Assembly (NCBI GenBank): GCA_947178105.1 | Contig: CAMWXD010000020.1 | Coordinates: 1 to 63,858, forward strand | Source of the DNA: an uncultured Eubacterium sp. | Lineage (GTDB): Bacteria; Bacillota; Clostridia; Lachnospirales; Lachnospiraceae | Length of the DNA: 63,858 bases | Direction of reading: 5' to 3' | In this document: positions 1-63,858 of the stretch, piece by piece | How the letters are laid out: each line of letters begins with the position of its first letter | How positions within the stretch are numbered: the first letter of the stretch is position 1 | The notes under the pieces: model-generated | Seen by the model: the letters and a program-made list of their open reading frames with translations, nothing else | Database searches by the model: none | What the model was told of the DNA's origin: nothing | Program-made: the position numbers and the translations under genes

Positions 1-1
1 A

Positions 2-70
2 GGCTTGGCCAGGGAGAAAACGGATGGAATTCTGTATGAAGTTTTGAAGGTATACGATTTTTTTATATAG
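2..70 (+). CDS. possible 3' end of a truncated upstream gene
   Basis: One frame is open from the left edge to a TAG at 68-70 (22 codons, ending VYDFFI). It could be the C-terminus of a gene lying upstream of the tRNA. Twenty-two open codons can occur by chance and there is no recognisable motif, so this is only a pointer for anyone extending the contig. Confidence 0.25.
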   Translation, partial: GLAREKTDGILYEVLKVYDFFI

Positions 71-76
71 AAATAT

Positions 77-147
77 AGGGGTGTAGTTCATCGGTAGAAT
101 AAGAGTCTCCAAAACTCCAGAGGAGGGTTCGATTCCTTCCACCCCTG
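77..147 (+). tRNA. tRNA-Trp (anticodon CCA)
   Basis: A full cloverleaf can be folded. The acceptor stem pairs 77-83 with 140-146, with discriminator G at 147. The D stem pairs 86-89 with 97-100. The anticodon loop reads CTCCAAA, placing CCA at positions 34-36. The T stem GAGGG/CCTTC encloses TTCGATT. The CCA tail is not encoded. One A-C mismatch sits at the base of the anticodon stem, which is otherwise paired. Anticodon CCA decodes UGG, tryptophan. Confidence 0.93.
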
Positions 148-230
148 TTAGGAGAGAAATCTTCTAAATCTTTAATATATAAAGGTTTGGAAGGTTTTTT
201 GTCGTGTGAAATATGTTATACAGGAATATG

Positions 231-262
231 CCTGGTCTTTTTGGCCAGGATTTTATTTTTTC
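231..262 (+). terminator. probable intrinsic terminator downstream of tRNA-Trp
   Basis: CCTGGTC (231-237) pairs with GGCCAGG (243-249; five Watson-Crick pairs, then T-G and C-G) around a T-rich loop. A T-rich run (ATTTTATTTTTTC) follows. It lies between the tRNA and the sigma-factor gene. Confidence 0.6.
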
Positions 263-333
263 TTCCTTTTGAAGCCAGATGATGCCAAATCGAAGCCAAA
301 AGAGGTTATAATAGATTAGGCAGGCATTTGTTT

Positions 334-360
334 TGAAACGATGGCACATACGCAGGCGTT
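334..360 (+). promoter_or_regulatory. candidate ECF-type promoter of the sigma gene
   Basis: TGAAAC (334-339), a 17-nt spacer and CGTT (357-360) resemble the TGAAAC / CGTC elements used by Firmicutes ECF sigma factors such as SigW and SigX. No good sigma-A -35/-10 pair with correct spacing is visible close to the gene, so positive autoregulation is a reasonable inference. Confidence 0.5.
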
Positions 361-396
361 GAAAAAATGGAGTGTAGTACTTAAAGGAGGAACAAA

Positions 397-879
397 ATGA
401 GGATACATACGGAGAGCTGTGAGGAATTTATAGAACAGAATCTGATAGAAAATTACAGCCGTTATTACCGTTTGGCATACAGCTATGTAAAGAATGAATC
501 GGATGCAATGGATATTGTGCAGGAAGCAGCGTATAAGGCAATCTACAAAAGCAGCACGTTAAAAAAGCCGGAATATGCAGGGACGTGGATTTGCCGGATT
601 GTTATGAACGAGGCTTATAATGTGCTTAGAAAAAAGCAAAAGGAAAACGACCGGCTGCAGGAGACGGTTTCGTCCGGCGAGGATACTTATGTGGACTTGG
701 ATTTGCAGCAGGCAATCCGCCAGTTAAAGGAAGAAGAACAGACGGTTATTTATCTGCGCTATTATGAAGATAAGCCGTTAGATGAAATTGCACAAATTAC
801 ACAGGAAAAATTAAGTACGGTGAAAAGCCGTCTGTATCGTGCGATGGACAAGTTAAAGGTGGCTTTGGCGGAGTATTGA
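397..879 (+). CDS. ECF-subfamily RNA polymerase sigma factor
   Basis: A 160-aa sigma-70-family protein with only regions 2 and 4, as in ECF factors. Region 2 covers roughly residues 15-90 (YRLAYSYVKNESDAMDIVQE, then TWICRIVMNEAYN). Region 4 covers about 105-155, with helix-turn-helix residues LDEIAQITQEKLSTVKSRLYR. AAAGGAGG lies 7 nt before ATG 397. The family directs core polymerase to stress or envelope regulons. Usually an anti-sigma gene follows; here the next gene is a YdcF-like membrane protein instead, so the control mechanism is unclear. A TGAAAC-N17-CGTT motif upstream hints at autoregulation. The target regulon cannot be read from the window. Confidence 0.92.
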   Translation: MRIHTESCEEFIEQNLIENYSRYYRLAYSYVKNESDAMDIVQEAAYKAIYKSSTLKKPEYAGTWICRIVMNEAYNVLRKKQKENDRLQETVSSGEDTYVDLDLQQAIRQLKEEEQTVIYLRYYEDKPLDEIAQITQEKLSTVKSRLYRAMDKLKVALAEY

Positions 880-944
880 GAATGCCGGGATCGGTTGTAT
901 GATGGATGTATAGATAAGATAGAAAGAAGGAAGGAATGCATGTG

Positions 945-1745
945 ATGTATATAGATAAGGCAAGTTTTGCAAAATATGGCCTGTTAGCCGGAGGGAGCGT
1001 TTTTATCGGAACAGTGCTGTTTTTATGGTTTTGCTGGCCGGCGGTATTCAAAGGGATGCTGAATGCCGGAAATATATGCGGGATGTCAGCGTCGCTTGCG
1101 ATGGCCTTTTATGGAATCCGATGTCAGTGGGTACATCAGATTGTTTCACAGATCTGGCAGAAAAAACCGATGCGAATCGTTTTTCTGCTGTTTATCGTGC
1201 TGGCGCTTGCCGGAATCGTGCTTGCAGCCGCGGCGTCGGCAGCGATCATCGGCGCAGCTTCGAAAAAAATACCTGCAAATACGCCGGCCGTTGTATTGGG
1301 CTGCGCAGTCAAAGGCACACGCCCGAGCCGGGTGCTGCAAGAACGGATCGACGCAGCATATGCATATTTGCAGGAGAATCCGCAAGCAGTTTGTATTTTG
1401 TCCGGCGGACAGGGCAAAGGCGAGGATATATCGGAAGCGGAATGTATGTACCGGGCGCTTGTAAGGGCAGGAATCAGCGGGGACAGGCTTTATCTGGAGG
1501 AGGAATCGGTAAATACGAGGCAGAATCTGGAAAAATCTGAAAAAATACTGAAACGGCTGGAAAAAGAGGAAGCAGTCGCAGTCATATCGAGCGAATTCCA
1601 TCTTTACCGCGGCAGGTGGTGGGCAGGGAAGCTTGGATATCAGAATTATGGCTATGCTGCCAAAACGGATTGGAAATATCTGCCGACGTTATTTTTGAGG
1701 GAAGTGATCGCTGTGGTGTATTTGTGGCTCGCCAATTTATGGTAA
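945..1745 (+). CDS. YdcF/SanA/ElyC family (DUF218) membrane protein
   Basis: About 266 aa. Two or three hydrophobic segments occupy the first ~110 residues. A DUF218 domain follows, recognised by VVLGCAV, the basic patch RPSRVLQERID, LSGGQGKGEDISEAECM, a late VNTRQN and SSEFHLYRGR. The family includes SanA and ElyC, which affect cell-envelope integrity; its biochemistry is poorly defined. The purine-rich ribosome site AGAAAGAAGGAAGG ends at 934, so ATG 945 (10-nt spacer) is preferred to the in-frame ATG at 936 (1-nt spacer). The gene follows the sigma factor by about 65 nt and may be co-transcribed, which would fit an envelope-stress unit (inference). Confidence 0.8.
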   Translation: MYIDKASFAKYGLLAGGSVFIGTVLFLWFCWPAVFKGMLNAGNICGMSASLAMAFYGIRCQWVHQIVSQIWQKKPMRIVFLLFIVLALAGIVLAAAASAAIIGAASKKIPANTPAVVLGCAVKGTRPSRVLQERIDAAYAYLQENPQAVCILSGGQGKGEDISEAECMYRALVRAGISGDRLYLEEESVNTRQNLEKSEKILKRLEKEEAVAVISSEFHLYRGRWWAGKLGYQNYGYAAKTDWKYLPTLFLREVIAVVYLWLANLW

Positions 1746-1828
1746 AGAGGGCTGCCGGAAGAAGAAATATTGCGCAAAACGTTGCTGCGAAAAGAAATCT
1801 TAATAGATCTGTCATAAACAAATAAAAT

Positions 1829-1857
1829 TTGACAACTGGCGCAAGGCTGATTATAAT
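1829..1857 (+). promoter_or_regulatory. consensus sigma-A promoter for the MBOAT-SGNH operon
   Basis: TTGACA (1829-1834), exactly 17 nt, TATAAT (1852-1857). Both hexamers are perfect. It sits about 40 nt upstream of the MBOAT start. Confidence 0.85.
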
Positions 1858-1899
1858 TAATGATTGTTGGTATCCTATATTTTCGGTTTGGAGGCAGTT

Positions 1900-3291
1900 A
1901 TGGTATTTTCAAGTTTAATTTTTATTTTTCGGTTCATGCCTCTGTTTTTTTTATGCTATTTTCTCACGCCAAAGCCGTTTCGGAACCTTGCGCTGTTTTT
2001 GGGAAGTATCGTATTTTATGCAGTAGGTGAGCCGGTTTATATTTTTCTGATGTTATTTACGATTTTTGTAAATTTCATGGTTTGTGTACATCTTGCCAGG
2101 GAAGCGAGGGCAAACAGCCGCAGATGTATTCTTGTATTTGCCTTACTGTTAGATTTTGGAATGCTGTTTCTGTTTAAATATTTTGATTTTTTTGCGCAGA
2201 ATATGAACCTGATCCTGCACAAGGAGGCGCTGCCTTTGCTGGAGCTGACATTGCCGCTGGGAATCAGCTTTTACACCTTTCAGATCGTGTCGTATGTAGG
2301 CGATGTCTACCGGAGGAAAATGAAGCATCCTGGGTCGTTGTTAGAGTTTGCGACTTATGTGTGCATGTTTCCGCAGTTGATCGCAGGGCCGATTGTACAG
2401 TATCAGGAGGTATCAACGGAATTAGAGTGGCGCAGGGTTACACTGCGTGAGATTGAGCATGGCCTGGAAGTATTCTGCTTTGGGTTAGGCGCAAAGGTGC
2501 TGCTGGCAAATAAGATTTCGATTTTCTGGAACCAGGTGCAGGGAATCGGATATGCAAACCTTTCCACACCGATTGCCTGGATGGGGGCTTTTGCGTATTC
2601 CTTTCAGATTTATTTTGATTTTTGGGGATATTCGCTGATGGCTATTGGGCTGGGATACATCATGGGCTTCCATCTGCCGAAAAATTTTGACAGTCCGTAT
2701 ATGGTCAAATCCGTTACGCAGTTTTGGCGGAGCTGGCATATGACGCTGGGACGGTTTTTTCGGGAATATGTCTATATTCCGCTTGGAGGCAACCGCAAAG
2801 GGAGCTTTCGGATGCTTATAAATATGCTGCTTGTATGGTCTTTGACTGGATTGTGGCATGGTGCAAGCTGGAATTTTGTGCTCTGGGGGCTGGTTTTTTT
2901 TGTGCTTCTTTTATTAGAAAAACTTATATACGGAAAATTTCTTGACAACAGCAAGGTGATTGGGCATATTTATATTTGGATTATAATTCCAATCACCTGG
3001 GTGGTTTTTGCGATTACGGATTTTTCACAGCTTTTGGTTTATTTGCAGCAGCTTGCCGGTATTCACAGGCAGCCGGTGCTTGTGAGTACGGAACAGTTGG
3101 TACGGTATATACGCGAATACGGATGGCTGTTTGCTGTCTGTGCGCTGTGCTCCACCAGGCTGCCGGAAAAGGCATACCATAGGATCCGCGGCGGGCTGGT
3201 TGTTGTACTGCTGGCATTTGCTGTGTTTTGGATGAGTGTCTATGAGCTTGCAAACGGCGCCAATAATCCGTTTTTATATTTTAGATTTTAA
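1900..3291 (+). CDS. MBOAT family O-acyltransferase (AlgI/DltB-like)
   Basis: 463 aa, polytopic, with about ten hydrophobic segments. Family landmarks are a central segment containing QFWRSWHMTLGRFFREYVYI and PLGGNRKG, and the invariant histidine in GLWHGASWN (His320). MBOAT proteins of this branch move acyl groups across the membrane onto alginate, teichoic acid or other surface polymers. ATG 1900 is chosen because GGAGG (1890-1894) lies 5 nt before it; an upstream TTG at 1864 lies only a few bases beyond the expected transcription start. The SGNH-type protein directly downstream is the usual partner that places the acetyl group on the extracellular polymer. The substrate is unknown. Confidence 0.9.
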   Translation: MVFSSLIFIFRFMPLFFLCYFLTPKPFRNLALFLGSIVFYAVGEPVYIFLMLFTIFVNFMVCVHLAREARANSRRCILVFALLLDFGMLFLFKYFDFFAQNMNLILHKEALPLLELTLPLGISFYTFQIVSYVGDVYRRKMKHPGSLLEFATYVCMFPQLIAGPIVQYQEVSTELEWRRVTLREIEHGLEVFCFGLGAKVLLANKISIFWNQVQGIGYANLSTPIAWMGAFAYSFQIYFDFWGYSLMAIGLGYIMGFHLPKNFDSPYMVKSVTQFWRSWHMTLGRFFREYVYIPLGGNRKGSFRMLINMLLVWSLTGLWHGASWNFVLWGLVFFVLLLLEKLIYGKFLDNSKVIGHIYIWIIIPITWVVFAITDFSQLLVYLQQLAGIHRQPVLVSTEQLVRYIREYGWLFAVCALCSTRLPEKAYHRIRGGLVVVLLAFAVFWMSVYELANGANNPFLYFRF

Positions 3292-3354
3292 TACAGTTCA
3301 TCTGAAGGAAAAGCAAATGCAACTGTGGCAAAAGATTTTGAAAGGGAATGAAAT

Positions 3355-4527
3355 ATGAAATTATGGAAGTGGTTTATCAAATGTCCGATGTTGTTTTTGC
3401 TTTTGATCGGATGGGTTGGGCTGACTGCATTTACGTGGTCGGAAGGCAGGATGCCTGAAAAGCTGGATCAGAGCCTGATCGAAAATCCTGCGTTTACTGC
3501 GCTGCTGGAGCCGGAAGTACCGGAAATATCGGATGATCTGGATGATTTGGAAGATCTGGAAGATCTGGATGATTTGGATACGCAGGAAGAAACGCCTGAC
3601 GAAGAGACGGTAATGGCTGCGCTCTCTGGAAACCAGAATACAGCAAAGGATACAGAGGGTACAAAAGATATGAAAAACGCAGAAAGCGGCACACATGCAC
3701 AAGACGGTTCTGACGGGGAGAAAGATGCGGCAGGCGCCAGTGCGGACGAAAATGCAGGGACGGATGACAAGACAGGCATCGGCACCGGGCAGGATAAGAG
3801 CACGCAGGATGGGAGTACGCAGGACGATGGGCAAGAAGTCGGCGTGACAAGGTTTCGGGAATATAAAAAGAAAAAGACCGATTCCCGTTACTATTCTGAT
3901 CCGGGCAAAAAGGCGCTGACAACCGAATTTTCCTACCAGAAGGTGGACAAAAGCTATTTTGATGACGCTGTTTTTATCGGAGACTCGCGAACCGTGGGGA
4001 TGCAGGATTATTCGGGGCTTGACAATGCGCAGTTTTTTGCCAAGACGGGCATGAATGTCTATGACGTCTTGGAGGATAACTTTATCACAGACCCGGAAAC
4101 GGGAGATGAAGTAAGCGTTGCGCATATGCTGAAAACCTATGATTACGGCAAGATCTATTTTATGGTAGGCATCAATGAGCTGGGAACAGGCAATACAGGC
4201 ACGTTCCAGCAGGCGTATGAGCGGGTATTGAAAAAGTTTCGTAAATGGCAGCCTAACGCGGTTATTTACATTCAGGGAATTATCCCGGTCAGCAAGGCAA
4301 AGGCATCGGGAGACGAGATTTTTAACAATATCAATATCAATGATAAAAATGTGGCGATTGCGCAGTTGGCGGATGGGAAGGATATTTTTTACCTGGACGT
4401 CAGCAAAAGCCTGACCGATAAATCTGGATATTTAAAAGCAGATTATACTTTTGACGATGTACATATGTATGCTCAGTATTATGAGCTTTGGACTGATTTT
4501 CTAATGAAACATGCAGTGGTGAGGTAA
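3355..4527 (+). CDS. membrane-anchored SGNH/GDSL hydrolase, likely partner of MBOAT
   Basis: 390 aa. Residues 1-30 form a signal anchor. Residues ~55-165 are a low-complexity acidic linker (runs of D, E and L, then T/G/D/Q-rich). The catalytic domain runs from ~190. Block I is FIGDSRTVGM with Ser211, a GxN-like block is VGINELG, and block V is DDVHMY with Asp367/His370, giving a plausible Ser-Asp-His triad. Such proteins act outside the membrane as O-acetyltransferases or esterases on cell-wall polymers. It follows the MBOAT gene by 63 nt and is closed by a strong terminator, so the two form a bicistronic unit. Confidence 0.82.
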   Translation: MKLWKWFIKCPMLFLLLIGWVGLTAFTWSEGRMPEKLDQSLIENPAFTALLEPEVPEISDDLDDLEDLEDLDDLDTQEETPDEETVMAALSGNQNTAKDTEGTKDMKNAESGTHAQDGSDGEKDAAGASADENAGTDDKTGIGTGQDKSTQDGSTQDDGQEVGVTRFREYKKKKTDSRYYSDPGKKALTTEFSYQKVDKSYFDDAVFIGDSRTVGMQDYSGLDNAQFFAKTGMNVYDVLEDNFITDPETGDEVSVAHMLKTYDYGKIYFMVGINELGTGNTGTFQQAYERVLKKFRKWQPNAVIYIQGIIPVSKAKASGDEIFNNININDKNVAIAQLADGKDIFYLDVSKSLTDKSGYLKADYTFDDVHMYAQYYELWTDFLMKHAVVR

Positions 4528-4551
4528 CAAGGTATGCGATATGCCGGCCAG

Positions 4552-4591
4552 ATGCAGAGCGGTTTACTGGAAGCCGTTCTGCATTTTTTTT
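4552..4591 (+). terminator. strong intrinsic terminator after the SGNH gene
   Basis: ATGCAGAGCGG (4552-4562) pairs with CCGTTCTGCAT (4574-4584), 11 bp with one G-T wobble and an 11-nt loop, followed by eight T residues. Confidence 0.88.
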
Positions 4592-4600
4592 GGAAGGATC

Positions 4601-4629
4601 TTGACAGTGCAGAAAGTATATGCTATAGT
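4601..4629 (+). promoter_or_regulatory. sigma-A promoter of the GntR-ABC operon
   Basis: TTGACA (4601-4606), 17 nt, TATAGT (4624-4629). It starts 10 nt after the preceding terminator and implies a leader of about 275 nt before the GntR gene. Confidence 0.8.
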
Positions 4630-4631
4630 GT

Positions 4632-4643
4632 ATTAGTACTAAT
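4632..4643. promoter_or_regulatory. candidate GntR/YtrA operator
   Basis: ATTAGTACTAAT is a perfect 12-bp palindrome placed 2 nt after the -10 box, over the expected transcription start. Binding of the GntR-family product of the same operon would block initiation. Autorepression is typical of YtrA-type regulators (family knowledge); the assignment of this site is inference. Confidence 0.6.
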
Positions 4644-4648
4644 GATAC

Positions 4649-4739
4649 ACACAGTACATGTAGAACAACGAATACACATCACACACATGTACTGTGTCCA
4701 GCCGGAAGCAAGAGATATGTAGAAACAGAGTTTTCCGGC
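4649..4739 (+). repeat. two perfect inverted repeats in the GntR operon leader
   Basis: A 13-bp perfect inverted repeat (ACACAGTACATGT at 4649-4661, complement at 4685-4697, 23-nt loop) is followed by a 7-bp one (GCCGGAA 4701-4707 / TTCCGGC 4733-4739). Neither is followed by a T run, so they are not terminators. They could be further regulator sites or stable mRNA leader structures. The stretch 4592-4911 holds the promoter, the operator and these repeats and no convincing gene. Confidence 0.7.
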
Positions 4740-4911
4740 AGGATACAGCGTTTTTACAGCACTGCGGAAGAAATGTTTTTCAAATGCCTGCGATGCAACT
4801 GATTTTGCCATATTGATTCCGCAATGCTGTACAAAATGAACGGACGACCAAGCCATAAGGAAAAAGTGTTTCCACCAGCATAGGAGATTTCCAGGAGAGG
4901 AGGAATGGCAT

Positions 4912-5289
4912 ATGTTGGAATTGAATTATCGTGACGCAAGGCCGATCTATGAACAGATCAAGGATGGCCTGCGCAGGCTGATCCTTTCGGAGGCGATCCG
5001 CCAGGACGAGAGGCTTCCGAGTGTGCGGGATTTGGCGAGCCAGCTTGCGATTAATCCGAATACGATCCAAAAGGCATACCGCGAGCTGGAGCAGGAAGGG
5101 TATGTCTATACGGTATCCGGCAGGGGAAGCTTTGCCGCGCCGCTGTCCGAAGTCGGGTCTGGCAGGCAGGAAGCGCTGTTTGCACAGTTTGACGAGGCAG
5201 TGACAGAGCTTTTATATTTGAAAAAGTCTCCAGATGAATTGAAAAAAAGGATAGACAGGTTGCAGCAGGGAGGTGCAGAAAATGATTGA
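4912..5289 (+). CDS. GntR family transcriptional regulator, YtrA subfamily
   Basis: 125 aa. A winged helix-turn-helix covers residues ~10-75 (IYEQIKDGLRRLI, LPSVRDLASQLAINPNTIQK, AYRELEQEGYVYTVSGRGSF), followed by a short C-terminal tail rather than a large ligand domain. That architecture defines the YtrA branch, which normally represses the ABC transporter genes it sits with. GAGAGGAGG precedes ATG 4912. Its end overlaps the start of the ATPase gene by 8 nt, so translation is probably coupled. A perfect palindrome over the operon start site is its likely operator. Confidence 0.92.
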   Translation: MLELNYRDARPIYEQIKDGLRRLILSEAIRQDERLPSVRDLASQLAINPNTIQKAYRELEQEGYVYTVSGRGSFAAPLSEVGSGRQEALFAQFDEAVTELLYLKKSPDELKKRIDRLQQGGAEND

Positions 5290-6184
5290 AGTCATAAACG
5301 TAACGAAACGGTTTGATACGTTCACGGCGCTGGATCAGGTGAATATGCATGTAAAAAAGGGTGCGATCTATGGGCTGGTAGGGCCGAACGGGGCTGGAAA
5401 GTCTACGATTATCCGGCATATTACAGGCGCGTACCGCCAGGATGCAGGAGAAATACGTGTGGACGGGCAGATCATATATGAAAACGCAGCGGCAAAAGCG
5501 AAGCTTGCTTATATACCAGATGATATTTTTTACTTTAACCAGTCAAATTTAAAAGACATGATGCGGTTTTATAAGGATATGTACCCATCGTTTGATATGG
5601 GGCTGTTTGAGCGCCTGCATGAGTGCTTTCCGTCGATCAATAAAAAGCGCGCGATCCGCAGGCTGTCCAAGGGGATGCAAAAGCAGGCAGCTTTTTGGCT
5701 TGCGATCTGCTGCCGCCCGAATCTGCTGATCCTGGATGAGCCGGTAGACGGGCTGGACCCGGTCATGCGCAGGCAGATCTGGAGCCTTTTGATGTCAGAT
5801 GTGGCGGAGCATGGCACTACGGTGCTTGTATCCTCGCACAACCTGCGTGAATTGGAGGATGTCTGTGACCATGTAGGGATTATGCATCATGGGAAGGTGA
5901 TCATGGAACGTTCCCTTGATGACCTGCAAGGCAGCGTCAGCAAAATACAGGCTGCTTTTGACAGTGAGGAGCTTCCGCTGCTGCCTGAGGGAATGGATAT
6001 CCTGCACCGGTCGCAGGCAGGAAGGGTGCATACGCTGATTATCCGGGGAGACCAGGGACTGATTCGGACACAAATCGCTTCTTTAAAGCCGATTTTGCTG
6101 GATATTCTTCCGCTGACATTGGAAGAAATCTTTATCTACGAACTGGGAGGTGCTGAGTATGAAGTCAAAGATATCCTTATTTAA
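5282..6184 (+). CDS. ABC transporter ATP-binding protein
   Basis: 300 aa. Walker A GPNGAGKST is at about residues 37-45, followed by the signature LSKGMQKQ, Walker B LLILDEPVDGLDP and the switch histidine in VSSHNL. ATG 5282 is preferred to the in-frame GTG at 5273 because GGGAGG lies 8 nt before it and overlaps the GTG. The gene lies between the YtrA-type regulator and a large permease, overlapping both (8 nt and 26 nt). The set resembles YtrABC-like or bacitracin/antimicrobial-responsive ABC systems of Firmicutes. Export or sensing of an envelope-active compound is inferred, not shown. Confidence 0.93.
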   Translation: MIEVINVTKRFDTFTALDQVNMHVKKGAIYGLVGPNGAGKSTIIRHITGAYRQDAGEIRVDGQIIYENAAAKAKLAYIPDDIFYFNQSNLKDMMRFYKDMYPSFDMGLFERLHECFPSINKKRAIRRLSKGMQKQAAFWLAICCRPNLLILDEPVDGLDPVMRRQIWSLLMSDVAEHGTTVLVSSHNLRELEDVCDHVGIMHHGKVIMERSLDDLQGSVSKIQAAFDSEELPLLPEGMDILHRSQAGRVHTLIIRGDQGLIRTQIASLKPILLDILPLTLEEIFIYELGGAEYEVKDILI

Positions 6185-7982
6185 CAAAGCAATATGGAAG
6201 CGGAACGTGACAGGCGGCTGGTGCCTGTGGGCAGGCCTGCTCCTGTTTTATCTGCTTTTACTGCCGGTCAGCCAGTACGGGGCGATTTCACAAATGTTGA
6301 GAAACAATATAGCAGATTCGCCGTCTTCGGGAGTCTATGGCTATATGATGCTGGAATCTTTGTGGAGGATGCCGTTTTATGTAATGGTATTTGCGATTGC
6401 GGCATTGTTATGCGCCATGTATGTATTTTCTTATCTGTTTACAGGCAGAAATTCTAATATGATGCATACGTATCCGGTAAGCAGGGTGAGCCTGTTTGTG
6501 ACAAATTATGTGACGGGGCTGTCTTTCTTACTCATTCCGGCAGTCGTGGCGGCGCTTTTAGCGCTTGCTGGCGGAGCGTCGCTGGGCGTGGTTACGGGCG
6601 ATGTTGTGAAATATTATATGCTCTGGATCGTGACCGCCGTTGTGGAAAACATGTTTTTTTTCAGCATGGCGGTGTGTGTGCTGATGTTTGTCGGAAATAT
6701 CATCGCAGTACCGGTGCTGTACCTGATTTTAAATTTTTTGTACGATGGGTGCCTTGTGATCCTGGATGCGATGCTCAGCACCGTATGCTTTGGCATAGAT
6801 TCTCTTGGCATTACCGGAAATGGCGTGAGCGTGATGACACCGATTATCTATCTGTCCAGGGCAGGTGCGCGTAATATCGACTATGAAGGCACACAGGTCT
6901 ACTGTACGCTGGCCAGGATGCATGTCCTGCCGGGATATTTTGCAGCGGCTGTTGCATTTGCACTGATTGCACTGGCGGCATATGGAAAAAAACATATTGA
7001 AACTGCGGGCGATGTGATTACGGTGAATTGGCTCAAGCCGATTTTTCGCTGGGGAGCGGCAATCTGCACAGCCTCGATCGGCGCGTTATTTTTTGTCAGT
7101 GTCTTTGATACGCATTCGTTTACTCTTATTTTGTGCAGTGTCGTGCTCATTGGAATCCTGGTCTTTTTCGCAGCGCAGATGCTGTTGGAACGCAGCGTGC
7201 ATGTTTTTTCAAAAAGAAAGATCAGAGAGTGCGCCATTTACAGCGTCATCGTCTGTGCATGTTATCTGGCGCTGGATATGGATGTGGCGGGACTGGAAAA
7301 AAAGATCCCCTCTGTGGATGAGGTGCAGGCAGTCCAGATGCGCGGTACGCTGGATCTTATTTCTATGGAACAGGAACAGATCGCATGGGTGCATGACATC
7401 CACAGCCAGATCATCGCATCCAGAAAAGAATTAAAACGTACCGATGTAAGAGATAGTTGGACGAGAAGATATGTTACAATAGAGTATTTATTAAAGGATA
7501 ATTCAACTTTATCGCGGTCGTATTTGGTGCCGTCAACGAATCCGATTTATACACAGGTAGTGGAGTATGCGGGATTGCCGGAGGTGGAGTTAGCGCAGAT
7601 CTTTGGCGTCCATTATCCTGATATTGAGGTTTATGGAGGAAAATGGGAGTATTATTCAGAAAATGGAGACCGGATTGAAAAAAGGATATCCGAATCGGAT
7701 GCAAAGCAGCTTTGTGAAGCGGTAGAATCGGATATAAAAGGCGGCAGCCTTAAGAAAGGGCTGGAACCAGATGTTGATATCGAAGAAGCACAGACGTTTG
7801 AATACATCGGAAGCCTGACGTTTGAGATCCGGGATGAAGCAGGCTATATCAATGTGAGGGATTACCGCAGCCTGAGCAATTATCGCAATACCCAGACAAG
7901 CAAAGATGGAGAGTCTATGGTCTATGTGGACAGCCGGTATTCAGGCCTGCTGGAAAAGATGCGCGAGCTTGAGATTTTGTAG
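6159..7982 (+). CDS. ABC transporter permease with large C-terminal soluble domain
   Basis: 607 aa. About a dozen hydrophobic segments run to residue ~370, then a ~240-aa soluble region (from about VAGLEKKIP) with no obvious enzyme motif, probably extracytoplasmic. ATG 6159 lies 8 nt after GGGAGG; the start overlaps the ATPase gene by 26 nt. It is the membrane partner of the upstream ATPase. The N-terminal half resembles ABC-2-type permeases found with YtrA regulators. The role of the soluble part is not recognised. Confidence 0.82.
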   Translation: MKSKISLFNKAIWKRNVTGGWCLWAGLLLFYLLLLPVSQYGAISQMLRNNIADSPSSGVYGYMMLESLWRMPFYVMVFAIAALLCAMYVFSYLFTGRNSNMMHTYPVSRVSLFVTNYVTGLSFLLIPAVVAALLALAGGASLGVVTGDVVKYYMLWIVTAVVENMFFFSMAVCVLMFVGNIIAVPVLYLILNFLYDGCLVILDAMLSTVCFGIDSLGITGNGVSVMTPIIYLSRAGARNIDYEGTQVYCTLARMHVLPGYFAAAVAFALIALAAYGKKHIETAGDVITVNWLKPIFRWGAAICTASIGALFFVSVFDTHSFTLILCSVVLIGILVFFAAQMLLERSVHVFSKRKIRECAIYSVIVCACYLALDMDVAGLEKKIPSVDEVQAVQMRGTLDLISMEQEQIAWVHDIHSQIIASRKELKRTDVRDSWTRRYVTIEYLLKDNSTLSRSYLVPSTNPIYTQVVEYAGLPEVELAQIFGVHYPDIEVYGGKWEYYSENGDRIEKRISESDAKQLCEAVESDIKGGSLKKGLEPDVDIEEAQTFEYIGSLTFEIRDEAGYINVRDYRSLSNYRNTQTSKDGESMVYVDSRYSGLLEKMRELEIL

Positions 7983-7994
7983 AGGAGTTTACAG

Positions 7995-8489
7995 ATGGAT
8001 TCCCGAAAATTGACAAGATGTTTATTCTATATTTATTTTATTGTGCTGGTTTGGATTATTTTATTTAAAATGCAGATTCCGTTTACACTCGTCGGTCACG
8101 GCAGGAGCATCAACTTGGTGCCGTTTGCCGGTTCGGTGGTCGTAGACGGCAGGATCTATGTACAGGAGATTGTGTATAATGTGCTGATTTTTATTCCGTT
8201 TGGTGTATTTTCCGGTATGCTGGGACACTCGAAATCTGCCGTAAGGCAGCTTGCGCCATCGTTTTTTACGAGCCTGGCGCTGGAAATTTTGCAGTTTTTG
8301 CTTGCCGTGGGGGCTACGGATATCACAGACCTGCTGGGCAACACGTTTGGCGGGCTGATTGGAATAGGAATTTTTTATCTGTTTGCAAAATTGTGCAGAG
8401 AAAAGGTATACAAAGTACTCAATGGGATTGCTGTTGCAGGTGCGGCGGCAATGGGCATTTTGTTCGGGCTGCTGCTTTTGGCAAATTAG
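7995..8489 (+). CDS. VanZ family membrane protein
   Basis: 164 aa with about four membrane segments. VanZ-like landmarks are the N-terminal YFIVLVWIILFK, INLVPF, the EIVYNVLIFIPFG block and TDITDLLGNTFGGLIG near the end. The original VanZ gives low-level teicoplanin resistance; most homologues have unknown roles in the envelope. It starts 12 nt after the permease and ends just before a terminator, so it is the last gene of the GntR-ABC operon. GGAG is present at a proper distance from ATG 7995. Confidence 0.85.
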   Translation: MDSRKLTRCLFYIYFIVLVWIILFKMQIPFTLVGHGRSINLVPFAGSVVVDGRIYVQEIVYNVLIFIPFGVFSGMLGHSKSAVRQLAPSFFTSLALEILQFLLAVGATDITDLLGNTFGGLIGIGIFYLFAKLCREKVYKVLNGIAVAGAAAMGILFGLLLLAN

Positions 8490-8516
8490 GCTCAGACTGC
8501 TTGAATTTGTATGAAG

Positions 8517-8581
8517 AAATGATATAATTTGAAATACGGAAAACGTTTTTCGCTTTCTGGTTTCGGTTATATCATTTTTTT
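8517..8581 (+). terminator. intrinsic terminator closing the GntR-ABC-vanZ operon
   Basis: AAATGATATAA (8517-8527) pairs perfectly with TTATATCATTT (8567-8577), followed by a T run to 8581. The 39-nt loop contains its own hairpin (CGGAAAACG / CGTTTTTCG). Confidence 0.7.
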
Positions 8582-8602
8582 GTTTGAAAAGGCAGGCAGT
8601 TT

Positions 8603-10219
8603 ATGGAAGGAAAAACACAGGCAAATACGCAAGGAAAGGTATATCTCGTCGGTGCGGGGCCGTCTGATCCAGAGCTTCTTACATTAAAGGGGCTGCGGGT
8701 ATTACAGCAGGCGCAGGTCGTGATTTATGATGCGCTGATCGGGCATGGCATATACAGCATGATTCCGCAGGGGGCGGAAAAAATAGCGGCCGGAAAACGC
8801 GCGGGCAGCCATACGATGAAACAGGAGGATATTAACCGGCTGATTTTGGAGCAGGCGCAGAAGGGCAGGCGTGTTGTGCGGTTAAAGGGCGGCGACCCGT
8901 TTTTGTTTGGAAGGGGCGGGGAAGAGCTGGAGCTTTTAATCAGGCACCAGATCCCGTATGAGATCGTGCCAGGCGTGACGTCGGCGGTTGCTGCGGCGGC
9001 ATATGCCGGGATTCCGGTTACATACAGAGGGATTTCCTCGGGCGTGCATATCCTGACGGGGCATAAAAAGCAGGATGAGCCGCTGGACATTGATTTTGAG
9101 TCTCTTGTCCGTGCGGGCGGGACGACCGTGGTCTTAATGGGGATGTCGGCGCTGCATGAGATTGCCGCAGGTTTTTTACAGGCGGGGATGCCGCCGCAGA
9201 CGCCTGCCGCAGTGATTGAGCAGGGGACGGGCGCAAGGCAGAAAAGCGTCGTAGCGTCATTAGCGTCGATCGTGGAGGAAGCGGGCAGGCACAGCCTGCG
9301 CGCGCCTGCGGTCATTGTGATCGGTGCGGTGGCTGCCTGCGGGAAACGGTATGCATGGTGGGAAAAACTGCCCTTGTCCGGCTGCCGGATTTTGGTGACA
9401 AGGCCTGCTGCCCGCAGCGGGGCGCTCGCCGGGCTGCTGCGGGAGCAGGGAGCGGAGGTATTGGAAATACCGGCGATCCGTACACAGGCAAAAGACGTGG
9501 GGGCGCAGCTTTTAAAGGTGCTTGCCGAAATCGGGACATATCGGTATCTTGCCTTTACATCGCCGGCAGGCGTGGAGCATTTTTTTGAGCTTTTGGACAG
9601 GCTGGAGATGGATGTGCGCTGCATTGGGCAGGTGAAGCTTGCGGCGATCGGCAGCGCGACAGGCGATGCGCTGAGAAAACACGGGCTGCGGCCGCAGCTT
9701 ATGCCAGAGCGTTACAACGGCGCTGCGCTTGGCAGGCTGCTCCAGGCTTCCATGCAAGATGGGGAAAAGGTGCTGCTGCTTCGCTCGTCCATGGGCAGCA
9801 GGGAGCTGGTAGAGCAAATACAGGCAAAAAAGCAGATTGAAGTAACGGATCTTGCAATTTATGATACGATAACCGCAGAGAATACGATCGATGCAGAGAA
9901 TATGACAGATGCAGAGAATACGGCAGACACAGCGAATACAATGGAAACGAATGCTTATTTGCGGGCGCTGCTGGAGGAAGGGGAGATAGACCTTGTGATG
10001 TTTACAAGCGCGTCTACCGTCCGCGGATTTGCGGCAATGGCTCAAGGAGCAGACTACACAAAGGTAAATGCCGTCTGTATCGGGGAGATGACGGCAAAAC
10101 AGGCGTGTTTTTATGGGATGCAGGCGTATCTTTCTGAAAAAGAAACGATCGAAAGCATGGTGCAGGCAGCAGTCCGCTGCGCTTTCAGGCGGAGGAAACA
10201 AGATCCGCCAAATACTTGA
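8603..10219 (+). CDS. cobA-hemD: fused uroporphyrinogen-III C-methyltransferase / uroporphyrinogen-III synthase
   Basis: 538 aa, two enzymes in one chain. Residues ~8-250 are SUMT (CobA): VYLVGAGPSDPELLTLKG, RLKGGDPFLFGRGGEE, PGVTSAVAAAAYAGIPVT. It methylates uroporphyrinogen III at C2 and C7 on the way to siroheme and cobalamin. Residues ~262-530 are HemD (LVTRPAARSG, LAFTSPAGVEHFF, VMFTSASTVRGF), which closes and inverts the fourth pyrrole ring. Fusions of this order are common in clostridia. An 18-bp repeat tract adds about 23 residues inside the HemD half (residues ~425-447). hemB and hemL follow in the same direction; hemA and hemC are not in the window. Confidence 0.93.
   Translation: MEGKTQANTQGKVYLVGAGPSDPELLTLKGLRVLQQAQVVIYDALIGHGIYSMIPQGAEKIAAGKRAGSHTMKQEDINRLILEQAQKGRRVVRLKGGDPFLFGRGGEELELLIRHQIPYEIVPGVTSAVAAAAYAGIPVTYRGISSGVHILTGHKKQDEPLDIDFESLVRAGGTTVVLMGMSALHEIAAGFLQAGMPPQTPAAVIEQGTGARQKSVVASLASIVEEAGRHSLRAPAVIVIGAVAACGKRYAWWEKLPLSGCRILVTRPAARSGALAGLLREQGAEVLEIPAIRTQAKDVGAQLLKVLAEIGTYRYLAFTSPAGVEHFFELLDRLEMDVRCIGQVKLAAIGSATGDALRKHGLRPQLMPERYNGAALGRLLQASMQDGEKVLLLRSSMGSRELVEQIQAKKQIEVTDLAIYDTITAENTIDAENMTDAENTADTANTMETNAYLRALLEEGEIDLVMFTSASTVRGFAAMAQGADYTKVNAVCIGEMTAKQACFYGMQAYLSEKETIESMVQAAVRCAFRRRKQDPPNT
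9875..9943 (+). repeat. 18-bp in-frame tandem repeat inside hemD
   Basis: Three copies starting at 9875, 9893 and 9911 share GCAGAGAATA, then a degenerate fourth follows. They encode (T/D)AENT(I/M/A)D-type units. The period is a multiple of three, so copy-number change would keep the frame. Confidence 0.8.
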
Positions 10220-10313
10220 ATACATACTGGAAAAAAGGATAGAAATTAGAAAAGTATAAAAAAAGAAATAAGAAAAGAAATAAGAAAGAAGAAAAAAGAA
10301 AGAAGAAAGAAAA

Positions 10314-11300
10314 ATGACAGAACTTGTAAAAAGGCCAAGGCGCCTGCGTATGAACCAGATGCTTCGAAAAATGGTGCGTGAGACACGCATGGACAAAGCG
10401 TCGCTTGTTTATCCGATGTTTGTAGCAGAAGGCGAGAATAAAAAAGAGGAAATCCCGTCCATGCCGGGACAGTACCGTTACAGTATTGACCGCATGGGGG
10501 AAAAGCTGTACGAACTGCAAAACGCCGGGGTATCTTCGGTACTGCTGTTTGGCATCCCGGCGTACAAAGACGACGCCGGGAGCGGCGCTTATGATCCGCA
10601 GGGGATCGTGCAGCGGGCGCTTTGCAGGGCAAAGCAGGAGTTTCCGCAGTTGTATCTGATGGCGGACCTGTGCATGTGCGAATATACGTCGCATGGGCAC
10701 TGCGGCATTTTATGCGGGCAGGAGGTGGACAATGACAAAACGCTGGACTGCCTGGCGCGGATTGCCGTTTCGCAGGCGCAGGCAGGCGCCGATCTGATCG
10801 CGCCGTCTGATATGATGGACGGGCGGGTAGCTGTGATCCGCAAGGCATTGGATGCGCATGGCTTTACAAGCGTGCCGATTATGGCGTATTCTGCAAAGTT
10901 TGCTTCGGCTTTTTACGCGCCTTTCCGTGAAGCCGCGGATTCAGCCCCGGCATTTGGCGACCGCAGGACGTACCAGATGGATTATCATAACCGCAGGGAA
11001 GCGTTAAAAGAAGTGGCGCTTGATATCGAGGAAGGCGCGGATATCATCATGGTCAAGCCTGCGATGGCATATGCCGACCTGATCCGGGAAGCGCGGGAGC
11101 TTGCCTGTGTGCCGGTGGCGGCGTACAGTGTCAGCGGCGAGTATGCGATGATCAAGGCTGCCGCAGCAGCAGGATTTGTCAGCGAGGAAGAGCTTGCCAT
11201 AGAAGCGGCAGTGTGCGCTTACCGTGCCGGCGCGGATATTTATATCAGCTATTTTGCGCAGGAGCTGGCAGAATATATGCAGGAGGGAAAGCTGGGATGA
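10314..11300 (+). CDS. hemB: porphobilinogen synthase (delta-aminolevulinic acid dehydratase)
   Basis: 328 aa, normal length. It joins two 5-aminolevulinate molecules into porphobilinogen. Landmarks are the cysteine-rich metal site DLCMCEYTSHGHCG, the lysine segment MAYSAKFASAFY and the Schiff-base segment IIMVKPAMAY. The cysteine pattern points to a zinc enzyme. The 94 nt before it are almost pure purine, with no clear AGGAGG, which is unusual in this window. The stop overlaps the hemL start (ATGA), so hemB and hemL are translationally coupled. Confidence 0.96.
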   Translation: MTELVKRPRRLRMNQMLRKMVRETRMDKASLVYPMFVAEGENKKEEIPSMPGQYRYSIDRMGEKLYELQNAGVSSVLLFGIPAYKDDAGSGAYDPQGIVQRALCRAKQEFPQLYLMADLCMCEYTSHGHCGILCGQEVDNDKTLDCLARIAVSQAQAGADLIAPSDMMDGRVAVIRKALDAHGFTSVPIMAYSAKFASAFYAPFREAADSAPAFGDRRTYQMDYHNRREALKEVALDIEEGADIIMVKPAMAYADLIREARELACVPVAAYSVSGEYAMIKAAAAAGFVSEEELAIEAAVCAYRAGADIYISYFAQELAEYMQEGKLG

Positions 11301-12589
11301 CGACACGTTCAGAACAACTGTTTGCCGAAGCAAAGCAGTACCTGCCGGGAGGCGTAAATTCTCCGGTACGTGCGTTTGGCTCGATTGGGGATATCCCGCG
11401 TTTTATAAAAAAAGCAGACGCAGCGTTCCTCTGGGATGAGGACGGAAACCGCTATATCGACTACGTAGGCTCCTGGGGGCCGATGCTGCTGGGGCATAAC
11501 CACCCGGATATTTTAAAAAGCGTTGTGGAAGCGTGCGGGAGAGGCCTAAGCTATGGGGCGGCAACAGCGGCGGAAGTGGAAGTGGCAAAGCTGATCTGTG
11601 AGATGGTGCCTTCGGTGGAGATGGTGCGTATGGTCAATTCCGGCACAGAAGCGGTGATGAGCGCGGTACGTACGGCGAGGGGCTATACGCGCAGGGATAA
11701 AATCATAAAATTTGAAGGCTGTTATCATGGGCATTCGGACGGGCTGTTAGCAAAAGCAGGCTCCGGCGTCCTGACCAATGGGATCCCTGACAGTGCGGGG
11801 GTGCCGAAAGGCTGTACGCAGGATACGCTTTTGGCGCCGTATAATGACCTGGACAGCGTGAGGGCATATTTTGAGCACGCAGGCGATCAGATTGCCGCCG
11901 TGCTGGTGGAGCCGGTGGCAGCAAATATGGGCGTCGTACTGCCAAAGCCGGGTTTTTTGGAAGGCTTGCGCAGCCTTTGTACACAGTACGGCGCACTGTT
12001 GATTTTTGACGAGGTCATTACCGGGTTCCGCCTTGGGGTGGGCGGAGCGCAGGAAGCGTTTGGCGTGACGGCGGATCTGTCCGCGTTTGGCAAAGTGATC
12101 GGTGCGGGGATGCCAGTCGGCGCATACGGAGGAAAACGCTGTATTATGGAAATGGTAGCGCCGCTTGGCGCTGTTTACCAGGCGGGGACGTTAAGCGGAA
12201 ATCCTGTCGCCATGGCGGCGGGAGCTGCGATGCTGCGCCTGTTAAAGCAAAACCCGCATATTTATAAGACGTTAAATAAAAACGGGAATTATTTTTTTGA
12301 AGGGCTTGCAAAAATCGTACAAAGGGCAGGGCTCCCTTACCAGGTAAACCATATCGGATCGCTGGGCTGCCTGTTTTTTACAGACAGTAAGCCAACAGAC
12401 TATGAAAGCGCCAGGGCTTCTGATACAAAGGCTTATGGAGCGTATTGCAGGTATATGTTAAATCATGGCATTTATCTTGCGCCGGCACAGTTTGAAGCGG
12501 TTTTTCTTTCCGCGGCGCATACAAAGGAGCTGCTGGATGAGACGCTTGAAACGGCGGAAGGCTATTTTGCCTTTGCATACTGTTCGTAA
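11297..12589 (+). CDS. hemL: glutamate-1-semialdehyde 2,1-aminomutase
   Basis: 430 aa, normal length. This PLP enzyme converts glutamate-1-semialdehyde to 5-aminolevulinate, the substrate of HemB. Seen are LPGGVNSPVRAF at the N-terminus, VNSGTEAVMSAVRTARG, the Asp-containing LLIFDEVITGFRLG and the PLP lysine in AFGKVIGAGMPVGA. ATG 11297 overlaps the hemB stop; AGGAGGG is 9 nt upstream. The longer frame from 11213 lies inside hemB and is not the start. The C5 pathway also needs HemA (glutamyl-tRNA reductase), which must be encoded elsewhere. Confidence 0.96.
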   Translation: MTTRSEQLFAEAKQYLPGGVNSPVRAFGSIGDIPRFIKKADAAFLWDEDGNRYIDYVGSWGPMLLGHNHPDILKSVVEACGRGLSYGAATAAEVEVAKLICEMVPSVEMVRMVNSGTEAVMSAVRTARGYTRRDKIIKFEGCYHGHSDGLLAKAGSGVLTNGIPDSAGVPKGCTQDTLLAPYNDLDSVRAYFEHAGDQIAAVLVEPVAANMGVVLPKPGFLEGLRSLCTQYGALLIFDEVITGFRLGVGGAQEAFGVTADLSAFGKVIGAGMPVGAYGGKRCIMEMVAPLGAVYQAGTLSGNPVAMAAGAAMLRLLKQNPHIYKTLNKNGNYFFEGLAKIVQRAGLPYQVNHIGSLGCLFFTDSKPTDYESARASDTKAYGAYCRYMLNHGIYLAPAQFEAVFLSAAHTKELLDETLETAEGYFAFAYCS

Positions 12590-12598
12590 AAATATGGA

Positions 12599-12627
12599 TT
12601 GCATATTTCGACAAAGTTGTTTATAGT
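12599..12627 (+). promoter_or_regulatory. sigma-A promoter for the amidase gene
   Basis: TTGCAT (12599-12604), 17 nt, TATAGT (12622-12627), 45 nt upstream of ATG 12672. Confidence 0.65.
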
Positions 12628-12671
12628 AAATAGTAGAGAACATACCCACGAGAAAGAAACGGAACACGCGT

Positions 12672-13418
12672 ATGAATACCCAGGATCAGCCACATATGAA
12701 AAAGGCGAATAAAAACCAGAAGAAAAAGGGAAACTGGAAGAAACAAAAAAGACAGCAGGCAGTTTTTTTAAGAAACATGATGTTTCTGTCGGGGGCTGTC
12801 GCTGTCATCCTGTTTGCAGTTATTTTGCATCGGCTGTATATAAACAGGCAGAATGCGCTGGAGGGCAAAAAGCGCGGCAGGGTATTGGAAGCATCGGAAG
12901 GAAAGATCCCAAGGCCGGAGCTGGACGTCGATTTATTGACCGTGAACGAATATTCCAGGCCGGGTACCCCGTTAGAAAAAATCAGGGGCGTTGTGATCCA
13001 CTATACGGCAAATCCGGGTACAGGCGCACGGGCGAACCGGAATTATTTTGAGGGGCTTAAGGATTCCCATGTGACGAAGGCGAGCAGCCATTTCGTAGTC
13101 GGGTTGGACGGGGAGATCGTACAGTGCATCCCAAGCAGCGAGATTGCGTATGCTTCGAATGAACGCAATCAGGATACGATTGCCATTGAATGCTGTATTG
13201 AAGACGATACGGGAAGGTTTAACGAAAAGACTTACCATGCGGTTGTACATCTGACAGCCTGGCTGGTAGAGCATTTCGGGCTGCGTACGGAGGATGTGAT
13301 CCGCCATTATGACGTCACCGGCAAGCCATGCCCAAAGTATTTTGTAGACTTTCCTTCCGCGTGGGAGCAGTTCCTTGCAGATGTGCAGGATTATTTAGTA
13401 GCATACGGAGTATTTTAA
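12672..13418 (+). CDS. N-acetylmuramoyl-L-alanine amidase (amidase_2/PGRP fold), membrane anchored
   Basis: 248 aa. A very basic N-terminus (K/Q-rich, ~30 residues) is followed by one membrane span, then a Zn-amidase domain from about residue 95. The zinc ligands are visible in VVIHYTANPG, in IRHYDVTGKPCP (His and Cys), and the SHFVVGLDGEIVQCIP block is typical. The enzyme cuts between the stem peptide and muramic acid of peptidoglycan outside the membrane. It has its own promoter and is followed 25 nt later by the methyltransferase gene. Confidence 0.9.
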   Translation: MNTQDQPHMKKANKNQKKKGNWKKQKRQQAVFLRNMMFLSGAVAVILFAVILHRLYINRQNALEGKKRGRVLEASEGKIPRPELDVDLLTVNEYSRPGTPLEKIRGVVIHYTANPGTGARANRNYFEGLKDSHVTKASSHFVVGLDGEIVQCIPSSEIAYASNERNQDTIAIECCIEDDTGRFNEKTYHAVVHLTAWLVEHFGLRTEDVIRHYDVTGKPCPKYFVDFPSAWEQFLADVQDYLVAYGVF

Positions 13419-13442
13419 GCAAAGGGATGATAGGAGAGACAT

Positions 13443-14996
13443 ATGCAGAAAGTATACGAAGCCTTAAAGCAGGGCAGCGATGTCCGAAACCATTTGATTC
13501 AGCTCAAGCAGATGTTAAAGGAAGAAGGCGCGCTGGAAGAATATCTGTCAATGACCGAGGACGATGAGCTGATCGCATCTTTTTTAAAGGATGAGGACCC
13601 CAAAACACGCAAAAATGCGGCGCTTGTGCTGGGGCTTTTGCAAAGCCAGGAAAGCATTGAAAAAATATGGGAGGCATATGTGTCGGAAACACAGCTTTTT
13701 GTAAAGGGCGCTTATTTGTCTGCGATGCAAAAGCTGGACTGCCGGGCTTATCAAGCGCAGATCAAGCGGCATTATCAAAAGCTGCTTGCCTACGAGCCTG
13801 CCGAGGATGAAAAAAAGCATATCCAGGATGAGCTAAAGGAACTGCGCAGGCTGGTCATCCAGTTTGACGGCGGGATCAGCAGACACCCGTTTAACGGCTA
13901 TGACAAGCCGCGGGATTTTATCCTGACAACGATCAAAAATTACCAGGATACGACAGGGGTGCAGGTGGAAAGCGGCGCTACAAGGATCATCCCGATGGGC
14001 GTGCAGGTCGTGGGCGGAAATATCAGGGAAGCGATCAAGATCCGTACGTTCCGCGAGCTCCTGTTTACGCTGCGCTGTGAAAAAAATCTGCCGCCCCAGC
14101 CGGCTGTGATTGCCAAGGAGCTGGCAAAGTCCAACCTTACCCGCCTGATTGGAAGCCTCCATGACGGAGAGGCGCCGTTTTATTTCAGGCTGGAGATCCG
14201 CGGGGATATGCCGCTGGAAAAAAAGAGCGCCTTTGCAAAGAAGCTTGCGGCAGAGATCGAGCAGCGCACGAAGCATTTTCTCGTCAATTCTACGGAGCAT
14301 TATGAAATCGAGCTGCGGCTTGTACAAAACCGAAACGGCGGGTTTTATCCATGCGTCAAGCTGCTTACTATCCCGATGAAGCGGTTTGCCTACCGCAAAT
14401 ATACAACGTCCGCCTCTATGCACCCGTCGCTGGCAGCGCTGCTTGCCGAGCTTGCGTCGAACTGGCTGACCGATCACGCCAGGGTTTTGGATGCCTTTTG
14501 CGGCACTGGGACGCTGCTTATGGAGCGTATTTACGCGCTGCCCGTTCGGACGGCATATGCGCTCGACATATTCAGCGAAGCGATCCAGGGGGCGAGGGAA
14601 AATGCCGGGATTGCGCATATGAATATCAACTTTGTGCAGCGCAGCTTTTTTGAATTTACGCATGAGATGAAGTTTCATGAAATCTGGGCAGACCTTCCGG
14701 TACGCGGCAAAAAGACGAAAGAAGAGCAGGATGCGTTTTACTGCCAGTTTTTCCAAAAGGTGCAGGAACTGCTTACAGAGCGCGGCAGGATCTTTTTGTT
14801 CTGCAATGAAAACGGAATGGTAAAAAAATATCTCCGCCTGCATGATGCGCTGCATTTAAAACAGGAATTCTGCATCCGGGAAAAAGACGGCGCGTATTTT
14901 TATATTATCCAGATGCAGGAGCCGGACAGGCAGCAGGCACAGGAGCCGGACGCAGGGGAGGACGCGCAGGGCAGGGCGGACGAAGATGCCATTTAG
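13443..14996 (+). CDS. SAM-dependent RNA methyltransferase-like protein with HEAT-like N-terminus
   Basis: 517 aa. Residues ~1-140 are helical and HEAT-like (DEDPKTRKNAALVLGLL). The centre carries a region resembling Trm14/RlmL guanine methyltransferases (RTFRELLFTL, MHPSLAALLAELA). The SAM motif is VLDAFCGTGTLLMERI, with the acidic YALDIFSEAI as motif II. Motif IV reads DLPVRG where N6-adenine or N2-guanine enzymes usually show NPPYG or D/NPP. The tail (~residue 495 on) is Q/E/D-rich. Substrate is unknown; rRNA or tRNA guanine is the closest analogy. Confidence 0.72.
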   Translation: MQKVYEALKQGSDVRNHLIQLKQMLKEEGALEEYLSMTEDDELIASFLKDEDPKTRKNAALVLGLLQSQESIEKIWEAYVSETQLFVKGAYLSAMQKLDCRAYQAQIKRHYQKLLAYEPAEDEKKHIQDELKELRRLVIQFDGGISRHPFNGYDKPRDFILTTIKNYQDTTGVQVESGATRIIPMGVQVVGGNIREAIKIRTFRELLFTLRCEKNLPPQPAVIAKELAKSNLTRLIGSLHDGEAPFYFRLEIRGDMPLEKKSAFAKKLAAEIEQRTKHFLVNSTEHYEIELRLVQNRNGGFYPCVKLLTIPMKRFAYRKYTTSASMHPSLAALLAELASNWLTDHARVLDAFCGTGTLLMERIYALPVRTAYALDIFSEAIQGARENAGIAHMNINFVQRSFFEFTHEMKFHEIWADLPVRGKKTKEEQDAFYCQFFQKVQELLTERGRIFLFCNENGMVKKYLRLHDALHLKQEFCIREKDGAYFYIIQMQEPDRQQAQEPDAGEDAQGRADEDAI

Positions 14997-15020
14997 ACAG
15001 TGTTTTTATAAGGAGTTTTT

Positions 15021-15611
15021 ATGCCGAATGTAATTGTGGTAGAAGGATATTCTTTTACGGATGAAAACATGGCAAGACAGGCGCAGACCGAGGCAGAGGG
15101 CGTTCGGTATGTCAAAGCAAGGACGGATATGTCAAAGCCGGACCAGGTATTTAACGTATATCACAGGCTGCTGCATGACCGGATGTTCCAGACGCCGGTC
15201 GGCTATGCATACTTAAAAGAGATGCAGGATTATTTAAAGACAATGCCAGGCATACGCAGCGATGAGATCCGGCCGATTCCGATTGCGCCGAGCCTGGTCG
15301 TAAATGATACAAGGGGGATTACCGAACGCTGGCGCAGGAGGCTGGACAAGGAGCAGAATAAGCTGCGCATTTCGATTGTGGCGAATTTTGCGTTTGTGCT
15401 TTCGATTCTCATTATGTTTTTAATCACGGCTACGAGCGGCCAGACGACGATATTAAATTACGAAAAAAAAATCCAGGATCAATATGCGCAGTGGGAACAG
15501 GAGCTGACCCAGCGGGAAAAGGCGATCCGGGAAGAAGAGCAGGAGCTTGAGCTGGATTTCGATACGGTGCTGGACGATGAGGAAGAAAAAGAATTGCAGG
15601 AATTAGAGTAG
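15021..15611 (+). CDS. hypothetical single-span membrane protein
   Basis: 196 aa, not recognised. The first ~115 residues are soluble (VIVVEGYSF, ENMARQAQTE), a basic stretch RWRRRLDKEQ precedes one membrane span (about residues 118-137, NFAFVLSILIMFLITA), and the C-terminal ~50 residues are a charged coiled-coil-like tail ending in a glutamate run. It sits 24 nt after the methyltransferase gene and about 70 nt before a two-component system. GGAG lies at a correct distance. No function can be assigned. Confidence 0.75.
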   Translation: MPNVIVVEGYSFTDENMARQAQTEAEGVRYVKARTDMSKPDQVFNVYHRLLHDRMFQTPVGYAYLKEMQDYLKTMPGIRSDEIRPIPIAPSLVVNDTRGITERWRRRLDKEQNKLRISIVANFAFVLSILIMFLITATSGQTTILNYEKKIQDQYAQWEQELTQREKAIREEEQELELDFDTVLDDEEEKELQELE

Positions 15612-15679
15612 AGCACACATTTTTTTCATAATCCTGTGTTACCATAAAGGAAAATCAAAGTGCAGGCGAGGGATGAAGC

Positions 15680-16372
15680 GTGGAAAAATTAAAAATTCTT
15701 GTAGTGGATGATGAGAGCAGGATGCGCAAGCTGGTGCGCGATTTTTTAGTAAGACAGAATTTTGAAGTGCTGGAAGCAGGCGATGGGGAAGCGGCGCTGG
15801 ACTTGTTTTACCAGGAAAAAAATATTGCGCTGCTGATACTGGATGTGATGATGCCGAAGATGAACGGCTGGGAGGTCTGCAAGGAAGTCCGTGAGAATTC
15901 CAGGGTGCCGATTATCATGCTGACTGCAAAAGGGGATGAAAGCGACGAGCTGCTTGGGTTTGAGCTGGGTGTGGACGAGTATATTTCCAAGCCGTTCAGC
16001 CCGAAGATCCTCGTGGCGAGGGTAGAAGCGATCTTAAGGCGTTCCAATAAGCTGGCGGCGGAAGGGCAGGCAGTGGAGACCGGCGGCATTTTGATCGACA
16101 AGGCGGCGCATCTGGTGACCGTGGACGGGCAGCGCATGGATCTAAGTTATAAGGAGTTTGAACTTTTATCGTATTTTGTGGAAAATGAAGGAATTGCGCT
16201 GTCGCGGGAAAAAATACTGAACCATGTATGGAACTACGACTATTTTGGGGATGCCAGGACGATCGATACCCATGTAAAAAAACTGCGGTCTAAAATGGGT
16301 GCAAAGGGCGATTATATTAAGACGATCTGGGGCATGGGCTATAAATTTGAAGTGAGCGAAGGCAAGGCGTGA
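15680..16372 (+). CDS. OmpR/PhoB-family response regulator
   Basis: 230 aa. The receiver domain (residues ~1-120) shows the acidic pair VVDDESRM, phospho-acceptor in LILDVMMPKMNGWEV, MLTAKG and the K of YISKPFSP. A winged-helix DNA-binding domain fills ~130-228 (FELLSYFVENEGIALSREKI, DARTIDTHVKKLRSKMG). The start is GTG 15680, preceded by GAGGGA; no in-frame ATG fits. The histidine kinase follows after 7 nt, so they are one cognate pair. The regulated genes cannot be named; the lipoprotein downstream is a candidate by position. Confidence 0.94.
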   Translation: MEKLKILVVDDESRMRKLVRDFLVRQNFEVLEAGDGEAALDLFYQEKNIALLILDVMMPKMNGWEVCKEVRENSRVPIIMLTAKGDESDELLGFELGVDEYISKPFSPKILVARVEAILRRSNKLAAEGQAVETGGILIDKAAHLVTVDGQRMDLSYKEFELLSYFVENEGIALSREKILNHVWNYDYFGDARTIDTHVKKLRSKMGAKGDYIKTIWGMGYKFEVSEGKA

Positions 16373-16379
16373 GCGGCTT

Positions 16380-17921
16380 ATGAGAGAGCTGATGTATAAA
16401 AAGTTCTGGGAAAAGACATATAAAAAGCCGCAGGAAGAACCGCTCCATTCGCTGACCGGGCAGGTTTCTTTTGCAATGATCGCGCTGGTGGCAGGGACAG
16501 TCCTTTTGTGCCTGATCTTAAATACCTTGTTTTTGGGACAGTACTATATATGGAACAAGTCAAAAATCTTATCCAACAGCTATGACAAGATCAATGCGGC
16601 AGCCAAGAACGGGACGCTGGACAGTGAAGCGTTTGATATCGAGTTTGAGCGGATCTGCGTCAACAATAACCTGACGGTTATGATTATTAATCCCGACCAG
16701 ACAATCGTGCGTTCGTCGGTCAACGATACCCAGACGATGCTGAAATATTTTATGGAGCTGTTAATCAGCTTTAGCGAGACTTCCCCGGAGAAATTTGTCA
16801 TTCAAAAGCGCCAGGATCTGCGTATGGAGTCGGATTATCTTGTTATGTGGGGCGTGCTGTCTGACGGAAAGCTGATTATTGCCCGTTCCGCGCTTGAAAG
16901 CATTCATGAAAGCAGCGACCTGACAAACCGTTTTTTGTTTATGATCGGCGGGATTGCGATTGTATTCGGGGCTGTGATCGCAGGGATCGTGACTCGCAGG
17001 ATTACCAATCCGATCCTGGAGCTGGCGGAGCTGTCCTCACGCATGACGGAGCTGGATTTTGATGCAAAATATATGCCGAGAAAGCATCAGAATGAAATCG
17101 ACCTGCTGGGCGCGTATATGAATGAGATGTCCAATAAGCTGGAGCGGACGATCTCGGAATTAAAGCGGGCGAATAACGAGCTGCTGCTGGACAACGAGCG
17201 CAAGACCCAGATCGATGAGATGCGCAAGGAGTTTTTATCCAATGTATCCCATGAGCTAAAGACGCCGTTGGCGCTGATCCAGGGCTATGCAGAAGGCTTG
17301 CAGGAATATATTAATGACGATGCCGAGAGCAGGGAGTTTTACTGTGAGGTCATTGTGGATGAAGCGGATAAGATGAACCAGATGGTCAAAAAGCTGCTGA
17401 CGCTCAATCATCTCGAATTTGGGGACGAGGCGTTGTCGATGGAGCGGTTTGACATGACGGAGCTGATCGTGGGCGTCGTCAATGCAGCTTCCATTTTAAT
17501 CCAGCAAAACGGGATTACCGTTCATTTTGACAGCAGCCAGACGATGTATGTATGGGCGGATGAATTTAAAATCGAAGAGGTCATTACAAATTTTTTAAGC
17601 AATGCGATCCATTATGCCCTGTATGAAAAGCGGATTGATATTTTTTATACGGTAAAGCAGGACTGTGTGCGGGTCAGTGTGTTTAATACCGGCGACCCGA
17701 TCCCGGAAGAGGATTTGGAGAAAGTCTGGATCAAATTTTACAAGGTGGATAAGGCGCGCACAAGGGAATACGGCGGCAGCGGCATAGGATTGTCGATCGT
17801 AAAAGCGATCATGGATTCCCTAAACAGGCAGTGCGGCGTGTGCAACCGGGACGGCGGCGTGGAGTTTTGGATGGAATTGGATAGAAAGAATGAAGAAATT
17901 GCAAAAGAAACCATTGCTTAA
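16380..17921 (+). CDS. sensor histidine kinase (HAMP-HisKA-HATPase)
   Basis: 513 aa. A first membrane span lies near residues 28-53, an extracytoplasmic sensor loop runs to ~180, and a second span is near 183-205 (FMIGGIAIVFGAVIAGIV). HAMP follows, then HisKA with the phospho-accepting histidine in FLSNVSHELKTPLALIQGY, and HATPase blocks NAIHYA and GGSGIGLSIVKAIM. The sensor loop has no recognised ligand domain. It is the partner of the response regulator 7 nt upstream. Confidence 0.94.
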   Translation: MRELMYKKFWEKTYKKPQEEPLHSLTGQVSFAMIALVAGTVLLCLILNTLFLGQYYIWNKSKILSNSYDKINAAAKNGTLDSEAFDIEFERICVNNNLTVMIINPDQTIVRSSVNDTQTMLKYFMELLISFSETSPEKFVIQKRQDLRMESDYLVMWGVLSDGKLIIARSALESIHESSDLTNRFLFMIGGIAIVFGAVIAGIVTRRITNPILELAELSSRMTELDFDAKYMPRKHQNEIDLLGAYMNEMSNKLERTISELKRANNELLLDNERKTQIDEMRKEFLSNVSHELKTPLALIQGYAEGLQEYINDDAESREFYCEVIVDEADKMNQMVKKLLTLNHLEFGDEALSMERFDMTELIVGVVNAASILIQQNGITVHFDSSQTMYVWADEFKIEEVITNFLSNAIHYALYEKRIDIFYTVKQDCVRVSVFNTGDPIPEEDLEKVWIKFYKVDKARTREYGGSGIGLSIVKAIMDSLNRQCGVCNRDGGVEFWMELDRKNEEIAKETIA

Positions 17922-18002
17922 TTGATTTAAAAATGTTAACATAAACAGTAAGCATGGTATCTTTAAATACAAATGCATTATTTAGTGCACGGGAGTAAGC
18001 AG

Positions 18003-18767
18003 ATGAAAAAGAATAGGTTAGCAGCGGGCGCTCTGGCGTTTGCGGTGTCTATCACAGCCTGCGGCTGCGGTGAACAGGTTTATGAAATGACAAATGAAGA
18101 GGAAGCGGCAGTTGTCCATTATTCCGCACATGCCGTCACAAAGTTCAACAAAAGACAGTCGGAAGGAATCAAAGATGTAGCGCTGCTCAAGGCAATGATG
18201 GAGCAGCAGGAAAAAGAGGCCGAGGAGCGAAAGGAACAGGAGGAGCAGGAGCAACAACAACAGCAGGCACAGCAGCAGGAAGAAGAAAAGAAGCCTGCTG
18301 ACAGCACGGCTGCTCCGTCCGAGGAATCTGACAGCAAGGCACAAGAGAAGTATGTGTCCCTTGGAAAGGCGCTTGGGCTGAGCGGAGTCGATGCTGTTTA
18401 CCGCGGATATGAACTTGTCTCTGCTTACCAGGCGTCGCAAAGCTATATGGTCAGGGCAAACAGCGGGAACGAGCTTCTTGTTGTACATGTCAATCTTAAG
18501 AATGGCGGAAGCAAAACGGCCGAATGCAATATTCTCTCCAAGATGCCGTCATTCAGGCTTACGGTCAATGGCGAGCTGAATGTAAACGCGGATACGACAA
18601 TCCTGCTGAATGACCTGGGAACTTACCAGGGCAGGATCAAAGCGGGCAAGAAGGCGCAGACAGTGCTGATCTTCCAGGTGAAAAAAGGTTCGGTCAAATC
18701 GATCGATACGATGGAAATGGAAGTGACTGTAAACGGGTCGGGCTCCAAGGTTCAGCTTGAACGCTGA
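18003..18767 (+). CDS. predicted lipoprotein with Q/E-rich linker (DUF4352/DUF5067-like)
   Basis: About 254 aa. The signal peptide ends in a lipobox-like ITAC (Cys near residue 20). Residues ~70-115 are extremely Q/E/K-rich. The C-terminal ~130 residues look like an immunoglobulin-like beta domain (LLVVHVNLKNGG, FRLTVNGE, KAQTVLIFQV), similar in style to DUF4352/DUF5067 proteins. ATG 18003 has GGGAG 8 nt upstream; the in-frame ATG at 17973 would put extra residues before the signal peptide. It follows the two-component system by about 80 nt and may be its target (inference). Confidence 0.72.
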   Translation: MKKNRLAAGALAFAVSITACGCGEQVYEMTNEEEAAVVHYSAHAVTKFNKRQSEGIKDVALLKAMMEQQEKEAEERKEQEEQEQQQQQAQQQEEEKKPADSTAAPSEESDSKAQEKYVSLGKALGLSGVDAVYRGYELVSAYQASQSYMVRANSGNELLVVHVNLKNGGSKTAECNILSKMPSFRLTVNGELNVNADTTILLNDLGTYQGRIKAGKKAQTVLIFQVKKGSVKSIDTMEMEVTVNGSGSKVQLER

Positions 18768-18769
18768 TG

Positions 18770-18823
18770 CATGTATTTTTGGTAGAAAGTGATGATATTT
18801 TTTAATTTTATAAAAAATACATG
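18770..18823. repeat. 11-bp inverted repeat between lipoprotein and cheV
   Basis: CATGTATTTTT (18770-18780) and AAAAATACATG (18813-18823) are perfect complements with a 32-nt AT-rich loop. No T run follows on the + strand, so it is a structural or protein-binding site rather than a proven terminator. Confidence 0.5.
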
Positions 18824-18888
18824 TCCATTTGGCCAAAAGTGTGGTATACTGAATATAATTAGACAATGGCTTCGGGAGGAAATTAGCT

Positions 18889-19812
18889 ATGGATACAAAC
18901 ATTCTGTTAGAGAACGGTACGAATGAGCTGGAAGTGTTGGAGTTTACGTTAAACGGCAACCATTATGGGATCAACGTTGCCAAGATCCGCGAGATTCTTA
19001 CATATCAGCCGATTACACCTATTCCAAACGCACATACAAGTGTCGAAGGAATTTTTATGCCGCGTGATACGATGATTACCGTGATAAGCTTAAAAAAGTG
19101 CCTTGGGCTGCCGGCTACGGAGAATGAAGGCTTGTTTATCATCACAAACTTTAATAAACTCAATATTGCGTTCCATGTTGACCAGGTGATTGGAATACAC
19201 AGGGTGTCCTGGGCGGATATAATCAAGCCGGATTCTACCATCAATACAGAACGGGGAGAGGAATCAAACGGCGGCGTTTCCACAGGCGTCATCAAGCTGG
19301 AGGATAAGCTGGTCGTAATTTTGGATTTCGAAAAGATCGTAACGGATATCAGCCCGGAGACGGGGCTTAAGGTTTCGGATATTGAAGCGCTGGGAGAACG
19401 CAACCGCAACGATTCGCCGATTTTGGTGGCGGAGGACTCCCCGCTGCTTGGCAAGCTGATTACAGACAGTTTAAAGAAGGCAGGCTATACGAATATTATT
19501 ATGTGCATGAACGGCAAAGAAGCCTGGGATAAACTGGTCGGCTACAAAAACAGCGGCAATATATTTGATAAAGTCCATTGCATTATTACAGATATTGAAA
19601 TGCCGATTATGGACGGCCATCGTCTGACCAAGCTCGCAAAATCTGACGATGTATTGAAACAGATTCCATTGATTATCTTCTCGTCACTGGTAAATGATGA
19701 AATGCGCAGAAAAGGGGAAGCGCTTGGCGCGGATGCACAGCTTACCAAGCCGGAGATCGGCTCTTTAGTAGAAGCGATCGATGGCCTGATCGATAAGAAG
19801 ATCCGTTCATAG
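18889..19812 (+). CDS. cheV: CheV-type chemotaxis coupling protein (CheW-REC)
   Basis: 307 aa. A CheW domain covers residues ~12-160 (LEVLEFTLNGNHYGINVAKI, IPNAHTSVEGIFMPRD). A receiver domain runs from ~175 to 303, with the acidic pair VAEDSPLLGKLI, phospho-acceptor IITDIEMPIMDGH and K in LTKPEIG. CheV links receptors to CheA and adds phosphorylation-dependent adaptation. GGGAGGAAA precedes ATG 18889. With the MCP at 26.5-28.2 kb and the FliD-like protein at 24.2 kb it indicates a motile organism. Confidence 0.94.
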   Translation: MDTNILLENGTNELEVLEFTLNGNHYGINVAKIREILTYQPITPIPNAHTSVEGIFMPRDTMITVISLKKCLGLPATENEGLFIITNFNKLNIAFHVDQVIGIHRVSWADIIKPDSTINTERGEESNGGVSTGVIKLEDKLVVILDFEKIVTDISPETGLKVSDIEALGERNRNDSPILVAEDSPLLGKLITDSLKKAGYTNIIMCMNGKEAWDKLVGYKNSGNIFDKVHCIITDIEMPIMDGHRLTKLAKSDDVLKQIPLIIFSSLVNDEMRRKGEALGADAQLTKPEIGSLVEAIDGLIDKKIRS

Positions 19813-19832
19813 GGCTTACGGTGTTAGAAATG

Positions 19833-19879
19833 AGTGGGAGCGGCCGTCTTTGAGCAGTACAGTACGGCACTCTCACTTT
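19833..19879 (+). terminator. possible terminator after cheV
   Basis: An imperfect hairpin can be drawn between GTGGGAGCGGCCGT and ACGGCACTCTCAC, followed by TTTTCG. It contains mismatches, so it is weak. Confidence 0.35.
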
Positions 19880-19920
19880 TCGTGCGTAGTTTACGAGGTT
19901 ACAGCAAAGGAGAGGTTTGC

Positions 19921-21849
19921 ATGAGCAGAAGTGAAGATTATCTGGATAATCTGCTGACTTCAGTCACGGACAAATTAAATGAGTTTGATGATGATTTTGA
20001 GCAGAACAGGGAATCTTTCAAAGAATCTTATCAGACACAAAATGACCTTCCGTCAAAAACGCAGAGCGCACTGGATGAGATCCGGGAAGAAAATTTTCTG
20101 CGGGAGTTTGAGGATGAGCTGAATAAAGGAAGGACAGATGAAGATTTTCTGGCGGAATTTGAGAGAGAATTAAACGGAGAGGAAACGGGAGCGTCCAGAC
20201 AGGATGAGGAGCCGGACTTGGATCTGCTGGATGATCTTTTTACCCAGATGAACGGGGAGGGAAACCATCCGCAGCCCGATACAGACAGGACGGTGATGAT
20301 GCCGCAGGCGGACAGTATGGACGCGGATCTGGATGATTTTTTCAGGGACAGCGCACAGGACGCCAGATCTGACAGCCAGACAGAGGATGCAGCGGCGGAT
20401 CCGTTTGACGATATGCGGACGCTGGAGCAGCCTGCCGAACAGGGCGCTGCGCCAGGCAGCCAGCAGGAAGCTTTGGAGCCTGATTTTTTGAGTGAAGAGG
20501 ATCTTGCCGCAATGTTTTCCGCGCAGGAGGAACCAGAAACGGCGGCAGCGTCATTTGACGATGCGCCAGCAACAGCAGCCTTTGACGAAGCAGATATGCC
20601 GACGGCAGCGCTTGCTGATGAGGAAGATGCGCCGACAGCAGCGATGGATACGCAAAATGCGGATATGGGAGCAAAGGAACAGGAGAGATCAATGGAAGCA
20701 CCAAAAGGCATGGAAGGGCTGGAAGATATTTTTGGGGATATTTTAGGTGATGAAGCCGACAGCCTTCTGAATGAACTGGAAAACGGCACAATGTCCCAGG
20801 ATACGGAAAGTGAACAGCAAAATGAGGAACCGATCCTGGACGACCGCCTGAAAGAAATCCTGGACGGCTCAGATGAAGAAGCGCTTTCTGAGATCGATCA
20901 GCTATTGGATGCGGATAACGGCGGCGAGACACAGACAAACGAAGACCCGCTTGCTATGGGGCCGGATTTCTCATATGATGAAGCAGCGCTCGGCGAGGGC
21001 GATGCAGGGGATAAAAAGAAAAAAGAGAAAAATAAAAACGGCTTGTTTGGCAAGATCTCCCGGATGCTGTTTGGCACACCAGCGGAATTAGACCCGGAGG
21101 CGGCAGCCGAATATGAAGCGGCGAAAGCGGCAATGAAACAGAATGAGGAAGACCCAAAAGCCGTAAAAGAACGAAAAAAACAGGAAAAGGAACAAAAAAA
21201 GCAGCAGAAAAAAGAAGAAGCAGAAAAGAAGAAGCAGGAAAAGGAAGCAGCAAAGGCGGAAAAAGCAGCGAAAAAGGCAGCAAAGCCAAAGAAAGAGAAA
21301 AAACCAAAGCCAAAGAACCAGGCGCCAAAAGAGCCGCCGCTTCCAAAGGTGCCGGTTATGATGATGTGGATTCTAGCCTTATCGCTGATGGTGCTCGTAT
21401 TTTTGGGGACTTACCTGATTGGTTATTCGACGCCTGTCAAAGCGTCGAAGGAGGCGTTTGAAAAAGGGGATTATGTTACTGCCTTTACAAAGCTGCAAGG
21501 CATGAAGGTGCGGGCGGCGGACCAAGACCTGCTCAATGCATCGGAAGCGCTTGCCGGGATTCAGGCACAGTTGGACGCCTATACGGCGCTGATGGAGCAA
21601 AAGCAGTATGAGATGGCATTGGATGCGCTCGTACGCGGCTATGGCAGATGCCTCTCAAAGTCCGCAGATGCGGAGGAATGGGGCGTTTCCGAGGAACTGG
21701 AGAAGATGCAGGACCAGTTTGACGTGCTGTTAAAGGAACAGTTCGATGTGACAAAGCACCGGGCAAAGAAGCTTTACAAGATCAAAAAGCGCAGCGAATA
21801 TACGCTGGCGCTGCATGAAATCCTGGATGATCTGGGCATGGAGCACTGA
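19921..21849 (+). CDS. large charged membrane protein, acidic N-terminus and Lys/Glu-rich centre
   Basis: 642 aa, not recognised. Residues 1-~370 are strongly acidic and low complexity, with recurring E/D-F-x-x-E motifs (ENFLREFEDELNK, EDFLAEFERELN). Residues ~405-485 are a K/E/Q/A charged helix. One membrane span follows at about 482-503 (MMMWILALSLMVLVFLGTYL), then ~140 residues of helical, TPR-like sequence outside or inside the cell. AAGGAGAGG is 7 nt before ATG 19921. It follows cheV by about 110 nt. A scaffold role is conceivable but nothing in the sequence proves it. Confidence 0.75.
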   Translation: MSRSEDYLDNLLTSVTDKLNEFDDDFEQNRESFKESYQTQNDLPSKTQSALDEIREENFLREFEDELNKGRTDEDFLAEFERELNGEETGASRQDEEPDLDLLDDLFTQMNGEGNHPQPDTDRTVMMPQADSMDADLDDFFRDSAQDARSDSQTEDAAADPFDDMRTLEQPAEQGAAPGSQQEALEPDFLSEEDLAAMFSAQEEPETAAASFDDAPATAAFDEADMPTAALADEEDAPTAAMDTQNADMGAKEQERSMEAPKGMEGLEDIFGDILGDEADSLLNELENGTMSQDTESEQQNEEPILDDRLKEILDGSDEEALSEIDQLLDADNGGETQTNEDPLAMGPDFSYDEAALGEGDAGDKKKKEKNKNGLFGKISRMLFGTPAELDPEAAAEYEAAKAAMKQNEEDPKAVKERKKQEKEQKKQQKKEEAEKKKQEKEAAKAEKAAKKAAKPKKEKKPKPKNQAPKEPPLPKVPVMMMWILALSLMVLVFLGTYLIGYSTPVKASKEAFEKGDYVTAFTKLQGMKVRAADQDLLNASEALAGIQAQLDAYTALMEQKQYEMALDALVRGYGRCLSKSADAEEWGVSEELEKMQDQFDVLLKEQFDVTKHRAKKLYKIKKRSEYTLALHEILDDLGMEH

Positions 21850-21903
21850 CCTGCGTGCCGGATTGGGAGGATTCAGGAAAAAAGCCGGACAGGATAAGGA
21901 AAA

Positions 21904-22521
21904 ATGGTTGCGATAATTGATTATGATGCTGGAAATTTAAAAAGCGTGCAGAAGGCGTTTCAAAGGCTTGGGGAAGAAGCGGCAATTACGAGAAACAGCC
22001 GTGAGATCCTTGCTGCGGACAGGATTGTGCTGCCGGGTGTCGGCTCGTTTGGCGCGGCGATGTGCCAGTTGAAAAAATATGAGCTTGACCGGGTCATTCA
22101 GGAAGCCATAGCGCAAAAGACCCCGTTTTTGGGTATCTGCCTTGGCTTGCAGCTCTTGTTTGAAGGCAGCGAGGAAAACGGCGGAGCCGAGGGGCTTGGC
22201 ATACTGCGGGGCAGGATCTTAAAGATCCCGGATGCCCCAGGGCTTAAGATCCCGCATATCGGCTGGAATTCGCTGGCGCTGCAAAATGACGGGCGCTTGT
22301 TTGCGGGTGTTGACGGGCAGCCTTATGTCTATTTTGTGCATTCCTACTATCTGAAAGCAGCGGATACACAGATCGTAAAGGCAGTTGCGCGCTACGGCGT
22401 GGACATCCATGCGTCTGTAGAGCATGAAAACCTGTTTGCGTGCCAGTTTCACCCGGAAAAAAGCAGCACCGCCGGATTGAAGCTGCTGGAAAACTTTTTA
22501 AAAATAAATCACGAAAGGTGA
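21904..22521 (+). CDS. hisH: imidazole glycerol phosphate synthase, glutamine amidotransferase subunit
   Basis: 205 aa, full length. It hydrolyses glutamine and channels ammonia to HisF in histidine synthesis. Class I amidotransferase motifs are GVGSFGAAM (oxyanion region), the nucleophile in FLGICLGLQLLF, and the His/Glu pair in CQFHPEKSS. It starts 52 nt after the preceding gene and ends 9 nt before hisF. Only hisH and hisF are present, not the full his operon. Confidence 0.97.
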   Translation: MVAIIDYDAGNLKSVQKAFQRLGEEAAITRNSREILAADRIVLPGVGSFGAAMCQLKKYELDRVIQEAIAQKTPFLGICLGLQLLFEGSEENGGAEGLGILRGRILKIPDAPGLKIPHIGWNSLALQNDGRLFAGVDGQPYVYFVHSYYLKAADTQIVKAVARYGVDIHASVEHENLFACQFHPEKSSTAGLKLLENFLKINHER

Positions 22522-22530
22522 AGGAAAGCA

Positions 22531-23292
22531 ATGTTCACAAAAAGAATCATCCCGTGTCTGGATGTAAAGGACGGCCGAGTAGTAAAAGGCGTCAATTTTG
22601 TAGATTTGAAGGATGCTGGTGATCCGGTCGAGATAGCGGCTGCTTACGATGCAGCCGGAGCAGACGAGGTGGTGTTTTTGGATATTACCGCTTCTTCTGA
22701 TGCCCGCGCGACCGTTGTGAATATGGTGCGCGCAGTAGCGGAGCGTGTGTTTATCCCGTTTACAGTAGGCGGAGGGATTCGTACGGCAGATGATTTTAAA
22801 GCGCTCCTTCGGGAAGGCGCAGACAAGATCTCTGTGAACTCTGCGGCGATCGAACGGCCGGAGCTGATTCGGGAAGCGGCGGAAAAGTTCGGAAGCCAGT
22901 GCGTTGTCGTGGCGATTGACGCCAAGCGCAGGGCGGACGGGAGCGGCTGGAATATTTATAAAAACGGCGGACGGGTCGATATGGGGATTGATGCAGTGGA
23001 ATGGGCAGTACAGGCGGAACGCCTTGGCGCAGGAGAGATCCTTTTGACAAGTATGGATTGTGACGGCACAAAGGCTGGCTATGACCTTGCACTGACAAAG
23101 GCAGTCGCGCGCAGTGTCTCGATCCCGGTGATTGCGTCCGGCGGGGCAGGTACAAAGGAGCATTTTTACGAAGCGCTGACCGAAGGAGAAGCAGACGCCG
23201 CGCTGGCAGCGAGCTTGTTTCACTATAAGGAGCTGGAGATTATGGATCTGAAAAACGATCTGGCAAGGCGCGGAGTTTCGGTCAGGAGGTAA
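22531..23292 (+). CDS. hisF: imidazole glycerol phosphate synthase, cyclase subunit
   Basis: 253 aa TIM barrel. Catalytic aspartates are in [15 protein letters not shown] and in [16 protein letters not shown]; phosphate-binding loops are [13 protein letters not shown] and [13 protein letters not shown]. It forms IGP and AICAR from PRFAR with ammonia from HisH. AAAGGTGAAGG is placed correctly before ATG 22531. Co-transcribed with hisH. Confidence 0.97.
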
Positions 23293-23323
23293 CGGTACAT
23301 AAGATACAAATGAGGACAGCAGA

Positions 23324-24001
23324 ATGGGAATGATTGCAAATGACTGGCAGCCGGCGGTTCAGGCGGAGTTCGGCAAGCCATATTATAAGGAATTATATCA
23401 GTTTGTGAAAGAGGAATACAGCACGCATGTGATCTATCCGCCGTCTGAGGATATCTTTAATGCGATGCATTTAACACCGCTTTCAGAAGTAAAAGTATTG
23501 ATCCTGGGGCAGGATCCTTACCATAACGAGCATCAGGCGCATGGGCTGAGTTTTTCCGTACTGCCTGACCAAAAGAACATCCCGCCGTCTTTGCAGAATA
23601 TCTACAAAGAACTGGCGGATGATTTGGGATGCTATATTCCGAATAACGGATTTTTGGAAAAATGGGCGAAGCAGGGCGTGCTGCTGCTGAATACAGTGCT
23701 GACGGTGCGAGCGCATCAGGCAAATTCACACCAGGGCAAAGGCTGGGAAAAATTTACGGACGCTGTCATCCGGGCAGTCAACGAGCAGGAACGCCCGGTT
23801 GTATATATGCTGTGGGGCAAGCCGGCGCAGAGCAAGATTCCGATGCTGGACAATCCGAAGCATCTGATTTTAAAGGCGCCGCATCCAAGCCCGCTGTCGG
23901 CGTTCCGCGGATTTTTCGGATGCAGGCATTTCAGCCAGGCAAATGCATTTTTGCAGGAGCACGGGGCAGAGCCGATTGACTGGCAGATCGAGAATATTTA
24001 G
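23324..24001 (+). CDS. ung: uracil-DNA glycosylase, family 1
   Basis: 225 aa, normal length. Removes uracil from DNA. The water-activating loop is LILGQDPYHNEHQAHGLSFS and the DNA-intercalation loop is HPSPLSAFRGFFGCRHFSQ. The start ATG 23324 is preceded by GAGGA. It is 31 nt downstream of hisF and may share its transcript, though the functions are unrelated. Confidence 0.97.
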   Translation: MGMIANDWQPAVQAEFGKPYYKELYQFVKEEYSTHVIYPPSEDIFNAMHLTPLSEVKVLILGQDPYHNEHQAHGLSFSVLPDQKNIPPSLQNIYKELADDLGCYIPNNGFLEKWAKQGVLLLNTVLTVRAHQANSHQGKGWEKFTDAVIRAVNEQERPVVYMLWGKPAQSKIPMLDNPKHLILKAPHPSPLSAFRGFFGCRHFSQANAFLQEHGAEPIDWQIENI

Positions 24002-24028
24002 TTGTCATGAATAGATCACCCGGTTTTA

Positions 24029-24056
24029 TAAAGTTCAAGACTGGGATCGCCGATAT
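24029..24056 (+). promoter_or_regulatory. sigma-28 (SigD/FliA) type flagellar promoter
   Basis: TAAAGTT begins at 24029 and GCCGATAT lies at 24049-24056, a 16-nt gap counted from TAAA. The consensus for flagellar sigma-28 is TAAA-N15-GCCGATA(A/T). The predicted start near 24065 leaves a leader of about 110 nt before the FliD-like gene. Confidence 0.72.
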
Positions 24057-24072
24057 ATAGAAGAGAGGGAAA

Positions 24073-24142
24073 ATGGCTCGTGAGAGCGGATGCATGGGCC
24101 ATAGGTCAGTACAGGCAACTGTAAACCAGGACACGGATGTCC
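24073..24142 (+). ncRNA. candidate structured leader RNA, three tetraloop hairpins
   Basis: Three consecutive perfect stems carry 4-nt loops: GCTC-GTGA-GAGC (24076-24087), TACAG-GCAA-CTGTA (24110-24123) and GGACA-CGGA-TGTCC (24129-24142). The first two loops are GNRA type. ATGGC (24073-24077) can also pair with GCCAT (24098-24102), offering an alternative fold to the first hairpin. It does not match the c-di-GMP-I or other riboswitch consensus that I know. Confidence 0.5.
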
Positions 24143-24172
24143 AAGAGATTAAATTTTCAAAGGAGTGATATT

Positions 24173-24952
24173 ATGTTGGGAATCAATTCTAATTCCATGA
24201 ATTCGTTGTTTGGCTTTGGAAAATCATCGTCTGCCAGCAGCTCGCCGTTTAGCGCACTCGCTTCTTCACTTTCCGATTATAATATGATCCGCAGCGGAAG
24301 CTATAAGAAGCTGATGACATCTTATTTTGCAAAGACGGATGCCAATGCGTTTCGCAGTGCTTTCAACAGCAGCAAGGTCACCAATAAGTCAACTTCGACT
24401 TCGAAAGATTCGACAGAGACGCTCAGCAAGGTAGAGAGCGCGGCAAAGGAACTGAAAGATTCTGCTTCCAATCTGTTAAAGACAGGTACAAAGTCTGTAT
24501 TTAACAAAGTGGATACGAAGGATGAGGACGGAAACACCGTAAAAGCGTACGATACGGATAAGATCTACAAAGCAGTGAAAGCGTTTGTAGACGATTACAA
24601 TGCGATGGTTCAGGCAGCGGACAGCTCCAAGACGACGGCAATCCAGAAGTCTACGATCAGCATGATTAATGCGACTTCCAAGTACGAGACTTCCCTGAAT
24701 AAGATCGGCATTACGATCGACAGTGATAATTACCGTCTGTCTGTGGATGAGGAAGCATTTAAAAAAGCGGATATGAACAGGGTAAAAGACCTGTTCAACG
24801 GAACAAATTCGTTTGCTTCCAATGTGAAGTCACAGGCTTCCATGATCGAGTACCGGGCGGATAACGAGGCTTCCCGGGCAAATACGTATACAGTTAACGG
24901 CGGATACAGTTCCAATTATTCCTCCGGTTCTATGTGGGATAGTTTTTATTAA
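24173..24952 (+). CDS. FliD-like (flagellar hook-associated protein 2 C-terminal) protein
   Basis: 259 aa, S/T/K-rich. The C-terminal half resembles the end of FliD: VKAFVDDYNAMVQ, LNKIGITIDSDNYRLSVDEE and VKDLFNGTNSFASNVKSQA. It is far shorter than a true FliD (usually >400 aa) and lacks the FliD N-terminal block, so it may be a cap-like or rod-associated paralogue. AAAGGAG is 8 nt before ATG 24173. A sigma-28-type promoter and a hairpin-rich leader precede it, and a strong terminator follows, so it is monocistronic and probably expressed with late flagellar genes. Confidence 0.65.
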   Translation: MLGINSNSMNSLFGFGKSSSASSSPFSALASSLSDYNMIRSGSYKKLMTSYFAKTDANAFRSAFNSSKVTNKSTSTSKDSTETLSKVESAAKELKDSASNLLKTGTKSVFNKVDTKDEDGNTVKAYDTDKIYKAVKAFVDDYNAMVQAADSSKTTAIQKSTISMINATSKYETSLNKIGITIDSDNYRLSVDEEAFKKADMNRVKDLFNGTNSFASNVKSQASMIEYRADNEASRANTYTVNGGYSSNYSSGSMWDSFY

Positions 24953-24984
24953 CAGTTATTTGCCGGCTATGGTTGTTCGGCAGG

Positions 24985-25013
24985 AAACCGCAGCAGTATG
25001 CTGCGGTTTTTTT
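24985..25013 (+). terminator. strong intrinsic terminator after the FliD-like gene
   Basis: AAACCGCAGCA (24985-24995) and TGCTGCGGTTT (24999-25009) form a perfect 11-bp stem with a 3-nt loop, followed by T residues. Confidence 0.93.
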
Positions 25014-25071
25014 CTTGCGCAGCCTGGAAGATTGTGATAGACTGGAAAAAAAGAGAAGGGGGATTTTAACG

Positions 25072-25497
25072 ATGGATCAAAATTGTGCATATTGTATGGA
25101 AGGGGAACTGGTTGCAAAATTCGGGATTAAGATTTGCGAGCTGGAGACGAGCAAGGTGTATTTATTTAAGGAGCAGAGCCATAAAGGCAGGGTGATCGTT
25201 GCCCATAAAAAGCATGTGGGGGATATGAACGAGCTGTCGCCGCAGGAGCGGGGAGCCTATTTTGAAGAGGTGGCAAAAGTAGCGAGGGCGCTGATGGCAG
25301 CGTTTCATCCAGATAAGGTAAATTACGGCGCGTACGGGGATACGGGACATCACCTGCATTTCCATCTGGTGCCGAAGTATGCGGACGAATACGAGTGGGG
25401 CGGCGTATTTGCAATGAATCCTGACAGAACCTATCTGTCAGAGGAAGAGTACAATGCGCTGATTAGCCAGATCAAAAAGGAGCTTGGAGTGGAATAG
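25072..25497 (+). CDS. HIT family protein (nucleotide hydrolase/transferase)
   Basis: 141 aa. The histidine triad is HHLHFHLVPKY near residue 90, with the N-terminal CAYCMEG that binds zinc in some Hint-type members. HIT proteins hydrolyse AMP- or ADP-linked substrates. AGAAGGGGG precedes ATG 25072. A weak promoter candidate, TTGCGC (25015-25020) with TAGACT 17 nt on, begins right after the upstream terminator. Confidence 0.9.
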   Translation: MDQNCAYCMEGELVAKFGIKICELETSKVYLFKEQSHKGRVIVAHKKHVGDMNELSPQERGAYFEEVAKVARALMAAFHPDKVNYGAYGDTGHHLHFHLVPKYADEYEWGGVFAMNPDRTYLSEEEYNALISQIKKELGVE

Positions 25498-25632
25498 AAA
25501 GAATCCAGACGGAGCCAGATCCTTCCAGTATGGAATATGCCAAACCGGTGCACAATAGAGGTGATCGAAAGATCATGATTTTGTTGCTGCGGCACCGCAG
25601 GTGCGGGCAGCAGCATTTGCGGGAGAAGGCAT

Positions 25633-26229
25633 ATGACAAAGGAAGTATCAGATCTGTTGAAAAAAACAGATATCCGGGCTGTGGAGACGCAGTTGGCGCT
25701 TCGGTGTGCGCCGCTGCTTGCAGGGTTAAAGCCGTCCAATCTGTTGATTTTAAAAAACTGCCAGGCACAGGCGCTGTACGGGCTTTTGCAAAATACGAGG
25801 TTTTCCAGTTATGAGCTGTACGGCACAGGTACGGAAACGGTGCTGCTGCTGTATGCGGACATGCCGCTTGCGTGCTGCCTAAAGCAGCCGGAAGCAAGGG
25901 CAATGCTCTGGCAAAAGGGATATCGGGATTTTTCGTTACAGGCGCTGCTTGCCGGCTTTGCTGCAAGGTATGCGTCCTGCCGCAGGAGCGGGGGAGAATT
26001 TCCGCATGAAATGGGGCTGTTTTTAGGTTATCCGCCTGAAGATGTCAGAGGTTTTTTGGAAAACGGCGGAAACAATGCATTGTACGCCGGTTATTGGAAG
26101 GTCTATCAGAACCTGGCACGAAAAATACGGCTGTTTAAAAGCTATGACAAGGCGAAGGCGTGCCTGGTTCGGCTGATTGCAGGCGGCGCCGGCATGGCGG
26201 AGGTACTGAATTTTTATGGCGGGCAGTGA
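25633..26229 (+). CDS. DUF3793 family protein
   Basis: 198 aa. Conserved features are QLALRCAPLLAGLKPSNLL at the N-terminus and the family-defining FPHEMGLFLGYPPEDVRGF in the second half, followed by WKVYQN. DUF3793 proteins are common in clostridia and of unknown function. GGGAGAAGG precedes ATG 25633. It stands alone, 135 nt after the HIT gene and convergent with the MCP gene. Confidence 0.85.
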   Translation: MTKEVSDLLKKTDIRAVETQLALRCAPLLAGLKPSNLLILKNCQAQALYGLLQNTRFSSYELYGTGTETVLLLYADMPLACCLKQPEARAMLWQKGYRDFSLQALLAGFAARYASCRRSGGEFPHEMGLFLGYPPEDVRGFLENGGNNALYAGYWKVYQNLARKIRLFKSYDKAKACLVRLIAGGAGMAEVLNFYGGQ

Positions 26230-26301
26230 TTCTATTCTTTTTATGGAAAAACTATTGACGGCTGCTGCAAGGGTATAGTACAATCATATTTGAGTAACAG
26301 A

Positions 26302-26385
26302 AAGAACTGTGCAAAAATAAGTTGTCAGATTATAAGATGCATACAGTCCAACCCCTGTATGGATAATTATTTTTGCATAGTTCTT
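26302..26385. repeat. 84-nt nested inverted-repeat element
   Basis: Outer arms of 19 nt (26302-26320 and 26367-26385) are complementary at 18 of 19 positions, the exception being a G-T wobble. Inside lies a second hairpin, CATACAG-TCCAACCC-CTGTATG. It resembles a palindromic intergenic element or small structured RNA. No target-site duplication is obvious. Confidence 0.7.
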
Positions 26386-26403
26386 AAGCTTAGTTAAGCT
26401 TAG
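26384..26403. repeat. 10-bp perfect tandem duplication
   Basis: TTAAGCTTAG occurs twice in a row, abutting the right arm of the inverted-repeat element. Confidence 0.8.
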
Positions 26404-26426
26404 AACAAGAACGTGTAAAAACTTTT

Positions 26427-26471
26427 AAAAATATCCTCCGGCTGTATTTGGTGCAGCAGGAGGATATTTTT
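26427..26471. terminator. bidirectional terminator between the DUF3793 and MCP genes
   Basis: AAAAATATCCTCC (26427-26439) and GGAGGATATTTTT (26459-26471) form a perfect 13-bp stem whose A/T flanks give T runs on both strands. It separates two convergent genes. Confidence 0.85.
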
Positions 26472-26530
26472 ACTTTAACATGATCGCGAATATGCTGCAC
26501 AGGCAGCAGGTATTGTATGGTTAGAAAGCA

Positions 26531-28216
26531 CTATTTTAAAATAAACCTGCCTACCAACTGTTCTAAACTTTCAGACTGTGCAGATAATTCTTCGCTTGTA
26601 GCAGAGGACTGCTCGGCGGCGGCTGAGTTGTTCTGAATGACTTCTGAAATTTGTTCAATGCCTTCTTCTAACTGTCTCATAGCTTCTGCCTGGGAATCAG
26701 ACAATTCGCTGATTTCATTTGTGGAAACAGCCAGAGAATTAATGCCTTTGATCACAATTTCGATAGCGGCCGTGGCTTTTGCCATAATCTCGTTTCCTTT
26801 TTCAATCTCCTGCAGCGAATTTTCAATCAGTTTTTTCGTATCTACTGCGGAGTTTGCACTGTCGGAAGCAAGCTTGCCGATCTGGTCTGCGACAACAGCG
26901 AAGCCTTTGCCCGCTTCGCCTGCCCTGGCAGCTTCAATCGATGCATTCAGTGACAACAGGTTTGTCTGGGAAGCGATATCTTCGATGGCTGCAATAATAT
27001 TTGCAATTTCTCTGGAAGTGTCGTTGATGCGTTCCATTGCCTGGTTTAACAGACGGATATCTTCGCTGCTTTCTTCTGCGTTGCGCCGGAATGTCTCAGC
27101 ATCCTTATAGGACTGGTTTGCCTTTTCCGAGCTGTGGATGACAGTCTCTGTAATATCCTGGATCGTCGCGGTCAGCTCCTGTACAGAGGCTGCCTGGTCG
27201 GTAGCGCCTTCGGCAAGCGACTGCGCGCTTTCAGACATCTGGCTGGCGCCGAGCGATACCTGGTTGGATGCTTCGTGGATATTGCCAAGCGTGGAGCTTA
27301 AAGATTCCGTAATCGTATCAATCGCAGTGCCAAGCTGTTTAAACTCGCCGCGGAAATCTGCGTCTGCGGTTACGGCAAAGTTTCCTTCTGCAAAGGAGCC
27401 AAGCACCCGGCTCAGTTCACGGATATAATCTTTTAACAGGCCGATGGCGGTATTGAAGGACTGTGTCATTTCACCGATTTCATCTGGATACATGACATCT
27501 ACATGTACGTCCAGGTTTCCCTGTTCCAACTGTCCGGTCGCTTCCTGGATCCTGACGATCGGTTCTGCCAGTATTTTTGCCACGCTTTTGGAAATGCGCA
27601 TAGCAATGATCACGGCGACAATGATAATCAGGAGCATAATACCGATCATAATATAGATCTGTATGGTCAACTGGCTTTTTACATCGTTGCCGATTTCTAC
27701 ATTGTAATCAATCAGCTCTTCGACAATCGCGGTAAGCTGCTGGTATACCGGCTTTGCCTGGTTTAAAAGCAGGTCGGTGGCTTCCTCGTCGTTATGCGCC
27801 ATTGCAAGCGATTCCACCTCGGTAAAGTAGGAACGGTATTGTGGGAGCAGTTCATCGATCTGCGCGATATATGCCAGTTCCTGTTTCGTAGTGCAGTGTT
27901 TTTTTGCAGTTTCATATGCCTGGTCTGTCAGGTCTTTGCCGGCGTTTAATTGCTCATCGGCTTCTTTCATCTTCTGTTCATCGCTTAATATAATCAGCTC
28001 CCTGACGAGGGTTGGCTCACGGCTGAGATATGTACTAAAGATCCCGATTTCACCTTGGGAAAATCCATTGCTGACCAGCGCCCTGCCGTAGCGTACGTTG
28101 CAGTACAGCAGAATAAACAGGCCGATAATGCCCGCCAGGCTGGCAATCATTACAGTGAGGGTAAAGCATGTTTTCAGCTTTTTTTCTACTTTCATGTTTT
28201 TGATTTTATCTATCAT
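26531..28216 (-). CDS. methyl-accepting chemotaxis protein (4HB-HAMP-MCP signal)
   Basis: 561 aa. One membrane span at ~15-37, a periplasmic-side four-helix-bundle sensor (~40-185), a second span at ~187-208, HAMP to ~265, and the cytoplasmic signalling coiled coil. The hairpin tip [20 protein letters not shown] followed by [20 protein letters not shown] is invariant in MCPs. It signals through CheA/CheW; CheV at 18.9 kb is a likely partner. The ligand is unknown. AAAGGAATATAAATT precedes the ATG, and a promoter lies about 115 nt upstream. Confidence 0.96.
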
Positions 28217-28330
28217 AATTTATATTCCTTTATACGTATATTTTTTTGCTTTGGAACAGCTTCAATACAATACAATATTCGCTTGTCAAGGTACGGGTGA
28301 TAATTGTGCTTCGCACAAACTATTAACTAT

Positions 28331-28359
28331 ATTATAACACTTCAAAAATAAAGTTACAA
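28331..28359 (-). promoter_or_regulatory. sigma-A promoter of the MCP gene
   Basis: On the minus strand TTGTAA (28359-28354), 17 nt, TATAAT (28336-28331). The leader contains a perfect 6-bp hairpin, TTGTGC-TTC-GCACAA, at 28304-28318 (plus-strand reading). Confidence 0.65.
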
Positions 28360-28389
28360 TCATTATTTTGCCTGTCCAGATTTTACCTG

Positions 28390-29454
28390 TCAGATGTCTG
28401 CAAGCTGGCGGATGATTCCGCAGCATTTGTAATGGCGCAGCGGATAAGATTCGACAGGCACGCCTTTTTCTTCGGCAAGCCGTAAGACGGGGCGCAGCGA
28501 CAGGTCGTCTTTCCAGCGCGTGCCTACCAGGATTTTCCATGGAACACGCCTTAATAAAACCCTGGTGGTTTCTCCGATGCCGGGCTTGATCAGATGCAGG
28601 CTGGAGATATGAAAGGCTTCTTTGATCGCCATGGCTTCCTCGACGCCGGTATCTGTGCACGGCTGCTGTGTGGCAGGCGTGAGAGCGTCGGCCCATGGTT
28701 TTGGAAAATGGGCTTCGATCGCGTCGATATAGGCGTATGACAAATCCTGCTGCCGGAGGCCTTCATAATAGACAGCCCCATGAAAATCATCGGCTCCGAT
28801 AATATCGCTTCTGAAAAAGGTACGGCTGATCAGCCCGGATACCGTACAATTTAAGCAGGAGCTGGGGATTAAAATATCTTCGTGCGTCCCGCACAACTGC
28901 GTCAGGTTTGCGGGGTCAGCAAGGACAGCGAGTTCTGGGGATACGCCTTCATAGCAAGCCGCTGCTTTTTTTAATTCCGTAAGGATCGCGCCTTTTCCGA
29001 TCCAGCCGTCGACAAACAAAAGCTGCCTGGGTGCATATCTGTCCAGCAAATACCGCATGGCGTTGCGGTCAATGCCTTTTCCGCGTATAATCGATATGGC
29101 ATAATGCGGCAGGTCTGCCAGCCCGTATTTTTTCAGGTACCGGCGGACTAAAATGCCGGCAGGAATGCCTGCCCTTGCCAGTGAAACGAGCACTGTCTGA
29201 CTGCCCCGTTCAGACAGGATCAGGCCGGCGAGACGGGCTGCTGCCGCCGCGGTCGGTGCGGCATACATGTGCAGGGCTTCGTTGTATACATGCATATATG
29301 CTTCGGTCGGGACGTATTCGATCGGGAGCATCTCACAATAGTGCCTGCCGGACTGGATCAGCCTTTCGCGTTCTGCGGTTGCCTGCGGCTTTACGGCGCC
29401 GGTAATATCCTTTAACAGTAAGACGACATCGTCTTGTTTATAAGAGCTGCGCAT
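28390..29454 (-). CDS. Ter-associated phosphoribosyltransferase-PELOTA protein (StiP family)
   Basis: 354 aa. An N-terminal PRTase-like domain shows VLVSLARAGIPAGILVRRY, YAISIIRGKGID and the PRPP-loop-like LLFVDGWIGKGAILTEL. A C-terminal ~90-residue PELOTA-type region begins near HLIKPGIGETTRVLLRRVPW. This pairing belongs to the biosynthetic module described by Anantharaman, Iyer and Aravind for tellurium-resistance (Ter) stress operons; databases also call it cysteine protease StiP family. It starts 4 nt after the C-C bond lyase gene on the same strand. The proposed role in making a nucleoside-like compound is a published prediction, not shown here. Confidence 0.78.
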   Translation of the reverse strand: MRSSYKQDDVVLLLKDITGAVKPQATAERERLIQSGRHYCEMLPIEYVPTEAYMHVYNEALHMYAAPTAAAAARLAGLILSERGSQTVLVSLARAGIPAGILVRRYLKKYGLADLPHYAISIIRGKGIDRNAMRYLLDRYAPRQLLFVDGWIGKGAILTELKKAAACYEGVSPELAVLADPANLTQLCGTHEDILIPSSCLNCTVSGLISRTFFRSDIIGADDFHGAVYYEGLRQQDLSYAYIDAIEAHFPKPWADALTPATQQPCTDTGVEEAMAIKEAFHISSLHLIKPGIGETTRVLLRRVPWKILVGTRWKDDLSLRPVLRLAEEKGVPVESYPLRHYKCCGIIRQLADI

Positions 29455-29458
29455 AGAA

Positions 29459-30442
29459 TCACCTCGCTATCCTTTCCTGGCAGGGCTTTATTCCGTATCT
29501 TTCGGCAAGATATAACGTTTGCCGCGCCCAGTTTGTATGTGTTTTGTGCTCGTTCATGCGTTCCCGCGCAGGGCTGGCGGATACCGCATATGCAGAATCG
29601 CTGTCCCAGTGCAGGATGCTGCGGGCGTCGTCGTAGTCTTTTTGTGTGACGCGGCAGGCGTCGTTGACTACGTCAATCTGGTTTGGATGGATTACGGTTT
29701 TTCCGATCAATCCGCAGAGCCTATCATCTGCAAGCTCGTTGATCAGCCCTTCCCGCCAGCCGTAGCCGCTGTAGTATTCCCATACCGCGCCGGATACGAC
29801 GTAATCCATGCCGTAAACAGCCATAATCGCAGAAAAAATGTCAGCGATCGGGCGGATGCGGTGGATGGATTCCCATGCATGGCGCCGGAACGAAAAGAGA
29901 TGGCACAGGTCATTTCCGCCGACGCGGATATTCAGCACAAGCTCTTCCACACGGGAGAGCTTTTCTTTGAGCGTATAGAGGACATCAAAACGGCTGCGCA
30001 GGTCTATGATGCACACGCTTTCGTAAATAGGCATCAGGTACAGGCGCCTGGCGAGAAATTCGTTTGCCGTTATCATCTGCTGTATGTAGGCATCCGCGTT
30101 TTCCGGCGAAAATTTCGGAATGATAAATCCGCTTAATAATTCCTGGCTGTCGCCAAGCAGGCGAACCATACGCATAATCTGCTGCGGGCAGCGTACGCGG
30201 ATAAAGATTTTTGGAAGGTAAAAGGAGGTATGCTCCAGGGCGCAGCGGATCTGGCGGATGGAATTTGCAAGGCATCGCTCGGCTTCTTCCACATGGGAAT
30301 CGCCGATCGTATCTTCCAGGCAGAGGGCAAGGGAAAAGCTGTCGCCGAATTTTTGACCGATCAGCGACGGGGCGATCGTTTCCCGGTTTGCCGGGCAGTA
30401 TAAAAGAGGGCCTACACTATAGTAGATCGATGAATTTTTCAT
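29459..30442 (-). CDS. Ter-associated HpcH/HpaI-type C-C bond lyase
   Basis: 327 aa, TIM-barrel fold of the citrate-lyase-beta type. Seen are LYCPANRETIAPSLI, the acidic ALCLEDTIGD, RVRCPQQ, IIPKFSPENA, LMPIYES, LNIRVGGNDLCHLFSFRR and GKTVIHPNQIDVV. This lyase is a standard partner of PRTase-PELOTA in Ter gene clusters. ATG 30442 is chosen because AAAGGAGC lies upstream of it and the promoter start is near 30494; the frame to 30574 runs through the promoter. First gene of the leftward half of a divergent stress-gene pair. Confidence 0.82.
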   Translation of the reverse strand: MKNSSIYYSVGPLLYCPANRETIAPSLIGQKFGDSFSLALCLEDTIGDSHVEEAERCLANSIRQIRCALEHTSFYLPKIFIRVRCPQQIMRMVRLLGDSQELLSGFIIPKFSPENADAYIQQMITANEFLARRLYLMPIYESVCIIDLRSRFDVLYTLKEKLSRVEELVLNIRVGGNDLCHLFSFRRHAWESIHRIRPIADIFSAIMAVYGMDYVVSGAVWEYYSGYGWREGLINELADDRLCGLIGKTVIHPNQIDVVNDACRVTQKDYDDARSILHWDSDSAYAVSASPARERMNEHKTHTNWARQTLYLAERYGIKPCQERIAR

Positions 30443-30500
30443 ATCATGCTCCTTTTGCGTGTCTGTTTCACGCTGATTGCCATTTGGGCTTTTGTATTCC

Positions 30501-30529
30501 AGTATAGCTATTTTTGGGTCATTCTGCAA
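30501..30529 (-). promoter_or_regulatory. promoter of the lyase-PRTase operon
   Basis: Minus strand TTGCAG (30529-30524), 17 nt, TATACT (30506-30501). Its -35 box is only 38 nt from the -35 box of the divergent promoter, so both operons could share regulation. Confidence 0.7.
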
Positions 30530-30567
30530 TCGGAGAACGTTTGTTCTGGCTTCGGAAGGATTCTTTG

Positions 30568-30596
30568 TTGACAAGATCTTTTTCTAATGATATTCT
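30568..30596 (+). promoter_or_regulatory. promoter of the YceG-protease/YceG/TelA/HAD operon
   Basis: TTGACA (30568-30573), 17 nt, TATTCT (30591-30596). It rules out a TTG start at 30597 for the first gene and supports ATG 30651. Confidence 0.75.
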
Positions 30597-30650
30597 TTGA
30601 GTAGAAACGGCAGCGGCACGATTCGAAATGTGACAGGGAATGTGAGAAAT

Positions 30651-32003
30651 ATGGAAAACATTATAAAATACAGGCATAATCATATAGAAGTCACCTCTCC
30701 TGAGAGCTTTGCAGCAGTCCGGGGCGGTATGCATGGCGGCGTCAGGGATGTGTGTTTTGTACGGATGTTAGGACGCAGCGCGGATTTTGACAGGCAGGTG
30801 CTTGCACTGGACGAAAAGCTGAAAAGCCAGATGCGGGCAGGCAGGCTTTATTACCGCAGGGCAGGCAGCCTGCCGGCATTATCTGCCAGCGGGGACATCG
30901 CCTATTATACAGCCTGCTATGATCGGTGGGCAGCATCGCCCCAGGGCGGCATCCAGACAAAGGTAAGCAGCGGCGCGCTGGCGGTGCAGCTTGGCGCAGC
31001 GTGCACATCCGCGCTGGAACGGTACCAGCAGCAAAAAGCGGCAGTAACAGCGTCCATACGGAAAAATTTTGCAGTAAAGCTGCTGTACTGGTTCGACTTT
31101 TTGTGCAGCGGGCTTTCGCAGTGGAGCGAAACAAGCTGTATCAAAATTGTAGCGGAAAATGTAGAAAAGGAGCAGGAATATCTGTTTTATTATTTTCTGA
31201 CGCTGGCAGGCTGCGACGTCCTGCTGCTGCAAAGCGCGGGCGATCCGGTAAAGGAGCGTTTAAAAAGCCTGTCCAGGGAGGTGCGCATCGGGGAATTTGG
31301 CGATCGTGGGCAGGAAAATATCGTAGTAAAGATCCCGCAGCGGAACAGGAAAAAGCATACAGTGCCTTCGACACAGCAGGCACAGCCAGCGGGGCAGTAT
31401 GCAGTTGCGGCATCGCCGCAGCCGCAGCGCAGCGAAAAGAGCTTTGAAGAGCTGGCGGCGCTTGCTTCGTCGATCGTGCTGATTTTAGTCCATGATGCGG
31501 ACGGGGCGGTGATTTCCACCGGTTCCGGCATTATGGCCTCAAACGCTGGATACATACTGACCAATGACCATGTAGCAAGGGGCGGGTATTCGTATTCTGT
31601 GCGGATTGAAAATGACGGGCAGGTATACCATACGGATGAGCTGATCAAATATAATACGCTGCTTGACCTGGCGCTGCTGCGTATCAACCGGCGCCTAGAC
31701 CCGATCCCGATTTACCAGGGGCAGAAAAAATTAGTACGCGGCCAGGCGGTTGCGGCGATTGGCAGCCCGCTCGGTTTGTTTAATTCGATCTCGGATGGGA
31801 TTATATCAGGGTTTCGTACCATTGACGGGGTAGATATGATACAGTTTACGGCGCCGATCTCCCATGGCAGCTCAGGGGGAGCCGTTTTAAATATGTACGG
31901 GGAAGTCATTGGGATCAGTACGGCAGGATTTGACCGGGGGCAGAATATCAATCTGGCTATCGGGTATGAAAGCATCAACCTGTTTCTACAGGGATTTCGG
32001 TAA
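30651..32003 (+). CDS. YceG-like domain fused to a trypsin-like (HtrA-type) serine protease
   Basis: 450 aa. Residues ~1-225 match the first unit of the neighbouring YceG in spacing and wording (helical block, KIVAENVEKEQEYLFYYFL, then LAGCDVLLLQSAGDP against SNAGCDVVLVQYGGDA). A Q/P-rich linker follows, then a chymotrypsin-fold protease from ~265: His307 in TNDHVARGG, Asp339 in LLDLALL, Ser408 in HGSSGGAV. The complete triad predicts an active enzyme. No signal peptide or PDZ domain is seen, so it should be cytoplasmic. It opens the operon with YceG, TelA and HAD. The fusion is unfamiliar to me. Confidence 0.75.
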   Translation: MENIIKYRHNHIEVTSPESFAAVRGGMHGGVRDVCFVRMLGRSADFDRQVLALDEKLKSQMRAGRLYYRRAGSLPALSASGDIAYYTACYDRWAASPQGGIQTKVSSGALAVQLGAACTSALERYQQQKAAVTASIRKNFAVKLLYWFDFLCSGLSQWSETSCIKIVAENVEKEQEYLFYYFLTLAGCDVLLLQSAGDPVKERLKSLSREVRIGEFGDRGQENIVVKIPQRNRKKHTVPSTQQAQPAGQYAVAASPQPQRSEKSFEELAALASSIVLILVHDADGAVISTGSGIMASNAGYILTNDHVARGGYSYSVRIENDGQVYHTDELIKYNTLLDLALLRINRRLDPIPIYQGQKKLVRGQAVAAIGSPLGLFNSISDGIISGFRTIDGVDMIQFTAPISHGSSGGAVLNMYGEVIGISTAGFDRGQNINLAIGYESINLFLQGFR

Positions 32004-32021
32004 CTGGAAGGGGGCAGCGGA

Positions 32022-34304
32022 TTGTTCCAGCATATAAAAATACAAAACCTGAACGACTTTTTTAAAAATCTGAACGAACGGGAAAGCACAGGCGTCTATT
32101 TTTACAGGATTAACGGGTATTCTAAGGAAATCGACGGGTTTATCTGCGCTTATTACGAAGCGGCAAGAAAAAACGGCGTCGTGATCGAAGGGAAACTGCA
32201 AAATCCAGATGAAAAAAACCTTGCCTATTATAATGAGATCATGGGCATGGATTTTCAGTTGCGTACAGGATTTATCAGCGCCAGCCTGAAAAAATGGCTG
32301 CCGAGGATGAACGACGGGCAGCGGGAAAATGTGGCGCTGTGCCTGTACGATGCGCTGTTTTTGCTGCAAAAGGAAGGCAAGACAGAGCATATGCTGAAAA
32401 ACGCGTATATTAAATGCATGTGCTGGCTGTATTACCGGTTTGAGCGCATTGTCAACCAGTTGGGGGAAAATCAGATTCCAAAGATCTTGTACGAAGGCGC
32501 TGTGAGCCAGTATGAGCTGATGATTTTGTCGATTTTATCCAATGCGGGCTGTGATGTCGTGCTGGTGCAGTATGGCGGCGATGCAGCCTATTTAAAGCAG
32601 GATGCGCTGTCGCAGCGCTCGGATGAGCTAAAGCTTCCTGGGATGCAGGCGTTTCCGCAGGGATATTGCTTAAAGCAGGTTCGCCAGAAGCTGCAGGAAG
32701 AGGCAAACCGGGAGAGATTGTATGGGACACTGCCGAAGCAGCAAAACTGTACGAATGCATGGATCAGTGGCAGCGTGCTGGAGGACATTCAAAAAAGCCC
32801 GGCGCAGCGCGGAGATGACCCACGTTTTTTTTACAACTGTTTTTGCAGGATCAACGGCGTGGAGGATAAGCTGACATACGCCAATACGTTGTATCAGCTT
32901 CAGCTACAGATCAAAAGCAGCGGGCGCAGGATCGTCATTGTCAACGAGAGCTTGGGGCGGCCGGCAATGGAGGAGATCGCCGCAGTCCGCAGGAACCATT
33001 ATACAAAGCTGGAGCAGCTAATTTTGGATTTGTCTGCGAACATCAGCATTCGTGAAACGGCGAGCGTGGAGCTGCAGCGGATGATGGTGCGCGCGTTTAC
33101 GGACGTCATGCTGATGGAGGCGGATGAGAGGGGAAGGGAGCTGAACCTGAACAAGCTGACCAATCAGGCGGTCTGCCTGCTTTGTTTTTTAAAACGCTAC
33201 CAGGGCAGGCTGTTTGGCGGCTGGAAGGAAGGAGATATCGGCTGTTTCTTTTTTATGGGCGGGTGCCAGGATGAGAGCGAGGTGTTGTTTTTCCGCTTTC
33301 TGGCGAGGCTTCCGGCGGATGTGCTCCTGCTGTGCCCGGATCTGGAGCGGCGCTGCTGCCTGAAAGACCGTCTGCTGTATGAGGTGCATCATACGCAGTC
33401 GTTAAAGCTTGCGGCGTTTCCGCAGGAGGATGCGGATGTCGTGGTCGGTACGGCTGCCTACCATGCAGAGCGGGAGTTAGATACGCTGATGTACCAGGAC
33501 AGCGGGCTCTACCGGGACAAACAGTATGAGAAGGCGAACACAGTTATTTTGCAGACGATGTATGAAGAGATCGCCATTCTCTGGAAAGAGGAGGTCAAAT
33601 ACAGGCCGAGCTTTTCGACGTCCAAAGACGAGGTGCATATCCCGGTGATCTTTGCAAAGGTGTCGGGCGTCAAGGATGGGCTTGTGCAGCCGTATTGGCG
33701 CTTTATCCGGGAGCTGGTGACGGAGGATACGTATGTGGTCAGGTCGGCGCCGTTTTTAGACCCGGCAGCGGCAAATCCAATGCGTGCCTGTGCGGCGGAG
33801 TTTTATAAAAACGGAAGGCTTAGGAAGGATAAGATCAAGTCCCATTCCAGCTATCCGTATGGCTATTTACGGGAAGAGGTGCAGGATTATATATTAGACA
33901 AATTAAAGCTGCTGATCGACCAAAAGGCCATCCGGGGGACGTTTGAAAACGGGACAGAATATGCGATTATTGCGACAGTGCTGCATCTGCCGAAGGAAAT
34001 CGTACGCCTGATCCAGAAATTTGACTTTACAAAAAAGAACCCGAAGCTTCTTTATATCCATACGACAGAGGCGATGATTTCTCTGGAGGATGCCATCCTG
34101 GCCGCGTTTTTAAACCGGATCGGATTTGATGTCGTCTTTTTCGTGCCGACGGGCTATCAGAATGTAGAGAAGTATTTTAACCGTAACATCATGGAGGAGC
34201 ACCAGATCGGCGAGTATATGTATGACCTGCATGTGCCGAACCTGGAAGGCCCGTTGCAGCGTACGCGTGTGTCATGGCGCGATAAGTTATTTAAGAGAAA
34301 GTAA
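32022..34304 (+). CDS. yceG: YceG family protein of Ter/Yce stress operons
   Basis: 760 aa, soluble. It resembles Bacillus YceG, encoded next to yceH (TelA) and TerD-like yceC-E. Three related units can be traced: IPKILYEGAVSQYE..LSNAGCDVVLVQYGGD (~160-190), CFFFMGGCQDESEVLFFRFL..ADVLLLCPD (~410-445) and LLYIHTTEAMISLEDAIL..GFDVVFFVPTGY (~680-720). TTG 32022 is taken as start: GGAAGGGGG lies 8 nt upstream and no in-frame Met occurs for ~70 codons. Function unknown; predicted with TelA to act in envelope or oxidative stress. Confidence 0.85.
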   Translation: MFQHIKIQNLNDFFKNLNERESTGVYFYRINGYSKEIDGFICAYYEAARKNGVVIEGKLQNPDEKNLAYYNEIMGMDFQLRTGFISASLKKWLPRMNDGQRENVALCLYDALFLLQKEGKTEHMLKNAYIKCMCWLYYRFERIVNQLGENQIPKILYEGAVSQYELMILSILSNAGCDVVLVQYGGDAAYLKQDALSQRSDELKLPGMQAFPQGYCLKQVRQKLQEEANRERLYGTLPKQQNCTNAWISGSVLEDIQKSPAQRGDDPRFFYNCFCRINGVEDKLTYANTLYQLQLQIKSSGRRIVIVNESLGRPAMEEIAAVRRNHYTKLEQLILDLSANISIRETASVELQRMMVRAFTDVMLMEADERGRELNLNKLTNQAVCLLCFLKRYQGRLFGGWKEGDIGCFFFMGGCQDESEVLFFRFLARLPADVLLLCPDLERRCCLKDRLLYEVHHTQSLKLAAFPQEDADVVVGTAAYHAERELDTLMYQDSGLYRDKQYEKANTVILQTMYEEIAILWKEEVKYRPSFSTSKDEVHIPVIFAKVSGVKDGLVQPYWRFIRELVTEDTYVVRSAPFLDPAAANPMRACAAEFYKNGRLRKDKIKSHSSYPYGYLREEVQDYILDKLKLLIDQKAIRGTFENGTEYAIIATVLHLPKEIVRLIQKFDFTKKNPKLLYIHTTEAMISLEDAILAAFLNRIGFDVVFFVPTGYQNVEKYFNRNIMEEHQIGEYMYDLHVPNLEGPLQRTRVSWRDKLFKRK

Positions 34305-34319
34305 GGAGAGGAAAGCAGC

Positions 34320-35468
34320 ATGGGATTGGATTTTAGCAAGACAGCGGCAATGCCGGCACCAGTAGCGGCAGATGCAAAAAATGAAATAGAGGTAGTACAG
34401 CAGTACGATATCGTGGCGGACAGGGAGCAGATGAATGCGGCGCTGACAGGCTCTCAGGAGGTGGACGCCATTACAAGCACGATTGAAGTCCACAACCTGG
34501 AGACGATCGTATCGTTTGGGGCAGAAGTGGCGGAGGAGATCTCCAAGGCGTCGGACGTCGTGCTAGGCAGCATGAGTATGTCCCAGATCGACGATTCCAG
34601 CCAGATGTTAAATACGCTTGCAAAGATTATGGATCAGTTTGATATCGATGAAATCCAGGAAAATCCGGGCCGCTTTAAAAAGCTGTTTGGGAATATGCGC
34701 AAGCAGCTTGAGAAGATTCTGGATAAATACCATACGATGGGGGATGAGGTAGACAAGATCTATGTGCAGTTAAAGCAGTATGAGTCTGAGATCAAGCAGT
34801 CCAACCGCAACCTGAACCAGATGTTTGAGGCAAATGTAAACTATTACCATGAGCTGGTGCGCTATATCCTTGCCGGCGAGCAGGGATGCAGGGAGCTGCA
34901 GGCGTATATTGCGCAAAGAGAGGCTGATTTGGCGTCTACCGGCGATACCTCGATCCAGTTTGAGCTGGCGAGCTTAAACCAGGCGCTGATGATGCTGGAG
35001 CAGCGGACGCAGGATCTGCGGACAGCAGAAAGCGTGGCGATGCAGTCGATCCCAATGATCAAGACGATGGAATTCAGCAATATGAACCTGGTGCGCAAGA
35101 TCAATTCGGCATTTATTATTACCCTTCCGGTATTTAAGCAGGCGCTTGCGCAGGCGATTATGTTAAAAAGGCAGCGTGTGCAGGCGGAGGCGATGTCCGC
35201 GTTAGACCAAAAGACAAATGAGCTGCTTGTAAAAAATGCGCGCAATACCGTAGAGCAGTCAAAATATACGGCGCAGCTTGCATCCGGCAGTTCGGTAAAA
35301 ATCGAAACGCTTGAGACGACCTGGAAGACGATTGTGTCAGGCATCGAGGAGACAAGGCAGATCCAGGAGCAGGCAAGGAAGCAGCGCACTGAAGACCAGG
35401 CGCGGCTGGAAACGATCAAAAAGGAATTTCAGTCCATGTACCATGTGCCGGATGCGAAAAGGCAGTAA
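34320..35468 (+). CDS. telA: TelA/YceH family toxic-anion (tellurite) resistance protein
   Basis: 382 aa, normal length, almost entirely helical and soluble. Family blocks include YHTMGDEVDKIYVQLKQYES, LASLNQALMMLEQRTQDL, LVRKINSAFIITLPVFKQAL and NARNTVEQSKYTAQLASGS near the end. TelA-type proteins are linked to tellurite and toxic-anion tolerance and, as YceH, sit beside YceG in Bacillus. GGAGAGG lies before ATG 34320. Gaps of 15 nt to yceG and 4 nt to the HAD gene indicate one transcript. Confidence 0.94.
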   Translation: MGLDFSKTAAMPAPVAADAKNEIEVVQQYDIVADREQMNAALTGSQEVDAITSTIEVHNLETIVSFGAEVAEEISKASDVVLGSMSMSQIDDSSQMLNTLAKIMDQFDIDEIQENPGRFKKLFGNMRKQLEKILDKYHTMGDEVDKIYVQLKQYESEIKQSNRNLNQMFEANVNYYHELVRYILAGEQGCRELQAYIAQREADLASTGDTSIQFELASLNQALMMLEQRTQDLRTAESVAMQSIPMIKTMEFSNMNLVRKINSAFIITLPVFKQALAQAIMLKRQRVQAEAMSALDQKTNELLVKNARNTVEQSKYTAQLASGSSVKIETLETTWKTIVSGIEETRQIQEQARKQRTEDQARLETIKKEFQSMYHVPDAKRQ

Positions 35469-35472
35469 AAAG

Positions 35473-36285
35473 ATGGTTTTGTTCTGCACAGATCTGGATC
35501 AGACGCTGATTTATTCCTACAAGCATGATATCGGGCAAAACAGGCAGTGCGTGGAAGTATATCAGGGGCGGGAGGTTTCGTTTATGACACAGGAAACCTT
35601 CCGGCTGCTTGGCAAGCTGAAAGAGCGTGCCTGCATCGTGCCGGTAACGACAAGGTCGATCGAGCAGTATGGCAGGATTGCGCTTGGAATCGGCAGCCTT
35701 CCATATGCGCTTGTATGCAATGGCGGGGTGCTGCTTTTGCATGGAGAAAAAGAAAAAGCCTGGTACGAAAAGTCTTTGGAGCTGGCACAAGAAAGCCGGG
35801 CGGAATTAAAAGCGGCAAGGCGTATTCTGGAGCTGGAAGCGGACAGGACGCTGGAGGTGCGCCTGGTGGAAGGGCTGTTTTTATTTACAAAATGCCGGAA
35901 TCCGCAGCAGACAGTAGCGCGGCTGGAACAGGAGCTGTATGCACAGGAAGAAAAAGGCGGTACAAAACAGGAGCTGCATCCGCGGACGGTGCAGGTGTTT
36001 CGAAATGGAGAAAAGGTATATGCCGTGCCCAGAGGGCTGAATAAAGGAGCGGCAGTAGCACGGCTGCGGGAGCTTGTGGGAGCGAAGGCGGTCTTTGCAG
36101 CAGGAGACAGTGCGTTTGACCTGCCGATGCTCGCACAGGCGGATTTTGCGGCAGCACCGCCGGGATGCGGTTGGGAAGGGCTGCCGCAGTGCGCGCATGT
36201 GCGGGAGATGCCGGGCAGGAAAGTTTTTTCGGAGGAGCTGTTAGAGGCGGCCTTGGATCAGGTGGCATGGATATCAAGCTCCTGA
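35473..36285 (+). CDS. HAD superfamily phosphatase of the Ter operon
   Basis: 270 aa. Motif I is FCTDLDQTLIYS at the N-terminus, motif II is VPVTTRS, a lysine region follows (PRGLNKGAAVARL), and motif IV is VFAAGDSAFDLPML. This is the Cof-like branch of HAD phosphatases. HAD phosphatases are part of the predicted Ter biosynthetic module with PRTase and C-C lyase. ATG 35473 lies 4 nt after the telA stop. Its 3' end overlaps the convergent Uma2 gene by 28 nt. Substrate unknown. Confidence 0.88.
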   Translation: MVLFCTDLDQTLIYSYKHDIGQNRQCVEVYQGREVSFMTQETFRLLGKLKERACIVPVTTRSIEQYGRIALGIGSLPYALVCNGGVLLLHGEKEKAWYEKSLELAQESRAELKAARRILELEADRTLEVRLVEGLFLFTKCRNPQQTVARLEQELYAQEEKGGTKQELHPRTVQVFRNGEKVYAVPRGLNKGAAVARLRELVGAKAVFAAGDSAFDLPMLAQADFAAAPPGCGWEGLPQCAHVREMPGRKVFSEELLEAALDQVAWISSS

Positions 36286-36821
36286 AAGTCAATCCAGAAA
36301 TCATCATAAATAAATACTTTGATCCGATTCTGAAATGTATAAGAATGTACAGTAAATCGGTCTTGGATCAGATGATAGGCAAGTATGCTTTTTTGCTGCG
36401 GGTCAACAATCCAATATTCGCGTACACCGGCGTCCATATACAGGTTGAGCTTTTTTACATAGTCATGTCCTGGATTGCCGGGTGAAACGATCTCAATGAC
36501 CCAGTCTGGCGCGCCGGTGCAGCCTTTGTCTGTCAGCTTGTCAGGATTACAGACCACACTGATATCAGGCTCTACGATTGTTGTCCTGTCCTGAAACAGC
36601 TTTACGGCAAACGGGGCGGGATAAACTTTGCAAAAACCGTTTTTGGATTTGACGTAATTGCGTATGGTAGCGGACAGTTCCATTAAAATCTCCTGATGTA
36701 TCCGGCTGGGGGCAGCCATATTGTAAAACTGCCCGTCAATCAGCTCGGCATGTACATGTTCAGGCAAGTTGTAGTAATCCTCTTCTGTATAGGTGCGAAA
36801 GCTTGTGAGTGCCTGCGGCAT
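36258..36821 (-). CDS. Uma2 family (DUF820) PD-(D/E)XK nuclease-fold protein
   Basis: 187 aa. Seen are YYNLPEHVHAELIDGQFYNM at the N-terminus, the catalytic-type acidic EPDISVV and DWVIEIVSPGN, and YWIVDPQQKSI. Uma2 proteins have the restriction-endonuclease fold; their biological role is unsettled. The start at 36821 is supported by AAGAAAGG 8 nt upstream; the in-frame ATG at 36845 has no ribosome site. It is convergent with the HAD gene and the two overlap by 28 nt, so little room exists for separate terminators. Confidence 0.85.
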   Translation of the reverse strand: MPQALTSFRTYTEEDYYNLPEHVHAELIDGQFYNMAAPSRIHQEILMELSATIRNYVKSKNGFCKVYPAPFAVKLFQDRTTIVEPDISVVCNPDKLTDKGCTGAPDWVIEIVSPGNPGHDYVKKLNLYMDAGVREYWIVDPQQKSILAYHLIQDRFTVHSYTFQNRIKVFIYDDFWIDFQELDIHAT

Positions 36822-36865
36822 ATGCTGGTGTTCCTTTCTTATCATATTTTTTGTATGCTTTGCGC

Positions 36866-39061
36866 TTAAATTACAAAGTCCCCGTACATATACTGATGCA
36901 TCTGGATGGTCTTTGTGATCGTCTCAAGCAGCACCGGCACGTCGATCGGCTTTGGCAGGTGCGCGTCCATGCCGCTTTCGATCGACTTGCGCTTGTCGCT
37001 TTCGAAGGCGTCGGCGGACAGCGCGATAATCGGGATGTGTGCGAGCTGTTTGTTTTTCAGGCTGCGGATTGCCCTTGTCGCCTGCCTGCCGTTCATGACC
37101 GGCATCTGGATATCCATAAGGATCAGCGCATATTCATTTGGCGCTGCCTTCTGCATCATCTCGACTGCGATGCTGCCGTTTTCAGCGGTATCGATTACAA
37201 ATCCAAGCCCTTCAAGGATCGCGGTTTCGATCTCAAGATTAATTTCATTGTCCTCTACGAGCAGTATTTTGCGGCTGGACAAATAGTCCATCGTGTCCTC
37301 AATGCTCATCGAAACCGGGATCGGATGGTTCTGCGTTTTCAGGCGGAGGGTGACGGTAAATCTGCTGCCGCTGCCGACTTCGCTTTGCACATCGATCGTC
37401 CCGCCCATGACGTTCACTAATTTTTTAACAATCGTAAGCCCAAGCCCCGTACCGATCACGCCGCTGAAGGTCGTATTTTTTTCCCGCTCAAAGGGTTCGT
37501 AAATACGGCTTAAAAATGCCGGGCTGATGCCGATTCCGTTGTCCTCTACGACAAACTGGTAAACTGCGTGGTCATTTGGCAGCGTATTTAATTCTGTGGC
37601 GCTGACGGTGACCATGCCTCCGTTTTGCGTATATTTTATGGCGTTGTGGGCGAGATAGGACAGCAAACGCTCCAGTTTGTCCTGGTCGCTTTGAATATCG
37701 CTGTGTATCAGCCCGGAGCTGTCCAGCGTTATGGAAATCTCTTTTTCGCGCGCCAGCGGCAGAAAGGCGTTTTTTATATTCTCCAGAATATCTTTTAAGC
37801 TGCATTCTGTTTCGGCAGTACGGTTGTCGTCCGAATCTGTCCATGCGATTTCCAGCACTTTATCGATCAGATCCAGCAGTTGCTCGCTGGAAGCGTTGAT
37901 CTTGTTCAGATAGTAGGCGAGGCTGTCAGGATCATGCAGTTTGTCTTTTGCAAGTGCGGTAAAGCCGAAGATGGCATTGAGCGGCGTACGCATATCGTGG
38001 GACATATTCGAAAGAAACGTATTCTTTGCGGTTATGGCAAGGTTGGCGTTGTTCAGCGCCTCTTCCAGAAGCTGTTTTTGCTCAATCTGGCGCCGGACTT
38101 CGTCGTCCACCCGGCGGTATCCCATGACGATCTGGGAAATATGCTCGCTGCTTCCTACGTTGACAATCCGAAGCTGTAAGTATTGGGTCATGGAATCCTT
38201 CATGACCTTAAAATTTATGTAATAGGTCTTTTGCTTGGAAAGCATTTCGCGGATATAGTCCGCGGTAGTTTGCTGCGCGACGGTTTCTTTGTCTTCTGGA
38301 TGCACCCAGACTCTGGCATAATCCGCGGTATACCACGAAAAGCTGCGGGCATCGGCAGAATTTTCAAATTGCAGCGTCGTGCGGTTGCTTAAGCGGTAAG
38401 GCAGCACTTTATCCAGGTCAAGATCCGCATATAAAATCGAATCGTAGTTGATGCTCAGCCCTTCGATCACCTCCAGGCGGCGCAGGTGCTCCTGGTTAAT
38501 GACCTTCATCTCGTTATGGTACTGGTCGATCAGGCTTTTCAGTTCCTGTTCTTTTTGAAGCTGTTTTTCCATGGCTGCCTGCCGGCTTTCCCATTTTTGC
38601 GTGGCGTCGCTTACAAATACATAAAAAATATTTCCGACCGTATCTGTGCGGATGAAATGGCCGTAATCTTCGATCCAGCGGATTTTGCCGTCTTTGCGCT
38701 GGATCCGGTATTCTACATAATCCAGATCGTACTGGTTGTCTGCAATCTGCTCTTTGATGCTTTGTTCTACCTGGTCTAAGTCCGGCGGGTAGACAAAGCC
38801 CCGAAACGAATTTCCGGTAAGCTCCCTGAATTCACGGAGCGTCTCGCACTGGCAGATACGCAGCAGTGCTTTATTTGCATAAATGATTTCTTCCTGATCG
38901 TCTGCGCGGTAAATAAAAAATCCGCCTGGCATCTCATCCATAAAACGGATGACCTCACAGGCTGTCCGGATATTCTGTTTGCCCGGAGAGTCGTTGTTGG
39001 GGATGCTTAACAGAGACAGAATATACGCAAGCAGGTCAGGATCTATGTTTTGTTCTTTCAT
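36866..39061 (-). CDS. cytoplasmic PAS hybrid sensor histidine kinase with receiver
   Basis: 731 aa, no membrane span. A PAS domain lies at ~40-165 (FFIYRADDQEEIIYANKALL), a second PAS-like region at ~200-340, then HisKA with FLSNMSHDMRTPLNAIFGF, HATPase with NAIKYTQNGG and GTGLGLTIVKKLV, and a C-terminal receiver with LVEDNEINLEI, LILMDIQMPVMNG and LSADAFE. ATG 39061 has AGGGGGAA upstream. The arrangement fits an internal signal, for example redox or a small molecule, with multi-step phosphotransfer. It is divergent from terD and sits inside the Ter region, so it may control it (inference). Confidence 0.92.
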   Translation of the reverse strand: MKEQNIDPDLLAYILSLLSIPNNDSPGKQNIRTACEVIRFMDEMPGGFFIYRADDQEEIIYANKALLRICQCETLREFRELTGNSFRGFVYPPDLDQVEQSIKEQIADNQYDLDYVEYRIQRKDGKIRWIEDYGHFIRTDTVGNIFYVFVSDATQKWESRQAAMEKQLQKEQELKSLIDQYHNEMKVINQEHLRRLEVIEGLSINYDSILYADLDLDKVLPYRLSNRTTLQFENSADARSFSWYTADYARVWVHPEDKETVAQQTTADYIREMLSKQKTYYINFKVMKDSMTQYLQLRIVNVGSSEHISQIVMGYRRVDDEVRRQIEQKQLLEEALNNANLAITAKNTFLSNMSHDMRTPLNAIFGFTALAKDKLHDPDSLAYYLNKINASSEQLLDLIDKVLEIAWTDSDDNRTAETECSLKDILENIKNAFLPLAREKEISITLDSSGLIHSDIQSDQDKLERLLSYLAHNAIKYTQNGGMVTVSATELNTLPNDHAVYQFVVEDNGIGISPAFLSRIYEPFEREKNTTFSGVIGTGLGLTIVKKLVNVMGGTIDVQSEVGSGSRFTVTLRLKTQNHPIPVSMSIEDTMDYLSSRKILLVEDNEINLEIETAILEGLGFVIDTAENGSIAVEMMQKAAPNEYALILMDIQMPVMNGRQATRAIRSLKNKQLAHIPIIALSADAFESDKRKSIESGMDAHLPKPIDVPVLLETITKTIQMHQYMYGDFVI

Positions 39062-39253
39062 GATGAAACATTCCCCCTGAATCATTTCCGATAAGTTTTA
39101 TATCATTTAGTTTTATACCATATTTTATCAGTTTAACACAAAACAGTGGTTCTGTCATTATTTTAAGATATATTTTTTCACATTTTGGGAATACTGTTTT
39201 TGATAAGACAAATAAAATCCCAGGCGGAATCTGGCAGAATATGGAAATAGATA

Positions 39254-39292
39254 GTGACAGCAATGCGTTACTGTGATACAATAAAAAGTAAC
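39254..39292 (+). promoter_or_regulatory. promoter of the terD-terD-terD-Ca2+ ATPase operon, with dyad
   Basis: GTGACA (39254-39259), 17 nt, TACAAT (39277-39282). A 6-bp inverted repeat, GTTACT (39267-39272) / AGTAAC (39287-39292), brackets the -10 box and is a possible regulator site. Confidence 0.6.
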
Positions 39293-39329
39293 ATTTTTGT
39301 TAATTCTATTTTGACAGGAGGAGTCAATT

Positions 39330-39911
39330 ATGCCGATTAATTTATCAAAAGGCCAGAAGGTTGATCTGACAAAAGGCAATCCGAGTTTGAAAAATATTAT
39401 GGTAGGATTGGGATGGGATGTGAATGCATTTGATTCCGGCGCGGATTTTGACCTGGACGCAGCGGCGTTTATGGTTGGCGCAAACGGAAAGTGCCCGACG
39501 GAAAAGGAATTTGTTTTTTACGGCAATCTGGAGCATACAAGCGGCGCCATCAAGCATATGGGCGACAACTTGACCGGAGCCGGAGAAGGCGATGACGAGC
39601 AGATCCAGGTTGATCTGGCAAAAATCCCGGCAAATGTGGAAAAAGTAGCCTTTACGGTGACGATCTATGATTCGGATGTCCGAAGGCAGAATTTTGGACA
39701 GGTCTCCAATGCGTTTATCCGGATTGTGGATGAAGCTACGGGTACGGAGCTGATCCATTATGACCTGGGCGAAGATTTTTCCATCGAGACAGCCGTTGTT
39801 GTCGGAGAATTATACCGGCATAATGGAGAGTGGAAGTTTAATGCGATCGGCAGCGGTTTCCAGGGCGGATTAGCGGCGCTTTGCGCGCATTATGGAATAG
39901 AGACGGCTTAG
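39330..39911 (+). CDS. terD: TerD family calcium-binding stress protein, copy 1
   Basis: 193 aa, normal length. Seen are [16 protein letters not shown] at the start, the acidic [26 protein letters not shown], and [17 protein letters not shown] near the end. TerD domains bind calcium through these acidic loops and are induced by tellurite, oxidative or envelope stress. AGGAGG precedes ATG 39330. It is the first of three tandem TerD genes; copy 2 follows after 37 nt and is highly similar, so recent duplication is likely. Confidence 0.96.
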
Positions 39912-39948
39912 CCGTTTGGAATCAAAAAAGGGTTAGGAGGAAATAGAT

Positions 39949-40530
39949 ATGCCAGTGAGTTTGCAAAAAGGGCAGAAGGTAAGCCTTACAAAAGGAAATC
40001 CGGGACTGAAAAACGTCGTTGTCGGGCTTGGCTGGGATGTGAACCAGTTTGACACAGGCGGGGATTTTGACCTGGATGCGGCGGCGTTTCTGCTGACAGA
40101 CAGCGGAAAGGTATCCAGGCAGGAGGACTTTATTTTCTTTGGAAATCTAACGCATCCGTCGGGCAGCGTCCAGCATATGGGCGACAACCTGACCGGCGCA
40201 GGGGAAGGAGATGACGAGCAGATTAAGATCGACCTGTCAAAGGTGCCGGAAAATATTACAAAAATTGCTTTTACGGTGACGATCTATGAGCCGGAGCAAA
40301 GACGGCAGAATTTCGGGCAGATCAACAATGCGTTTATCCGTATCTACAATGAGGATACAGGGGAAGAAATGCTGCGCTATGACCTGGGCGAGGATTTTTC
40401 GATCGAGACTGCCGCCGTATTTGGCGAAGTTTATAAAAACGGCAGCGAATGGAAGTTCAATGCGATCGGCAGCGGCTATCAGGGCGGGCTGAAAGCGCTT
40501 TGCGCGCAGTACGGCATCGACGCAGAGTAA
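39949..40530 (+). CDS. terD: TerD family calcium-binding stress protein, copy 2
   Basis: 193 aa, nearly colinear with copy 1 without gaps. The acidic motifs are [27 protein letters not shown] and [26 protein letters not shown] lies before ATG 39949. All calcium-ligand positions seen in copy 1 are kept. It is part of the terD operon and probably forms homo- or hetero-assemblies with its neighbours (inference). Confidence 0.96.
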
Positions 40531-40574
40531 CAAATAGTTGTATCATACGTAAAAATAGGTAAGGAGGCAGTTCA

Positions 40575-41165
40575 ATGTCAGTAAGTTTGCAAAAGGGCCA
40601 AAAGGTCAGCCTGTCCAAGGAACATGCGGGCCTGTCTAAAATGATGGTCGGCCTTGGCTGGGATGAAGCACAAAAAGCAAAAGGCGGATTTTTTGCGCCG
40701 AAGCCAAAGCCGATAGACTGTGACGCGTCGGCGCTGCTGTTAAAAAACGGAAGGCTTTGTGATAAATCGGATATCGTCTATTTTGGGAATCTCGGCCATA
40801 AAACAGGCGCGATCCAGCATATGGGCGACAACTTAACCGGCGCAGGGGACGGGGATGACGAACAGATCCTGGTCGACCTTGACCGGATTCCGGCGGAATA
40901 CGACCGGATCGTTATGGTCGTAAACATCTATCAGGCGGTGCAGCGTAAGCAGCATTTCGGGATGATCCAAAACGCGTTTATCCGTCTCGTAGACCAGAGG
41001 AACAACAGTGAGATGTGCAAATATAACCTGACGGATGATTATTCCGGTATGACCGCACTGATTTTCGGCGAGATCTACCGGCATAACGGCGAGTGGAAGT
41101 TCAGCGCGATCGGGCAGGGGACGACTGACCCTGGCCTTGGAGAGCTGGCGAACAGGTATGTATAA
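40575..41165 (+). CDS. terD: TerD family calcium-binding stress protein, copy 3 (divergent)
   Basis: 196 aa. It keeps [13 protein letters not shown] at the start and NLTGAGDGDDEQILVDL in the centre. It differs from copies 1 and 2 by a basic insert (GGFFAPKPKPID) before a changed acidic loop, CDASALLL. The end reads YNLTDDYSGMTALIFGE. Such divergence suggests a separate role in the same complex. AAGGAGG lies before ATG 40575. The calcium ATPase follows after 37 nt. Confidence 0.94.
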   Translation: MSVSLQKGQKVSLSKEHAGLSKMMVGLGWDEAQKAKGGFFAPKPKPIDCDASALLLKNGRLCDKSDIVYFGNLGHKTGAIQHMGDNLTGAGDGDDEQILVDLDRIPAEYDRIVMVVNIYQAVQRKQHFGMIQNAFIRLVDQRNNSEMCKYNLTDDYSGMTALIFGEIYRHNGEWKFSAIGQGTTDPGLGELANRYV

Positions 41166-41202
41166 AATCTAAAACAACTGGAAACTGGAGGACAGATTAC
41201 TT

Positions 41203-43866
41203 ATGAAATATAACGGGCTGACAGATAAAGAGGCGGAAGAGTCCCGAAGAAAATACGGATCAAACGAGATCCCGGATTCTGAACCGACGACTTTCTGGGA
41301 AGAGTTCAAGGAAACATTTGATGACCCTATGATTAAGGTACTGCTTGCGATTGCGGCGCTGATGATTGTCATGTTTTGCTTTGGATATGCGGAAATCTAT
41401 GAGCCGCTGGGCACGATTGTGGCAGTGCTGATCGTAGCCTTTGTGTCAGCAAAGACAGGTGTGGCGAGTGATACAAAGTACAGGGAACTAAAAGACAGTA
41501 CCAAAAAAGACGAATGCAAAGTATACCGCAACGGCGAAGTGGCAGTGATCGATGTGGATGACGTCGTCACCGGCGATAAGGTGCTGTTGCAGTCGGGCAA
41601 CAAAATCCCGGCGGACGGTATTTTAATCTCCGGTTCCCTGCGGGTGGACAATTCCGCATTAAACGGGGAAGCGGAGGAATGCAAAAAGACGCAGGCTGAC
41701 GAAAGCTTTGCGCTGCCGGAGGATATTACCGGAGATACGTTTGTCGATGCGCATTCCTTGTTTCGCGGTGCGGTCGTATTTGACGGGGAAGGCGTCCTGG
41801 ATGTCAGAAAAGTCGGCTTAAAGACGATGATGGGCAGGATGGCGGAAGAAATGCAGGAGGATGAGCCGGATTCGCCGCTTAAGGTCAAGCTGGCAAAGCT
41901 GGCAAAGCAGATCTCGACGTTTGGCTATATCGGCGCGATTGCAATTTCGATCCTGTATTTTGCGCATTTTATTTCCCTGGCGGGAGGCGTCTCTGCGTAT
42001 TTTGGAAACGGCATTGAGGTTATTTTGCAGGATATTATTCGGGCGGTCTCGCTGGCAGTTGTCATTATTGTCTGCGCTGTGCCGGAAGGCCTGCCGCTGA
42101 TGATTTCTCTCGTACTCATGCAGAATACGAGCAAGATGTTAGACCACAACGTACTTGTAAGAAAAGCGGAAGGAATCGAGACCGCAGGTTCTTTGAATAT
42201 CCTGTTTAGCGACAAGACGGGTACGATTACAAAAGGGATGCTCGAAGTCGTGGATTTCTTTACGGCGGACGGCAGTTCGATCGCGATACCGGAGCTTGCA
42301 CGCCATGCAAAGGTGAAAGAAATGTTAGACCTTGCGATCGGCAAAAACACGCAGTCGTTGTTTGACGCGTCGCACAAGGTGATCGGCGGCAATGCAACCG
42401 ACCAGGCGCTTATGAAGTTTATGGGCGAGGAAGCGTTTCATGCAGTCAATGCGAAACAGGAATATGTCGTTACAGCCAGCCAGGGATTTAATTCGGCGAA
42501 TAAATTCAGCCAGGCAAGGATCGACTATCTCGGAAAGACGTTTTATAAAGGCGCTCCGGAAAAACTGCTTGCGCAGGCAGGCAAATACCTGGATGCCGAC
42601 GGCAATGAAAAGGCGATTGACCAGGCTGCGCTGAATCAAAAGATCGATGATCTTGCGTCCAAGGCGATGCGTGTCCTTGCGTTTGGTTATTCAAGCAAGC
42701 CGCTTGTGGAAAATGCGATTAACGACGACCTTGTGATTATCGGGCTGGTGGGCATCCGCGATGATGTAAGGCCGGAAGCAAGAGACGCGATCCACCAGGT
42801 ACAGGAAGCGGGCATCCAGGTCGTTATGATTACAGGCGACCGTCTGGAAACTGCCGTTGCGATTGCAAAAGACGCAGGGCTGTTAAAAAGCGACAAAGAC
42901 CGCGCCCTGTCTTCGGCACAGTTAAATGAAATGTCGGATGAAGAGGTCAAAAAGATCATACCGGATATTCGTGTGATCGCAAGGGCGCTGCCGACAGACA
43001 AATCGCGCATGGTGCGCCTGTGCCAGGAGATGAACCTTGTAGTCGGCATGACCGGCGACGGCGTCAACGATTCCCCGGCATTAAAGCGTGCCGACGTAGG
43101 CTTTGCGATGGGCAGCGGTACAGAAGCAGCAAAAGAAGCAGGCAAGATCGTTATTTTGGACGACAATTTCAAGTCGATCAAAGATGCGATCTGGTATGGG
43201 CGTACCATTTACCACAATATTTTAAAGTTCTGCAAGTTCCAGCTTGTGATTAATGTGGCAGCCGTCGTTGTCAGTGCGATCGCACCGTTTTTCGGTGTGG
43301 AAGAACCGTTAAAGGTTACACATTTACTGTTTGTAAACCTGGTGATGGACAGCCTGGGCGCAATTATGCTCGGCAATGAACCGGCGCTTGAGAAATATAT
43401 GACCGAAAAGCCAAGGCGCAGGGACGAAAGCATCGTCAGCAAAAAGATGATGGCACAGATCGTAACGATGGGCGCGTGGCTGACCATTGTAAGCTTTATT
43501 TACCTCAAGCACCCGTTTTTTACAGGGTTGTTTGCAAACGAGGAGCAGCATCTGACCGGATATTTTGTATTGTTTATCGTAAGCGCGCTGTTTAACGGAT
43601 TTAATGTTAGGGACGATTCGTATGCAATATTCAAAGGGCTGAACGAAAATACCGGATTTATGAAGGTATTTTTTGCGATCATCCTGGTACAGGCATTGAT
43701 TGTCAATGCAGCTCTGATCCCGTTTACAGTATTTACATGGATCGGCAATATGTTTAGCTGCGTCCCGTTTGGCATCACTGGATGGGCCACGGTCGTGGTG
43801 CTTGGCGCTACGATGATTCCGGTGGATTTGCTTCGGAAGGCTGTTGTGGGTAGTGGGAAGGAATAA
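41203..43866 (+). CDS. P-type Ca2+-transporting ATPase (P2 type)
   Basis: 887 aa, full length. Ten membrane segments are predicted. Seen are the actuator loop LNGEAEECKK (usually TGES; here NGEAEE), the M4 ion-site VPEGLPLM, phosphorylated Asp337 in FSDKTGTITKG, FYKGAPEKLL, MITGDRLETA and GMTGDGVNDSPALKRADVGF. These point to calcium export by a plasma-membrane-type pump. AACTGGAGG lies before ATG 41203. Its place behind three calcium-binding TerD genes makes a calcium-linked stress circuit likely; the membrane protein TerC, usual in such operons, is absent. Confidence 0.95.
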   Translation: MKYNGLTDKEAEESRRKYGSNEIPDSEPTTFWEEFKETFDDPMIKVLLAIAALMIVMFCFGYAEIYEPLGTIVAVLIVAFVSAKTGVASDTKYRELKDSTKKDECKVYRNGEVAVIDVDDVVTGDKVLLQSGNKIPADGILISGSLRVDNSALNGEAEECKKTQADESFALPEDITGDTFVDAHSLFRGAVVFDGEGVLDVRKVGLKTMMGRMAEEMQEDEPDSPLKVKLAKLAKQISTFGYIGAIAISILYFAHFISLAGGVSAYFGNGIEVILQDIIRAVSLAVVIIVCAVPEGLPLMISLVLMQNTSKMLDHNVLVRKAEGIETAGSLNILFSDKTGTITKGMLEVVDFFTADGSSIAIPELARHAKVKEMLDLAIGKNTQSLFDASHKVIGGNATDQALMKFMGEEAFHAVNAKQEYVVTASQGFNSANKFSQARIDYLGKTFYKGAPEKLLAQAGKYLDADGNEKAIDQAALNQKIDDLASKAMRVLAFGYSSKPLVENAINDDLVIIGLVGIRDDVRPEARDAIHQVQEAGIQVVMITGDRLETAVAIAKDAGLLKSDKDRALSSAQLNEMSDEEVKKIIPDIRVIARALPTDKSRMVRLCQEMNLVVGMTGDGVNDSPALKRADVGFAMGSGTEAAKEAGKIVILDDNFKSIKDAIWYGRTIYHNILKFCKFQLVINVAAVVVSAIAPFFGVEEPLKVTHLLFVNLVMDSLGAIMLGNEPALEKYMTEKPRRRDESIVSKKMMAQIVTMGAWLTIVSFIYLKHPFFTGLFANEEQHLTGYFVLFIVSALFNGFNVRDDSYAIFKGLNENTGFMKVFFAIILVQALIVNAALIPFTVFTWIGNMFSCVPFGITGWATVVVLGATMIPVDLLRKAVVGSGKE

Positions 43867-43884
43867 GAATTGACATTATTTTAG

Positions 43885-43913
43885 TTGACAATTTGAGAGA
43901 AAAAGTGTATTTT
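43885..43913 (+). promoter_or_regulatory. probable toxI promoter
   Basis: TTGACA (43885-43890), 17 nt, TATTTT (43908-43913), with TG immediately before the -10 box. A second TTGACA lies at 43870. The predicted start near 43920 is about 36 nt ahead of the antitoxin repeats. Confidence 0.6.
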
Positions 43914-43955
43914 ATAATTAAGAAATCTAGTTGTGCTTGGATCACTGGATTCTAT

Positions 43956-44057
43956 AATAGATGTTACGAATCATTTAAAAAATCGTTGTAATAGATGTTA
44001 CGAATCATTTAAAAAATCGTTGTAATAGATGTTACGAATCATTTAAAAAATCGTTGT
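43956..44057 (+). ncRNA. toxI: ToxI-type antitoxin RNA repeats (type III toxin-antitoxin)
   Basis: Three perfect head-to-tail copies of a 34-bp unit start at 43956, 43990 and 44024 (each begins AATAGATGTTACGAATCATT), and a 6-nt fragment of a fourth follows. The order promoter, tandem repeats, hairpin terminator, toxN frame is the diagnostic layout of ToxIN/AbiQ systems, where repeats of 34-36 nt are cut by the toxin into RNA pseudoknots that inhibit it. No spacers separate the units, so this is not CRISPR. Confidence 0.82.
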
Positions 44058-44060
44058 AAT

Positions 44061-44088
44061 AGAGAGGATAGGCAGCTATCCTCTCTTT
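44061..44088 (+). terminator. hairpin terminator between toxI and toxN
   Basis: AGAGAGGATA (44061-44070) and TATCCTCTCT (44077-44086) form a perfect 10-bp stem with a 6-nt loop and only a short T tract. A leaky terminator here is typical: it keeps antitoxin RNA in excess over toxin mRNA. Confidence 0.82.
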
Positions 44089-44112
44089 CATTATACATTA
44101 GGAGAAATAGGG

Positions 44113-44634
44113 ATAAAATGGCTGACGATTGATGAAAACTATCTGAATTATCTAAGAAGTTTTGAAAGCAGGATACCTTTATCTGATTATGGGTCAGATA
44201 AATACAAACCTTTCTTTGGCTCACTGTTTGTGACAGATGATGTTTGTTATGTTACCCAAGTATCTCATCCAAAGAAAAAGCATTACAAAATGCATTCTAA
44301 TATGGATTTTGATAAAGTATATAATCTTGATGGAAATTTAATTGCCGTGATAAATTATAATTACATGTTTCCGATTCCGAAATATTTATACCAGGAATTA
44401 CATTATAAAGATTTGGAGAAGTATCGGTCATTTAAAAACATGGAAGAAAAAAGCAAGTACATAAGTTTGCTGAAAAAAGAATTAGCTGTAATAAAATCCA
44501 TGGAAGTTGATAAGAAAGCAGTGAGGCTGTATAAACATAAGTATGAAAAGCCAGAAAGTGCTATTGCAGCAAGATGTCTTGATTTTAAATATATGGAATG
44601 TCTTGCGTTGGAATACATCTCCGCCATACTTTGA
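44113..44634 (+). CDS. toxN: ToxN/AbiQ-type endoribonuclease toxin; initiator position reads ATA
   Basis: The frame gives 173 aa, the usual ToxN/AbiQ length: IKWLTIDENYLNYLRSFE at the start, PFFGSLFV, the active-site-like VSHPKKKHYKM, then GNLIAVINYNYMFPIP and a helical C-terminus. ToxN cleaves mRNA and its own antitoxin RNA and commonly gives phage resistance. AGGAG (44100-44104) is 8 nt before codon ATA at 44113, exactly where ATG is expected. No in-frame ATG, GTG or TTG exists before GTG 44230, which would remove the N-terminal 39 residues. The toxin may therefore be weakly translated from ATA or be start-codon-inactivated. AT-rich codon use unlike the neighbours suggests transfer. Confidence 0.75.
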   Translation: MKWLTIDENYLNYLRSFESRIPLSDYGSDKYKPFFGSLFVTDDVCYVTQVSHPKKKHYKMHSNMDFDKVYNLDGNLIAVINYNYMFPIPKYLYQELHYKDLEKYRSFKNMEEKSKYISLLKKELAVIKSMEVDKKAVRLYKHKYEKPESAIAARCLDFKYMECLALEYISAIL

Positions 44635-44649
44635 GGGCGGAGATGTATT
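44612..44649. terminator. 14-bp perfect hairpin over the toxN stop codon
   Basis: AATACATCTCCGCC (44612-44625) and GGCGGAGATGTATT (44636-44649) enclose a 10-nt loop containing the toxN stop. It separates toxN from the convergent AIM24 gene. There is no long T run on either side, so termination strength is uncertain. Confidence 0.55.
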
Positions 44650-44658
44650 GTGATAAGC

Positions 44659-45366
44659 CTAATCCATACCGATCTGAATACCGCCCCTGCGTTCCGTAGG
44701 CTGTACAACGACAGACACAGGCTGGTTTCCGCTCCATTCAAAGGCATAAGATTCCCCGGAAGCCTGCCCGATAAATGTTTTCCAGTTGATATCCGCCTTG
44801 ATCTGCGGGTCGCAGTAGCCAGACTGGCTCATCCAGCAAATCACCGCATCCGGGTCTACGGACAGCGTATTGCGGCTTTGGATGTTGCTTAGGACGATTG
44901 GGTTGCCGTTGGACAGGATCGCGACGTAGGAGTTGTTTCCGTTTCCGGTCAGCAGCGTAGTCGCAAAGCCTTTCTGGGACAGGACGCCGCATCCGAGAAA
45001 GCGGACTTCGTAGTGGCATTCCTGCGTAAAGGCGAGAATATTTTCTGATTCTACAGATACGACTTCTCCAGGCGCCAGCTTGTAAATAACGACATGCTGG
45101 CTGTCTACGGCGTAATAGGTAACGGAATTTCCGTTCAGCATAACCTTCATTAACGGAATATTTTCTCCGGTAACACGCCGGATCAGGGAGCCAAAGGCTG
45201 CCTGCGCAAAATTATTCTGCGGCCCAAGCAGCAGCTTTTCGAATTTGTAATTTTTTCCGCCTGGGCTGTCTCCGGCGATAAAGGAACCTGCCTTTGCAAT
45301 CAGCGTATCGCTGCCGCTGCAGGTGACTTTCAACGTTAGTTCATTGATTGTTTCGAAAGTTAACAT
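44659..45366 (-). CDS. AIM24 family protein
   Basis: 235 aa, beta-rich. Family features are LIAKAGSFIAGDS, FGSLIRRVTGENIPLMKV, VVIYKLAPGEVVSVESENIL and FLGCGVLSQKGFATTLLTGNG. Bacterial AIM24 proteins have a double-stranded beta-barrel-like fold; their role is unknown, but they often sit beside TerD genes. GGAGG lies before the ATG at 45366. It follows the fourth TerD gene by 14 nt on the same strand, forming a two-gene operon. Confidence 0.88.
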   Translation of the reverse strand: MLTFETINELTLKVTCSGSDTLIAKAGSFIAGDSPGGKNYKFEKLLLGPQNNFAQAAFGSLIRRVTGENIPLMKVMLNGNSVTYYAVDSQHVVIYKLAPGEVVSVESENILAFTQECHYEVRFLGCGVLSQKGFATTLLTGNGNNSYVAILSNGNPIVLSNIQSRNTLSVDPDAVICWMSQSGYCDPQIKADINWKTFIGQASGESYAFEWSGNQPVSVVVQPTERRGGIQIGMD

Positions 45367-45380
45367 AATGTGAAATCCTC

Positions 45381-46271
45381 CTAATCACTTACTTCTACGC
45401 CGTATAAGGCACAAAGCCCGGCAAGGTCTTTGGCAACGCCGTTTCCGACGGCATTGAATTTCCAGCTTCCGTTGTACAGGTATACTTCGCCGATCATCAT
45501 GGAAATAACATTGGAATAATATTCTGTCATCTGGAAGCTGACGCATTCCTTGCCATGTGCATCCAGAATACGGATATAAGCATCCTTTATCATGCCGAAG
45601 TGGAGCCTTTTGGCAAAAGCTTCATTGATCGTCAGCACAAATACAATCTTTTTAACGTCTGCATTTAATTTCTGAAAATCAATCGTAATGGTTTCCCGAT
45701 CCAGGGACTGGCTTGTTTTGAACTGGCAGCTTTTATCAGGGCTGCTTGCCTGGCCGTAAAAGACAAACCAGGAATCGCCGATGACTTTGCCGTCAGCGCC
45801 CAGCAAAAAAGCCGACACGTCGACATCACACTGCGCATTCAATGTATTCCAGCCGAAACATGCGGTCAGGATACCCGGATTTGCAGTACCGGCAGGAAGT
45901 GGTGCTTTCTGCCCTTTTTGCAAAGGCTTTACAAAAGCAGGGAGCTTTCTGGCAGGCGGCGCAGAGCGCAGCGATGAAGCAGCCTGCGGGGCGTTGGGCT
46001 GTGCATGAGAGCGAGGCGGTGAGCCAACCTGTGCATGAGAGCGAGGCGGTGAGCCAGCCTGCGCATGAGAGCGAGGCGGTGAGCCAGCCTGTGCATGAGG
46101 ACGAGGCGGTGAGCCAGCCTGCGTATTTGGCGGCGTGCGCCGTGCAGCGGGCGCCAGGTTCAGATCTGTGATATTGCCGGCAGTGAGCGCGCCTTGTATG
46201 CGTGTTTTGTTCATGGATAAAATGGAAGCCTGGTCCATCGAACCTTTGGATTTTTGAGCAATGTTAATCAT
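45381..46271 (-). CDS. TerD family protein with Pro-rich repeat linker, copy 4
   Basis: 296 aa. An N-terminal ~45-residue segment precedes a linker of 10-residue repeats (AQAGSPPRSH type, four copies, residues ~50-95), then a TerD domain from ~115: FVKPLQKGQKAPL, CDVDVSAFLLGADG, FGMIKDAYIRILD and YYSNVISMMIGE. The central loop that reads [13 protein letters not shown] in the other TerD genes is replaced by SQSLDRETI, so at least one calcium site is probably lost. GGAGG precedes the ATG at 46271. It is transcribed away from the AEC gene, with AIM24 downstream. Confidence 0.88.
   Translation of the reverse strand: MINIAQKSKGSMDQASILSMNKTRIQGALTAGNITDLNLAPAARRTPPNTQAGSPPRPHAQAGSPPRSHAQAGSPPRSHAQVGSPPRSHAQPNAPQAASSLRSAPPARKLPAFVKPLQKGQKAPLPAGTANPGILTACFGWNTLNAQCDVDVSAFLLGADGKVIGDSWFVFYGQASSPDKSCQFKTSQSLDRETITIDFQKLNADVKKIVFVLTINEAFAKRLHFGMIKDAYIRILDAHGKECVSFQMTEYYSNVISMMIGEVYLYNGSWKFNAVGNGVAKDLAGLCALYGVEVSD
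46001..46120. repeat. 30-bp coding tandem repeat in the fourth TerD gene
   Basis: About four copies with 30-bp period (starting near 46001, 46031, 46061, 46091) encode Pro-rich decapeptides on the minus strand. Units differ at only a few bases, so recent expansion is likely. Confidence 0.85.
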
Positions 46272-46337
46272 AGTGCCTCCTGATCAGTCACATGTTTGTA
46301 GCAGTTTGGGAACATGCCTGTGTGATTTTCTGTTCTA

Positions 46338-46366
46338 ATCATAGCTTATATTTTGGAGGAATGCAA
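46338..46366 (-). promoter_or_regulatory. promoter of the TerD(copy 4)-AIM24 operon
   Basis: Minus strand TTGCAT (46366-46361), 17 nt, TATGAT (46343-46338). Confidence 0.6.
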
Positions 46367-46373
46367 GAATGGA

Positions 46374-46402
46374 TTGCAGCTTTCCGGTTTATCCTATATA
46401 AT
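46374..46402 (+). promoter_or_regulatory. promoter of the AEC transporter gene
   Basis: TTGCAG (46374-46379), 17 nt, TATAAT (46397-46402), 44 nt before the start codon. Its -35 box nearly abuts that of the divergent TerD promoter. Confidence 0.72.
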
Positions 46403-46445
46403 AAGGAACTGTATGAAAAACAGAGGAAGGAAAGTGGAGGAGAAG

Positions 46446-47357
46446 ATGACATTTTTTACAGTATTTTTTCAGATGCTGGCGCTGTTAATCATGATTGGCG
46501 CCGGATATTTTGTGACTAAAAAAGGGATGATGGACAGGCATACAAATGACCAGATGTCTGATCTGATCGTGAATGTCTTTAATCCGATGCTTGTGCTGGC
46601 AAGCGCTGCAAATTCGGTAGGGCAGATTTCCATGGATGCGATGAAGCTGGCGGGGCTGATTGCCGCCGGCATGTTTCTGGCATTTATTCTGGCGGGCATG
46701 GTTTTGTCGCCGCTGTTTGAAAAGGACAGAGAGCAAAGGAAGATCTTTCAGTTGATGTTTGTGTTTTCCAACGTGGGATTTATCGGGATACCGGTTATTT
46801 CCAGTATTTTCGGCACGGAGTATGTCGTCTATGTATCCGAATTTATGCTTGTCTATACGCTTGTATTTTATACGTACGGCATTGCGCTGATGGATGGGAA
46901 GTTTTCCAAAGCTTCGCTGCGGGCAATGATCAATCCAGGAACGGTGTCCGGCATTTTAGCGATGGCGGTCATTATCTTTGGGATCCAGCTTCCTGAATTT
47001 TTAAAGACGGCGATCACATATCTTGGGAACGTAACTTCGCCAATGGCGCTTGTGGCAGTGGGGTTTGCCCTGGCTGATTCGGATATGAAAAAAATATTCT
47101 GCCAGCCGCGTCTGTATGTGTTTTCCATAGTAAAGCTGCTGGTACTGCCGCTTGCGCTGCTGCCGCTGCTGCGGCTGGTAATTGCGGATACGGTGCTGCT
47201 GGCAGTCTGTATGGTTATGTTTGGGATGCCGGTTGGGAATATGCCGCTGATTCTTGGCAACCAGCGGGGACTGGATGTCACGTCATGCAGTGCGGCAATC
47301 ATTCTCTCGACGGTGCTGTGTGTCCTGACAGTGCCGGTGCTGCTCCTGTTTGGCTAA
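46446..47357 (+). CDS. AEC (auxin efflux carrier) family transporter
   Basis: 303 aa, ten predicted membrane segments in two halves. Typical features are the N-terminal MLALLIMIGAGYFVTKKGMM, the middle FVFSNVGFIGIPVI, and late FGMPVGNMPLILG before the last spans. Members export or take up organic acids such as malate or malonate. GTGGAGGAGAAG lies before ATG 46446; upstream in-frame ATG 46353 lies before the promoter. Single-gene unit with its own promoter. Confidence 0.9.
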   Translation: MTFFTVFFQMLALLIMIGAGYFVTKKGMMDRHTNDQMSDLIVNVFNPMLVLASAANSVGQISMDAMKLAGLIAAGMFLAFILAGMVLSPLFEKDREQRKIFQLMFVFSNVGFIGIPVISSIFGTEYVVYVSEFMLVYTLVFYTYGIALMDGKFSKASLRAMINPGTVSGILAMAVIIFGIQLPEFLKTAITYLGNVTSPMALVAVGFALADSDMKKIFCQPRLYVFSIVKLLVLPLALLPLLRLVIADTVLLAVCMVMFGMPVGNMPLILGNQRGLDVTSCSAAIILSTVLCVLTVPVLLLFG

Positions 47358-47462
47358 TTCATGCAATTAGCATTCCCTTTTTTTGCAGGGTATGTTAAAA
47401 TATAGATGTCCGAACCGGCAGGATGAGAAACAAGAGGAAATAGAGTATCAGGAGGAAAAGAG

Positions 47463-48044
47463 ATGAAGAAAAAGAAAGCAGCAGCGATTTTATTAACAGC
47501 AGCAGTAGGAATGGGAGCATTGTCCGTACCGGCAGCAGCGCCAAAAGATGCCGGAATCTGTCCGGCTGTGACAGCGCAGGCAGCTACAGCCCCGTCGGCT
47601 TCCAAGCTTGCCAGTGCGGTAAAAAAAGCATACGGGGATAATTATTGGCCGGATTATAAGCTCGATCAGGATGAGATCAAAAGCAAGTACGGCGTGGATG
47701 CGTCTTTATATGCTTCTGCTTACGCGGAAGTCCCGATGATCAGTGCGCATGTCGACCAGCTTGTGATTTTTAAGGCAAAAAATACGTCTTCCAAAAAGAA
47801 GATTTTAACTGCGGTGAAAAAATACCAGAAAAATTTAAAGGAGGATACGATGCAGTATCCGATGAACCAGCTAAAAATACAGGGATCAAAAGTATATGCA
47901 AATGGAAATTATGTCTGCTTTTTCATGCTGGGCGGCAGTATCAGCAAGAGCCTGGAAGAGAGCGGGACACAGGAGGAGATCATTCAGGCTTACCAGCAGT
48001 TGAATAAAAAAGCAGTGAATACTGTGAAAAAGAAATTAAAGTAA
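47463..48044 (+). CDS. secreted DUF4358 protein
   Basis: 193 aa. A signal peptide occupies residues ~1-25 (KKKKAAAILLTAAVGMGAL, then an Ala-rich cleavage region). The mature part shows YWPDYKLDQDEI, VDASLYASAYAEVPMISAHV and DQLVIFKAK, as in DUF4358. DUF4358 genes usually neighbour DHHW and MBOAT genes for surface-polymer acylation. GGAGGAAAAG lies before ATG 47463. Its stop overlaps the next start (TAATG). Confidence 0.85.
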   Translation: MKKKKAAAILLTAAVGMGALSVPAAAPKDAGICPAVTAQAATAPSASKLASAVKKAYGDNYWPDYKLDQDEIKSKYGVDASLYASAYAEVPMISAHVDQLVIFKAKNTSSKKKILTAVKKYQKNLKEDTMQYPMNQLKIQGSKVYANGNYVCFFMLGGSISKSLEESGTQEEIIQAYQQLNKKAVNTVKKKLK

Positions 48045-49210
48045 TGCGGGAAGGATACGAGCAAAACACAGACAATAAAAAAAAGACGGACAGCATACGG
48101 TTCCTTTGTTTTCTGGCAGCCGTGCTGCTGCTGCTGTCAGGATGCAGCCTGTGGATACATCTGACACCTGCGCAGACGTATTCGGCAGTAGAGCGGCGTA
48201 TGCTCGAAAAGCGCCCGGCACTGGCCAAAAAGAGTGTGCAAAGTGGTAAATTCCAGCGTAAATATGAGTCTTTTCTGAGTGAACAATTTCCGGGACGGAC
48301 GCAGCTTGTGGCATTACAGACGAAATTGCGAAGGCTTTTGGGTGAGCGCGATGCAAACGGTGTTTATTTTGGAAAAGATGATTATTTGCTGGAGCAGCAC
48401 CAGGAGCAGGAATTTGACTGGAAGCAGGTGAAAAACAACGTCAGGCAGGTGGCGGCGTTTTTAAAAGACTATCCGAATGCGAAGGTGATGTTTGTCCCGT
48501 CTAAAAGCAGCGTGCTTTCTTCGAAGCTGCCGATGTTTGCACAGGCAGGGGCGGACAGCCGCTTTTTTGCGCTGGCTGCAAAGCAGATCCCGCAGGAACG
48601 GCAGATCCTTGTTTCGGATGTGTTAAAAGCGCACGATACAGAGTATATCTATTATCGGACTGACCACCACTGGACGACGCTGGGGGCTTATTATGCCTAT
48701 CAGGAGTGGGCGCGCAGCATGGGGCTTGCGGCGGTGGCGCAGCAGCAGTTTGAGGTTACGCCGGTATGCACGTCGTTTTTCGGGACGACCTATGCGAAAG
48801 TCCGTACCGGGGGACGTGCCGACACGATCCACCTGTATGAGCGCAAAGACGCGCCGGAGTATACTTTTGAGTATAACAGAGGAGAAACGGAGCTGGACAG
48901 CTTTTACGACCTGTCCAAGCTGGAAGGAGACGACCCATACAGCGTTTTCTTCGGCGGAAACCAGGCGTTAGCAGATATCCGCGCAGAAGGAGGCGAGGAT
49001 GGAAAGACGCTTTTGGTCATCAAGGATTCGTTTGGCAACTGCTTTGCGCCGTTTGCGGCAAACCATTATGCAAGGGTCATTGTGGCGGACCTGCGTTATG
49101 TCAATCTTCCGGTCAGTAAGCTGCTGCGCGTTTATCCTGCGGATGATATCCTGATTTTGTATAACAGCGTACAGTTTATGGAAGACCGGGATATCAGTAA
49201 ATTAAAATAA
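48044..49210 (+). CDS. DHHW family protein (AlgX/AlgJ-like SGNH fold)
   Basis: 388 aa. An N-terminal hydrophobic anchor (~18-40, ending LLLLSGCSLW, which could also be a lipobox) is followed by an AlgX/DltD-like domain: FVPSKSSVLSSKLP, the name-giving TDHHWTTLGAYYAY, and KDSFGNCFAPF near the end. Such proteins act outside the membrane as O-acetyltransferases together with an MBOAT. No MBOAT gene adjoins it; the one in this window is 45 kb away. The start overlaps the DUF4358 stop and lacks a good ribosome site, so translation is coupled. Confidence 0.85.
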   Translation: MREGYEQNTDNKKKTDSIRFLCFLAAVLLLLSGCSLWIHLTPAQTYSAVERRMLEKRPALAKKSVQSGKFQRKYESFLSEQFPGRTQLVALQTKLRRLLGERDANGVYFGKDDYLLEQHQEQEFDWKQVKNNVRQVAAFLKDYPNAKVMFVPSKSSVLSSKLPMFAQAGADSRFFALAAKQIPQERQILVSDVLKAHDTEYIYYRTDHHWTTLGAYYAYQEWARSMGLAAVAQQQFEVTPVCTSFFGTTYAKVRTGGRADTIHLYERKDAPEYTFEYNRGETELDSFYDLSKLEGDDPYSVFFGGNQALADIRAEGGEDGKTLLVIKDSFGNCFAPFAANHYARVIVADLRYVNLPVSKLLRVYPADDILILYNSVQFMEDRDISKLK

Positions 49211-49254
49211 ATTCCGTTACGAAAGAGGACAGAAATGGAGGTAGGAAAAAGACG

Positions 49255-50661
49255 ATGAACTATGATGTAATTATCATTGGTGCAGGGCCGGCTGGGATTT
49301 TTACAGCGATGGAGCTTGTGAAAGGCAAAAGCACGAAAAAAATACTGCTTGTGGAAAAAGGGAAAGCGATTAAAGACAGAAAGTGCCCGAAAAGCAAGAC
49401 AAAAAAGTGCGTGAACTGCAAACCCTGCAATATTACGACAGGATTTTCCGGCGCTGGCGCATTTTCGGACGGCAAGCTGTCTTTAAGCTATGAAGTGGGC
49501 GGAGACTTCCCGATGCTCGTAGGAGCTGATTTTGCCCAGGAGCTGATCCGCTATACCGATCAGATTTATCTGGAATTTGGCGCGGATACAAGGATAGAAG
49601 GAGTCAGCGAGCCTGAAAAGGTGCGCGAGATCAGAAAGCGTGCGATCCATGCGGGGCTAAAGCTGGTCGACTGCCCGATCCGCCATCTTGGGACGGAAAA
49701 AGCGCAGCATATTTACGGCGCGATTGAGCAGTATCTGCTGGAAAAAGGCGTGGAAATGCTGTTTGGCTATAACTGTACAGACCTGATTATGGAAGAGGAT
49801 GTCTGCAAGGGCGTAGTGCTTTCTAAGGAAAACGACGCACAGGACGCTTGCCAGCTACGTTATGAAGCGCCGCATGTCGTAGTCGCTGCCGGAAGGCGCG
49901 GCGCAGACTGGCTTCAGGCGCTGTGTGCCAAATACGATATTGCCCATAAGCCGGGCACGGTAGATATCGGCGTCCGTGTGGAAGTGCGCAATGAGATTAT
50001 GGAGGAAGTCAACAAAGTCTTATACGAATCCAAGCTGATCGGATATCCAAGGCCGTTTAAAAACAAAGTACGTACGTTTTGCCAGAATCCAGGCGGATTT
50101 GTAAGCCAGGAAAATTATGACAATGACCTTGCCGTAGTCAATGGGCATTCTTATAAAGACTTAAAATCCGACAACACGAACCTGGCAATTCTTTGTTCGC
50201 ATAATTTTACCGAGCCGTTTAACCAGCCGATCGCATATGCCCAAAAGGTCGGAGAGCTCACCAATATGCTTGGCGCAGGGCAGATTATGGTGCAGCGCTA
50301 CGGCGATATTTTAGACGGCAAGCGCACCTGGCAAAAAGAGCTGGCACAGTCCAATGTGCGCCCGACGCTGCCGGATGCGGTAGCAGGAGACATTACTGCG
50401 GCGATGCCGTACCGTGCCATGGTCAATATTATCAATTTTATCCAGGCAATGGACCAGGTCGTACCAGGATTTGCCAGTACCGAGACGCTGCTGTATTCGC
50501 CGGAGCTGAAATTTTACAGCAATAAAGTGCGGATGGACGAAAATCTTGTGACAAACGTCAAAGGGCTATACTGCCTGGGCGATTCCAGCGGATGGACAAG
50601 AGGGCTGATGATGGCTTCTGCGATGGGCGTACTGATGGGCAGGAAGCTGCTGGAGATGTAG
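49255..50661 (+). CDS. FAD-dependent dehydrogenase, COG2509 type
   Basis: 468 aa. The N-terminal dinucleotide fold is VIIIGAGPAGIFTAMEL. A cysteine cluster (four Cys in residues ~43-60, C-P..KKC-VNC-KPC) is followed by TTGFSGAGAFSDGKLSLS, both typical of this family. A late FAD motif is GLYCLGDSSGWTRG. Substrate and partner are unknown; the cysteines might hold metal or act in redox. GGAGG lies before ATG 49255. Single-gene unit. Confidence 0.88.
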   Translation: MNYDVIIIGAGPAGIFTAMELVKGKSTKKILLVEKGKAIKDRKCPKSKTKKCVNCKPCNITTGFSGAGAFSDGKLSLSYEVGGDFPMLVGADFAQELIRYTDQIYLEFGADTRIEGVSEPEKVREIRKRAIHAGLKLVDCPIRHLGTEKAQHIYGAIEQYLLEKGVEMLFGYNCTDLIMEEDVCKGVVLSKENDAQDACQLRYEAPHVVVAAGRRGADWLQALCAKYDIAHKPGTVDIGVRVEVRNEIMEEVNKVLYESKLIGYPRPFKNKVRTFCQNPGGFVSQENYDNDLAVVNGHSYKDLKSDNTNLAILCSHNFTEPFNQPIAYAQKVGELTNMLGAGQIMVQRYGDILDGKRTWQKELAQSNVRPTLPDAVAGDITAAMPYRAMVNIINFIQAMDQVVPGFASTETLLYSPELKFYSNKVRMDENLVTNVKGLYCLGDSSGWTRGLMMASAMGVLMGRKLLEM

Positions 50662-50788
50662 GAAGCAAAGGATCTTTGAAATTCGGCTGTACAATCTGTT
50701 TCTGACGGCTCCGGGACATCCTGGTCGCAGATAAAGTTCTTGTGGAGGCTGTCGTATAAAAACAGCCGCGAAATGGAGGTGAGAAAAC

Positions 50789-51817
50789 ATGCAGGAACCA
50801 GAAGGAAAAAAGCTGACGATGGATGATGCGGCAAAAGCGCTTGGCGTGTCCAAGACGACGGTGTCCAGGGCATTATCTGGAAAAGGGCGCATCGGCGAGG
50901 AGACCAGGCAGCGTGTCTTAGAGTTTTTCGCGCAGCATAAGCCTCATCCTAATGTGCCTGCCAGCGAGCCAGAAGAGCCCCAGCCCCATACCTGCAATAT
51001 CAGCATGGTGATGCCCGCAGGGCTGCTTTCCGCAGAGCTGTTTTCTTCTGAACTGCTGTTTTTTCCGAAGGCTCTGAAAGGGGTCAGTGAAGTAGCTGCA
51101 AAAGAGGAATATGACGTTATACTCACGCTTGCAGATACCAATGACCTGTCAGAGCTTTCCCGTGTGATTGAAAACCGCAAGGCTGACGGTTTGCTGTGGA
51201 TGCGTACGCTGCTGGATGACAGGCCGGCAGAGCTGTTAAAAAAAAGCGGCATTCCCTTTGTTACCGTCGGTATGTCCAGGGATCCGCAGGTTTTTCAGGT
51301 AGACCATGACCATACGGAGGCGTGCAGGGAGCTGACAAGCATCCTCTTAATGAAAGGATTAAGAAAAATTGCAGTAGTAGCCGGGGATATGAATTATATG
51401 GTGAACCGAAACAGGCTGGAAGGATTTTACAAAGCGTATGAGGAGCTGGGATTTGAGCTTGACCAGTCGTTGGTGTTTACCGGCGTGGACTCACAGTCGC
51501 TTGCAGACAGGGCGACAGATGCGATACTGATGCGCAGCGCGGATTGTATTATCGGAGCCGACGACCTGCTTGCCAGCCTGGTATTCAAAAAGCTAGAATA
51601 TGAAAAAGTGCTGATCCCGCAGGATATCCGCCTTGCCGCTTTCCATGACGGCGAGCTGCTAAAGACAGCAAAGCCTGGCATTACGGCGATCAAATTTAAT
51701 GCGCAGGAGCTGGGGAGGACGGCGTGTAAAGTGCTGATGCGCCGTATCCATGGGGAAGAGGTTCCGCAGGTTACGAAATTGTCCTATGAGGTAGCCATAC
51801 GGGAATCGACAAAATAA
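50789..51817 (+). CDS. LacI family transcriptional regulator of the sucrose genes
   Basis: 342 aa. The helix-turn-helix is LTMDDAAKALGVSKTTVSRA followed by LSGKGRIGEETRQRVLEF. The sugar-binding core runs from ~65 to the end (VVAGDMNYMVNRNRLEGF, CIIGADDLLASLVF, IRLAAFHDGELL). GGAGGTGAG lies before ATG 50789. A perfect 16-bp palindrome with the CCGG centre favoured by this family lies just after the promoter of the next gene, so it is probably the repressor of fructokinase and amylosucrase. Effector not known; sucrose or a phosphorylated sugar is likely. Confidence 0.93.
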   Translation: MQEPEGKKLTMDDAAKALGVSKTTVSRALSGKGRIGEETRQRVLEFFAQHKPHPNVPASEPEEPQPHTCNISMVMPAGLLSAELFSSELLFFPKALKGVSEVAAKEEYDVILTLADTNDLSELSRVIENRKADGLLWMRTLLDDRPAELLKKSGIPFVTVGMSRDPQVFQVDHDHTEACRELTSILLMKGLRKIAVVAGDMNYMVNRNRLEGFYKAYEELGFELDQSLVFTGVDSQSLADRATDAILMRSADCIIGADDLLASLVFKKLEYEKVLIPQDIRLAAFHDGELLKTAKPGITAIKFNAQELGRTACKVLMRRIHGEEVPQVTKLSYEVAIRESTK

Positions 51818-51863
51818 AGCGGCAGAAAGGCGGCGGATTTGTGCCGTTATGGCAAAATTTTCA

Positions 51864-51892
51864 TTGACGGATCGGATGTCAGGTGTTACAAT
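51864..51892 (+). promoter_or_regulatory. promoter of the fructokinase-amylosucrase operon
   Basis: TTGACG (51864-51869), 17 nt, TACAAT (51887-51892), expected start near 51899. Confidence 0.75.
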
Positions 51893-51901
51893 TTAATTAT
51901 A

Positions 51902-51917
51902 AAGTAACCGGTTACTT
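51902..51917. promoter_or_regulatory. LacI-family operator
   Basis: AAGTAACCGGTTACTT is a perfect 16-bp palindrome lying just downstream of the predicted transcription start, ideal for repression by the LacI-type protein encoded upstream. Confidence 0.78.
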
Positions 51918-51977
51918 AACCAGTTTTAGCGAAAGTAATAAGATAAATCACAAAAAGAAGGAAGGAGTATCAGACAT

Positions 51978-52952
51978 ATGGAAGGAACAAAGTCATATGA
52001 TGTAACAGCGCTTGGAGAATTACTGATCGATTTTACTGAAAATGGAACCAGTGCCCAGGGCAATCCGATTTTGGAGGCAAATCCTGGCGGAGCGCCGTGC
52101 AATGTATTGGCGATGCTCAATAAGCTTGGGAAAAAAACGGCTTTTATCGGAAAGGTCGGCAATGATAATTTCGGCAGAATGCTTGCAGAGGAAGTAAAAA
52201 AAAGCGGCACCGATGTAACAAACCTGGTGTTTGACGACCACGTACATACGACGCTTGCATTTGTACATACAAAACCGGACGGCGACCGTGATTTCAGCTT
52301 TTACCGCAATCCGGGCGCTGATATGATGCTGAAAAAGGAGGAAGTGATGGAAGAGCTGATAAAAAACAGCCGGATCTTCCATTTTGGCACGCTTTCTTCC
52401 ACACATGAAGGCGTACGGGAAGCGACCAGATATGCGATCGATGTGGCAAAGCAAAACGGCGTGCTTGTATCCTTTGACCCAAACTTGCGGGAACCGCTGT
52501 GGGATTCTCTTGCAGATGCAAAGCGCGAAATCGAGTACGGGCTTTCCAAATGCGATATTCTAAAGATATCAGACAACGAAGTGGAATTTATGACGGGGAC
52601 GGCAGATTATGAAAAAGGCGCGGCGATGCTTAGAGAAAGCTATGGCATCCCGCTGGTGTTTGTAACGCTTGGCAAGGAAGGCAGCAGGGCTTATTACAAA
52701 GGGCTTGCCGTTGAAGTACAGCCGTTTTTGCAGGAAGGCACGATCGAGACGACCGGAGCCGGAGATACGTTTGAGGCATGTGCGCTGAATTATATTTTGG
52801 AGCACGGGCTGGAAGAGCTGACAGAAGAAGGACTGAAAAACCTGCTGACGTTTGCAAATGCAGGCGCATCGATTATTACGACAAGAAGAGGCGCGCTGCG
52901 CGTCATGCCTTCAGAAGAGGAGATCCGCGGGCTGATCGCGCAGAGAGCATAA
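51978..52952 (+). CDS. scrK: PfkB family carbohydrate kinase, probable fructokinase
   Basis: 324 aa. PfkB signatures are LGELLIDF, the glycine pair ANPGGAPCNVL with GKVGNDNFG, and the catalytic ETTGAGDTFEACALN with the Asp base. The protein resembles bacterial fructokinases that make fructose-6-phosphate. GAAGGAG lies before ATG 51978. With the amylosucrase 76 nt downstream it would use the fructose freed from sucrose. Other PfkB substrates cannot be excluded from sequence alone. Confidence 0.9.
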   Translation: MEGTKSYDVTALGELLIDFTENGTSAQGNPILEANPGGAPCNVLAMLNKLGKKTAFIGKVGNDNFGRMLAEEVKKSGTDVTNLVFDDHVHTTLAFVHTKPDGDRDFSFYRNPGADMMLKKEEVMEELIKNSRIFHFGTLSSTHEGVREATRYAIDVAKQNGVLVSFDPNLREPLWDSLADAKREIEYGLSKCDILKISDNEVEFMTGTADYEKGAAMLRESYGIPLVFVTLGKEGSRAYYKGLAVEVQPFLQEGTIETTGAGDTFEACALNYILEHGLEELTEEGLKNLLTFANAGASIITTRRGALRVMPSEEEIRGLIAQRA

Positions 52953-53028
52953 GGTTTGCATAGAACATCGAAAACAAAAAATCAGTATCAGGAAAGTAAG
53001 AATCAGGAAAGGAAGGAAAGAAAAACCA

Positions 53029-54864
53029 ATGGCTGGGAAGAAAAGTACGTTTCAAAAAAGGCTGGAAAAACATCATGATGAGCTAAGATGGCTGTATATG
53101 GAATTATACGGCAACGACGATATGTTTGCGGAGCTGTGTTCCCAGATGTATGAATACGACAAGCAGCGCAGCCAGCAGTTAAAAAAGATGGATGAAAGCC
53201 GGGAAAAAGAGCCGGACTGGTATAAGAAAAATGATATTTTGGGCATGATGATGTACATTGATAATTATGCCGGCAATTTAAAGGGCGTGAAAGAAAAGCT
53301 GGATTATCTGGAAGAATGCCAGGTGAACTATATTCATTTAATGCCGTTTTTAGATACGCCGAAAGGGCGTTCAGACGGCGGGTATGCAGTGTCGGATTTT
53401 CGGAAAGTACAGCCGCAGCTTGGTACGATGGAAGACCTGGAAAGCCTGACGCAGGCGTGCCATGAAAGGGGCATGAACGTGTGCATGGATTTTGTCATGA
53501 ACCATACGTCCGAAGACCATGAGTGGGCAGTGCGGGCGCGCCGGGGAGAAGGAGAATATATGAGCAGGTATTTCTTCTTCCATGATTATTCCATACCGTC
53601 ACAGTATGAAAAGACGGTGCCGCAGGTATTTCCGACGACTGCGCCAGGCAATTTCACCTGGCTGCAGGAAGCAGGCCATTTTGTAATGACGACATTTTAT
53701 CCGTACCAGTGGGATTTAAACTACCGCAATCCAAGAGTGTTTAATGAAATGGTTTATAACTTTTTGTTCCTTGCCAATAAAGGGATCGATGTCATGCGGA
53801 TCGATGCAGTGCCTTATATCTGGAAAGAGCTAGGCACAAACTGCCGGAACCTTCCGCAGGTACATACGATTGTACGTATGATACGCATGATCTGCGAGGT
53901 CGTATGCCCGGGCGTCCTGCTGCTTGGCGAGGTGGTGATGGAGCCGGAGAAGGTCGTGCCGTATTTTGGCACAGTAGAAAAGCCGGAGTGCCATATGCTC
54001 TATAATGTAACGACAATGGCGTCTACCTGGCATACGGTGGCGACAGGGGACACGCGCCTGTTAAAGTTGCAGATGGATATTGTGAGCCGCCTGCCGAAAG
54101 AGTATGTATTTTTAAATTATCTGCGGTGCCATGACGATATTGGCTGGGGACTGGACTACGGCTTTTTGAAACAGTTTGGCATGGGAGAGGTCAGCCACAA
54201 AAAGTATCTGAATGATTTTCTGACCGGCGCGATTCCGGAAGCCTTCGGAAGAGGAGAGCTGTATAATTCCGATCCGACTTCCGGCGATGCAAGGCTGTGC
54301 GGAACGACAGCTTCGCTGTGCGGGATTGAAAAGGCAGCCTATGAGAGAAATGACGAGGCGCTTGCGCAGGCGGTACGCCTGGATTTGATGCTCCATGCCT
54401 ATATGCTGACGCAGTCAGGCATTCCGGTTATTTACAGCGGGGATGAGATCGGGCAGGAAAATGATTATACTTACCACGAGGAGCCAGACCGCTGGGGAGA
54501 CTCCAGGTATCTGCACCGCGGGAAATTCCGCTGGGATCTGGAAGAAAAACGTAAAGAAAAAGGAAGCGTACAAGAAAAGCTGTTTACCGGGATCGGAAAG
54601 CTGGAAGATATCCGCAAGAGCCTTCCGGTATTCCATACAGACGCAGATGTACACACGATTGATACACAGGATCATGCAGTGCTCGGCATTGTACGGGAAA
54701 ATGCAGGGCAGAAATTAACGGCACTGTTTAATTTCAGCGCATATGAAAAGACCGTGCGCCTGGAAGCAGACAGCAGCGGCACAGAGCTGATCTCCGGCGA
54801 GAAGCTGGAAGGAGGGGAAGTGCGTATCGAAGGATACGGGGCTTGCTGGCTGCTGGAGGAATAA
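53029..54864 (+). CDS. GH13 amylosucrase-like enzyme
   Basis: 611 aa, close to amylosucrase length (~630). An N-terminal helical region precedes the barrel: YIHLMPFLDTPKGRSDGGY, VCMDFVMNHTSEDHEWAVRA, nucleophile in VMRIDAVPYIWK, acid/base in LLLGEVVMEP, and the third carboxylate in LRCHDDIGWG. The NHTSEDHEWA wording is characteristic of GH13_4. Amylosucrase builds an alpha-glucan from sucrose and frees fructose; sucrose hydrolase is the alternative. AAAGGAAGG lies before ATG 53029. Regulated with fructokinase by LacI. No transporter is present in the operon and no signal peptide is seen. Confidence 0.88.
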   Translation: MAGKKSTFQKRLEKHHDELRWLYMELYGNDDMFAELCSQMYEYDKQRSQQLKKMDESREKEPDWYKKNDILGMMMYIDNYAGNLKGVKEKLDYLEECQVNYIHLMPFLDTPKGRSDGGYAVSDFRKVQPQLGTMEDLESLTQACHERGMNVCMDFVMNHTSEDHEWAVRARRGEGEYMSRYFFFHDYSIPSQYEKTVPQVFPTTAPGNFTWLQEAGHFVMTTFYPYQWDLNYRNPRVFNEMVYNFLFLANKGIDVMRIDAVPYIWKELGTNCRNLPQVHTIVRMIRMICEVVCPGVLLLGEVVMEPEKVVPYFGTVEKPECHMLYNVTTMASTWHTVATGDTRLLKLQMDIVSRLPKEYVFLNYLRCHDDIGWGLDYGFLKQFGMGEVSHKKYLNDFLTGAIPEAFGRGELYNSDPTSGDARLCGTTASLCGIEKAAYERNDEALAQAVRLDLMLHAYMLTQSGIPVIYSGDEIGQENDYTYHEEPDRWGDSRYLHRGKFRWDLEEKRKEKGSVQEKLFTGIGKLEDIRKSLPVFHTDADVHTIDTQDHAVLGIVRENAGQKLTALFNFSAYEKTVRLEADSSGTELISGEKLEGGEVRIEGYGACWLLEE

Positions 54865-54881
54865 CGGCAGGCAATTGATAA

Positions 54882-54932
54882 CGGCAGGTTTCGACATAGC
54901 AAATATGCGTTGAAACCTGCCGATATTGTTTT
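54882..54932 (+). terminator. terminator after the sucrose operon
   Basis: CGGCAGGTTTCGAC (54882-54895) pairs with GTTGAAACCTGCCG (54909-54922; one G-T wobble), followed by ATATTGTTTT. Confidence 0.75.
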
Positions 54933-55225
54933 GGCAAATAGATCAGACACAATATTTCTCTAGCTGTTTTTTCACCTAAAATAATTTTTTAATTCTGTAT
55001 ATTCACTTCTATTATTTCTATTATTTCTATTCTTACTATTCGTCATAAAATGCACCAATGTTTTATCTTTGATCTCCAACCATGCAAAAGTTGTTCTTTT
55101 TAGATTTCCAAGTCTATTTCTGGGAAGTGACGATTTTTGGCCAGTTTCTACTTAAGTTTTAGATTCCGTTCAATAAATTTAAATTGTCCTTGACCTGGAA
55201 TAATATCAAAAAATAAAACATATAT
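54933..55225. other. AT-rich intergenic stretch without a supported gene
   Basis: It contains a simple repeat built on TCTATTATT around 55010-55035 and no ATG-started frame of useful length. On the minus strand one frame stays open for about 60 codons (55151 down to TGA at 54972, including LKRTTFAWLEIKDKTLVHFM) without a start. This may be a gene remnant or chance. Confidence 0.4.
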
Positions 55226-55258
55226 ATTGACAACATATATTATACAATATATAATATA
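55226..55258 (+). promoter_or_regulatory. perfect sigma-A promoter with embedded PadR-type dyad
   Basis: TTGACA (55226-55231), 17 nt, TATAAT (55249-55254), both perfect. A 10-bp inverted repeat, ATATATTATA (55234-55243) / TATAATATAT (55249-55258), with 5-nt spacing covers the spacer and -10 box and could be the operator of the adjacent PadR gene. Confidence 0.75.
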
Positions 55259-55303
55259 TAAAACAAAATAATATATCAAAATTTTACAGGAAAGGAGAAG
55301 CAT

Positions 55304-55792
55304 ATGATTTATCCGTTAAATCCGGTTCTGATGGAGCTGCTTGTACTCGCGATGATCTGTCAAAAGGACAGCTATGGGTATCAGATCAGCCAGCAGATGA
55401 AATGTGTATCGAACCTGAAAGACTCTGCCTTGTATCCGGTACTGCGCAGGCTGGCAGAAAATCAGTTTGTTGATATTTACGACCAGCAGTATCAGGGCAG
55501 GAACAGAAAATATTATCGGGTTACTGAGACAGGAAGAAGGCAAAAGGAATATTTGGAGCAGGAGTGGAAGGAGCATGTGAAGGCAGTACTGGATATCCTG
55601 GAAAGCAGCAGCCCGGCGCAGGAACAAGAAAAACAGGAAATAAGCAGCCCGGCGCAGGAACAAGAAAAACAGGAAATAAGCAGCCCGGCGCAAGAACAAG
55701 AAAAACACGAAAAACAGGAAATAAGCAGTCCGGCGCAGGAGCACGAAAATTTGGAGGGCAGCGATGCGCCAGAAGGGGGAAACGATGAATAA
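55304..55792 (+). CDS. PadR family transcriptional regulator with repeat-bearing tail
   Basis: 162 aa. A PadR winged helix fills residues ~1-95 (LLVLAMICQKDSYGYQISQQ, DSALYPVLRRLAENQFV, YYRVTETGRRQKEYLEQEW). The C-terminal ~60 residues are four repeats of SSPAQEQEKQEI type, encoded by 36-bp DNA repeats. AAAGGAGAAG lies before ATG 55304. The stop overlaps the DUF1700 start. PadR-DUF1700-DUF4097 operons are common in Firmicutes and are thought to respond to envelope stress. Autorepression through the dyad in the promoter is inferred. Confidence 0.93.
   Translation: MIYPLNPVLMELLVLAMICQKDSYGYQISQQMKCVSNLKDSALYPVLRRLAENQFVDIYDQQYQGRNRKYYRVTETGRRQKEYLEQEWKEHVKAVLDILESSSPAQEQEKQEISSPAQEQEKQEISSPAQEQEKHEKQEISSPAQEHENLEGSDAPEGGNDE
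55607..55754 (+). repeat. 36-bp coding tandem repeat in the PadR gene
   Basis: Copies begin at 55607, 55643, 55679 and 55724 with AGCAGCCCGGCGCA (the last has one change). The third unit carries a 9-bp insertion. All changes keep the frame. Confidence 0.88.
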
Positions 55793-56381
55793 ACAGGAAT
55801 ATATGAAACAGCTAAAGCATTGCTTACGGCGTCTTCCGAAAGAAGATTTTGAGCGTGCCGTGGAGTATTATGAAGAATATTTTGCGGAAGCAGGGATGGA
55901 AAATGAAGCAAAGGCGATCGAGGACCTTGGCAGCCCGAAGGAGGCGGCTGACCAGATTGTACGCGATATGGCGCTGGATTATTCGAAGAAGCCGGTCAAA
56001 GATGTCCGCAGCGGCATGAATGCCATATGGGTCGCGCTGCTTGCACTGTTTGCGCTGCCGATTGCGCTGCCGCTGCTGTTTACAGGGATCATCCTGGCAG
56101 GGTGTGTGCTGATTGTTGTATGGAGCCTTTTGCTGTCGCTGCTTTTGATGGCAGCATGTGGCGTGATTGCCGGGCCGGTTACGATCGTGGCTGGTTTTAC
56201 AGTGCTGTTTAAGAGCGTTCCTGTATTTTTATGCTGTGTGGGCATGGGATTGCTGGCTATGGGGATTGGCGCGGCGTTGATGTATGCTTCCTGTCTGCTG
56301 TGCAGGAGACTGATGGGATGGACGCTGCGCTGGATCGCAGGTATGGTGCAAGGTAGAAAGGCGGGACATAAAAATGCGTAG
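55785..56381 (+). CDS. DUF1700 family membrane protein
   Basis: 198 aa. Residues ~1-75 form the cytoplasmic DUF1700 head (EYMKQLKHCLRRLPKEDFER, YYEEYFAEAGMENEAKAIED, LGSPKEAADQIV). Four membrane segments follow between ~85 and 180. ATG 55785 is preferred to 55764 because AGAAGGGGGAA lies directly before it. It overlaps the PadR stop and the DUF4097 start, so the three genes are translationally coupled. DUF1700 proteins are inner-membrane partners in PadR-DUF4097 systems; the exact mechanism is unknown. Confidence 0.88.
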   Translation: MNKQEYMKQLKHCLRRLPKEDFERAVEYYEEYFAEAGMENEAKAIEDLGSPKEAADQIVRDMALDYSKKPVKDVRSGMNAIWVALLALFALPIALPLLFTGIILAGCVLIVVWSLLLSLLLMAACGVIAGPVTIVAGFTVLFKSVPVFLCCVGMGLLAMGIGAALMYASCLLCRRLMGWTLRWIAGMVQGRKAGHKNA

Positions 56382-57447
56382 AAAAAAATTTTTAACGATA
56401 TGTGCGGCATTGACAGGGCTTGGGTTTGTGCTTGCAGTTGCTGGTGCTGCAATGGGCGGAGCGGTACATGGGATATGCCTGGATACGGGCGGGCTGCATG
56501 TGTATGCGCCCCAAATTTATGAAGCAGAGGGCAGTAGCAGCTATGAGCACAGGGAGGAGCAGATCGCGCCGTTTGACAGTATTTCTGTAGAGGCCGGTTA
56601 TGCGGATTTGCGGATCGAGCCATCGGAAACGGATGCGTATACGCTGTCTTATAGTATGTATGGCGGCAAAAAGCTTTCTGCACAGACGCAGGGAGGCAGG
56701 CTTGTCTTAAGTCAGGAAGGATATAGGAATGGATTTAATGGGATTAATGTGGCATGGTTTGTCATCGGAGACCTCGTTCCAGACAGGGAGGGGCAGGACG
56801 AATTTATTATATTGCGGGTGCCGAAGGATGCAAAGCTCAAAGACGTGGAGCTGACTGTGGAAAGCGGGGCGGTTTCCTGTGGGCAGGTACAGGCGGAGCA
56901 TGTGAAAATCAATGCGCAGTATGGAGATATCAGCCTGTCGGAGGTACAGGCGCAGGAGATTGTGGCAGAGTCGGAGTCCGGCAGACTGCAAATGGAGCAT
57001 GTGCAGGCGCAAAGCTGCAAAGTGGAGAGCCAGTATGGGGATGTCGAGCTGCATGACGTCAGGCTTTCCGGGGATATGAAGGTTCAGACAGAGGATGGGA
57101 ATATCCGATTTGAGGATACGCAGATGCGTTCTCTTTCACTGGACAGTATTTACGGCAATATTGAAGGCAGGCGGACGGTGTTTGCGGATATGCAGATATC
57201 AGTCGAAAGCGGTAACTGCCGGATGGAGGATGCATTGTTTGACAACTGCAAGATCGATACGGCATATGGTGATGTAGAATTAGAGCTGGAAAAAGAGGTC
57301 GGGGATTATTGTTATGACCTGTCAGCAGAATATGGGGACATTAAAATTGGCAACCAGGCGATGGGAGATGCCTATTCGTCTCTGGAGCAGGATTCTGACA
57401 GGATGATTCAGATTTCCGGTGAATCGGCAAATATCTGGGTGCATTAG
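56374..57447 (+). CDS. DUF4097 beta-helix-like envelope protein
   Basis: 357 aa. One N-terminal membrane anchor (~5-32) is followed by a repetitive beta-rich domain: regular strands such as AGYADLRIEPSE, VESGAVSCGQVQ, NAQYGDISLSEVQ, ESQYGDVELHDV and SAEYGDIKIGN. The recurring YGD(I/V) motif every 20-25 residues is typical of DUF4097. Domains of this sort sit outside the membrane and may work as an adhesin-like or sensor surface. Last gene of the PadR operon; it overlaps the DUF1700 stop by 8 nt. Confidence 0.88.
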   Translation: MRRKKFLTICAALTGLGFVLAVAGAAMGGAVHGICLDTGGLHVYAPQIYEAEGSSSYEHREEQIAPFDSISVEAGYADLRIEPSETDAYTLSYSMYGGKKLSAQTQGGRLVLSQEGYRNGFNGINVAWFVIGDLVPDREGQDEFIILRVPKDAKLKDVELTVESGAVSCGQVQAEHVKINAQYGDISLSEVQAQEIVAESESGRLQMEHVQAQSCKVESQYGDVELHDVRLSGDMKVQTEDGNIRFEDTQMRSLSLDSIYGNIEGRRTVFADMQISVESGNCRMEDALFDNCKIDTAYGDVELELEKEVGDYCYDLSAEYGDIKIGNQAMGDAYSSLEQDSDRMIQISGESANIWVH

Positions 57448-57469
57448 AAACTGTCTGTCACACCGTAAC

Positions 57470-57508
57470 CGTCTGTAAGGACGGCTGCGGCGCGGCAGAT
57501 TTTTTTAT
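57470..57508 (+). terminator. possible terminator after DUF4097
   Basis: Hairpin CCGTC-TGTAAG-GACGG is followed by a small CTGC/GCAG stem and a run of seven T residues. The geometry is not ideal; it lies between convergent genes. Confidence 0.45.
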
Positions 57509-58731
57509 TCATGGATCGCCTGCCGGTAAGCTTTCGGTGTCTTTCCCAGCATTTTTTTAAATGTCCTTGTAAAATAATTTGCATCGGAGAATCCGACACG
57601 CGAGGCGATCTCGCCGACGGAGAGCTTGGATACATTTAAAAAGAGCATGGACTGGCGGATTCTTGTACTGTTTATGTAGTCTGTGATCGTAATGCCGGCT
57701 TCCTTTTTAAACTGAGAGGACAGATAAGACGGGGTGACGAAGCACATCTTTGCAAGCCCGGCGAGGGAAAGCTCACTGCTGTAATGAAAGTCCACATAAT
57801 CCATACATGTCTGCACAAGCGAAGAATAGGAACGCCTGGAGTAGTTGTTTACGAGCATACAATATTTGCGGATCATCGTTGTGGATAAGGACTGGAGCTG
57901 GTCTGTGGACAAGGCGGTTTCAATCTGGATTGCAAACTGCCTGGACAGGTTATCGATATGGAGCGGATGGACTTTGGCAGCTTCCACAGCTTTGCGCAAC
58001 AGCGTATTAAACGTAAACATAATATTTTTGCGGTCGCGCACCGGGTCTGCGGCGCGCGGCAGCAGTTTAAACTGTAAAAACTGATAGTGTGCGTCCAGCG
58101 CTTTTTGCGTATTGCCGGCAGTGACGGCTTCTAACATCGCATTTTCCCATTGATACCGTTTTTCGATTGTGGTAAGGGCGACATCCGGCATGTCGGGTAC
58201 AAGGTAATGGTAATCCGACGACGGATGGATACGCACAGTGTCAGGGTTAATCTGGCGCAGCCCGTTTACTGTAATCTGGCAACGTTTTATAAAAAAAGTA
58301 AGCAGTTGGTACCATAAGTCATAATACGGTACTACAGGAATACAGTTGAAGTATTCTATAAAATCCTGCTCATAGCGGGAAGGTACGTTTAACCGTTCGA
58401 CAAGCTCTAATGCAAACCGTCTTGTAAGCGGCTGGTATAGGATCGGGCCGATACAAAAAGCCTGGCATCCGGCGTCAGCGGCATCTTCCTTTGTAAAGCG
58501 CAGTAAGGAATAGTGCATCCCCATATCATCTTCGTACAAATAAAAAACGGCTGGTTCCACATAGTGTTCAAGTTCGTTTTGGATGCGCTGATAGTCGAAG
58601 CCTTGCAGCATTTTTTTGCGGAACCCATAATCGATCTGTTCGATTCCGTTGTAGGATTCATCAAATAGGAGGATTTGTATGCCGAGATAACGGCACATGG
58701 ATACCATCGTTTCGAATTGTTCTGTATGCAT
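57505..58731 (-). CDS. AraC family transcriptional regulator
   Basis: 408 aa. The C-terminal ~100 residues carry two helix-turn-helix motifs: LSLAGLAKMCFVTPSYLSSQ with FKKEAGITITDYI, and SVGEIASRVGFSDANYFTRT with FKKMLGKTPKAYRQ. The N-terminal ~290 residues are an all-purpose sensor region without a clear cupin signature. The start 58731 has GGAAAGGTG upstream; the longer frame to 58806 enters the intergenic palindrome. It is divergent from the glucuronide operon, which it probably controls. Confidence 0.92.
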   Translation of the reverse strand: MHTEQFETMVSMCRYLGIQILLFDESYNGIEQIDYGFRKKMLQGFDYQRIQNELEHYVEPAVFYLYEDDMGMHYSLLRFTKEDAADAGCQAFCIGPILYQPLTRRFALELVERLNVPSRYEQDFIEYFNCIPVVPYYDLWYQLLTFFIKRCQITVNGLRQINPDTVRIHPSSDYHYLVPDMPDVALTTIEKRYQWENAMLEAVTAGNTQKALDAHYQFLQFKLLPRAADPVRDRKNIMFTFNTLLRKAVEAAKVHPLHIDNLSRQFAIQIETALSTDQLQSLSTTMIRKYCMLVNNYSRRSYSSLVQTCMDYVDFHYSSELSLAGLAKMCFVTPSYLSSQFKKEAGITITDYINSTRIRQSMLFLNVSKLSVGEIASRVGFSDANYFTRTFKKMLGKTPKAYRQAIHE

Positions 58732-58800
58732 TCGGTCACCTTTCCAGTTTTTCGCACAATTTTTTGGTAAAGCAGCATAATTTTTATATGAAAATAATCG

Positions 58801-58818
58801 TAGCATAAATTTATGCTA
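58801..58818. promoter_or_regulatory. 18-bp perfect palindrome between araC-type gene and glucuronide operon
   Basis: TAGCATAAATTTATGCTA is self-complementary over all 18 bp. It lies 70 nt from the AraC start and 43 nt before a TATAAT (58861-58866) upstream of the HAD gene, a natural place for a shared operator. Confidence 0.65.
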
Positions 58819-58890
58819 AAATCAACAAAAATCGTGCTGGGAAAATGTTGGAATTTTTTATATAATCCTTACGCAAGGAGGGAAATGCCT

Positions 58891-59730
58891 ATGAGCGTAT
58901 TGAAAGATTATAAAAAGAGAAGGGAGTTTTTAGTCTGCATCGACTCGGATGGATGCGCCATGGATACGATGGACTGCAAGCATATTTACTGTTTTGGGCC
59001 ATGCATGGTCGACGAATGGGGATTGGGCGAGTGGAAAGAGGAAGTTTTGGAGTATTGGAACCAAGTCAATCTCTATACGATGACCCGCGGGATCAACCGG
59101 TTTCTGGCGTTGGGAAAGGTGCTTTTGCATGTAAGCCAGGCATATCGGAACATACCGCAGATCCAGCAGTTTGTGGAGTGGACAGAACACGCAAACGAGC
59201 TGTCCAATGATTCTGTCAGGGAAGCGTATGGGCATACCGGGCAGGAGATTTTTAAAAAAGCGCTGGATTGGTCACTAGCGGTCAACCTGGCGATTACAAA
59301 GCTGCCGGAGGATCTCAAAAAACCGTTTGACCGGGCAGCGGACGGGGTGAAGGCTGCGCACCGTGCAGCAGATGTGGCGATTGTCTCTTCCGCCAATGAG
59401 GAGGCAGTCAGGGAAGAATGGGAAAAATTTGGCATGATGGAATCGGTGGAGATCTGCATGACACAGGCGGAAGGAAGCAAGGCATACTGTATTGGGCAAA
59501 TGCTGCAAAAGGGCTATGATCCAAGCCATGTGCTGATGGTAGGGGACGCGCCGGGGGACAAGGCGGCTGCGGAGGCAAACGGTGTGTTGTATTATCCGAT
59601 TCTGGTCAGAAGGGAAGCAGAATCGTGGAGAAGGTTTACAGACGAAGCGCTTCCAAAATTTTTGGAAGGAAGCTACAAGGGGGAGTACCAGGAACAGGTC
59701 GTGCGGGAGTTTTTGAATAACCTGTCCTGA
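58891..59730 (+). CDS. HAD superfamily hydrolase of the glucuronide operon
   Basis: 279 aa. Motif I is CIDSDGCAMDTMD, a large helical cap follows, motif II is VAIVSSANEEAV and motif IV is HVLMVGDAPGDKAAAEANG. ATG 58891 lies 8 nt after AAGGAGGG; an ATG at 58885 lies too close. It is the first gene of the operon with GPH symporter, TM2, GUS and GH3. A sugar-phosphate or other small phosphate ester is the likely substrate, but the cap gives no specific clue. Confidence 0.85.
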   Translation: MSVLKDYKKRREFLVCIDSDGCAMDTMDCKHIYCFGPCMVDEWGLGEWKEEVLEYWNQVNLYTMTRGINRFLALGKVLLHVSQAYRNIPQIQQFVEWTEHANELSNDSVREAYGHTGQEIFKKALDWSLAVNLAITKLPEDLKKPFDRAADGVKAAHRAADVAIVSSANEEAVREEWEKFGMMESVEICMTQAEGSKAYCIGQMLQKGYDPSHVLMVGDAPGDKAAAEANGVLYYPILVRREAESWRRFTDEALPKFLEGSYKGEYQEQVVREFLNNLS

Positions 59731-59757
59731 GGAAAGGAAAATCGGGAGGTATGATTT

Positions 59758-61230
59758 ATGAGCAGTCAAACAGATACAAATGGGGTGCATCGTGCGAAAT
59801 TATGGCAGATCGCAGGCTTTGCATTTAACAATACGGCGACGAATATGTATATGTTTTTAATGAACTTTATTACTTATTATATGACCGGGGCGTTGGGCGT
59901 AGGCGTTGTGCTGGCGACGTCGTTCGTTACGGTGATGAGGATATGGGACGGGGTGTCAGACCCGTTTGTAGGCTATGTGCTGGATAAGACGAACGGCAGG
60001 TTTGGGAAAAACCGCCCGTTTATGCTGATTGGGAATGTTGTCCTGATGCTGGCGACTTTTATTATGTTCCATGTCTGCCATAATTTGCCGAGTGGAATGC
60101 GGTTTGCCTTTTTTATCGTGATTTACATGATCTATGTGGTTGGCTATACGTTCCAGTGTGTCGTTACGAAGTCGGCGCAGTCCTGTCTGACAAACGACCC
60201 GAAGCAGCGTCCGCTGTTTACGATTTTTGACGGGATTTTCAATACGATTATATTTACGCTTCTTCCAATGTTTTTTACGGGGTATTTGCTGAAAAAGCAT
60301 GGTGATTTTACATTGCAATATTTCCATGAAGGATGGATGGGCGTTGCGCCGATTGCGTTTGTGCTGACCTGTATTGCGATTTTTAGTATAGCGGCAAAAG
60401 ACAGGGAGGAATATTTTGGCACCGGCAAGCAGGTAAAGGTCAGCATCAAGGATTATTGGGAAGTCTTAAAGGGCAACCGTGCGATTCAGATGCTCGTCGT
60501 ATCCGCAGGTACAGACAAACTGGCGCTGTCCACGCAGGGCAACGTTACGGTCAGTGTGATTGTATATGCGCTTATTTTGGGAAATTCTTCTTTGCAGGGC
60601 GCGGTTTCCGCATATACGAGCATTCCGACCATGCTGTTTTTAATGTTTGGCGCTGGCGTGATTGCGACGAAATTAGGGCAGAAAAAGGCGATGATGTTTG
60701 GCACGTACGGTTCTTTGGTATGCTGTATCCTTTCTGTGATTTTATTTTATGCGGCAGATCCTTCGACGATGTCGCTGCCGGGCGTGGAAGGCTTTCACGG
60801 ATTTAATTTCTTTACGGTTGCATTTTTAGCGCTTTGGCTGGGATTCAAAGGATTCAGCAATATTTCAGGAAGTATCGTGATCCCAATGACAGCAGACTGT
60901 GCGGATTATGAGGTGGCACGTTCGGGGAAATATGTGCCGGGACTGATGGGGACGTTGTTCAGCTTTGTTGATAAGATGATATCTTCTCTTGGATCCACAA
61001 TCGTAGGCTTGATGTGCGCAGCGATTGGATTTAAGGATGCACTGCCGGGGCCGAATACGCCTCTGACGCCGGAGCTTAAATTTGTCGGGGTCTTCTGCCT
61101 GTACGGGCTGGTAATTATCGGGCTTGTCTGCAATATTATCGCGATGAAGTTCTATCCTCTGACAAAAGAGAAGATGGAGGAGATTCAGGACGAGATCACA
61201 AGAATCAAAGCGCAGGGCTTGGCAGCATAA
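59758..61230 (+). CDS. GPH family glycoside-pentoside-hexuronide:cation symporter (MelB/UidB-like)
   Basis: 490 aa, about twelve membrane segments. Family signs are an early RIWDGVSDPFVGYVLDKTNG loop with GRFGKNRPF, and later GFKGFSNISGSIVIPMTADC followed by ADYE, as in UidB and MelB. GGGAGG lies before ATG 59758. The next-but-one gene is a beta-glucuronidase, so glucuronides are the most likely cargo, driven by a cation gradient. Confidence 0.93.
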   Translation: MSSQTDTNGVHRAKLWQIAGFAFNNTATNMYMFLMNFITYYMTGALGVGVVLATSFVTVMRIWDGVSDPFVGYVLDKTNGRFGKNRPFMLIGNVVLMLATFIMFHVCHNLPSGMRFAFFIVIYMIYVVGYTFQCVVTKSAQSCLTNDPKQRPLFTIFDGIFNTIIFTLLPMFFTGYLLKKHGDFTLQYFHEGWMGVAPIAFVLTCIAIFSIAAKDREEYFGTGKQVKVSIKDYWEVLKGNRAIQMLVVSAGTDKLALSTQGNVTVSVIVYALILGNSSLQGAVSAYTSIPTMLFLMFGAGVIATKLGQKKAMMFGTYGSLVCCILSVILFYAADPSTMSLPGVEGFHGFNFFTVAFLALWLGFKGFSNISGSIVIPMTADCADYEVARSGKYVPGLMGTLFSFVDKMISSLGSTIVGLMCAAIGFKDALPGPNTPLTPELKFVGVFCLYGLVIIGLVCNIIAMKFYPLTKEKMEEIQDEITRIKAQGLAA

Positions 61231-61258
61231 CAAATATGAAAGAAAGGCGGAAAAAGAG

Positions 61259-61618
61259 ATGAAGCATACCAGCCAGCAGCTCGCAGACCCGAAAAAGCTG
61301 ATCGCTTTGGAGCAGGAGCTTGCAGAGTTAAAGGAGCAGTACGGAATCAAACGCCGTCCCAGGCTTTGGGTTAGAATCGGGGATTGGCTCATAGAGAAAA
61401 AGGGCGGGCCAAAAAGCGTGCAGCGGAAAACCTATATCAGGCTGGCGCTGAGCTGCGGGTGGTTTTGCGGCGCCCACAGGTTTTATGCCGGGCAAAAGAT
61501 TTTGGGCGCTTTGTATCTTTTCCTGTTCTGGACGGGGATTCCGTTTGCAATGACGCTGATCGACCTGATGATCGTACTGCCGATGCAGGCGGATGAAAAC
61601 GGAACCATACAGATATAA
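61259..61618 (+). CDS. TM2 domain protein
   Basis: 119 aa. A charged N-terminal half (coiled-coil-like LEQELAELKEQYG, then a basic stretch) is followed by a TM2 domain: two membrane hairpins with CGAHRFYAGQKILGALYLFL, and TGIPFAMTLIDLMIVLP. Function unknown. It lies 28 nt after the symporter and 49 nt before the GUS gene in the same direction, so it is part of the operon. GGCGGAAAAAGAG precedes ATG 61259. Confidence 0.85.
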   Translation: MKHTSQQLADPKKLIALEQELAELKEQYGIKRRPRLWVRIGDWLIEKKGGPKSVQRKTYIRLALSCGWFCGAHRFYAGQKILGALYLFLFWTGIPFAMTLIDLMIVLPMQADENGTIQI

Positions 61619-61667
61619 AGAGCACTGTGCGGGGCGGAAAAAAGCTGAAAAAGAAAGGAGAACGGGC

Positions 61668-63482
61668 ATGTTATATCCTGTTATGACACAGTCCAGAGGA
61701 TTGATGGACTTAAGCGGCATCTGGAGCTTTAAACTGGACAACGGAAACGGGTTTGAAGAAAAGTGGTATGAGGCGCCGCTTGCCGATGCCATGACGATGG
61801 CAGTGCCGTCGTCTTATAATGACTTAAAGGAAGGGGAAGATTTCAGAGAGCATTACGGATGGGTATTTTACCAGCGTACGGTCAGCATCCCATCGTATAT
61901 GAAGAACGAGAGGATCATGCTGCGCCTGGCGGCAGTCACGCATAGCGCGAAAGTTTATCTGAACGGCAGCCTGATCTGTGAGCACAAAGGCGGGTTTCTG
62001 CCGTTTGAGGTACAACTGAACGAGTATTTAAAAGATGGAGAAAACCTGCTTACGATTGCGGTGGATAACCGGATCGACCATTCGACGCTTCCGGTCGGAA
62101 ATGAAAATGGCGGCGGGCTGCTTGGCGGCGGCATACTTCCGTCGAAGGCGAGCAAAAAGCGGAACAATCCGAATTTTGACTTTTTTAATTACTGCGGCAT
62201 TACGCGCCCGGTAAAAATATATACGACGCCGCAGAGTTATATCGCCGATGTGTCGCTGTCATCGGATGTCGACGGGACGACGGCGCATGTGTCTTACGAG
62301 ATCGAGACAATAGGAGACGGCGAGCCGGAAATTGAGATCCGTACCCGCGAGGGCATGGCAGTAGCAAAAGGGACAGGCGCAAAGGGGAGCCTTACGATCG
62401 AACATGCGACGCTGTGGCAGCCGCTCAAAGCATATTTATACGAAGTGGAAGTGAAGTTTGGCGAGGATACTTATGTCATGTCATACGGCATCCGTACGGT
62501 GAAGGTGGAAGGCGGGAAATTCTTAATCAATGGACAGCCGTTTTACTTTAAAGGCTACGGCAAGCATGAGGATACGTTTCCGGCGGGCCGCGGGCTGAAC
62601 CTGCCGATGAATATCAAGGATATCAGCCTGATGAAATGGCAGGGGGCAAACAGCTTCCGTACGAGCCATTATCCGTACAGCGAGGAAATGATGCAGCTTT
62701 GCGACGAGGAAGGCATTGTTGTGATTGACGAAGTGCCGGCAGTCGGCGTACACTTAAACTTTGGCGGCGGAGCGAACTTTAAAGATGGCAAAAAAGTAGA
62801 GACGTTTGACCCTGTGGAGAAAGGCGGCATCCGTACGTTTGAGCACCATAAGGAGGTCGTCCGTGACGTGATATCCAGGGACAAAAACCGTGCCTGCGTC
62901 GTGATGTGGAGCATCGCCAATGAGTCGGATTCCGGCAGCAAAGGGGCTTACGAATATTTTAAGCCGCTGTATGACCTGGCGCGTGAGCTGGACCCGCAGA
63001 AGCGCCCATGTACGATTGTCAGTGTGCAGATGGCAAATTATAAAGAGGACTGCACGCTGCGCCTTAGCGATGTCTACTGCCTGAACCGTTATTATGGCTG
63101 GTATATGTGCGGCGGGGATCTTGCCGCGGCGGAGCAGATGTGCCGTGAGGAGCTGGAGTTTTGGAATGCACAGGGCAAGCCGTTTCTGTTTACAGAATAT
63201 GGGGCGGATACCGTAAGCGGGCTGCATGATACGACGCCGGTTATGTGGACGGAGGAATACCAGGTAGCGTATTATCAGGCAAACCACCGTGTGACGGATA
63301 CAATGGAAAACTTTGTCGGGGAGCAGGTATGGAATTTTGCCGATTTTGCGACCAGCCAGGGGCTGATGCGCGTACAGGGCAACAAAAAAGGGCTGTTTAC
63401 CCGTGACCGCAGGCCAAAGCTGGCGGCGCATTATTTCCGGGAACGGTGGACAAAGATACCGGACTTTGGATATAAGAAATAG
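61668..63482 (+). CDS. uidA: beta-glucuronidase (GH2)
   Basis: 604 aa, the size of E. coli GusA. A sugar-binding domain (~1-180), an Ig-like domain (to ~275) and a TIM barrel are seen. Acid/base Glu419 is in WSIANESDSG, nucleophile Glu510 in FLFTEYGADTV. Asn572 and Lys574 in GNKKGLFTRDRRPK match the N-x-K pair that recognises the glucuronate carboxylate; all three sites keep one offset (6) to the E. coli numbering I know. NRYYGWY is also conserved. The active-site loop after AVGVHLNF is about as long as in E. coli, suggesting the Loop 1 class. AAGAAAGGAG lies before ATG 61668. Confidence 0.94.
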   Translation: MLYPVMTQSRGLMDLSGIWSFKLDNGNGFEEKWYEAPLADAMTMAVPSSYNDLKEGEDFREHYGWVFYQRTVSIPSYMKNERIMLRLAAVTHSAKVYLNGSLICEHKGGFLPFEVQLNEYLKDGENLLTIAVDNRIDHSTLPVGNENGGGLLGGGILPSKASKKRNNPNFDFFNYCGITRPVKIYTTPQSYIADVSLSSDVDGTTAHVSYEIETIGDGEPEIEIRTREGMAVAKGTGAKGSLTIEHATLWQPLKAYLYEVEVKFGEDTYVMSYGIRTVKVEGGKFLINGQPFYFKGYGKHEDTFPAGRGLNLPMNIKDISLMKWQGANSFRTSHYPYSEEMMQLCDEEGIVVIDEVPAVGVHLNFGGGANFKDGKKVETFDPVEKGGIRTFEHHKEVVRDVISRDKNRACVVMWSIANESDSGSKGAYEYFKPLYDLARELDPQKRPCTIVSVQMANYKEDCTLRLSDVYCLNRYYGWYMCGGDLAAAEQMCREELEFWNAQGKPFLFTEYGADTVSGLHDTTPVMWTEEYQVAYYQANHRVTDTMENFVGEQVWNFADFATSQGLMRVQGNKKGLFTRDRRPKLAAHYFRERWTKIPDFGYKK

Positions 63483-63504
63483 AAGGAAAAGAGAGGATAG
63501 GGGT

Positions 63505-63858
63505 ATGGTAGATTTAAAAGCAAAACCGTTTTGTTTAAGCGACGAAGCAGTGGATTGGGTAGAACAAACGATTGCGTCGATGAGCCTGGATGAAAAAGTA
63601 GGGCAGTTGTTTGTACAGATGCGCAAAAGCCTGGATGAGCAGGCAATCAAGGATACGCTGGCGGATTACCACCAGGGCGGGCTGCGCTGGCAGGGCGGCG
63701 ATAAAGAACAGGTGTACAGGCAGAGCCAGGTATACCAGGAGCATTCCAAAATACCGCTGTTAATCGCGGCAAACTGTGACAACGGCGGGGACGGTTGCCT
63801 GGCGGAAGGCACCTTTGTCGCGACCGCGGCAGAAGCGGCTGCCGGGGAAGGGACGCAG
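63505..63858 (+). CDS. glycoside hydrolase family 3 enzyme, N-terminal part
   Basis: 118 codons, open to the right edge. MSLDEKVGQLFVQM, DYHQGGLRW and IPLLIAANCDNGGDG match the start of GH3 proteins of the beta-N-acetylhexosaminidase/beta-glucosidase type. The catalytic residues lie beyond the window. It follows the GUS gene by 22 nt, so it completes or continues a glycan-degrading operon. GAGAGGATAGGGGT precedes ATG 63505. Confidence 0.85.
   Translation, partial: MVDLKAKPFCLSDEAVDWVEQTIASMSLDEKVGQLFVQMRKSLDEQAIKDTLADYHQGGLRWQGGDKEQVYRQSQVYQEHSKIPLLIAANCDNGGDGCLAEGTFVATAAEAAAGEGTQ

Follow-up and report, generated by a model that had tools for sequence, protein, structure and literature searches.

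The window, by which we mean the whole 63,858-nucleotide stretch of DNA analyzed here, carries a gene whose product joins a YceG-like domain to a serine protease domain. In the ORF translation of the window, its frame is open from an ATG at 30651 to a stop at 32003. We assigned the gene, its parts and its neighbors as follows:

28390..29454, - strand: StiP gene with PELOTA domain (Pfam)
29459..30574, - strand: C-C_Bond_Lyase family gene, divergent from the fusion (Pfam)
30568..30596, + strand: promoter-like site, 10/12 with TG before the second hexamer (site count in the region at chance)
30651..32003, + strand: whole fusion gene, 450 aa (open reading frame and 41 homologue rows)
30684..31244, + strand: YceG-like domain, residues 12-198 (Pfam, profile-profile comparison and structure model)
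31308..31415, + strand: length-variable linker, residues 220-255, with the basic stretch IVVKIPQR (pLDDT < 50)
31443..32000, + strand: HtrA/S1C-type serine protease domain, residues 265-450 (Pfam and structure model)
31569..31571, + strand: codon of catalytic His307 (invariant in 42/42 rows)
31665..31667, + strand: codon of catalytic Asp339 (invariant in 42/42 rows)
31872..31874, + strand: codon of catalytic Ser408, in the motif SHGSSGGA (invariant in 42/42 rows)
32022..34304, + strand: yceG, 760 aa, with three YceG_bac stretches, 18 bases 3' of the fusion (Pfam)
34320..35468, + strand: telA, TelA family (Pfam)
35464..36285, + strand: HAD-type hydrolase gene, its start set inside an ORF of 35311-36285 (ORF and profile match)
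39330..41165, + strand: three terD genes (ORF list and profile match)

Because the fusion is flanked by yceG, telA, terD, the C-C_Bond_Lyase gene and StiP-PELOTA, we regard the neighborhood as a Ter cluster. The initial annotation had placed the gene in a Ter operon, and the conserved gene order and the co-occurrence with yceG described below agree with that placement. A Uma2 putative endonuclease gene and a PAS histidine kinase-receiver gene occupy the opposite strand (36258-39085) between the HAD gene and terD. The Uma2 gene, about 4 kb 3' of the fusion, had no match in the other loci. For the PAS kinase-receiver, L007, L011 and L027 gave close matches, and L072 gave a weak match (29%).

Translation could also begin at a TTG at 30597, giving a 468 aa product. 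The promoter-like site at 30568-30596 would set the transcript start 3' of that TTG, and such sites occurred at chance frequency in the region (10 found, compared to a mean of 9.1 in shuffled sequences). Two homologues, L009 and L037, lack any start codon (ATG, GTG or TTG) upstream of residue 39.

The initial annotation had likened the first half of the protein to the neighboring YceG on the basis of shared word patterns. Pfam YceG_bac (PF14266) matched residues 127-200 of the window fusion at 25.2 bits, a borderline score against a cut-off of 25, and we therefore scanned the whole family. A YceG_bac match was present in 36 of 39 scanned members at E <= 0.01 (best 2.8e-14) and absent from the other three. 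In profile-profile comparison, residues 12-198 aligned with repeat 1 of the neighboring YceG (residues 5-187) with a probability of 97.7 (E 1.7e-12) and with the YceG slice holding repeat 2 with a probability of 96.1 (E 2.8e-9). The third YceG slice (481-760) scored 3.2 against residues 12-198 and 6.6 against the first slice of YceG itself, a match in neither case; as a control, the protease part scored 0.1. Among the positions conserved in both the fusion and the YceG families are F36, R38, G41, N139, K143, W147, K165, E176, G187, D189, Q194 and D198, a pattern that would fit binding or folding alike. The earlier comparison was right, since the profiles match and conserved positions are shared, and at the level of sequence profiles the relationship of residues 12-198 to one YceG repeat is confirmed. 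Residues 1-216 modelled alone gave a mean pLDDT of 95.1. The resemblance extends to one repeat: Pfam found a single YceG_bac stretch in the fusion and three in the neighboring YceG, and the fusion continues from its one divergent repeat into the protease. Lacking tandem repeats, the protein is better described as a single-domain YceG relative than as a YceG protein. The Walker A motif GxxxxGK[ST] was absent from 42 fusion rows and 21 YceG rows. E. coli YceG, now named MltG, differs from the YceG of Ter systems (PF14266), and Pfam matched none of the window proteins to an MltG family.

The second half of the protein had been called a trypsin-like protease with a complete His307-Asp339-Ser408 triad. 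Pfam Trypsin_2 matched residues 291-422 of the window fusion (E 3.7e-24) and was found in 39 of 39 scanned family members; the triad lies at the positions claimed and is unchanged in the window protein and all 41 homologues. The domain thus has a chymotrypsin-like fold with a His-Asp-Ser triad, and the designation as a serine protease stands. It is more precisely HtrA/DegS-like (S1C type), the nearest catalytic domains being the S1C domain of RsgI9, DegS, DegP-like proteins and HtrA1. As had been proposed, there is no PDZ domain: Pfam gave no PDZ family match in the window fusion or the scanned homologues, and the protease domain is the last part of the protein; we therefore speak of an S1C-type domain and not of a canonical HtrA. 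The proposed lack of a signal peptide was also borne out, in that the highest 19-residue Kyte-Doolittle mean within the first 60 residues of the window fusion was just 0.65, indicating neither a signal nor a membrane segment; four rhomboid proteins used as a yardstick reached 2.24-2.74 across their length. One homologue, L042, is an exception, with a value of 2.06 within its first 60 residues. Judged solely by the missing hydrophobic segment, the fusion is apparently cytoplasmic. Compared to HtrA/DegS enzymes, then, it has no PDZ domain, signal or membrane segment and carries an N-terminal YceG-like domain instead.

The linker between the two domains is variable in length and rich in P, A, S and R. 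A basic, strand-like motif, VRVxLPxR, recurs in the linkers of homologues such as L015, L028, L030 and L039, with a maximum of four copies of this type in L015. The strict pattern was present in 14 of 40 linkers (23 copies; L037 and L040 were dropped beforehand), compared to a mean of 0.09 in shuffled sequences, a contrast that is overstated because the pattern was picked after viewing the same linkers. The window linker, with IVVKIPQR, fits a looser pattern and not the strict one. No strict match was found in the other operon proteins tested (e.g., 0/34 YceG and 0/20 TelA rows). It is possible that the motif is a docking or cleavage peptide.

We compiled 41 homologue rows, 27 from genome contigs and 14 from genomes of the same family; L032, which consists of the protease part only, was omitted. 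Forty of the homologues are distinct (L009 and L037 are identical, and every other pair shares <=93% identity). A frame break at the linker would have spoken for an assembly error, and none was seen in the 39 of 41 rows that are uncut, the other two (L025 and L040) being cut by a contig end. Homologues with an intact frame include L007 from Eubacterium plexicaudatum ASF492, on a contig of 6.3 Mb. Given 40 distinct homologues with an invariant triad and domain matches across the family, the fusion is no assembly accident; it is a conserved family and not a one-off. Row set A1 comprised 39 of the 42 rows (without L025, L037 and L040), and row set A3 comprised 37 (also without L009 and L023). Mean pairwise identity over 39 sequences (L025, L037 and L040 excluded) was 73% for the protease domain vs. 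35% for the YceG-like domain, and the pairwise identities of the two domains correlated at 0.82 over the same number of sequences. In a tree of 60 protease domains, from which L037 was omitted, a single branch split 43 fused domains from 17 unfused HtrA-like domains. This branch had support of 80/88 and appeared in 82% of bootstrap trees, with a long-branch warning that included L084. A single origin of the fusion would be the simplest reading of this tree.

The initial annotation had suggested looking for the same fusion next to yceG in other genomes. We compared 47 yceG loci, excluding the window, and found the fusion in 34 of them, in 33 cases upstream of yceG on the same strand. Of these 33, 21 lie within 200 bases of yceG, nine have a rhomboid gene in between, and three are separated from yceG by a gap of 238-405 bases; in L014, the fusion is downstream of yceG. 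For three further fusions (L008, L015 and L029), no match to the window's Ter genes was found in the 8-kb flanks, and for L009 none was found on its 4.6-kb contig; in each case yceG is present elsewhere in the genome. When the fusion loci were set beside 13 Ter loci that lack the fusion (L062-L074), a limited check by BLAST against 13 window proteins and by eye revealed no fusion-only partner gene. StiP and C-C lyase genes are common to loci with and without the fusion.

Among 299 genomes of the bacterial family, the fusion was present in 15 of 28 with a YceG_bac match vs. 0 of 271 without one (Fisher's p 5e-18, a value that ignores the relatedness of the genomes); the G240 copy is a contig-end fragment. 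Since YceG_bac also matches the fusion itself, we checked for a separate yceG frame, and all 15 fusion-bearing genomes showed one, in G076 as a contig-end piece only. The absence of the fusion from 13 of 28 yceG-bearing genomes indicates that the protease arm is optional. Weaker matches in other genomes were protease parts, among them 15 loci (L047-L061) without a YceG-like part. A wider search with the YceG-like part as query, covering overlapping samples of the class (391 genomes) and the phylum (398 genomes), recovered four more fusions (G598, G577, G1000 and G832), each from another family and each confirmed with the protease profile. In G598, a divergent terD lies about 330 bases from the start of the fusion, and G1000 has terD and yceG within about 10 kb; in G832 and G577 the fusion is distant from terD and yceG. 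A stop codon splits the YceG part of the G577 copy (G577:C1:1552736-1553466), and no separate yceG was found in that genome, the sole exception to co-occurrence. A plasmid search returned 668 matching records, none covering more than 80% of the query; among the best 10, the top two span residues 166-449 at 26% identity, and most others match the protease part only.

A second kind of protease gene was found at some of these loci. A rhomboid profile was built from four genes of fusion-less loci (4 of the 13) and then run on the fusion loci. A rhomboid-type gene lies directly upstream of yceG in 14 of the 47 loci, 10 with the fusion and four without it, in every case on the same strand and 12-149 bases 5' of yceG:

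L062, 605-1195: rhomboid-type gene, fusion-less locus
L072, 7815-8399: rhomboid-type gene, fusion-less locus
L073, 5155-5769: rhomboid-type gene, fusion-less locus
L074, 4982-5563: rhomboid-type gene, fusion-less locus
L014, L019, L022, L025, L030, L031, L033, L034, L039 and L045: rhomboid-type gene, fusion loci

Pfam Rhomboid (PF01694) was confirmed in all four of the 14 that were scanned (E 9e-18 or better). The same profile search found no rhomboid in the window. At least one of the two protease kinds is thus present in 38 of 47 yceG loci (34 with the fusion, four with the rhomboid only). Two unrelated serine proteases recur beside yceG, which points to proteolysis as a regular component of Ter systems in these bacteria. 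No paper in the literature searched named both "rhomboid" and "TerD," and we found no description there of a rhomboid upstream of yceG, the main Ter review being outside the scope of that search.

Ter operons have been associated with resistance to tellurite, oxidative stress, phages and colicins (PMC12054061), and the parts of the system are reported to include signal synthesis enzymes, ligand-binding TerB/TerD, membrane TerC, and sub-membrane TelA/TerF (PMC7824862). The initial annotation knew of no earlier account of such a fusion, and we likewise found no description of a YceG-protease fusion, its spread or its gene order in the literature searched, a scope that did not extend to the 2012 Ter review or the yceGH paper. 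The nearest case is a TerD-trypsin fusion, Pseudomonas syringae YP_273108.1, given as a single case in a 2008 listing and described there as functionally uncharacterised (PMC2605481). In both proteins a Ter-system domain lies N-terminal to a trypsin-family protease, the domain being TerD there and YceG here, so that the joining of a Ter domain to a protease of this family has precedent. Trypsin-like proteases are also fused to Hachiman, AVAST, and Lamassu enzymes, with a pro-nuclease as partner (PMC12799240). Like the YceG fusion, these join an intracellular trypsin-like protease to a sensing-system enzyme; they differ in that, as described in that source, the protease is N-terminal and the nuclease gene lies upstream, whereas no nuclease adjoins the fusion in the window.

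The reading that we favor, at about even confidence, is that the fusion works within the Ter system as a cytoplasmic regulatory protease. The protein would be co-transcribed with yceG, and its YceG-like domain would stand in for the PDZ domain and membrane anchor found in HtrA/DegS, by docking on a YceG/TelA assembly or by binding a Ter small-molecule signal. Detection of stress or invasion would recruit the protease to, or release it onto, a single client or a few clients in the Ter complex or associated with the membrane. Cleavage of the client would change, reset or trigger the Ter complex, as regulated, substrate-restricted proteolysis and not as bulk degradation. We infer that the protease is guided by its YceG domain and acts on Ter proteins. 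Counting against this reading are the 13 yceG-bearing genomes that lack the fusion, the three loci (L008, L015 and L029) whose flanks gave no Ter match, and the interrupted G577 copy. A conserved protease with an invariant triad offers an enzymatic handle on Ter systems. Many gut bacteria carry this fusion next to these genes, so the Ter stress system probably has a protein-cutting arm.

An unlikely alternative is that the fusion is a defense effector, the protease cutting a host or pro-effector protein upon phage or plasmid entry so that growth stops. Phage inhibition has been tied to Ter operons (PMC12054061, PMC7824862), the principle of a protease-activated pro-nuclease is described in PMC12799240, and the PADLOC RT-Protease_XI models match the protease part (best E 5.1e-17), a match that may mirror the shared protease fold alone. 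The surrounding genes argue against this alternative: the neighbors are the C-C lyase, StiP, yceG, telA and HAD genes, there is no directly adjoining nuclease in the window, and the immediate upstream neighbor is the divergent C-C_Bond_Lyase gene and not an MBL-fold nuclease. The Uma2 putative endonuclease gene is at a distance on the other strand and is unmatched in other loci. Somewhat less probable still is a quality control role, in which an HtrA-like enzyme at the Ter site clears oxidatively damaged proteins with no specific gating. The relatives of the catalytic domain would be compatible with such a role, but the fusion lacks PDZ domains, signal and anchor, and its tie to yceG (0/271 genomes without YceG_bac) points to a specific job. 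We consider it very doubtful that the protease serves to cut its own linker and free the YceG-like domain as the real product. The linker is predicted to be disordered and several homologues carry the VRVxLPxR-type motif, four times in L015, but that pattern was chosen after the linkers had been viewed, and the protease is far better conserved than the YceG-like part, the opposite of what is expected of a mere maturation device. Misassembly or accidental fusion of neighbors, to which the barely sufficient YceG_bac score of the window protein might have pointed, has next to no probability. In our view it is already ruled out by independent assemblies that share the conserved fusion, with the triad unchanged in 40 distinct homologues and the fusion present in four more families of the phylum.

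The regulatory protease that we favor could be part of a larger arrangement, which we put forward as improbable when both of its parts are taken jointly: a proteolytic relay in the Ter modules of Bacillota combined with a ligand-gated YceG switch. The membrane rhomboid and the cytoplasmic YceG-HtrA protease would have one YceG/TelA complex as their common site of action, with the YceG domain being a degenerate AAA+/STAND-like fold serving as a ligand-gated switch for the protease. The logic of such a relay with a YceG-gated protease would be comparable to apoptosome-type protease activation.

Two further features of the Ter cluster in the window stand out. At 43955-44634, a 34-base unit is repeated 3.2 times without mismatch and is followed by an inverted repeat, identified by eye, and then by an ORF, its listed start being late, whose match to the ToxN toxin family begins at profile position 40. 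Rfam gave no match at 43955-44634, a segment that resembles a type III toxin-antitoxin pair within the Ter cluster. At the far end of the cluster, on the - strand, a TerD with about 115 extra N-terminal residues (45381-46268) adjoins an AIM24-family gene (44659-45366).
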